Positions 1-45,574 of a DNA stretch of 45,574 nucleotides are shown piece by piece (position 1 is the first letter of the stretch; the number at the start of each line of letters is the position of its first letter). The notes below the pieces were generated by a model, which saw only the letters and a program-made list of their open reading frames with translations, made no database searches and had not been told where the DNA came from. Source of the stretch: Jaapia argillacea MUCL 33604 (Eukaryota; Basidiomycota; Agaricomycetes; Jaapiales; Jaapiaceae); NCBI GenBank assembly GCA_000697665.1, contig KL197718.1, forward strand, positions 514,354 through 559,927. Direction: 5' to 3'. Both the position numbers and the translations under genes were made by a program.

Positions 1-509
1 CCCTGGCACTATCGGAACTTGGTGTCGCACAGATCCCAATCCCATCTCCCCGTTCTGCGGTGCCCCACCCGAACCATCCTCATCTCCGACGTCTCAATTT
101 CCCATTCTCCTATCGAACGCAGACCTGGCTTCTTTCTCGCCCGACGACGACGATTCGAGCCTCACGTGGTTCACCAACCTGTGCTACGCACTCCTACACC
201 CATTCACCCGTAAAGTCACTTTTTGAAGATCGATATCCAGCTACCAAGTCTGTTTTCGAAGATGACTTGGAGGAGCGCAGGCTTGTTCGGCATCCTCCCC
301 GAGCTGCTAGCGAAGGTAGTGGTTGGGTGGGTGCAACTGGGAACGGAAAGGGCAATGGAAACAAGGTCACTGGAATGGGGTTGAAGTCGAAACCGACCTT
401 TGGTGTCGGGCTTGGTGGAACTGTAACCATGTCGTATTCTCCCCCTTCTTCGCCAACCCGACCCAAGGGACCAAGGGAGAGTATGGCAAAGTGTAGCGTT
501 GCGGGCTGA
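1..509 (+). CDS. 3' end of an unrecognised gene (partial, possible frameshift)
   Basis: The gene is cut by the left window edge. Two overlapping frames are open. Frame 2 runs from base 2 to a stop at 224-226 and ends with an acidic DDDD run followed by LTWFTNLCYALLHPF. Frame 3 is open from base 3 to a stop at 507-509 and carries KSLFEDRYPATKSVFEDDLEER, then a Gly/Lys-rich tail and a Ser/Pro-rich end. Frame 2 looks more protein-like before about base 213 and frame 3 after it, so a one-base shift near 213-217 would join them. No intron of credible size links the two; GTAAAG at 211 to AG at 229 is only 19 nt. This may be a frameshift mutation, a sequencing error, or simply two alternative ends. 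I recognise no domain. The tail is low-complexity and probably disordered. Confidence 0.4.
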   Translation, partial: LALSELGVAQIPIPSPRSAVPHPNHPHLRRLNFPFSYRTQTWLLSRPTTTIRASRGSPTCATHSYTHSPVKSLFEDRYPATKSVFEDDLEERRLVRHPPRAASEGSGWVGATGNGKGNGNKVTGMGLKSKPTFGVGLGGTVTMSYSPPSSPTRPKGPRESMAKCSVAG

Positions 510-1958
510 GATGTAGGGGAAAGAGAATTGATTGTGTTGTATCGTTACGTGGGTTGATGATGTACTATTGCTCTAGCACCTTGTGATGACTTGGCACTAT
601 TGCCTTGACTTGCCCTCCCATACCACGAACAACTTTTCCCTTGAATGGGCACAATGTAACCTTGTTTACCAAGGTCACCCCCGACCTAATTTCTCGTGTG
701 AATCTGCATGGCTTCTCGTGCACCCACTTTTGTACTTGTTGAGTTGATCCCCGACTCCCCGAAGAGCGAGGAGGGTTCTCTCACGTTAGATTGTAGACCT
801 ACAGCCAAACCTCTTGCTCGTGGGAATTCTTAGCTGTACAGTTTTACCTTCTCCTTTTAGCAAGACATTCCCATAGAGACTCTGTCGTTCGTTGTTCAGC
901 GCTCCCTTTCCCTTTCGTTTGATTCTGCTGCAGTTTCGTAGAGCATTGGATCGATTGAATTATGCAATGTATTCGTTGAGCTGTAGACTATAGTCCATGA
1001 CGGAACCTGGAAGTTTCACAAGGTCGGTTTAAATTTACTTACTTTTGAACCAAGTTTTGAACGTTGGTTTACAACACTAGGGAGTCGGGGACCGGTGCTT
1101 GCCGCCGCTACGATTCGATGTTTCAAGGGGACGCCAACGTTCAACTTCCGTTCCCTGTGTGTACCGAACTCCTTGCCCCAAACCTGTAATAATTCTTCGT
1201 TCACCTGCCGCATTTATGGCTTTGAATGTGTCTCCTTCTCACTCGTGTGGCGCTGCCGCGTCCCTCGTCAAGATTAACTGGTTAGCTCCCGATGTTCCGC
1301 AAGTCTAGTCTTCTGCTCTATCGTACACCTTGCCCGCCGGCATCATGTCTTCTTTCCAAGCCAAATCTCATGTCTCTTCTTTTTGTTCGGAATAAGGCAA
1401 AAATCAGGGGTGCGCGACGTGGAGTGGCGCACAAGGTCATGTTCTACCGTACTTTTCTGGTATCACATTTACCGAGATCGTTTCGCTCCGTTTTGTCACC
1501 CGCCATCGCGTCTCTCATGCGACGCCTCTCGCTTGTCTTGCTTTGTCTCCTCGGACTCACCCTGCCGCTCGGTATTCCCTTCTCTCCAAGCAAGCTTTAT
1601 GAACCCCTTGGATGACCATTGAATGGATACCTCATCAGTTGTTTTCCCCCGGCAGTCCATAGGATGTCATCTCTCCCGGTTCGTTGTTAAACCTGCCTCG
1701 TAGCTGCTTCTTTTCACTCATTTACCCAGCTTGTTCACTATGGCCACACCTATATTGCGTGGTTAGGTCGGTTTGGCCTTTCAAAAGCCTTCGACGACAA
1801 TGTGTTGTTCCATCGGAGGCGAGCGGGGCATGACCGGTTATCCGCAGTTCGTGACCACTTCTTATCCGTTGATGTCTACTCACTGTGTTATTCAGTATTG
1901 ATGTATCCGAGAGATAGTATTTGTGTGTATCTACTATATCCTTGACATAAACAATAGT
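510..1958. other. Intergenic stretch, no gene seen
   Basis: Only short overlapping frames occur here and none looks like a protein. There is no tRNA-like cloverleaf that I noticed. The right end lies downstream of the Helitron helicase tail, so an undetected Helitron 3' end (CTRR preceded by a small hairpin) may be hidden here. Confidence 0.5.
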
Positions 1959-2507
1959 TCACAAGTTTTCTTGCTGTCTCCTCTGAAGTGCAGTCCACCA
2001 TACTTTTGTCTCTTCATCCAGCTTATCAATCCTCTCGTCCTCCACTCGAAGGTGCTCATTGGGATGCTGCGTGAATAGCTTGTCGTCGAAGTCTCCCAAT
2101 AACCGAATGTTGGCTGCTCCGTGTGCGCGCGAGAGGGCGACATAACCATTGAAGGGTGTCAACTCACCGGACGGAGGTCTTCTGATGTCAACAATTGCGA
2201 ATGTGATCGTTTGTCCCTGCGAGCGGTAGTCTGTAAACGCGTAGGCTGAAGTGACGGGTAATTGAGTTCTTTTCACAGTTATTTTCCGGCCGTCGGGATC
2301 GATGATTGTGAATGACCGAGTCACGGGTACGATTGGGATAACATGGTTCTCCGGGCCTTCCAAGGTTGTCGCTTTCGTTCTGGAGAGTTTGACCAAAACA
2401 CTATGGGAAGTAAGTCCACTGAAAAAGAGTGACAGAAGCTCGGCGAAACCAGTGTCCACCGCTCTCAAAAGGAGCGCCCATGAGTGCCCATAGCACTCGT
2501 ACGACAA
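1959..2507 (-). pseudogene. Helitron Pif1-type helicase, C-terminal fragment
   Basis: The frame encodes the last part of the Rep/helicase protein of basidiomycete Helitrons. Visible blocks are VLVKLSRTKA, then PVTSAYAFTDYRSQGQT, then NGYVALSRAHG, then IRLLGDFDDKLF and a C-terminal EDERIDKLDEETKVWW. SQGQT and VALSRA correspond to the last conserved motifs of Pif1/RecD-like superfamily 1B helicases, which are needed for ATP use and DNA binding. In the full protein this domain unwinds DNA for rolling-circle transposition. Only about 150 recognisable residues remain, out of a protein usually well over 1000. Neither the Walker A part nor the HUH nuclease part is present upstream (above 2507). It is therefore a truncated relic that cannot move by itself. 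Confidence 0.75.
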
Positions 2508-3635
2508 GCGCCTTGGACACTTTTCTGATAACTGCTGTGTGCCCTGGACCGGACATCATTGCTATTTAACATCCAGAGCAGACACCACTTCTTTTCGAGG
2601 GGGTGGCACTGTTTTTGAGTGAAGGTGTCCCTCTAACAGGAACGACTATGTCACTTCTTCAAGTTTGTAGCGTCCTGAGCGCTCGACATGAGTAGCATCC
2701 AGCGCTCATTTTGAAGTGTCATTAGCACTCCTCTTTAATAGCACCTGGTACTTATTCTCTCAGAAGATTAGACAGTCAATTAAATTGAAGAAAACACTCT
2801 ATTCACAAGTACAATGGGTCAGATACCAGGGCCGTACACCACCGTCCGAATTCATCAAATACATAGTTTCTTCAAGTTCCCTTACTTATGTTTTACTCTT
2901 ATCTCTTTATCATTATCTTGTCCAAATCTTGTCGGTCGTTACATATTTACTTGAGGTACATCCGCGCGATGTTCGAGCGAGACCAGAACGTTCTTGAAAT
3001 GCAACGTCATTTTCCCACGAGGACGAAACTAACCGTGTGCCTGACGTTTCCAGGTATCCAAACCCTCTCTTCACTTCGTTCAGAGTCGGGGAAGGCAGTG
3101 ACGCTCTGGGAGAAACCACACTGTCGCACCCTATGCAACTGGGCCTTACTTCTCAAGATTCCACACCCGATCAGATACTTTCAATTTGTGGTCCAACACG
3201 CTGCAAAACCCAAATCGATTTAGTCAGCAACGGATGCGTGAAAGTCGATGATGGTGCAACATGCATGATGCCAACCTGGTTGATCCTGATGGATTGCACG
3301 ATTCACTTCGGGTGGACTCACCAAGGGGCGGAGGGACGTAAAGATGGGAGAGGGAAGTCAAGGAATGGAACACGGGAAACTGAATAACAGGCGAATGGCG
3401 TATGTACTTGTGAATCACGGTCTGTCCTCTGATCCAGGTCGAGGTCGTTCCCTTGTATTCTTATTGTAGGAGAAGACTTGGAGAAGGCCAGTAATAACTG
3501 ATGAAGATTACGGAACGATGATAGGCACAATCCGTGTCTTCTGGGAATTAAACAAATCGGTGGAAATTACAAGAATGGAGCCCTCCGTCATGACGTCCTC
3601 GCCAGAATCACGTCGAATCGAAGAGCCAAAACAAA
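2508..3635. other. Intergenic stretch, no gene seen
   Basis: Short frames only. It lies between the broken Helitron helicase and the 3' end of ERG7. The part nearest 3636 should contain the ERG7 3' UTR and terminator, but I could not identify a clear signal. Confidence 0.5.
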
Positions 3636-6490
3636 TCAGGAGGGCATCTTCTTCTCGTCCTTCTTGGCAAGTTTCTGTAAATATTTGTGTGCGAGCCCAA
3701 GCATCCAGACAGTGAAGATCAGCTTGAAGTTCGGGTACGAGATGGCGCAAGTTTTGTTAAAGACGCCTTCAATCGCTTCTTGTGCCCATGATCCATCCTT
3801 CACCCAAAGTGACAAAATGAACATTCTATCAAGGTCGGACAAAACGTGAAAAACATTACCGGCAATTGCCTCGTCATGACCAACTTGACAGCCCGCTCGA
3901 TCGGTTCGGCATGAGGATATTCAGCATACATGAGAGCCATCGCCGCCCACGAAGTCTGCACAACCTGCGAGTTCTCATGTGGGATATATACTTCCTTTTC
4001 GCACGACTGAACAAGCCAAGTTCAGACAACGCAGCAGAGGTATAGATAAAGTGGAATCTCACTTTGTAGCTCTCGCCCCATCCACCATCGTCCATCTGCT
4101 TCCCAATCAAGAATTCGCAGGCCTTTCGGACCCGTGCGCTCGTGGCGTAGGTCTCGCCGACCAAAGAAAGACTTTCGAGAGCGAACATCGTTGCGTATGT
4201 GAAGCAAATACCCCACGACCCGTACCATCCGCCTTCTGGACGCTGGGCCTTGTGCAGATAGTCGATCGCTCGAGCGGTGACTCGACTGAAAGATAAAGGG
4301 TCAACACCTTAGGAAGGTGGGATAAATAGGTGGTGAACACATACTCGATATCCTTCTTTCGATACTCAGGGAAGTATTTGCGGAATATCCTGAAGGAGGT
4401 GATGACCGACGTGGTACATTCAGGATACGTATACTCGATCATAATGTTGCCTGTCGACATTCCAATCTCCATTAGACAAGCGATTCGTATATTAACAAGG
4501 AGTACTCACCAAACACTTCAGCAGGATTAATCATCTCAAGGAACTTTGGTCCTCGAATCTTCTCATAACTAGCAAACCCTCCATTATCGCACTGCATTCC
4601 CAATAACAAATCGATCGAATCGAACAACCGTCGGTCCGAAACAGCCTGCGGTGCGTCCCTAAAGAAACAATCAGAACGGATGATGCAACGAATCACTGTG
4701 AGCAACTCACGCCCACTTGTTTTGCAGATAAAGAATAGCCTTGATACCTTCACCCGTACAATCCGTAAGTGTATACCCCTGCTGCTTCGTACTGAAACCC
4801 CTAAAAAAAACAACCCAAATCAGCGCCTCCACCAACACTACACACCCAAACCAAAAACGCCTACCAAGCACCCTTAGTCGCCTGCCGATAAGCAGTCAAA
4901 TGATGCTTCGGATCCTCCGTCATCTGCGACTCATCCAACCACCTCAAAATCCTCAGTGCCGAATCCTTATTCTCCTCCAAATCCGCCAACCCAGTCTCAA
5001 TAATAGCCTGCGCAGCAAACGCAGTATCCCACAACTGACTCCCATTCGTCCCCGTCACTCTCATCCCATCCGGACCAAGCCACATGAAATCCGCTCTAGT
5101 AGCAGAATGCATTTTCACCGCTTCGCTATCGGGTCCTTCGGCTTGGGCTCTGCAGACCATTTGCATCATCTTGGATACGGGAGCGATATCTTGGTAACCG
5201 GTGTTTTCGTCTTCGAGGCAGATTAGTTCGTAGGCTCTGGTTAGGGCTGCTCGTTGGAGAGGAGGGATGGGACAGCTGTCGACTGTGGAGCTTAGGACGG
5301 CGTTGAGGAAGTCGAGGAGGAGGGTGTGGGGGGTGTAGAGATCGACTTGGGCGACGTTGTTTCGTTGGGAGGGCCAGTGAATCGTGTCATATGGCTGAGT
5401 ATATAACTCCTACATAACATCGGCCGTTAGTACGAAGCTCAGACCATAGGCACGAGACCTACTTCTCGGAGAGCGAGGATGAGAGGCGTCTCGGGCGTTT
5501 GGAAACGTAAGCGGTAAAGGTAACTCATTGGTAGATATACAGCTCGTGTATGAATCCACCACTTGTGAGGATGGATGGGGAACCAGTCAGGTAACAACCT
5601 ACACCACATCGTAAGTTCCAAAACGAGAGCCATGAACGAAATTCTGGTACTCACCACAACTCGGGTGGGATAGGGTTATTCCCATCCCAGTCATACACAT
5701 TCAAAACTGTTAACCAGAACTTTCCCCAAGAAGGTGCAGCAGTAGCACCACCTAGAAACGTAAAACATGAGTGCGAAGCAAGTGAATGGTAGCCGAGATG
5801 TTTCTCACCGAGACGATGTAGAGTAGCCCTAGCTTTAATCATAGCAGGGTGATCCACCGGTACACCCAACAACCTCGCCGCACAATAATTCAACGAAGTC
5901 CCCAACACCGTCGACTCTCCCTCAATATGTCTACATGTCCCCCACACCCCTCTCATCATCAGCCCAACACCCCAAAAAACACACACCAAAAACGAAAAGA
6001 AGAACTCACATTCCCCAACCCCCATCAACAGGATGCGCCCTATTCAACAAATACCTAATCATCTCCAACCTCTCCTCTTCCAAGAACCAAGCTCCCGAAG
6101 CATAAGACCCAATGACCATCCCAGGTAACAAGAACATCGGCCCTCCATATTCACCTGGGAAATGGCCGTCTGGCGCTTGGACGTGTCGGAGGAAATTGTA
6201 GCCGTTTTTTGCTGCTTCGAAGGGAGTCGTCGCCGGTGGTAACGCCGGGAGGTTCTTTCAAATTGAATTGGATGGATTTTAGTTAGTGGGTGAATGGGGG
6301 AGAGGGAGAGGGAGGGACTGACGAGAGGGATCCCGAGCCAATATCGGTCAATGTCGGTTTGAGGCCAAGAGGCTCGTTCTTGGTCTGTTTTTAGGTAGTG
6401 CCAGGTGTGGGCACCGCCTGGTCCACATTTTAATCTCCAATCTGCGTAGTTGGTGAAAGGCTCGCGTCCGTCGAGAGGTATTTCGCGCAT
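3636..6490 (-). CDS. ERG7: Lanosterol synthase (2,3-oxidosqualene cyclase)
   Basis: The enzyme cyclises (S)-2,3-oxidosqualene to lanosterol, the first ring-forming step of ergosterol synthesis, at the ER or lipid droplets. Twelve exons join in frame to 729 aa, the usual family length. Exons are 6490-6323, 6254-6010, 5930-5809, 5751-5655, 5598-5463, 5409-4865, 4800-4711, 4658-4510, 4450-4345, 4285-4063, 4006-3860 and 3797-3636. Signature parts are the N-terminal [18 protein letters not shown], several QW repeats (for example [23 protein letters not shown] and [10 protein letters not shown]), and the catalytic block TDCTGE. In that block Asp is about residue 451 and Cys about 452, matching the protonating Asp of VSDCTAE. 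The C-terminal [24 protein letters not shown] is also conserved. The start is the first Met before the conserved N-terminus. All introns are 44-80 nt with GT...AG ends. An 18-bp minisatellite lies 40 bp upstream of the start. Identification is secure; splice sites are inferred. Confidence 0.96.
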
Positions 6491-6529
6491 GATTGTTGCT
6501 TAGGAGACGCAGAGGGCAAGTTGGGTGTT

Positions 6530-6619
6530 GCGACGAGCAAGGTGGACGCAACGGGCGAGGTGGACGCGACGGACGAGGTTGACGCGACGGGCAGGGTGGA
6601 CGTGAAGGACGTCGACGAC
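6530..6619. repeat. 18-bp minisatellite just upstream of ERG7
   Basis: Four clear 18-nt units lie head to tail at 6530-6547, 6548-6565, 6566-6583 and 6584-6601, with consensus GCGACGGGCGAGGTGGAC. A fifth unit at 6602-6619 is decayed. The array starts 40 bp upstream of the ERG7 start codon, so it falls in the 5' UTR or core promoter. Because the unit length is a multiple of three, the + strand reads as VDATGE-like repeats, but no gene there is supported. Confidence 0.85.
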
Positions 6620-6939
6620 TTGGACGCGAAGCGCTACCGGTTCAAGGCGAGTTGGTTTGAAAACCAAGACTCGCGTCCATACCAAACGTCAAAATTTGAA
6701 TTTCCAAAGAGTGACCAATAATGGTTCGAGAAAGGATCGAACCACAATTTAAGCTTTTTCGCTTCTCATCAATTCCCGAATGGGGTTCAGATTTCGAGAT
6801 GCAGTCAAGGCAAGAGATGCTTACAACGAAACAGAGGACAAACCCTCACATTTCCTTCTCACCAACACCAAGTCTGTATTATACAGTGCCAAACCACGAA
6901 ATATTCGTACAACATCTAATCTTACAATCTCCACCCCCC

Positions 6940-9236
6940 TCACAAACCCCCACAAACCCCCTCAACCCACCTCACCCCACTCCCCACCCCCGTCAAATTC
7001 TCCGCCCCCTCCCCACTAACCCTAACAACATCCTCAATCCTAACCCCCCCAACCCCTTCATACCTCTCCAACACTTTATGATCTATAAGCGGGGAAGAAC
7101 GGATGGTGGAGAGGAGGTGGGTGTGGAAGTATATTCCTGGTTCTACCGTCTGTTTCGTTGGGATTGGGGTGAGTGTGGGAAAGTGGGGGAGAGGGGCAAG
7201 GAGGGGGAGGAAGGGAGGGAAGAGAGGGGAGGGGAGGGAAGGGGAGGGAGGGAAGGGACGTACGAGGACCATGTTCTCCTCAAGCGGGATTCTCAACCTC
7301 AGATATTTATAAAAATCAACATGACCTTCTCCATTCTTATCTCCCCCATCTTTCCCTATCGTCTCATTCACCTATAAAAACACGACAAGTGTTCAACCAA
7401 ATAAACACGATAGAAACGACTGCAGAACTGAAGATACGCACCAAAGGTTTCGAAGCACTAGGCACGTCATGTACGTCCAATCCTAACGAATGCCCAACCC
7501 CATGCGGGAAGAACGCAGCGCTTATACCGGAAGCCAAGATCGCTTCTTCCGAGTTCCATGAGCCTGTGACGTCGTTAGATGTATTTTCCTTGGGGTGGGG
7601 GTGAAGCGATAGAGAAAATGACAAGTGGTTCGAATGAGAATAACAGAAGAGCCAAAAGAGTAAAAACGAGAGTGACAACTTGCGACTTACCAGATCCCTT
7701 CCCCCCACCCCCCAAAAAAATCCCCAACTTCTGGAATCCCCTAACCAAGATTTTATGACAAAGAAGTTGGATCGTGTCCCAATGAACACCTGGTTTGATT
7801 TGTTTGAGGGATTCCTATCATTTTCGTTAGCGCTCAAGGATGCTAGGGGGAGGGAGAGGGGAGGGGAAGAGGGGAAGAAGAGAGAGGAAGGAGAGAACGA
7901 ACTTGTTGCATTTCCAAAACCAATTCATATATCGCCCTCGCTTCAGTCGAGAACTTCCCCCCATTGCCCACAGGCATAGTCCTAGTAACTACACCCCAAT
8001 CAATAACTCTCCCAACCTTCGTAGTAACGAAACTCACTATCAGAAGCATAACACCCCCACTCACACCCCGCATCAATCAACAACACCTGCGCCTCCAACT
8101 CCCTCCCTTCCTTCACCGCACTAGCATCAACGTTCGAATGCCTAAACCCACCGTGATTCTTATGATCGTGTACACCGATGGGGCCCCAGGCGAAGGCTTT
8201 GTCGTTGCAGCAGTAGTGGAGGGTTGAGGCTCGGGTTGAGGCTGCTACTATTGGGAGGTATGCTTGGTGGGTTGCCCTAGGTTGAGTTGGTTGGTTAGTG
8301 TGGAAAGGGAAGGGAGAGGAAGGGGAGTGATTTACCCTTCTCGACGACAACTGGCGACGAAAATCGCTTCTGCTTCTGCTTCGTTCTCGATTAACCATTC
8401 TCCTGGTAACTTCACCGCACTACCACCACCACTCTGTTTCAGGTGTCCCTTGACAGCTGCACCCAAAACTCGCATGACGACTTCATGCGCCCTCGAACTA
8501 ATCTCATTCGCTTTCCTGATCTGAGCGATTTCGTATGGAGTTTTTATCAGTCGGGCTTTATGTAGCGCCGGTAACAAATACGCGTCTTGCAAAGAATTCT
8601 TGAAGGATGTGAGAGTGGGGGGCAGGGTGGGGAAGAGAGATGATGTTGGTGGGTCGAGGGGGAGGGTGTGGATAATTGCATTTGGGTTTGATTGGATTAT
8701 GGAGGAGAGGGTTGCGGAGAGTGAGGTAGTGGGTAGGACGTTATCGACGTTGAATATGGCGGCAGCTTGTTCGAGAGTGGGTGGAGGGACGGACCACATA
8801 AGATCAGCTGGTTCGATGGGTGGGATGAAGAGAGTTGTGGTTAGGGATGAGTAGGGAGGGGTGGAGGTGATGAGGAGGAGGGAGGAGGGGACTGGACATC
8901 CTGTTAGGTAGTAGAAGTTCGATTCCTGGGATCATCGGGGTTAGCTGGGTGGGGAGCACAAGAGGTTGGGAGAGACGTACCTGGCGGAAGGGCAGCTCGC
9001 GATCTGTGTCATTGCGGTAGGGCGTTACACCTCCTGCGAGGAATATCACTTGGGGCTGTAGCGAGTGTTATTCGTTATCAGAGGAGAGGGGAGATGGACG
9101 AACACGTTGCTGGTCCTCGGCGGGGAGCAGCGACACCAGCTTCGTGAGTGTCTTGAGTGTGTGTTCCTTGACTGTAAAAAGGTCAGTCAAGGCGATGTAC
9201 GGTTGGGGATGACATGCCAGGGAATTCAGACGACAT
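6940..9236 (-). CDS. Xaa-Pro dipeptidase (prolidase, M24 family)
   Basis: A cytosolic metallopeptidase that splits dipeptides with C-terminal proline; homologues need two Mn(II). Ten exons give 546 aa: 9236-9218, 9171-9104, 9055-8981, 8925-8336, 8276-8038, 7988-7903, 7814-7691, 7563-7442, 7371-7264 and 7149-6940. The N-terminal aminopeptidase-P-type domain shows IFLAGGVTPYRNDTDRELPF and SNFYYLTG. The C-terminal pita-bread domain carries all metal ligands: Asp in LIDAG, Asp in ASDITRT, His in FFPHGVGHSLG, Glu in TVEPGIY and Glu in VRIED. The protein ends in WVEGVCGGL, as fungal homologues do. The first intron appears to use a GC donor (9217-9172, 46 nt). Two introns start GTTCGT. The last intron holds a long G-rich tract. 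The gene shares a 132-bp head-to-head spacer with RRP42. The first exon is short (19 nt) and is the least certain part. Confidence 0.93.
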
Positions 9237-9368
9237 GGTGAGTGTTGGTTGGAGGGAAAGGGGTGAGATTAGATCATCTGGATATCATATGTCCGGATTT
9301 GGAACCCTAACCCTCCTCGGCTCTCCCCGAACAACCTTGCAAATCCTCACTCACTTCACGCAACCACA
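9237..9368. promoter_or_regulatory. Bidirectional promoter between prolidase and RRP42
   Basis: The two inferred start codons lie head to head with 132 bp between them, so both core promoters must sit in or overlap this spacer. I saw no convincing TATA box. The placement rests only on the gene starts. Confidence 0.55.
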
Positions 9369-10737
9369 ATGTCAACCCTCTCCAAATCCGAAGCCTCCTA
9401 CATCCGTACCTCCCTCCTCTCCACTCCCCCTCTCCGCGCAGACGGTCGCGCCCTCCTAGACTACAGACCCATCGCACTCGAAACAGGCATCGCACCCCTC
9501 GCGAACGGTTCCGCAAGAATAAACATCGGTCTTAAAGAATCTTCCTCTTCCTCTCGCGCCAATAAAGCTGGTGTAGGTGTGGGTGGGACTGAGGTTATTG
9601 GGGCTGTTAAACTCGAGGTTGAGGATGTTAGAGATGGGAGTGACGGGAGGGATGGTGGGAGGGTCGTTTGTACTGTTTCTTGGTACCTCTTTCTCTTTCC
9701 TTCCTCTTCACCCAGCTCACTCCCTCGTACCAACAGCTCACCACAATCACACTCCCATCTATCCCCCCCAGCACTCGAAGACCTCTCCTCGGACCTAACT
9801 CACACTCTTCACTCCACACTCTCCCATCATTCACTCTTACCCCCCAATCTCTCCATCATCCCAGGTACTTCCCTCCCGCATTCACCGGCGCTTCCTTCTG
9901 ACGAGTATTTTTGTTTAGGAAAGAAAAGCTGGTTAATCAACATCGACCTCCTAGTCCTAAGCGACGCAGGCAACCTCTACGACGCTCTATTCCTAGCAGC
10001 ACACGCTGCATTACACGATACGAAAGTAGTCCGAACAAGAGGTGTCGAATACCGTCCCCCTCCATCTACACACCAAGTACCCAAAATCGACGACTCTATG
10101 AACGTAGACACAGACGCAGACGAAGAAACAGGCGCAGGCGAAACCCAAAGCGGATTCGACACCCGCCGGCTCAAACCAATCACAGATTTCGAATTGGATG
10201 ATTATTGGGATGAAGGTGATCCCTTAGGTGGTTCTCGGCCTATCTGTATTACTATAAACTTGGTCAGTCCTTATCCCTCCCTCCTTCCCTCCCCCTTCCT
10301 CCTCACCCTCCCTTCCCTCCCCCTCCATCCCCACCCCTCTTACATCCCCTTCCATCCCTCCCCCTCACACCGCTAACCTCGTACCTAACCCCAGGTCCAA
10401 AAAACCCACTACCTAGACGCGACTCCCCAAGAAGAACAATCCACCCCCCTCCGTCTCCTCCTCATCTACTCTTTCCCTCCCTCTCCCTCCCATCAGGCGC
10501 TGTTACAAGGTATGAAGTTGTTGGGGGGTGGGGAGGTGGCATTAGAAGATGTTAAGAAATTGATTGGGGTACGTCGCACCACAACCTCCCCTTATAACTC
10601 CTTTCACTACCTGACCACCACTTGCATAGGAGGGAGAGAAATACGCGAGAGATTTATATACCGCTCTTGAGACGAAACTAAAAGAGGAAGATGTGAGGAG
10701 GGGGAGGAAAGCTAGGGAGAAACTTGGGAGGTCGTAG
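9369..10737 (+). CDS. RRP42: Exosome core subunit RRP42 (RNase PH fold)
   Basis: A non-catalytic ring subunit of the nuclear and cytoplasmic RNA exosome, which handles 3'-5' RNA decay and rRNA processing. Five exons give 362 aa: 9369-9682, 9716-9864, 9919-10262, 10395-10568 and 10630-10737. Typical parts are LRADGRALLDYRPI (residues 22-35), ANGSARINIG, EVIGAVKLEVEDV, then GKKSWLINIDLLVL and GNLYDALFLAAHAALHDT. After these come YWDEGDPLGG, THYLDATPQEE and a helical C-terminus starting EGEKYARDLY. Compared with yeast and human RRP42 there is a Ser/Thr/Asp-rich insertion around MNVDTDADEETGAG before the last third. The first intron as modelled is only 33 nt and in frame, so it could instead be retained coding sequence. 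The second (54 nt) is also in frame but is needed to join IIPG to KKSW. Confidence 0.9.
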
Positions 10738-10966
10738 GGATGTTGAATTGATGGATGGTTAGTAGTGGTATTGAGCGTGTTTTGGGTCGGTTGGGAATGA
10801 CAAGTAGGTTTGGACATCACGAACCGTTCACGAAATGCAAGCCCGTAACCACATCATTTCGACACCAACCTCGCGGAGAGAAGTCTAAGGGAACTCGGAC
10901 GATCCGAAATCACACCTTACCTCAATTGATTCGTTTCCTCACTTTTAGACGCTGTGCGTAAATTGT

Positions 10967-12051
10967 ACACCATCCACGCTGATTATTCGTCCCTTGTGTG
11001 TTTTTCAGGTACTGTAGTATGGTTAACTGGTAAGCCACTCCTTTATCACCAAATCCCTTATTCTCATAATCGTACATTGATGTTTTGGACAATTTACCAG
11101 GATGACAGGGGAAGTTTGAGAAGCTTGGGCGAGATGAAGTCACGGGTCATTACCGCTTGTCCTATTCCGCAGCACCTGATGTTTTGTTGATTCTTGGATG
11201 TGTACGAAGCTCAATACCCTCTTTTCCTACACGCTCATCGTTGGCCCCTTGCGTGACTTCAGGCAGGACGGTCGCCTGGTAAGCCAGTCCTTTACCATCA
11301 ATCCCATACTCTTACAATCGTACATTGATATTTGGACAGCCTCACAGGGTGACATGAACCTCCGGGGGAAGGTTGAGGGGGTTGGGCGGTACGAAGTCGT
11401 GCATCCCCAAGTCACCCCTTGTCCCACTGGCAATTCGGCATTCCACCTGAATTCTTTCGTTTTCTCACTTTCTGTTTTTGCTAATCCTTAGGCATTTACG
11501 AATCCGAATTCCTTTCTTTTTTCCCCCCTTTTCTGCAGAAGCATGTGAGGGGAGTTGAGGATCTAGGGCGATACGAAGTCGCGCATCACTACCGCTGGTC
11601 ACACTCAGCACTCCACCTCAACTCTCTCGTTTTGTCACCTTTTTTTTTGCTAACTCTTGGACATTTACGAAGCTGAACGCCGTTTTGTGTTTTCAGGCAG
11701 GATGGTCGTCTGGTAAGCCACTCCGCCTTAACACCACTCCTTTATTCTCACAATCAACATTGATGTTTGGACAGCCTCAGAGAATGGCGCGAACCTTGGG
11801 GTGGAGGAGTTTTGAGGGAGCTACGAAGTCACGCGTTACTACAGCTGGCCCCACTCGGCTCCTGATTTTCTATTGATTCTTGGACACATACGAAGCTGAA
11901 CGCCCTCGTTTTCCTACACGCTGATCATCCGTCCTGGGTGTTTTCGGGCAGCTCGGTCACCTGTTAAGCCACTCCATCATCATCAAATCCCATTCTCGCA
12001 ATCACACATTGACGCTCTGACAGCCCCCGAGGTTGGCACATCCCGATGCCA
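10967..12051 (+). repeat. Decayed tandem array of ~250-bp exon/intron-like modules
   Basis: At least four diverged copies of the same block follow one another. Markers are the string GTAAGCCA(C/G)TCC at 11029, 11279 and 11713, with a changed copy (TTAAGCCACTCC) at about 11963. Each is followed about 45 nt later by an ACATTGATRTTTGGACAG-like string, then a TACGAAGTC-like string. Spacings between neighbours are 250, 434 (one unit partly lost or stretched) and 251 bp. In the better units the block looks like a short exon ending CAGGACGGTCGCCTG, a 40-60 nt intron with GT and CAG ends, and a second exon part reading VEGVGRYEV. That order resembles the leader of the kinase gene at 34956 (QDGRLETVGDHYEAIG). 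No kinase domain follows, and frames do not stay open, so I treat this as non-coding or decayed. Confidence 0.65.
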
Positions 12052-12384
12052 GTATACTCGATCTCTCTTGCGGCCCTTGACGGTACCGAACCAACTGGCG
12101 GTGCTACCAATGTCGGTCTAGAAGGCCATCGCCTCTCTGCTTCTGCACCGCGCTGCCAGTGGAAACTCAGGCTAACAAGAGATGAAGTACACCTAAGCTT
12201 TTGGTCCGTCGTTCTGTACTAGCCACGCGACCTTGATGCCCGAACTTTCGCTTGTATGCCGTAGAGGGCATGCAGCGTTGGGAGCCTATGCGTTTGCTTA
12301 AAAGCTTCAATACTTGGCTCAACCAGTACTATTCAACCCTACATACTTCAGGCTCTGACGACCTCATCGTCACCAACACTCGCG

Positions 12385-14541
12385 ATGATATATCTGACTC
12401 CGCTCTTAACTCTCATCGCCCTCCTAGACCTCACATCCGCTTTCTCACTTCCTATCACCAGGGCCGACACACCAAATCCCTCTTCCACTTCAATCAACTT
12501 CACAAACGCTTACAATATGGGATATCTCATAACCATCGAATTTGATGGTCAACCTATCCAGGTATCGTCCCTCCCTCCACCACTTTAACCTTTTTAGTGA
12601 GCGAGCGTGGGTGCGATCTAGGTTTTACTAGATACGGGGAGTTCGGATTTGTGGATCGATCCCGGGCCAACCGGAGTTGACCTTTCGCGTTTCGTCAATA
12701 CGGGAATGGGAGCGGGTTTGTGGTATGGCTCGACTGTGTAAGTAGTACGCGAGTTTTCGAGCTTGCTTATGATGATCATATTGTTGTGCTGATGTTTTGA
12801 GGCCGTGTATCATAGAGATTCGACTGTTGCTCAAGGTCCTATCGTCGTTGGTCCTGTTCAGATCGGTGACTTCAAGGTGGATAAACAGGCTTTCAGTATG
12901 TCATCATTCCCCCTTCGCATGAGAGCCCTTACACTAACCCCCCATTTTATTTAGTTTCGGCGACGGGCAGTAATGCTACTTTCCCCAGCATGAACGACTT
13001 TGGGATATTAGGTGTTGCACCGTGAGGGTCGTTGTTACTTCCACACAGTCTGAAGATTCTGATGGTTGTCGTTGTGTTTCAGCGCTTCTTTGATCGCTTT
13101 CACCCTGGTGAACACAAGCTACAATGGGAGGACATTTTTGGATAATGTATGTTCCAAGCCCACCACCGCCATCTTGACTTAACTGTTGCTAATTCTTCAG
13201 GTATTCATGATGTACCTGATGAACCCAACTATATTACATTGGGGTTCTCCAGAGATCTCATCTACGGGATCACAATTGGAGGCACTTTCACCATCGGTAC
13301 GCGATCCACGTTAACTCATTTTTACGGTGTTCAAATATCTGCATATAGGAGAAGTTGCAAGCGATCTTGCCGCTGTGACGAAGACACCGCCGAGGAAGGT
13401 CGTTTACACCTTAGCTACTTTTCCTAGGTGGTCGACCACGTTAGACGGGATAATCGTGAATGGGAAAACATACAATGGGAATTCCAAATTGTAAGTCGCT
13501 CCTCTTCGTACCAGGTGCTTACTGTACCATGGCTCTTCCATAGCAACAACACATTTGTCAGTGCAGGCCAAACAATCACCATGCTCGACACTGGTACTGG
13601 CGGTGGTGAGTGAAACATCAGTACCTAACTTCCAAGCACGCTTTCAACCTTTCCAACAGCCCTCCTCCCCCGTTTCTACGCCGACGCGATATTCAATGAT
13701 CTTCCTGGTGCCGTATTCAACGAGAGCCGATCCACATATATCGTCCCCTGCGATACAAAACTCAACGTCAGTTTTGTATTCGGAAAGGACGAATACCCTC
13801 TCAACCCCATGGATATTTTTAACGTTGTGGATGTAAGTGATAGTGGGGAGCTTACATGTGCCGGGGCGTTTGGAGTCGAAGACCTTAGCGATGTCGGTGA
13901 GTAAAGTGTTCACTTTGTTGCTAGACTATTCCTCAGGCTGAGGTTCGGTCTGACTTTGTCTTGGTTTAGACATTGTTTTGGGTGACACCTTCCTCCGTAA
14001 TGTATATGCGCTCTTCGACTTTGGACGGTGGGCTACGTCGGGAACCGGGGACCCGTTTGTACAGCTTTTGAGTGTGGGTACTGCCGCACTCCGCGAAAGT
14101 CTTGTATCTGACTTGAATGCTTCAGGTGACGAACCAAGCTCAGGCTTGGAATGACTTTGACTCAGCCAATACGGTTCGTCTCAATTCATACAAGAAGCTC
14201 AGTCTTGGCTCATCAGGTAAGCACACCTTCGCCCGTCCCCCCCTGGCTCGTGTTGATCCATGACTGGACCTGATGCAATAGGAGGCAACACAACCAACAA
14301 TGCAGTTCCGCCTTCCCCATCAACTCTAGAGAACAGCAACTCTGAACTGCTCAGAAACTCATACGTCATACTTGGCTTGCTCGCCGGAGTGATTGTCCTC
14401 CTCGTCCTGTTTACGCTGGTCGCGAGGGGCAGCAAGGATGGGGGTCACAAATCCGTGCCTAACGTATCCAGCCTGCGGGATGGTCGCGCGATGCTTGGCG
14501 ACGACTTTTTTACGAAATCTTACGCATACTCCGCACCTTGA
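12385..14541 (+). CDS. Membrane-anchored aspartic protease (A1, pepsin-like)
   Basis: A secreted-pathway endopeptidase, probably held at the cell surface. Twelve exons give 499 aa: 12385-12561, 12622-12737, 12816-12895, 12955-13021, 13083-13150, 13201-13296, 13349-13490, 13544-13605, 13660-13896, 13970-14073, 14126-14216 and 14282-14541. A signal peptide (about 1-20) is followed by FTNAYNMGYLITIEFDGQ and the first active site DTGSSDLW (Asp about 63). The second site is MLDTGTGG (Asp about 264), with Thr in place of the usual third Ser. Further blocks are TLDGIIVNGKTYNGNSKL and DIVLGDTFLRNVYALFDF. A Ser/Pro/Asn-rich stalk then leads to one transmembrane segment (about 440-460) and a short cytosolic tail. 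There is no clear pro-peptide of zymogen size between signal and catalytic domain. The exon 5 donor (GTTCCA at 13151) was chosen because it alone keeps the conserved frame. Confidence 0.9.
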
Positions 14542-14953
14542 GAAGACGATCCTGCTGCAAACAACCTGGATGAACATCTGACACGGATATTTACCCCTTC
14601 CAATCTATGACATGGACATCTTGTAACTTATCGTTGTCATCGAACATTGTCGAACACCATCCTCGGACTGGCGAAAAGTCGTATAATCGTTGATCCACAA
14701 CCTTTGGTACTCAGCAACCATGGTGAGAATGTGAAATATGCCACAATCCACGTTCCTGCTGCGCTATTGGAGCTCAGGACCGACGTGCCCAGCTATGAAT
14801 AGATGAGTTTGCGTGGTGGATGGACTAAAACCAAGAATAGATCGTTATTGACTCTTCTGGGAGCCACACCAGACACGGATCACCTCGGCTGGGGCAGTCC
14901 CTTCTTCAGTATATCCAAGCCACCACATATCGGCTACGCTTTTAAAACCCAAC
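14542..14953. other. Tail-to-tail spacer
   Basis: Lies between the ends of the protease gene (+) and the MFS gene (-). It must hold both 3' UTRs. I see no coding frame or clear repeat. Confidence 0.5.
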
Positions 14954-16579
14954 CTATCCCGTTTTGGCCTTTAAGTCCCTCCATAGCGTTAGGAACATGA
15001 CACCTCCAATCCCAACGATCGCGATCTGCAAGCCCAGGTAGTTGAGCATGCCGACGCTGACTCCAGCACCACCCCAGACAGCTCCCAGTACCCGTCCAGT
15101 ATAATTGCTATACTGGATTACCAAACTAATCCTCGTGTTCCACTCGCCTGGCAACTGCTTCGACAGCAAGCTGAGGGTAACCGTACTCGCGAGATTAAAC
15201 CCCAGTGCTACGAGGAACCAAGAAACGAAGACAGTTCCAAAGTTCGTGCGTCCTGCCTTCACCGTACCGAGCATGATGAGTAGGCCGATTAAACCAATTC
15301 CTGATCCCAAGGCTAAGATGACACGGTCTTGAACTCGACGGGCAAACCATAGGTTAAGGAATAGGAAGGGAAAAGTCGAGACCCCACCGAGAGCAATGAG
15401 GTTCCCTGCTGCAAAAGGTGTCGAGTGGAATGCGCGGGCAGTGTAGACGGGTATGTTGGCCTCCCAGCCACCGAGGATGAAGAAGCATGTCATGGCGTAC
15501 CAGCACATGCAGACAATCACACCCCAACGTTGGGGAGTTAAGTGGTTGTTTTCATCGAGCTCGTCTCTGTTCTCCGTTCTATCCGAATTAAGCGTGGTGG
15601 GTGGACAAGGTCGATTGGGGGAGTTGTAAGACGGAGTTGGGGTAGGAGTGGAAGATTCCAGTTCGACGGCTGAAGTGGAACTGTTCGATGAGACTGGCGC
15701 CTTGGGTACATCTTCGTAGAAGAAGGCAGCCGCCACCCAAAATACTATCCATAAGACGGCCATAATCCAACCTGGACTCGTGTAGCCGTTGAATACCTCA
15801 TTGGCAAACCCGATCTTGTATAACAGGCCTCCAATAAAGGGTCCAACGCTGAAACCGATTCCCTGACCTACTACAAGCCATCCAGCCAAAGTCGTTCGCC
15901 GGCGAATGCCGACGATGCGGGGGTCAGAGCAATAGCGTTTTGAGTACATGAAGAACGTGAGCGAGAGCCCGAGGACGATGCGACTGATGAGAATGAGGTA
16001 TAGGAATCGTGTCACGTATGCCAGACCGTAGAGGATGTTGCCGATAACGGCGAAGGTGCAGGCAAAATGTAGCGGGCGCTTGTAGACACCTGGGTTAGCA
16101 GACAAGAGTTTCTTATCAGTTTCTGAGACCGCCGGAGGATGAAGGGGCAATCGAGATCACCTTGATCAACCTTCATGAGGGGAATGAGACTCAGACCAGA
16201 AAAAACGGTTGGGATTCCGATGACGAGACCTGAGAAGGTCGCAGTCCCCCCCAGGGACTCTGCATAGGCACTTGAGGAGGAGACGATGATGAAGAATGAG
16301 ATCTTCAACCAAAAGTCAACAACACTCAATGGATCTACGTGAAATCGTTACCTGGAGCAAGGCATTCGTCAAAATGACAATTGCAAGAGAGGTCCGCCTG
16401 GGTAACTTGAATTCAGGATCTTCCTCGAGCTGAAGGGCGTCCGTATCCCCGAAACTTGCTGGCGCAGGTGCACCCAGTGAAGAGCTTCGTGATCGGTCCC
16501 CAAACAGCGAGCGACGACCGGTTCGCCAGGTGGGTACGTTGACCACTGTACTCAAAATTTGAGGTGCTGCTGACGACAT
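14954..16579 (-). CDS. MFS transporter (MFSD8/YCR023C-like)
   Basis: A multi-pass membrane transporter of the major facilitator superfamily; the substrate is not predictable. Three exons (16579-16352, 16302-16161, 16089-14954) give 501 aa. The cytosolic N-terminus of about 65 residues ends in KLPRRTSLAIVILTNALLQ, the start of TM1. Recognisable parts are GTATFSGLVIGIPTVFSG, then FLYLILISRIVLGLSLTFF (the TM4 region with SRIVLG), then GWLVVGQGIGFSVGPFIGG (TM5). A central Ser/Thr/Pro-rich loop at about residues 240-280 separates the two six-helix halves. The second half has GWEANIPVYTARAFHSTPFAAGN and later GEWNTRISLVIQYSNYTGRVLG. This second-half pattern is what I associate with fungal relatives of lysosomal MFSD8, but that link is from memory of family features. 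The start is the first Met of the long open first exon. Confidence 0.85.
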
Positions 16580-16832
16580 GGTGGTCCTGAGTGAGCATGC
16601 GTGATAGCCACAGGGAAGGTGTTCCGCGTTTACGGGAGTCAGTGGGTCGCGGGCCGTTGGCTGCTTCTTCCTCGAAAGTGTGTTCGCAACAAGTCTACAA
16701 GTCCACAAGTCAACAAATCCCCTGACGACGTAGTTCGTACAGGTCCAGCCCGAATGAATAAGTTATTAGATATTTCTAGAGAAACGGGGTACAGATACAG
16801 TAAACGGTGTCCCAGGTCTATCAGTCTATGGT

Positions 16833-19267
16833 CTATGATTGTGACGACCTGCTATATCGCACCCACAATCCGCCCTGGTATGCGAAATCAGGGTTGACCA
16901 AAGAAGATGTGATGGAACACTGACCTTCACATAGAGCGTGAGGGCTGCTGACGGCCAGATCTTTTCAACGGTTTGTCGGCCCCTCCTAAATTTCCACTCC
17001 TCAGGAGGAAGGGACCCTTCGGGTTGTGCCTCCGGTACCAGAGTAAACGTATCGTATTGCTGCAGCAATCTCACCAAGAAATATGTTGCCTCATTGAGTG
17101 CATATTGCTGACCAATACACTGCGAGGGGGCGAATCAGTCCCGTGACACTCGGAACGAGATGGTTATCAATAAGATGCTTACCACCCGAGGTCCAGCGCT
17201 GAACGGAGCATACATCATGGGGTTTGAGGTATAGATTGATAGTCGGGCAGGATCAAGCCAGCGTTCCGGGTCAAACACGTCGGCATCCGTACCCCATAGG
17301 GCGGTGTTCCGTTGGACGAGAAGCGGGAGGTAGACGATGTTCGTCTTTCCGGGCATGTACAACGGACCTGACGGCTCTCCAAAGGTGCGGTCGGACAGAG
17401 GCAACGCACATGCCGCTCTGCTCTCGCGTACATTGAGGGGTACTGGAGGGAATAGTCGCAATGTCTCGTTGATCACCGCTCGCACTGGTTTACGGAACTC
17501 GTGAGGGCCTGTGAAACGAGTATAAGTGGAATCACCAACTGTATCTAAGACTTTTTATGGCTTCATATGTCGGGGCTTGCGTAGGTCCACAATGTTGTAG
17601 GACTTCAGCGCGGAGCTTTTGCGTGACTTCGGGATGGAGCGCCATAAAATAAGTTACGAACGTCAGGAGACAGGCAGTCTGCATTGAACGTGCTGAAACC
17701 ATTAGCGAGGGGCGATGTAGTGATCTGATAGCATCACTAACCGTGTCCCTAGAGGCCAATAGCATGCTGAGCAACTGATCTCGAATCAAAACCGGATCTG
17801 TGAAGGCGGAGGTCTTTAGATGACGACCGGGCTGAAAGAACAGTTGATTCATACCATTGGTGCTATCTGCCAGATGTTGGAGGAAAGTTTTCTCCGAGAC
17901 GGAACTTTGCACACCTGCCTTGTGCATGCGTATTTTGTCGGAGATTGCTCGCTCTACATGAGGATCCAACCAGCGTCCAATGGTTTTGACGGGACCCGCG
18001 GTCTTATCGCCAAACAGTTCAAACAAGGGCCAGATGTACCCGATCCGTGCTCGGTTTGTGATGATTTGTTGACAAGCTTCAAAGGCCTGGGTGAAGGATC
18101 CGAATTCGTCGTGGGTGGCGGAGCCTTTAAGCCCGAGGGATGCTTTACCAGGTGTCGGAAGTGTACCTGAAAGAGTGTCGAGGTTCTGCCCAAAAAGGAA
18201 TTCAGAAGCGGTGTCGAGGGTGAATCGGGCATAAAGGTCTTGTGCCTCCACGGGGAGCTTTCCCGACGAGGCCGAGGAGATGATGGAAAGAGTATGTTGG
18301 ACGTGTCTTTCGAATAACTCGAAGTCGGAGATCCGTTCCCGAGCAAGGAAAGGCCGAGCAATGCCTCGGTGCTAGAAACGCCGCGTGAGCCAGATTTCTG
18401 GGTGATATGAAGGTTCATCCCACCATCTTCCACATCTAAAAACATCGCCGGTAAGCGGTGAATTGCGAACTGGTGTTAGTCAGTTGACACGCACCTCGTC
18501 GTCGCGATTGAAGATCCCATTCCCCAGAAATGATTCCCTGCATTCCAATGAGGTCAAGTCTATAAAAGTGAAGGTTGCAGCTTACATCCTCTCCTTCTGG
18601 TATGTCCCTCTCCAGAAGCGGTGGAAGCCTGTCGCGATGACGAATTTTGAATGGTCTTCATCCATTGTAATGATCTGAGTGGAAATACCATTGGTCCCGC
18701 TACCAAAACCTACCCCAAACCAACAATAGGGGCCACCATGACTTTGCAAGTCGAATGTCCACTAAGAAGATTGCGTCCCGGACACCGAGATGGGTTAGAG
18801 TCACAGAATCTTCAAAGAAGCCATCGGAGACGGATGCAGCGGTCAGGTAGCCCACTAAGTGATCTTCGGGGGAGTGAAGAAAGACCAACCTGATCCACCC
18901 CAAAAATTCGAAGATTCAACGTCGTGCATTGATACTCCTCGAAAAGCCCCAGATACACGTCAAGAATGTAACTGGTTTTAAAGGCCTTCATCATCCTATA
19001 TAAGACGTCGACATTGCCGGGCCATTTGCCTTGAACTCGAGTGATCGGAACGGCGCCAAGTCGCTTCGCGTCGAATGCTTGGACAGTATCTCGGATGAGG
19101 CACTTGCCGAAAGCCCATGTAACGATAAATAGTGCATAAGATGGCACGGTAAGGAAACCCAAGCGTGTGTGAGTCGTGTTCAGTATCAATGTGAGGATTG
19201 TTGAAGGGAGGAGCAGAGCGCGACAGACGTCGAAGAGGAGGCGAGTTCGATACCAAGTAGGATGCAT
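16833..19267 (-). CDS. Cytochrome P450, CYP63-like
   Basis: A membrane-bound heme monooxygenase. CYP63 members of wood-decay fungi oxidise alkanes, fatty acids and xenobiotics; the substrate here is unknown. Ten exons give 594 aa: 19267-18890, 18674-18586, 18537-18495, 18435-18424, 18371-17855, 17797-17742, 17678-17552, 17508-17183, 17119-16925 and 16874-16833. The N-terminus has hydrophobic helices typical of the group. Next come RIFGVDQIIT, ESFLGNGIFNRDDE, WKMHRGIARPFLARERISDF and FLFGQNLDTL. The I-helix is LLASRDTTA, ExxR is ETLR (422-425), and the PERF-like motif is FDPERW. The heme loop is FSAGPRVCIGQQYA with Cys about 517. The end is KGGLWVRYS, as in CYP63. Exon 4 is only 12 nt (MWKM). 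The exon 7/8 junction has two possible donors. The start is the first Met before the membrane helix, where the frame upstream lacks an ATG. Confidence 0.92.
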
Positions 19268-19650
19268 TCTGGGGCGCCTGACAAAAGTTAGAAAGTTGAC
19301 AGCCAAGCCATCTTCTGGGTGTATGTTTTATACGTCGAAGGTCAAAGTATGTCTGATGTATCTGGCAGTGTTCTTTCCAGGGTCCCACAGGTCAACGAAA
19401 CCCAGTCGTCATGCTAGAGACAACTTCAGAATCCAACACGGTGGCACCGGCGAAATTAGTGCATCCGGGAACAGCACCGTGGGCATGGCTACGCCCGAAA
19501 GTAGGACAGCCCCCTATATTCATCAACATCGGTCTTTCCTTGCCTCCGTCGGTCACCACGACACCTGTCACGATAATTTCTACCACTCTAAGTCGGAACT
19601 CGAATACGGACGCTACACTCCGACGTAGCCGAACTGAACGGGGGGAGATC
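19268..19650. other. Spacer upstream of the P450 gene
   Basis: It should hold the P450 promoter. A T-run lies at 19687-19697 just beyond. Overlapping frames on both strands exist, none convincing. Confidence 0.4.
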
Positions 19651-20121
19651 TCAAGCGCCTTGGGTTTGCAGAAGCGCCGGTATTCGCTTTTTTTTTTGCT
19701 CCATCGCCCACCGGACTATTCCATCCTCCTTGATCCAACCCGGCATAGTAAGCATTCTCCATCCTTCGCTCCATCTTTCTTGGAGTGATGCTCTCGCTTT
19801 GAGAATTTTTTTCAACGCCAGATTCAGACATCCGTCGACCGGGACATCAGGCGCCGCTGCCAGCGGCTCTATGTTGTAACGCCCACCCAAAATTACTACC
19901 GATAGTTCCCTCGGTTCTTCAATTGCCGGGCAGACCGTTACTTGGATTCTGTAATGTATGTTCCTGAGGGGGTCGTTGACATGCTCTAGTTGTGCTACCG
20001 CATGGGGGACTATGAACGTTTTCATTGGCCTCGGTAACTCGACGCATCCACTGGGTGTCACTTCTAGGCTCGACCCTTCGTCGTGGATCGTAAATTGTAG
20101 TCTTGCTACTTGATGGGGCAT
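19651..20121 (-). CDS. Hypothetical protein, 156 aa
   Basis: An intron-free frame with an ATG and a natural stop. I do not recognise it. The composition looks protein-like: mixed charged and hydrophobic residues, a beta-rich first half (VARLQFTIHDEGSSLEVTP, IHYRIQVTVCPAI), then LSVVILGGRYNIEPL. The second half is helical and basic (LALKKILKARASLQERW, MEQKKKRIPALL). There is no signal peptide and no transmembrane segment. It starts about 380 bp upstream of the P450 on the same strand. It may be a single-exon gene, the last exon of a longer gene, or a chance frame. Confidence 0.35.
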   Translation of the reverse strand: MPHQVARLQFTIHDEGSSLEVTPSGCVELPRPMKTFIVPHAVAQLEHVNDPLRNIHYRIQVTVCPAIEEPRELSVVILGGRYNIEPLAAAPDVPVDGCLNLALKKILKARASLQERWSEGWRMLTMPGWIKEDGIVRWAMEQKKKRIPALLQTQGA

Positions 20122-21711
20122 TCAACCTTGCGTGGAAGCTCCTTCTGAGCTCACTGATGCAACGGGGCGTTCTGATTTCGACGAAGAACCTCTCTGTGCC
20201 CTAATCCCACGGATGTACGATAACAACCGCTACAAGCTTTGGTATGTTGATCTGCTTCACTCAGATTGCATCGATAATCCAGATTGCCCTCATCCAGGAG
20301 TGCAGACTCAACCACGAGATTTTCTCCCACTCTGTGTTGACTCAGTGTCTTGGAGAGAAATGGCGGTCTCCGCTATCAGGTCAGCTTGCCTTTGAGTCAT
20401 ATGCTACCGACGTTCGGCAATCTAACTTCTCGTGTGATCAACTCATTTCATAGTTAGGGGTACACCACGCAGAGGTGCAGGTCGTCATGCCGAGGGAAAG
20501 GGTCGATGATTACCTTCCTCCGAAAGGGACTACAGCCGGAGCATATTGAACGAGTATGAAACCTGCTTAGTGAAGCTCGTTCTCGATGACCGCACGACAG
20601 GCTCATAGCGGGTCCCCCAATCTCTACGACGAGGTGCATTAGCGAAACATTTCGCATCTCGTGGCCTCCCGACCTCGAGGTCGTGCCCATAATCTGGAGC
20701 ATCAGTGAGTCAGGTTGCCCCGATGAACCTGATTATCAGGCGCTAAAGCAGTCCGTAAAGCCTAACGGTAAACACTTCCTGGGTTTTGGCGCACACTGAT
20801 GATCGTCAATCTGTTATCGGACGCTACCCAACAGTCCTAGTGTGCCTCTGAATATTCGTCCTCTCTATACACGCACTCTCAACGTGTTGTATACTCCGCG
20901 GCACCACTCACGGTAAAGTCATGTCATTCATTGGCGGCTCCCAGTAAGGTTCGCATCGATGTGCCTTGTCGCTAGCTTCCCATGACCTTCCGGTGAGTTT
21001 GAATGCGCCCATTCAGCGGAGACAACCCCCACAACGAGATCGTTTCCCTATGCGTGGCCTCAGGTACTGTTCGGTCCTCCATTCATATTGCCACAAGGGC
21101 CCTCAAATACCCTGTTCGATTGCATCTCAGCCTCGCCCCGTATATGTACATCGTGGCGCCACCACCCCCTCTCCTTCGGTGACAAATCGATAGCTCAAGA
21201 TATGCCCTGCCCAGGGCACCCGTTGATAGCCTTTACCGCCGTTTCTCCCCATTGTTTGGAACTTGCCTGGTTTTGCCCGTTGAGTTCGACCAGAGGATGC
21301 AGCGTTAGATCATGAGGGCATCCACTTACGTTGGGTCCCTTTGGATGGGCCATTTGACTCTCTTTCGTCCTACACAATCCTGCCGAGATATCCCCATGGG
21401 GTCGTTTGCAGGAGTGGTGGCCAGAACCGAACTTTGACCTCGTACTCTCAACAAGTTCCATGTCGTAACTTTATTTTGCCTCGTTGGGTTTTTCTTATCT
21501 TGTTCCATGAGCTCCTGGGTCTCGCGGTCGAAATACACTGGTTTCGTTCCTCGGCATTCAAATCAAAGCCAGCAAAAACTGACAGGAATGCTTGCTACCC
21601 GTCGATTGAGCAACATCGAAGAGAGATCAAGCGAAAAATTTATACACTGCTTCGACCTGGAATAGAATCGACCTCTACTGTCAGTAATGCAAAGTGGAAT
21701 GAATGTTGATG
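20122..21711. other. Intergenic stretch, no gene seen
   Basis: Several frames of 60-120 codons overlap on both strands. None has a recognisable domain or a consistent set of splice sites. It may be decayed repeat DNA. Confidence 0.45.
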
Positions 21712-21783
21712 TACACTGAAGGGGAGTCGAACCCCTGCCGCTTGCTTGGAAGGCAAGCATGATAACCGCTTCACCATCAGTGT
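21712..21783 (-). tRNA. tRNA-Gly (anticodon TCC)
   Basis: Read on the minus strand the 72 nt fold as a cloverleaf. The acceptor stem ACACTGA pairs with TCAGTGT and leaves discriminator A. The D arm contains the A box TGGTGAAGCGG. The anticodon stem CTTGC/GCAAG carries loop CTTCCAA, giving anticodon TCC for Gly (codon GGA). The T arm AGGGG/CCCCT carries the B box GGTTCGACTCC. No intron is present. CCA is not encoded, as expected for a eukaryotic nuclear tRNA. Confidence 0.92.
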
Positions 21784-24738
21784 GTCGACACTATCTCCTT
21801 TTCAACATCAATAGTTCTGCTTGTCTCGGTTCAGTCCAAGCTGGCGCTTCCACAAAAATATTAGTTTAAAGGATGATTTTAGCAAGTCTAATCTTCGGGC
21901 TCTCGCTGAGCTCCGGAGTCGGACTCACGCGGTATAACACACCGCTGTATCTAGCTCTCCTCGCTCAGGCTGAGGGCTACGAAACTCAGGGGAACGAGGA
22001 TCACTATATAACTGAGGGGATAGCATCGGAAACGAGCCTTATCTTTTTCACTGTCCTCCCAGGTATGTAGTACATCAGGAAAAAGGTTTTGATCGTGTAG
22101 CACCAGTTGGTGTGATGTAGAGCATGGTAGCCTCCGTAGAGAATGGTAGCTGGTGACGTAGGTCCAGGAGTTGGCTGTAGACACCGTAGCCCTTGATGTC
22201 ACTTTGTAGCTCAACAAAGCACGACTTGGTGATACATTGAGCAACACAGCCCCAGACGATTGCAGTATAGGCTACCGAGGCCATACTACAGTATCAGTCC
22301 AAGTTTGACAACTCAGATCGAGCCTTTGGTTTCCACTACGGAGAGCAGCGGCACACAAGCCACAAGCAACAGAATCAATTGAAAGCACAGTAGAAGTCAA
22401 CATAAAACTAGACAAGAATATCTCAATGAGGGAGGGAAGGAACCAATATCAATAGGTAGATAGTCTGGGAGTTTAGATCGGGATGCAGGAACGACAGCGA
22501 AAAGACATGGATATGCACAGAAGCAATGGTAGGAGCTGACCGATTGAAATCAACCCCCAACATACCCGAAAACCTTCCATCGCTGCATTCCAACCCTCTT
22601 CCCAGGCCACCACATGTGGTAGCAAGTTCTATACAGGTCTGCTCGGACAGAGCACTCACACATTATGTCACTGGATGAGAGGGTTTCCACGGGTAGGCGC
22701 CGTATGGGACACAGATATTCTTGAGTTAGAGCGTCTTGATGGCTGGGTTTTCGATCGGTTGCTCGAGTTTGTCGATATTCACCTTCGAAATGTGCTTCTG
22801 TGTGTCTGGGATTTGAGACAGAGAGTGAGGTCATGTTTGGCATGACGGGGATTGGTTCCACCTTGAACGCGGAAGACAGTGAATCCAGGGAGATAGAATG
22901 TGCGACATTGAGTCAAAAGCCAAAACGAGAACAAAACGAGCTCACCTTCCACATCTTGAAGGATGTCAGCCTTGCTTTGAAAGCGACACATGCCCCAAGA
23001 GTAGCGCAGACGACACCATGAACATATCGTGACAGTAAGAGGGAGAACAAGCAGATCGTCAGAGGGAAGGATACAGGTTGGGACGCGTCGTTACATCATG
23101 TGACAATCAACGAGACGCGTTTTCAATCGGAGTTCTAAAACTTGTGTTGGGACTCGGGGGCTTGTTCGTGTCTTCCCTCTTCCTCTGCTGGTTCTTTCGT
23201 CAACACAAAACTCACCCACCTTGCTTGCCCAGCTCCCTACTTGGATTCTGTAGTCTCAATTGTGGTTGACCTCCTGGTGACCTGCAACGGGTTGTCCCTA
23301 CCCAAAGCTCTCCGAGTCTGTCAGCCCCGAGTTCCCCCGATCGTTCGCTGGCTCCTATGACCAAAATGTCGGAAGGAGATGATTCAAGGTCGAGGATGTT
23401 CCCGACTGACGAGACTACCTGCAAGCTCCTGGAAGAGGTCTTGCTTCTTATGTGCAATCTCCGCTCGTCTTGTGCTTCCGTGGACTTGCTTTCTTCCGCC
23501 CCCACTTGGCCTTGTTGCCTTCCACCTATGCCCGGAGCCATCTTCCCGAAGACTCACTTCTTGTACCGAGCCAGTCTTGCTCCCGCAGCTTGTTGATTTC
23601 TATCCTCGGGTATGCTAGTGTCCTTGACCCATTCATTGCTTTACGACCAGTTCCATGGTGGTTGTTCCAGAGGATATCAAACCTGATCCTGCGAGGACTT
23701 TCCTCCGTTACAAGCCCCTTCATGCATCACATTTTTTGCCAGGCGAGCTTCAATCGCAACGGCTGTGGCTTTTCGTGTATGTCTCCAATCATGGCCACGA
23801 CTTTATCAGTCCTGGATTCCTTGTCCGCCTTCAACACACTGTCCTGATGGTGTAGAAGGGGTTGGTCCTGGCTTTCGCTGGTGGCTTGATGTCGAGTACG
23901 CTGGCACACTGGGTTCTCGTCTCGTATTTTCTCCGTAACCACTTGTACTGGGTCCGATATATATCATTTATTCTTTGTATTGCAATCCGGTCTGGTGTGA
24001 ACAGCTGGTGAGGAATTCAATATTCGGAAATATATCTCTCAAGACACCTATGTTTCACTACGGAGTCTACGTAGGGCTACAGCACTACGAAGGTACTCAC
24101 ATACATGGATGACATCTAGGCAAGGTAGTGGTACATGGAGCTATGGACATCTGATACTCAGCTACAATGTGATATGTCAAGGGGGGGTTACCACAGGGGT
24201 ATACAAGCTACACGAGCTACATTGTACCATGTTGCAACCCCTGACGAATCTTCACTGTCCTCGCAGTGAACATTTTGCGGTTACCCACCCACCGTTGTCC
24301 CTTGACTGGTTTTTGTGGGATGTATTTAGCATGTACCACTATCGAAAAAATACATCTTTTGGGCTGTCTTGGCTCTTCCAAGACAGTTGCTGTACGAGTA
24401 AACTTTGTCCTCGCCTCCAAGAGAGGTGACGAAGATTAGACCAGCAAAACCGACTGTATGGGCATAACGAACAAGAACCATCGTCGTCTGATCATCTTCA
24501 ACAAATCTCATTCCCTGGACCTGATCTCCAATCCCAAATGTCGTTCCCACCATCATTCCAGGTTCCAGCACGGACTGATCTGATCTGGTTGGTGCTCTGC
24601 ACGGCACTGCACCGCAGGTGTCATGGCTATTTGCCGTCAACTCCGATGCTCAGAATGCTCGGCGTTTTGGGTGTATTTAGGGGCAGGACGATTCCCAGAC
24701 AATGAAAGCAACCCCTTTCACGAAGGGGTAAAGCCCTC
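21784..24738. other. Gene-poor stretch of about 3 kb
   Basis: It lies between the tRNA and the first kinase gene and holds no confident gene. Two weak frames are noted. One is the possible F-box relic at 22550-22861 (-). The other is a frame at 24326-24640 (-) containing FGIGDQVQGMRFVEDDQTTMVLVRY, which looks protein-like but matches nothing I know. Confidence 0.45.
22550..22861 (-). pseudogene. Possible F-box-like gene fragment
   Basis: This 103-codon frame contains CPIRRLPVETLSS. It resembles the start of basidiomycete F-box domains (usually PIRRLPxEILxxIF), which bind Skp1 in ubiquitin ligases. The expected hydrophobic residues after it are missing, and the frame soon loses sense. Large F-box families with many decayed members are common in Agaricomycetes, so a relic is plausible. 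The match rests on about ten residues and may be chance. Confidence 0.25.
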
Positions 24739-25997
24739 ATGTCTCAAGTTCTTCCCCCCGGACTACCGAAATCGGTTGGTTAATTCACGCTTTACTGCCC
24801 CAGCGCAGGCGCTAATCAGTACCTGACGTTCAGTCCATCCCCTTGGGCTGCGTCGTAAAGACATCTCAGTTTCCCATTGGCCAAGGGTCATTTGCCAACG
24901 TTTACAAGGGCGATTATCACCATCCTTATTCTCGCCATGTAATACCTGTAGGTGGCATAGGTCAATCGTTAGCGTCTCGATACCATCTCGTTGTCAGGTT
25001 GCAATCAAAGTCCTGGTTAACGCCCATCTCCCTGGGGGCGAGAAATCATTGATAGTACGTAGAAGCTGATTCCAGTGTTTTAATTATTGGTTTTGATATT
25101 ATCGTTCAGCGGTTAAGAAGAGAAGCGTGGGCATGGGTACAATTGTCCCATCCCAACGTCGCTCCGTTCCTTGGACTTGCACAAGTCCACGGGCTTGCGT
25201 CAGATGGCCTTATCACTGATTGGGCTGAGTATGGCAACTTGCATCAGCATCTCAAAGAACAGGAATATACCAAAGAATGGTTGTGCCACTTTGTGGGTCA
25301 TTTTATTCCGATCCTAGAGGCTCTTGCTTTGCCTTTAACGTCTTTGATAGGTCAGAGGAATAGCTGGAGGTCTCGCCCACCTTCATTCGAGGAATGTCGT
25401 TCACGGAGATCTGAAACCAGTTCGTCGTTCCTCTTCGCGCTTCGCTGTCCTTGTTGATTAGGTCTCCTAGGATAATGTTCTTGTTCGCAAAGGGATGCAT
25501 GGCCCTTACGTTCAATTGACTGACTTCGGCCTCGCACGGATCATTGACTTCAGGGGTTACACGACCCATACACTGGGTCACTGCCGCTATCGCGCAGTGG
25601 AGCTCATGCACCTTTCTGATGAGAGTGAAAATGACACCGTCGACGGACAGTATTCGCTCACAAATCAATGTGACGTCTGGAGCTTTGCCATGCTATCCCT
25701 TGAGGTAAGAGCGCTTCCCTCTTATTTCGCCCGTCTTTTCTTGATTGTCTTGTAAAGGTCCTAAGTGGAAAATTACCATTTTGTCACTTCCCCACAACTA
25801 AATTGGCGCGATTGTTGCTCCAATTACAAGCGGCTCTGAAGATCGGTGACAGACCTCATCGAGAGGACCACAGCGCGTTGACAACTTGGTGTTGGGATAT
25901 ACTTTGCATCTGCTGGGAGGGAGATCCTTCCCGACGTCCCGACATGGACAGAGTAGTGGCATGGATGAACTCGGCTTCGAACCCTCCCCTGTTATGA
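24739..25997 (+). CDS. Protein kinase (TKL-like), intact motifs
   Basis: A predicted Ser/Thr or dual kinase of the expanded TKL-like families of Agaricomycetes. Seven exons give 307 aa: 24739-24774, 24834-24938, 24998-25054, 25110-25292, 25351-25419, 25471-25704 and 25758-25997. The protein is little more than a kinase domain. The glycine loop is IGQGSFANVYKG (about 26-37), the ATP lysine VAIK (Lys 51) and the helix C candidate RREAW. The catalytic loop is HGDLKPDN (Asp 147, Asn 152) and the metal motif DFG (168-170). RAVE takes the place of APE. A DVWSFAMLSLE helix F follows, and near the end SRRPDM. HGD instead of HRD is common in TKL kinases. The first exon is short and its donor (GTTGGT) is weak, so the start is uncertain. 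This is the only one of the three local paralogues that keeps all core residues. Confidence 0.82.
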
Positions 25998-26258
25998 ATC
26001 TCGCCGAGTGTTCATACAATTCTTGGATGGTGACTGTATCTATACCCTTGTATTCTTGAGCGTATGGCAGCCATTGAATTGTACTCTAGAAGTGTTCCGT
26101 GATCATATGATAGAAGTGCTGTGTAACTTAATATATTATCTCGTACTCCTTGGGCTCGGGAGGGTACGGCTAGATCCGTCAATCACGTGCTTCACAAAGT
26201 TTTCCTCCAAGTCAAGGATCTGCTCCTTTCATGCCAACACGTCCTCCGGTGAGGCAAG

Positions 26259-29580
<3,322 letters not shown>

Positions 29581-29824
29581 TAATATCGTGGATGGAAAGA
29601 CTGGGTATCCTTATCTGCATACTACTTTAGATCGTGACCATGTCGCGTGTACAAACCTTGGCTTGCAATAGCAATCAACTTGCTCAGGGATGATTCTCGA
29701 TTGAATGTTAAGTACATCCGCCGATGAGAACCTATCATAGTATAGTTGTCGCGGTGAAGTTGCGACCCTGGGTTTCGAAGGGTCGAAACGGAAATAGAGT
29801 GGATTCTCAAAACGAAACACTAAG

Positions 29825-31245
29825 TTAACTCGTCATGTCACTAACGCACTCCCAAGCTCCCTTAAGGTTCTCCTTCCACAACGTCACCTTGCCGTCGCCA
29901 CAACTTACAGCCAGAATGTTGCCAGCGAGACTCCAGGAGACCCGCCAGACGACGTCTGGAAACCTGCCAGGTGCAGCTCCTGCAGGGACTATGGACGCTG
30001 AAGATGGATCGAGGGCGGTCTTGACCCAAGGGGACTTTGGATTATCCTTGGTCCAGATAAGAACAGTCTTGTCCTGGCCCACGAAATAGTTTGTCACTGT
30101 GAAACGGCAGAACGAGAAGACTGACTCACTTGAGAAGCTGTTGCAATGTAACTTCTCGGAAGCCCAATGCTCGGCGCCCATGCCACATCTCGAACCCAAT
30201 CCGTGTGGCCCTCTAAGACCTCTTCCTCCACCCACGACTGATGATCTTCGTCAAACGCCCAGATTTTCACCAGATTGTCACATCCTGCGCTTGCGAATCG
30301 TTTTACCGTCTGGAGCTTTGGGGGGGTTTGAGAGTTTGGTTGGGGCATGATCAACGAACCAGGTTGCATGGCTGGAGCCCACGACACAGCATTACACCCG
30401 ATAGCGTGACCATTGAAGATATCCGCGCCCCACTGACCGTCGTCTGTGAAGAAGTGGATTAGTTGAGGCTCTTGATATGGGATGTGAGGAGCCGGAGAGG
30501 GAGCAAATGACGTCTGGCGACCAAAATGATACAAAGGATATCCAACGCGAGGCGGAAGTGAACTCACTTTTGAAGGTCAAAACGGATATTTTACCGTCAG
30601 ACGACGCGCATGCAAGGATTGCGCCGAGTTCGTGGGGTGCCCAAGACACTGAGTTCACTGGGGAGGGAGTAACATTACCTCGGTTGGTGTTTGCGCGACC
30701 TAAAGGTGTGTCGCACTCACCTGATGCAGTATGCAGAGTGTGCTCCTTGATCTTCGTCCAACCGCCTGCTCCAGGTCCGGCCCCCTGCTGCTCTTTCCAA
30801 ATCAAAACCTTCCCATCGTAGGAACAAGAAGCCAGAATATGGCCAAATTTAGGGTGGGCCCATGCAACCTGCCAGACAGGACCGGTGTGTCTGATATAAA
30901 GACGTCAAGATATGGTGGTATTGTTCAGGACGACCAACAAGTCACTCACCCCTTCAATGTTTGACTAGACGATCTCCTCGTTTCCCCTTCAACTACGTCA
31001 AATACTTTAACTGTCCGGTCAGATGAACATGTTGCGAGACGTTTGCCGTAGTAGTCCAATTGTGCATCGTGCTGGAGGGTTCATTGCTCTTCATACTTTG
31101 GAAAAGTCCAAGAAGTTGCAAGCACGTACGATCATGTCCTCATGAGAGGTTTCAATGGGGATGGGTTCACCCGCTGTTGCGGACGCCTGTAATCTATATC
31201 AGTCTCACTTTGATACATATGGAGGACGCTGGTTATGTTCACCAT
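29825..31245 (-). CDS. SEC13: SEC13, COPII coat and nuclear pore beta-propeller
   Basis: Sec13 pairs with Sec31 in the outer COPII coat, and with Nup145C/Nup84 in the nuclear pore; fungal Sec13 also serves in the SEA complex. Seven exons give 334 aa: 31245-31243, 31186-31130, 31071-30950, 30890-30721, 30657-30568, 30443-30130 and 30073-29825. The family N-terminus is clear ([25 protein letters not shown]). Further WD blades follow, with [43 protein letters not shown], then [15 protein letters not shown] and finally [25 protein letters not shown]. As modelled, exon 1 is only the ATG, followed by GTGAAC and joined to ASATAGEP. The alternative keeps five more residues (VNITS) with a poor donor. 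The gene is convergent with MEF1, with stop codons about 245 bp apart. Confidence 0.95.
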
Positions 31246-31762
31246 TGTGGACAAACTAGCGCGAAGATCGCAATGTGAGTATTGGGAAGCAAATGCTACT
31301 GATTGTGAAGAATGCCAAGTTCGTGGACACGTCAAGTTGATGTGTCGTGACGTGTGACACCACCCTGTCGGCGATCGCGACTCAGACTCATGCTCCTTCA
31401 TGCATCATGCTCACTCCCTCTTTCGGCATCTCACTACATGACAACGTGTCATACAGCTGCAAGTAGCTGCCGGTACTAGAGCGCTAAAGATTGAATTTAA
31501 ATACACGAGGAACACAGCTGGCTCAACTTATGCAATCCACGTTGTCAACCCTGCCTTCTTGCCACCTGTATCCCAAGAGCCCATTACTCCAATCCGCTCC
31601 AAGTTAGTAACATACGGTCCGTACCTTGCCTTTTAACACCCTCGAAATCTTCCGCACTGTTCGTGCATGGATCAATCTGACTCATACCCCAATTACCGGC
31701 TCTCGGTTCCTGGAATGTGACTTTGAAACAATCGGATCCTGGCGACTCTCGTAGTCAAAAGC
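31246..31762. promoter_or_regulatory. Divergent spacer between SEC13 and second kinase
   Basis: It separates two gene starts (517 bp) and so should hold both promoters. An ATG at 31669 opens a short frame that could be an upstream exon of the kinase (splicing at 31718 or so), but this is not required. No clear TATA element was found. Confidence 0.4.
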
Positions 31763-33108
31763 ATGGTTCTCGCTGAAGGTCTGGCAGGGACACCCCGTTC
31801 GCGTGTCTCCTTATCTCTTCTTCATACCCATTTCTTCTTTTCGATGTCGCTGTGCGACCTTTCATCCTCCGTTGAGAGACAGGGAGCTCATTGCTTGGCA
31901 TTGGGTGACTACGCTGACATCTTGAAAGCTTGCTGGACAGGAAAGGTGAAGCGAGAACCTCCATCTGTGAGCTTTAACACTTGTGGGTCGAGCTGCGCCG
32001 TTCCCTTACTTCATACCATCATACTATTTCAGCTCGTCATAAAGGCTTTGCGGGGTGTGAGTCCAGTACCCCAGGAGAGGGCACTTGTAGTCCAGGTATT
32101 TATCTCGACTCAAATCGACCCGTTACTGGAAAAGCTTTCATTTCCCGAACTTTAGAAACTCTCCGATCTCTTCGCCGTGTGGAAGCATGTTGACGACCTC
32201 CGTCACCCTTTCATTTCCCGATTTTTCGGCGTGGTCTACAACTGCAGCCCTCTACCATCTCCCGTATTGCCATTCTATCAGAACGGCAACGTCCTTTCGT
32301 ATCTGAAAGCCAATCCCTACGCTAATAAGATCCCTATCGTAGGCATCCTCATTCTTTGCCACAGTTGCCGTGCTGATTCCTTGTTGATACCTCTTTACAG
32401 CTCTCGCAGATTGCCTCGGCGCTGGAATACCTCCATAACCTGTCCGAGCCTATCGTTCATGGCAATCTGAAGGCAGTACGCACGTTTCCTCATATTAACA
32501 TCACTCCTTTATTGAATATCCCTTCTTGTTGTCAGTCCAATGTCATGATCACCGATTCTGGATCAGCCTGTATCGTGGATCTTGGTCTTTCCTCCGTAGT
32601 ATCAACGGCGAATTTCACTACGGCGAATATCGCCGGATCCTGCCGATGGATGGCGCCAGAAATCATGAATCCTCCTGACTTGGCCGACGACGATGACGAC
32701 TATCACATTCCGTTCACCACTGCCAGCGATGTTTATTCGTTTGGGATGACTGCCCTCGAGGTCATTAGCGCCTTTCTTCTCCTGCTATTATCTGCTAAAT
32801 AATCCTCGTCTTACCTCAAGTAGATCTTTACCGGAAAATACCCCTTTCACCATATCCGATTGGACAGTGTAGTCATCGCGCAGGTAACGCGAGGGCAGCG
32901 CCCACGCCGTCCGGAGGATGTAACTATTCCAAATTACCTCTGGGAGATGCTCGTCTCTTGCTGGATGGCCGATCCGGATCTGCGTCCCAGCATCCACGAG
33001 TTGGGAGTTGAGTTGTTTCGTTCACAGGCGCTGAGGTCCACTCCCCTCTCTCATTTTTATGGCCCGTCAACGTGGTATCCTCGATGTCGGCTTCCTCTCT
33101 TTTTATGA
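31763..33108 (+). CDS. Kinase-like protein lacking catalytic Asp (pseudokinase)
   Basis: A TKL-like kinase fold, predicted inactive. Six exons give 344 aa: 31763-31966, 32033-32095, 32156-32338, 32401-32475, 32536-32760 and 32824-33108. The glycine loop is replaced by LGDYADILKACWTG. The ATP lysine remains (LVIK, Lys 72). The catalytic loop reads HGNLKASN, so the proton-accepting Asp is Asn (172) while the metal-binding Asn stays (177). DFG is DLG (190-192). MAPE, DVYSFGMTALE and LRPSIHELG are kept, so the C-lobe fold looks sound. Exon lengths and the intron after HGNLKA match the paralogues at 24739 and 34956. All exon joins keep frame with no stop, which argues against random decay. It could be a signalling scaffold or an early pseudogene. 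The start is uncertain; upstream ATG at 31669 is possible. Confidence 0.75.
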
Positions 33109-34416
33109 ACCATTCTTCATTTAACTGCTCGAATTTCTATTATAATGTCCACCTTGCCCGCTTCGCGTTGACTCCTTTTTACCTATGTATTGCTCTTCAA
33201 AACCAGACCCTGTGCCAGTACCTGTGCACCTTGGAACCTTGCCTCGCATGGTTAGGGTTCAGTACGTTCAGTCTGTACCCCACCATTGGAAATGTCACTT
33301 GTCGTCGTCGAGCTCGTGGTTAAGTTGACCTTTCAAACGACCCAAATTCAGTAAGCGCCGAGTGGCTTCGCCAAATGCAAAGAGTCCTTAAGCTTCCTTA
33401 AGGCGCTCAAACAAACCTTACTGTATATAGTCGCCGGTTTGCCTCCGAATCGATTGTTTTCACAGCCCTTCTTTGATGAGAAATTCGTTTGGAACCTCAG
33501 TATGTTACTTACAGTGTTTTGCATATGAAACTGGAATCGTGAATTCATGAAATCTGTTTGCTTCTGTTTCGAATTGCCTTGTATGGGGTACCTCCGCCAC
33601 ACAATTACCCGATAAGGCAATAAATAATAGATCCAAATAACTTTCTGCGAAAGTGCGAGGACATGTACTGTGGGTCCCAGTCCAGACGCCACCACACACC
33701 GAACCGCCGCGTCAAACGATCTTTCCCAGAAAGGCAACTCCCGTATTATCGCCGACGCGATTTCTGTCATGCCTAACACACTTTTCGGGGATGGATTTGG
33801 GACCCCCTGGGCTTCATGTCCATTTAAAAGTATTTGGATACAAATTAGTTATCAATAAATCGATTTTTTTTGGAGAATCTCAGGTTCATATATGGGGGTG
33901 GTGGCAAATTTTCAATTCATTCGAAGTACATGATATATATGTGGGTTGAGAGGGGTGATGATGAGATGTGGGTGGGAGAGGAGGCAGTGAGCTTGGGGGA
34001 GGAGGATGAGGATGTGGTGGTGGTGGGGGTGGATGGGAGGAAGAGTTGGAAAATATTGGAGAACTGGAAGGGTTACAGGGAGAGTGAAATAGGGAGAAAA
34101 AGAGGTGGAGGGCTACAGGTAAGAAGGGGGGGAGGGGAGAAGAGAGGAGGATGGGGACAGATCCAATTGAGTGGACACACCTACGAGACTGGGGTGGCTC
34201 CATCCTCGGACCCATCGACAATCCAACACGACCAGTACCGCGAATTCCCACGACTGGTCCATACGCGCTCACGCTCTCGGTAGATCGCCCGAGCGCACCA
34301 TTTGGTCGCTGCTGCTGGTCCAGTGTGCGGCGGGCGGGCATACCAGCCGCGAGATATGTGGCGACGAGGATGGCGGTGACGGGCGCAACGAGCGAGAGGT
34401 AGACGCGAGGGTGACG

Positions 34417-34464
34417 GGCAAAGGCAAAGGCAAAGGCAAAGGCAAAGGCAAAGGCAAAGGCAAA
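34417..34464. repeat. Hexanucleotide microsatellite (GGCAAA)8
   Basis: Eight perfect copies of GGCAAA lie head to tail, followed by the variants GGCGGA and GGCGAA. The unit is a multiple of three, so every frame stays open across it: Gly-Lys repeats on +, and Phe-Ala, Leu-Pro or Cys-Leu repeats on minus. This explains the long open frames around it. None of them is supported as a gene. Confidence 0.95.
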
Positions 34465-34625
34465 GGCGGAGGCGAAGGGGGACGAGGCGACAACGACGAC
34501 GAAGAGAACCAAGCGAGCACAGCGAGAAGCTGATGACGAGGACGTCGAGGTGTGATGATGGCCATTTGCCGTTTATGGGAAGGGCGGAGATCTGGAGGGA
34601 GATGTCGAGCGCCAACGGCGCGGGA

Positions 34626-34654
34626 AATTCTCTGGAGGAGTTCTCCAGAGAATT
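34626..34654. repeat. Perfect 12-bp inverted repeat (hairpin)
   Basis: AATTCTCTGGAG at 34626-34637 is followed after GAGTT by its exact reverse complement CTCCAGAGAATT at 34643-34654. The hairpin would have 12 pairs and a 5-nt loop. It lies about 300 bp upstream of the third kinase gene. No T-run follows, and eukaryotic Pol II does not use such terminators. Confidence 0.85.
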
Positions 34655-34955
34655 CTCTCCCAGTGGGTTATGCTTTCTGGAAAGTGCGATTCCAGCAAGA
34701 CCCGGTACTATGTACATACTTGGGTCAGCAGTGATCGGGGGCCCGCAGTCAGCACGCCACGGTCCTGGTTCCTGAGCGCTTGAGTGGTGATGGCCTAATC
34801 CAAAATAGGGCGATAGAGGGCATCATGAGTTGTCCACGACCCTATTCGGTTGGATCGATGTGAACTGTCGCACTGCATGTTAGTAACCGAGCGCTTGCTT
34901 ATCTGGATAAATGCTGTACTGCAGAGCCTTTGACGACACCCTCACCACCCATGCC

Positions 34956-36502
34956 ATGTCGAAACTATTCTCATTTTTTTGGCCCCCCCGGGCTGTCCTA
35001 GACTCCGTCGATCTTGTACGTGGCCATAGAGTTGGAAGAGCCTTGCTAACATGGTCTGCAGGATCAGGATGGTCGATTGGAGACAGTTGGAGATCACTAC
35101 GAAGCGATAGGGGAACACTCAGATGTTTGGGCGGGAGCGTATCGCGAGGCCGTCGGGGCTTCTCAAGTCACAAGGGTCCTTGGTATTGGCATCGATGTCC
35201 CCGATCTTGATGGCTTATCGACTTTCAGGTTGCAATCAAAGTCCTTCGAGGAGGCTCTCCCAGTAATACGCAGCTAATCAGGAAGTTGCAGAAGGTAGAT
35301 CTCTTCCTACGAACGGCCTACACCAGCTGCGAAGTGCTTTCTGCTGTAGAACAGGGGCACAGCACTGACTCTCAGTTCTGTGCTTTTCCGCACACTACTT
35401 CAGATATCTGATTCTCGATCGATCATTATAGTTCCTTGACGAACATGGGTCCCGCTGGCGCCGTCTAAACCACAATAATGTCGGCGAATTCATTGGGATC
35501 AGCAACAAGTACGGATATATGCCTGCGATCGTCCTACGCTATTATGAATATGGGAATATCATCAAGTATCTCGAAAATCACAGTGGAATCTCCGATCTCG
35601 ATCGACTTGGTTTTGTTAGTTTCGAAAGCTTCCCCCTCTGTTGCTGTATCTTCATATGTTCAATTCCGCAGATTTTCGACATTGCGGCCGGATTGGCATA
35701 CCTGCATGGTGAACAGATTATTCACGCTGATCTCCGGGGTGTGAGTCTCGTAGTTTCGATGGCTCATATCATCCCCAGTTCGATTGGTTTTCTAGGCAAA
35801 CATTCTGATGGACTCCCGTGGCAACCCCCGCATCTGCGACTACGAGCTTGCTCTCATCATTGAACAGTCGGAATTCACTTCCGCGAAGACTGTCGGGAAC
35901 TGCCGCTGGGCGGCTCCAGAGGTTCTCAACCCACCGGATGATTGGGACGAGGAGCAAGAATTACTTCCCCCGTTTACATTCGAGAGTGACGTATACGCCT
36001 TTTCAATGACTGTCATTGAGGTAGGCAGTGTTAGTACCTCAACGACCGGTTGTTCGAATGACTTTGACCCGCTTTTACAGATCGCCACATTGAAAGTTCC
36101 GTTTTCCAATCGCAAAAATGACAGCTCAGTGATTTTTGCAGTCCTCAATCGCCAACGTCCTCATATCCCCCCCTTTGTTGCGGAGCATAACGTTTTGCAT
36201 ACGCTTATCCAGGAGTGTTGGGACCAGAGTCCGTCTCTGCGCCCTTCGTCCAGCAGAGTTTCCGAACGTCTCGAGGTATACCGGCGCCCGAGCCAGCAAC
36301 AGGTATGCATCTTCGACAGGGTTGATTTTCAACCCGCTGACCCTAAATGCAGAAGCAAGAAGGCGGTTTGCTTCAGCGGCAAGCTTTTTCCCTTCAGCCA
36401 TTTAACACAACCATAACTCAAGTTTTGACAGGATCTTTCACTTATTCGTCTGAGGCCTGGTGCATTCCGAGCCAAACGTGGGTACGGCCAAGTCTCATCT
36501 GA
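34956..36502 (+). CDS. Kinase-like protein with broken DFG (pseudokinase)
   Basis: A third TKL-like paralogue. Eight exons give 359 aa: 34956-35015, 35062-35166, 35229-35294, 35432-35614, 35672-35740, 35796-36020, 36081-36302 and 36353-36502. The leader QDGRLETVGDHYEAIGEHSDVW takes the place of the glycine loop, which has lost its glycines. VAIK keeps the ATP lysine (59). The catalytic loop is HADLRGAN, with Asp 158 and Asn 163 present but Lys changed to Arg. DFG is replaced by DYE (176-178), so magnesium handling should be poor. APE is kept (WAAPEVLNPPDD), as are the helix F block DVYAFSMTVIE and LRPSSSR. A Gln/Thr-rich tail of about 50 residues follows the last intron; reading through that intron gives an earlier stop at 36416. 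ATG 34911 in the same frame is an alternative start. Function is inferred only from fold. Confidence 0.72.
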
Positions 36503-38342
36503 AGCCCTGGGGTTGGTTAGTTCGATCTTTGCCCGCAATTAGGCTTGTCGTGCTTTGCAAAGTAGTCACCAGACGCCTTCTCCGCACTCACGTAGGCATC
36601 GCGGAACTATCTTGTTGTTTCTTTGTATGAAGGGTATTGGCACGCGGTGGTCTGAGTTCTGCTTGATCACGTCTTGGAATTGTTTCCATGTTATTCATAC
36701 GGTATTCAGCTGTAAGTGTATCGGAGCTTCACAGTGTTGCGCATTTATGAAATTCGGGACCCTAACAATTCCCAGCCATGCGTGAGCTGATCTACAGTCC
36801 ACAGAATTTGTTAACCACACAGGAGAAGCTATCATCCGCCAACATAGTCCTATTGGTCCTTTTTAAAACCATCTGTGCTGTAGATGACATCGTTTGACAT
36901 CCGGGACCTCCTCATGTCGTTGCCGACCCGGATATGTGCACCTTAAGGCCTTCCTGGCACCAAAGAATGTTTTTGTCGACGAGTTCAATGCCAATTCACT
37001 TCACGAAATTGTACCAGGCGACACTGCCAAATGTCCTTTACAGTACCTTCGAAACATTACGGCTGCCGATCGCGAAAAGCCACTGACTACAGTTCTGACG
37101 AGCCTGGGGAATGCGACAACGCTGCTCCATTCGGCCAGAATTTAAAGAGCTGCCTCCTGGTTACCTCACGGTACTGAACCACCCCGGCCTTCCCTCTCAC
37201 CTAATGCACCTCCAATAGATTCTGTACGTGCCTTGTTACGAGGTATCTCCGTAGAGAAGGGGATGCTCAAAATCATCTTGTGAGTGTCAATCGCCCGCAT
37301 TCATCACTCACCACTCCCAGGCATTTTGTAACAATGCTTAATGCTTGTGCTCTACAAGCCGCGATGAGTTCCATGTCTCCGTTTCGATTACATGGTCTCA
37401 GAAATGACGTGGGCAATGATAGATTTTCCAATACAGGATCCCAGTCCATATGCATATCAACAACATTGAATGGGCCGCGGAACTGTCATGAGCCTCAATC
37501 CCTTTCTCATCCTTTCCCCTCCTACATCTTTACAACCACTTTCCTTACAAACCCAATGCGCCTTCCGAATCCCCGTCCACCTTGTAGACGTCGTTGCTGA
37601 AGGTCCCAACAGTCGTCACCGTGATCGTACGCCCGCGTGCAGACCGTATGCGACTCGCTTGGGTCCTTCCATACTATCCAGGCCTACTAACGCGGTCAAG
37701 TTTACCTCAACCCCCCTTGGTCGCTTCATCGCCTTTTGTCTCGGCCCTGGGACCAACCCTTGCTTTTTTGTCATCGTACCTTCGTTTGCCTCAGATCAGG
37801 TTTGTTTTGCTACACTCCACCACCGTACAATTCATCTGATTGCTTTATGACGGTCAAAGCTGGCTTTTCCCCCAACTTCACCGACTCATCAATGCAAGTG
37901 TGAACGTGAATGTGTATTGAGCCTGCCACCTTATGTTTCTCCTTACCCCATTTTCAGCTCCCTACTCCCATCCCCCCGTATCCTCGTTTTCAAGTACTGA
38001 AGAGTATCATACCTGTGGCTCCATTTAGAACCAATGTCCTTGTTACTAATGCTTAGTTACCCTGACGTTGCACCCTCTGAGTCATCTCCACTTTTGGGTT
38101 CCCTCATCATCCTAGAACAAAGAGAGTTTATCGGAATTTATTTCCATTTGTTGATTGTAAACTGTTGGCTGTGCCGAGAAGCTCACTCCATTCACTGGCG
38201 GCGAGTCTGATCATATGAACTTCTGACAGCCAGATTGCCAATGGTTTTAGTTGGTCATTGCGCTAAACGACATCAACCCAGTCTACAAAAATACAGAGTG
38301 TCGAGGCCACCAAGACATGTTGCCCAATCTCCAGATCAAACA
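36503..38342. other. Intergenic stretch, no gene seen
   Basis: Frames of 60-126 codons occur but none matches a family, and no set of exons could be joined. It separates the third kinase from the 3' end of MET22. Confidence 0.45.
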
Positions 38343-39692
38343 TCAGACGCGGCTTCTCGCTTTTGCCTCAGCTTCCTCTTTGTTGGCCTGCATCACAGCA
38401 GCAAGCACCTTCGAATGCACCTCCTTTCCAGCGGCGACAACACCAAAGTTATCGCCCAGAGTCCTACCCAAGCCAAAGTCAAGCGGCTCTCCCCGTGAAT
38501 TAGTGATTATCCCTCCCGCCTCCTCGATGAGTATCGATCCGGGAGCATGATCCTGACAGATGCATGTGGTCAGTGTTGAGGCGAGATGATGAACGGATAG
38601 AATTGACGCGTACCCAGATCTTCTCGAGATAACCAACGCCTGTCGGCATTCTCAAGTAGACAGCCCCATCACCCCGCGCTAGGGAGCAATACTTGGCTTG
38701 GCTGTCCATCCTTGTCGGTGGACGAGTGATGGCTAATAACTCAGCCACCCGATCATTGAACGAGTGCGATGAGTGGGCCGCTTCTACAGATTCGAGGAAA
38801 TTCAGAGTCTCTGACGTAAAAGCAGGGATTTGAAGAGGGACTGGATCCGCGCCAGTCAATGTCGTCTGTGTTACAAAAGATAATGAATAACGCTGAGAAC
38901 AAGGGGTGGAATATGACGTACCTGATGAGCACCTTGGCCGCGGACGGCGACAAATATGCAACCTCGCGGGCCGTCGGGCTTGGTAGCGTCGACAGGAAGA
39001 TTCGGACATCCCATAACACCAAGCTGGACTTTTGAATCGATGATGAGGGCTAGGCAAACAGCGTATTGTTCACCTCGAAGGAAGCCTTTCGTGCCATCGA
39101 TGGGATCTAATGTCCACATGCCTACAGGAAAGATTCAAAGGTGTCAGCTGCGAAAAAGACTGATGATCGGAAGTTGGTCTGAAAAAGTCTCAAACGTCTC
39201 ATAGGAAGGTGGAATACTCACGACCAGTGCGGCCTCCCCCATAAGTCCCTCGATCGATAGCATCCAAGAGCTCCTCCGGAATCCTCTCCTGACCAGGTCC
39301 AAGTCCCCACTCAGCCATCTCGCCAATCCCAAGATCGGCTACCAACGTCTCGTTTGCAAGCTCAACGATACGGTTCTTGAGTGCTGTTCCCGATTCTACT
39401 CGTAGATCTGCAGCATCTTCTTCGCCGACGATAGGGTCATCTGGGAACGCTCGACCCAGAATAGTGTTTATGACAGCTTGCGCTGAGTAGTCTCCAACTA
39501 AGGAACGCAAATCCACCATCAAAACCTGCGATAAAGACAGATGATGGTATTCATACCGGTCACTGGTGATTTATCGCCTTTCACAAGGGTTTCATTCTTG
39601 ACCAGCTTGTTAAACACGGAAGACGTCAGGGCACAGGCCCTTCGAACGGCGGCGACGGCAACCTGCTGCTCGGTAGCAAATGTAAGAGACAT
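38343..39692 (-). CDS. MET22: 3'(2'),5'-bisphosphate nucleotidase (HAL2/MET22)
   Basis: A Mg-dependent, Li/Na-sensitive phosphatase that removes PAP formed in sulfate assimilation, giving AMP; it also acts on PAPS. In yeast, loss blocks methionine synthesis and overexpression gives salt tolerance. Five exons give 357 aa, the length of the yeast enzyme: 39692-39557, 39497-39222, 39121-38922, 38865-38614 and 38552-38343. The metal site of the inositol-phosphatase superfamily is complete: KGDKSPVTVGDYSAQA, then VGEEDA (Glu 72), then LDPIDGTKGF (Asp 143, Asp 146), and finally WDHAPGSILIEEAGG with Asp 289. GEQYAVCLALI after the second motif is typical of this branch. The start Met lies just before a conserved helix (EQQVAVAAVRRACAL). 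Confidence 0.95.
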
Positions 39693-40806
39693 TATGGAGG
39701 GTGGAAGGATGTGTTTACCCTACAGCGGTGGTGAGTCTTATACACGGTCCCAACATTGGCTCCAGCAAGTCGCAAGGCTCCAATTTACTGGACGATCACG
39801 TGAGAACTATGGGATCAATCATCCTGTGCGAAACTCAGAGGATGCACCAGTAAACGAGGTCCGAATATCCCTTGTCATTTGGAATTGGGTGGTAACGTAG
39901 CGTACAACGGTACATATAACGTGCTACGTGAGTCAGGATGGAGACGGTCTCTCAAGTGATTCCGACCAATCAGACGCTCGACGAAGGCGACGAAGGCAGC
40001 CACAGAAGAGCCAAGTCATTCATGGGGAGAAGATTCTATAGTGTATGGACATGTCTGGCTGCCGCTATTGGGTCAAGGGTCGACGGGTGTTATGAACCTT
40101 CATGCTGCGCAAGGTGTCCGAAAAGAGTTTCGATGGCGACTACGGATCTATCCAAGGGCGTTGAGCCCAATTAAAGCATTCGAGTCATAACATCAAGATA
40201 CTCGACTCGCTTTCACCGACGGACATATGTGCGCCGAAATAATGTCCAAGAGGATCCGACAACAAGGCACCGTGAGACGCCCAGAAAACCCAGGCACCTC
40301 TTGCATACGAATCAGAGCACAACGAAGAGTCCTATTGTCAAGGGCTAATCGCGCAGTGAGCCAGCGGCGTGCAGTGTCTGGGCGGCGGGAACCAACACTT
40401 GGACCTGGTGTGGGCGTGCGAAGCCGTCGAGATTTGTCGTGGCCCTTGGGTACGTTCCATGTGTCTCCGACAACAGGTAGATTACAGCGTCTTCGGAAAA
40501 CCTTGACGTTGCGCGTTTTCGTGGGGAGAGGCAATAGGGTGTTTCACGTTCGGTATTTAGACGCGATTTCCGAGTGATTTTGTTGAGGATTTTGGGTCTG
40601 ATTTTAGCTCGGCATTCTCCGTATTTCTCAAAATCAAGCCCTGATTTCGTCTGAGTGAAAGCGACAACAAGGCTGCTCTTGCACTGATTTCAGTCGGATT
40701 TCGATACAGATTCTGCAGATATGCTGACACGATCAGTGTTTGTCATCTGCTGAGAAATTTTATCTATCAATTCGTCCTTCACCTCCTCCCCACCCCTCTG
40801 CCTGTC
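39693..40806. other. Intergenic stretch, no gene seen
   Basis: It contains the MET22 promoter at its left end. Overlapping frames at 40193-40577 on both strands carry no recognised domain. The right part (40560-40806) precedes the transposon-associated gene and may be its promoter. Confidence 0.45.
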
Positions 40807-43800
40807 ATGGAGTCTCTGAAGTCTTCTTGCCTTCTGTTAACACCATTTATGACAAGGAACACTCCGAAATCAACCCAGGCTAAATCTGGCACCTCAGCTC
40901 CAAAGAAGGGGAATGCTGATGATGACGTGAAGAAGACTCGTGTGAAACCTGTGGAATGGAATGAGCATCCAGAGTGGACCAACAAAGCCATCGCTTACCT
41001 GATTCAATTCCCCGCCTTCTGCATCAAGCTATTCAGCAACTCGACATTGGACGCAAACAAGGACGGGTGGAGGAAACTCACTGCAAAGGACCCCAAGAAC
41101 CAGCTCTATGCTGAGCTGGCAAAAGCTGTCTTTGAGAACAACGAGGATGAGGAGATTCGAAACGAATATACTCAGGACATACAGCAGTTTGGACGTAGCA
41201 CACAGCTGCATTTCAGACAGTGTGGGGTATTTGGGGTGCGTGAGGTCCAAGAGAGAAGGGTAGTTCATCTTCAGATAGAAATCGAAGAACGGGAGTTCAG
41301 TTATTTTAGAAAGCGTTGACGGATGAAACAGACCTGAAGTAGAGATCGTGAGGCTTGGACAAATCCAAGATAAGATAACCACTCAATGCAGGATCACAGA
41401 GCAGGAAGGTTCTGCAAGTTCGGAGATAATCAGTTGTTCAGGTCCGAGATCTAATCTACCGCAAGATTGGCACTCTAAACTGAAAAGTGAAAGAAAGTCG
41501 TAGATCGAAACTAAAAGCACGTTCACTGGAACACTAAGAAAGCACGGTGATACAAAGTGGACTAAGAACAAGCACTTTAAGTAAATCGAGTGAGATGAAA
41601 GAGAATCACTAATCGTAAGTTGAGAAAGCACGCGAAACATCGTAGAAAGTGCTTTGGAATTCCTGAGGGTCACTAACGTCGTGAGGAGAAAGAATAAAAC
41701 TAGTCGTCGAGAACGTCGGAAGGTCATGAGCATCGGAGTCGTGAACATCGTTGTAAGAACCACAGAATATCACTCAGGAGGGCGGATAGGGCAGAAAGAA
41801 CTTGTATCCCAAGGTAAATAGTACAGGATTGTATACTAGATAGTGCGTCGTACTGAAATTTGTCTAAGTCCTACATTCTACTCCCTAGCCCTAGCTATCC
41901 GAGTGCCTTCGAGTCCGTGAACAAGTATGAATGAGTCAGATGGAGACAGAGTCGGGAAGAGCGAGTGTGAGTGAATCCACATAAGATTGTGACCGATGAA
42001 AGGTCTCCGAGATCGTAAATAGTCGATAGCGAGCATAAGAGTCGATACAAGCAAAGATATCGGATGCAAACAGACACAGTCGAGCAAAAGAAAGGAGATC
42101 GGTACTAGCGCAAGCAGGGTGATTTCGTTCAGGTGGCACTGGAAGTGAGAGATTCCAAGGTAAATCCCGTTGAGTAGTTCAAACGTGCCTTTTGATTCGT
42201 ACTCCGTGGGTGATTCTGTGACGACAGAGTGGGCCCGGGTGAGACATCTTGTTGGTATGTAATCGAGGTTGCGGATGGATGAGGTCGAGCACGCAAAGTC
42301 CTAGGAGTTCCAGATCATTCCAGTGAATAGGAAACATGAGATGTTTTAGCCCAGTATCAAAGTTTTCAAGTGTTGAATCGTGCATGAGGATCATTAGGTA
42401 TCCTGAAGATCATCAGTTTAAGGGGGTGATAGGGGTTCCAAAGCACTAGTATCCAACGTGTTCAAGAGGGATCGACACAGAAATGATCATGATGTATTGC
42501 TGAAGAACCATCCAATCCATGATCTAAGACGTCCAAGTGTCCTCGGCATCACAAGATCTCTGGATCTGACGCGTACTTCGCGATGTGTCGTTAGCTTGTT
42601 CTCGTAGATCATGGTTGTAGTGTGTATTCCTCGATCCATGATCTGTTTCCGAACTTCCTATTTCATCTTATCTATTCGTATCTCTGTCTTATCTATGGCT
42701 TAAGTATCTTCGGAAATCCTGATGCGAACGTTCTTGGACCTTGGACTGAGTCTTGCAGGGACTGGTAAGCCTGATATCGCGAGGTGTTCGTTGATCTCGT
42801 GTAATTGGTGTGTTCTGTTGATAGGCAAATCGATCTCCCCACAACAGTATGTAATTCTGTTCCTCGACATATCCATCAGATGTTAACACTTCAGATCCTA
42901 CAGGTTGAAGAAGACCTATCAAGAACATGTACGTACCATCAAAGAGACTGGGAGTGGTGTGGAGAAGAGTGAGGAGGGCCAGGAAAATATCATAGGTATG
43001 TTGTAAATGCTTTGATCGGTTGAATATTCTCTCACTGTGATCGTATATAGCCCATATTCATACCATTTGGCCATTCTGGGACGATCTCAACGCGATCTGG
43101 CATGAACTACCCAACTATAAGCCTGTCAGAGTCACATCTTCGAAAGCTGGGCAAGACTTTGCTGTGGGGGCAGAGAGGTTATTCCATCCTGGGGCTAAGT
43201 CTGGAGGCGAGAGTGAGGAAGGGAGTGGGATTGGTGATGGATCGGAACTGGAGGCAGAAAAGTGTAATGACACTGTTGAAGGGGGAGGTGAGGAGGGAAG
43301 CAACGATGAGGAAGTGATCAAGATTTCTGGTGTGCATACAGTGCCCTGAGGCTTCTATTCCTACTAATTTGGCTTCTGGGGACTGTTGCAGCATGTCACC
43401 ATGTCGCCAAAGTGCTCGCCATGCCTCGCGAAGAAGGAACACGAGAAGCACTTATCTCTACCAACTACTCCCACAAAGAATCGTGAGCGTGCACGTTCAA
43501 TGATCAGGCAATCAGCTTCACATTCAAAGCCGCACATCAAGTCCACCAATCCCAAGTCAAAGAAGCGAGCAACTGCGGACGCATTCACTGACATGGAAGC
43601 CTCTGAGAATCAACAACTGGCCTCGTGTAATGCCATTCAGCTTCAAAAGCTTCAGCTGCTCAACAAGAAGGCTGAGATCAAGCTTTGGAAGATGGAACAC
43701 AAGGAGGGTCGTATGAAGCGTGAAGAGTTGCAGAGGAAGCAGGAGAACGAGTGGATGAATTGTATGCTGGAATTGCTTGCCAGCTCTGTCAGAGGGACCT

Positions 43801-43861
43801 CAAATATGGGGCAGCAGATGACAGGTACACCCAGTTCTGACTATGAGGCTGGTCCGTCATA
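40807..43861 (+). pseudogene. Repeat-family coiled-coil protein gene, split by an LTR and cut by Tc1
   Basis: This looks like a member of a high-copy basidiomycete protein family of unknown function; I know it from similar family features, not from a search. Part 1 (40807-41220) has KPVEWNEHPEWTNKAIAYL and GRSTQLHFRQ. The frame is then interrupted by the LTR. Part 2 (about 42904-42975) resumes with LKKTYQEHVRTIKETGSGV. After an intron to 43050, part 3 has IWPFWDDLNAIWHELPNY, followed by an acidic Gly/Ser/Glu-rich stretch to about 43331. A last intron to 43391 leads to part 4, a basic Ser/Lys region and a long helix or coiled coil (IQLQKLQLLNKKAEIKLW, MKREELQRKQENEW). The frame ends where Tc1 enters at 43861. 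The broken order and lost C-terminus make it a pseudogene, though both neighbouring parts are still open, so the insertions are young. Confidence 0.7.
41221..42902 (+). mobile_element. Solo LTR of a retrotransposon, inside the gene above
   Basis: The insert starts TGTGGGGTAT and ends TCCTACA, the TG...CA ends expected of an LTR, with partly matching inverted termini. It splits a reading frame exactly between LHFRQ and LKKTY. ACAG at 41217-41220 recurs at 42900-42903, a possible 4-bp target duplication that overlaps the last bases. A second sequence with the same start (TGTGGGGTA) and similar first 60 bp lies at 44790. No gag-pol reading frame is present. The body is AG-rich with short echoes such as GAAACTAA. 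At about 1.7 kb it is long for a fungal LTR. The class (Ty3 or Ty1) cannot be told. Confidence 0.65.
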
Positions 43862-44789
43862 CACTGAGGGACAAAAGTATTTTGGGTTGGCCCAATTCGG
43901 CCATTTCGGCCTAACCAGCACGATTGAAGTTCTTTCTCATACACGTAGTAGAAGGTATATATGTATTATCCATGCACAAAAAAAAGACATAAAACTGGAG
44001 CCTGTATTGATCCCGAAAATAGCCCAAAAAGTTCCAAGGGTGTGTGACTAGAAATGGAGGAAGTGATTGAAACCTCCAAACAAACCGAATGAGAGATGAT
44101 TGAACTAACCTGATTTAATATCGAGTATGGCCACCCTTCGCACTCTTCAGTGCTGCAATGCGATCAGACATTCCTTGATACAGTCTCTGGATATATGCTA
44201 AGTCGATCTTGTACCACTCTTCCACCATTGCCACCCATAACTCATCCACAGACTGAGGTGGGGGATCTCGGCCCCTCACCTGTCAATCTAGTTGATCCCA
44301 AACATGCTCGATGATGTTCATATCCAGACTCTGAGGGGGCCAGGGAAGTATATGGAACCCACTCTCGGACAACCATTGGGTGGCAAGCTTGAAAGTATGC
44401 TTCGAATCTCCATCTTGCTGGAAGAAATACTGATGAGGGTCCATGTGGTAGTTGTAGGCAGTGCCAGTAGCACCCTCCTCCAGTATCACAATGTAATCTG
44501 CAGCATTCATAATCCCAGACACCTGAAGAATACAACTGACACCTTTCAACGTGACACATCCCCACACCATGAGGCTTCCCCCACCAAATTTCTTGGTATT
44601 CTGGGTATACCTCTCTTGAGAACCATCTCCTACCCTCCTCCAACACCATGCACGCCCATCCGAATGGAACAAATTGAATTTCGACTCATCCAAGAAAATC
44701 ACCTTCTCCCATGCCTGACTATCCCAAAGCCCCACTGCTCCAGCCCAAATTTGATGCATGCACTTGTGTTGCTTCGTGAGAAAGGGCAC
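43862..44789 (-). mobile_element. Tc1/mariner transposon, one end, truncated
   Basis: The left end is CACTGAGGGACAAAAGTATT preceded by TA (43860-43861). It fits Tc1/mariner terminal repeats, which carry GGGACAAAAGTATT, and the TA target. It enters the coiled-coil gene inside a Gly/Ser-rich stretch. The transposase reads inward on the minus strand. The right part, including the transposase N-terminus and the other terminal repeat, is missing: the LTR at 44790 enters in mid-gene. If that LTR is an insertion the rest should lie beyond the window. Confidence 0.8.
44115..44789 (-). pseudogene. Tc1-type transposase, C-terminal part (DDE), broken
   Basis: The frame contains the catalytic core of a Tc1/mariner transposase: KVIFLDESKFNLFHSDGR with the first Asp, then LMVWGCVTLKG, then YFFQQDGDSKHT with the second Asp, then LDMNIIEHVWDQLD with the Glu of DD34E. 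A TGA at 44283-44285 interrupts the frame right after WDQLD, where relatives have Arg; CGA to TGA would explain it. The frame then runs on to a natural end KGGHTRY at 44115. The N-terminal DNA-binding half is cut off by the LTR at 44790. Confidence 0.88.
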
Positions 44790-45574
44790 TGTGGGGTACT
44801 CAGGGTTCGTAAGTTCCGAGTGAGGGATAGTTGTTCGTCTTCAATGGAAATCGAAGAATGGGAGGGATCAGTGTTTCAGGATGTGGGAGTGTGTACGACA
44901 GACTTTGTAAGGTCTGGAATTGATGTGTCCAGTAATCGGAACACAAAAGGAAACTCGACTCGACACAGCGACAGTGGAGGAGTAATCCCAAGGGGGGGTG
45001 CGCTATGGCAAGTACTTGTGTGGGTGTCTGGAACGTCAGGAATCGAGTCGGACTACTCGGAAATCGAAGGATATGATACGACGAAACTAACTGTAAGACG
45101 TGTGACGAAAACAAACTAAAACGATAGGAAAACAAAGAAATAGAATCAAAACAGACTGAAACTAATACATCAGGACAGGAACGAAAGGAAAACACTAATC
45201 GGAACGAAATAAGATCGGAACAAATCAAAAAGAAAGTGTTGAGATAGAACGTGAAGGTTGGGAAACGTCAACACAAGTCGAAAGTAAGAAAGATCGGAAA
45301 TCCTGAAGGTAAAGAAGTCTGAAGCCCAAGACAGTTAGATTCCAAGGGGACACTAGAGAGCAACACAAGGACAAGCTTAGATTGAGAGCGCAAGGGTGAA
45401 TGACATCTGAGAGCGACTCCGGACAAGAGAGATCACGAAAGATTGTTATTGGGAAAGTATCTATGGACAGGTTTTTATACCTAAGTACATGAGGTAGCTA
45501 CGGAATAGGAAAGGGTAAAGGGAAAGGTGAATTCAGGACAACATGAGGGTGAATCAAGTGAAGGAGTGCACAAC
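44790..45574 (+). mobile_element. Second LTR of the same family, runs off the window
   Basis: It begins TGTGGGGTACTCAGGG right after the broken transposase frame. The first 60 bp can be matched by eye to the LTR at 41221 (for example ATCGAAGAA(C/T)GGGAG), and both bodies are AG-rich with GAAACTAA-like echoes. There is no end within the window, so it may be a solo LTR or the 5' LTR of a longer element. Confidence 0.6.

Follow-up and report, generated by a model that had tools for sequence, protein, structure and literature searches.

FunK1 (PF17667) is a kinase family typical of mushroom-forming fungi. TKL-type kinases are also known to have expanded in the Agaricomycetes (PMC3937382; PMC2838846, on Laccaria bicolor) and, as these sources describe them, they share several traits with the family reported here: there are many TKLs per genome, most of them have no extra domains, a proline is present in the GXR motif of subdomain X, and recent expansions have taken place at the level of the species. 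The FslK members of that expansion are described as mostly keeping the residues needed for catalysis (PMC3937382), whereas a large minority of the genes described below do not. Among the matches listed for the open-licence literature on fungal pseudokinases, Agaricomycete TKL, FslK and non-RD kinases, no title dealt with pseudokinases in a mushroom TKL-type family.

Plant non-RD kinases are tied to immune receptors. One of them, the receptor kinase EFR, activates BAK1 without catalysis; its kinase-inactive D849N form still signals, and evidence has been presented that it supports the αC helix of its partner (PMC11259431). HER3 (ErbB3) allosterically activates HER2 and pairs with EGFR (PMC8141879).

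Three kinase genes and their active sites

The window (the whole stretch of 45,574 nucleotides that was analysed) lies on contig C10 of the 43.7 Mb genome of Jaapia argillacea and contains three real kinase genes, named here K1, K2 and K3, all on one strand and within 11.8 kb (Table 1). Their models were built by eye and found again by spliced profile alignment, for which the first profile was made from K1, K2 and K3 themselves and a later one from the wider family; the start codons, the first exons and the last exon of K3 are predicted. All 18 introns of the three genes are in phase 0 and bounded by GT-AG, the models are free of stops and frameshifts, and they bear out the first-pass annotation as to exon lengths, motifs and strand.

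Table 1. Features of the window, with positions counted from its first nucleotide
Feature	Position	Strand	Exons	Exon lengths (nt)	Remarks
K1, TKL-type kinase gene	24739-25997	+	24739-24774, 24834-24938, 24998-25054, 25110-25292, 25351-25419, 25471-25704, 25758-25997	36, 105, 57, 183, 69, 234, 240	7 exons, 307 aa
Elongation factor G gene, between K1 and K2	26253-29630, approximate	+			Bounds from stop-to-stop ORFs
WD40 protein gene, between K1 and K2	29825-30904, approximate	-			WD40 domain
K2, pseudokinase gene by residues	31763-33108	+	31763-31966, 32033-32095, 32156-32338, 32401-32475, 32536-32760, 32824-33108	204, 63, 183, 75, 225, 285	6 exons, 344 aa
GGCAAA-type simple repeat	~34418-34470				In the gap between K2 and K3, within open frames on both strands
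K3, degenerate kinase gene	34956-36502	+	34956-35015, 35062-35166, 35229-35294, 35432-35614, 35672-35740, 35796-36020, 36081-36302, 36353-36502	60, 105, 66, 183, 69, 225, 222, 150	8 exons, 359 aa
DDE superfamily endonuclease (transposase-like) fragment, PF13358	44283-44840	-

PF07714 matched across the kinase domain of each gene (E = 2.2e-37 in K1, 5.5e-36 in K2 and 1.6e-37 in K3). Among sequences of solved structure, for which K1 and K2 were searched, the best matches were EGFR and RAF for K1, and EGFR, TNNI3K and roco4 for K2. FunK1 is another kinase family that is numerous in this genome (66 exon-level matches to PF17667, a few of them also at PF07714 places), but K1, K2 and K3 lie outside it, with no PF17667 match at E 0.001.

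K1 reads GQGSFA, VAIK, the αC Glu, HGDLKP, DN and DFG, with AVE replacing APE; this is the full catalytic set on a non-RD (HGD) loop, and from these residues K1 is probably an active Ser/Thr kinase. K2 reads VIK, HGNLKA, SN, DLG and APE, that is, HGN replaces HRD and a Leu occupies the place of the αC Glu, while the VAIK Lys is kept. If a pseudokinase is defined by the loss of at least one of the VAIK Lys, the HRD Asp and the DFG Asp, K2 is one through its HGN and, judged by its residues, a convincing one. In having Asn for the HRD Asp, in the loss of the αC Glu and in the retention of the VAIK Lys and the DxG Asp, K2 resembles HER3, which carries matching substitutions; the αC residue is Leu in K2 and His in HER3. 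The two proteins differ in kind, since HER3 is a receptor tyrosine kinase and K2 is a small fungal protein in which only the kinase domain was matched.

K3 (VAIK, HADLRG, AN, DYE in place of DFG, and APE) has all three of the defining residues and has lost the DFG Gly and the αC Glu instead. The place of the αC Glu is taken by His when the alignment is read without a gap up to the following Trp, and a Glu stands one residue earlier; a reading in which K3 keeps the αC Glu was rejected because it needs an alignment gap. Most probably K3 has little or no kinase activity and took a path of its own. The claim of the first-pass annotation that only K1 keeps every catalytic residue is supported in that K1 looks active, K2 is a pseudokinase by its residues and K3 is degenerate.

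These retained residues invite the proposal that K3 is an active kinase, and perhaps K2 as well, with an unusual active site in which residues have migrated or been substituted. K3 still has the VAIK Lys, the Asp of HAD, the Asn and the Asp with which DYE begins, a Glu stands next to the αC place, and Arg is often found instead of the HxDxK Lys within the family (17 of 47 genes); some pseudoenzymes, moreover, may have migrated residues (PMC10211241). However, K2 is without its catalytic base and its αC Glu at the same time, and K3 is without both the DFG Gly and the αC Glu, so that activity of this kind is considered improbable.

A family defined by its introns

The first-pass annotation had taken the common gene structure of K1, K2 and K3, above all an exon of exactly 183 nt, as the mark of three duplicates, and this structure was followed through the genome. 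The candidates were the PF07714 matches (among the matches listed) together with matches to K1, K2 and K3, which gave 269 match starts in 206 clusters and 176 stretches; the first 60 stretches (all on C1-C9 and the first three on C10) were analysed, plus 10 picked as close kin of K1-K3. The family was defined by the presence of at least two of the common phase-0 introns, so that the sharing of introns is partly a matter of definition, and the spliced models were obtained with a custom profile method, itself biased toward the intron pattern it has learned, although the initial profile, made from K1-K3 alone, already gave the intron set in 43 genes.

In this way 49 family genes were reconstructed, K1-K3 included (47 in the main spliced profile search and two later). 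Phase-0 introns at profile positions 26, 47, 105, 128 and 199 constitute the family set: the intron at 128, after HxDLKP, is present in 47 of the 49 genes, that at 105 in 46, and that at 199 or 196, at the end of the DFG exon, in 44, and in all the genes but one (48/49) at least three of the five positions are occupied, to within one place. K1 and K2 show the whole set, and in K3 each of the five introns lies no more than one position away. Scores separate the family (257-461) from 44 other kinase matches (at most 234; four of these are second copies of a locus), of which 30 have introns and 2 share one of the five positions.

The exon lengths are common property as well. The exon that follows the 183-nt one measures 69 or 75 nt in 37 of 43 family genes; the 183-nt exon itself has that length in 7 of the 34 measurable genes, K1-K3 among them, and 174 nt in 12. 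Within it, the His of the HP/HN motif lies at codon 13 in K1, 16 in K2 and 13 in K3, and the GN motif at codons 41, 43 and 40, followed by 18, 16 and 19 codons, respectively. Different insertions and deletions thus add up to the same length, and the equal exon was rejected as a sign of recent common origin. Since the intron set is common to 49 genes, the structure marks the TKL-type family and not the trio, and no gene structure private to K1-K3 was found. K1, K2 and K3 belong to a fungal TKL-type family that is large, spread over the genome and characterised by a non-RD HGD loop and fixed phase-0 introns.

With regard to its affiliation, the proline at the fourth place of GXR(L/M), a criterion taken from PMC3937382, is present in all three genes (GDRP in K1, GQRP in K2 and RQRP in K3, the last without the first Gly), and the residues that FslK members are described as keeping for catalysis are found in K1, not in K2 and in part in K3. 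The family may be placed either in FslK or in the fungal TKL clade of the same source.

Two further observations concern members elsewhere in the genome. One is a densely packed, young group of family genes at C4:1418275-1557503 (L034-L039). The other concerns the closely related L070 and L071, on contigs C10 and C11, in both of which the intron following the DFG exon starts with GC and not GT, plausibly as a GC splice donor; this would account for the frameshift in the model of L071, which was rejected as a sign of decay.

Catalytic residues have been lost in many members. Seven residues were scored (the VAIK Lys, the αC Glu, the HRD Asp, the Lys and the Asn that follow it, and the DFG Asp and Gly), and all seven are kept in 19 of 47 genes. 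The HRD Arg is replaced by Gly in 43 of the 47, which makes the family mostly non-RD; HGD-type loops were counted in 45 of the 49 members. The DFG Asp is changed in 10 of 47 (to Gly in 8), the HRD Asp in 6 (with one gene unread), and the αC Glu is kept in 38, K3 being read as His. On C1-C9, 19 of 32 genes have the three core residues and 12 lack at least one (12 of the 31 that could be scored, one being unscored); over all 49 genes the core is intact in 32 and damaged in 16, again with one unscored. On a tree built with the catalytic columns masked, and with 46 scorable genes, parsimony requires at least 7 changes of core state, some of which could be reversals, 3 changes of the HRD Asp and 7 of the DFG Asp; the minimum for the αC Glu is 6, with K3 counted as Glu. 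As catalytic loss is this common, there is nothing remarkable in finding two degenerate kinases next to an active one; K2 and K3 are two cases among many, and K3 even passes as intact when only the three core residues are considered.

In the wider group of K2 and K3 the αC residue is Leu in K2, L070, L071 and L072, Ala in L075, Gln in L069 and His in K3. The Glu is thus lost in seven members and kept in the other two, L076 and L077; the idea of a single basal loss was dropped because these two keep it and the branching is weak.

Relationships and selection

The first tree was built from 47 family genes and 5 kinases from outside the family, 52 rows in all. In it, K2 groups with L070 (C10:403k) and L071 (C11:1043k), and K3 with L069 (C10:308k), each with support of 100/99; K2 and K3 fall together in a set of eight genes that also contains L072, L075 and L076 (96/90), while K1 belongs to a different set of eight (95/91). 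The masked tree, to which L077 and L078 were added, retains the groupings of K2 and of K3 (100/99 each) and gives sets of nine genes for K1 (99/96) and, with weaker support, for K2 and K3 (80/92). K2 and K3 are 55% and 53% identical to their closest relatives elsewhere, as against 36% between K2 and K3 and 27% between K1 and K2. These relatives are the closest found in a sample that covers C1-C9 and chosen loci beyond; nearer ones may exist on the other contigs, although the genome-wide searches should show them as exon matches. With all residues of the 52-row tree, the AU test rejects a clade of K1, K2 and K3 (p-AU 8.4e-6, at a cost of 144 log-likelihood units) and also an exclusive pair of K2 and K3 (p-AU 4.8e-6, 92 units). 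K2 and K3 are more closely related to one another than either is to K1, without forming a pair, and both sets may share a branch above.

These results bear on the idea that K1, K2 and K3 are products of local duplication and form a functional set, in which K2 and K3 regulate K1 allosterically or as decoys. The arrangement is suggestive, with three genes on one strand in 11.8 kb, one exon plan, and one active kinase beside two degenerate ones. But the AU tests speak against the origin that it supposes, the exon plan is family-wide and its equal 183-nt exon a product of different indels, and proximity alone carries little weight on a contig that holds 10 further reconstructed members (L066, L067, two in L068, L069, L070, L072, L073, L075 and L078). 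Both the tree and the gene structure led to the rejection of the local trio; no link of K2 or K3 to K1 as a partner emerged from the analysis, and a local regulatory set is very improbable. What survives of the earlier view, in which shared structure indicated duplicates, is that the three are homologous kinases; a local duplicate family is contradicted by the AU tests, the 49-gene intron set and the closer relatives elsewhere.

The intervening genes had been read in the same annotation as dispersing the three duplicates, and this is true of one interval. Between K1 and K2 lie an elongation factor G gene, presumably MEF1, in which GTP_EFTU_D2, EFG_III and EFG_IV were found in two of the ORF pieces, and a WD40 gene taken to be SEC13, with one piece above the WD40 cut-off and the other below it and no SEC13-specific model among its domain matches. 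K2 and K3, by contrast, are adjacent genes separated by 1.85 kb.

Selection was assessed in 32 gene pairs with dS under 0.9, which share genes and are therefore not independent. The lowest dN/dS of the 32 belongs to L070-L071, both HGN genes (0.18, interval 0.11-0.31; dS 0.32, dN 0.059). Purifying selection is acting on L070 and L071, so that at least these two still make a useful protein. Since theirs is the lowest ratio, K2 is probably a maintained pseudokinase, although the value is that of its two sisters, the dS of K2 and K3 being saturated against their nearest kin. K2 compared with L070 and L071 gives pS 0.81-0.83 and pN 0.29-0.31, third positions having changed most; the picture is similar for K3 against L069 (pS 0.78, pN 0.33). 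In all three HGN genes the Asn codon at the catalytic place is AAT and the Leu codon CTC, and synonymous change therefore adds no proof of selection at those two sites.

Of the nine pairs in which both members have lost core residues, eight have dN/dS intervals below 1. In a four-gene lineage with GLG or SLA for DFG (in L034-L039), the six pairs give 0.33-0.37, whereas L055-L056, both degenerate, give 0.89 (0.57-1.41). Some dead lineages are thus constrained and at least one looks relaxed; L055 and L056 (C8:374609-393684) are a young pair and a candidate for decay in progress.

The question arises whether K2 and K3 are themselves functionless duplicates, decaying in the birth-and-death turnover of an expanded family. 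Turnover is visible in L055-L056, spliced models contain stops in L038, one L039 gene and L041 and frameshifts in one L036 gene, one L015 gene and L078, and the branch of K3 is longer than that of its partner L069 (0.55 vs 0.30). However, the frames of K2 and K3 are open and their GT-AG borders kept despite saturated synonymous divergence. In neutral simulations at 0.15 changes per site, 5 of 200 replicates were free of stops for K2 and 1 of 200 for K3; at 0.3 changes per site or more there were none in 200 for either. The constraint on the sisters of K2 argues in the same direction, and an open frame after saturating divergence likewise points to a useful protein in K2. Decay of both genes is accordingly held to be quite improbable. 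Relaxed selection in the second and third genes had been named beforehand as a result that would tell against a functional set; it is not seen in the sisters of K2, and the synonymous sites of K2 and K3 themselves are saturated.

A lineage without the catalytic base

The explanation that best accommodates these observations, and that is considered likely, is membership of a large family without a co-evolved local trio, K2 belonging to a constrained HGN lineage and K3 being a degenerate kinase on a separate path. The lineage of K2 is an older one of three genes, without the catalytic Asp and the αC Glu but still with the Lys of the ATP site and the DxG Asp. In K3 the losses are those of the DFG Gly and the αC Glu; its HAD Asp and its Asn remain, as does the first Asp of DYE.

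What K2 may do is a more tentative matter. It would bind nucleotide weakly or not at all, would not transfer phosphate, and would owe its effect to its fold, serving some active member of the family, not necessarily K1, as a scaffold or an allosteric partner; this mechanism is plausible, at rather less than an even chance. EFR works on the same principle, and on a non-RD kinase domain, but it is a plant LRR receptor kinase that is itself active (PMC11259431), and K1-K3 have no matched receptor part.

A broader proposal is that the whole TKL-type family is a nursery of pseudokinases, with at least seven changes of core state and with several dead lineages, among them that of K2 with its HGN and the four-gene GLG/SLA lineage without the DFG Asp, under purifying selection comparable to that on members with an intact core. 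It would then be a fungal counterpart of the plant non-RD receptor kinases that act without catalysis, and K2 an allosteric regulator of active family members; as a whole, this proposal is speculative and on balance unlikely.

The probably maintained HGN lineage is the part worth following. Little is settled about what expanded TKL-type kinases do in mushrooms. Should many members of such a family prove catalytically dead and yet conserved, its function should be sought in binding and allostery and not in substrates alone, and the lineage of K2, with three genes, a lost catalytic base and constraint measured on two of them, offers a compact test case.
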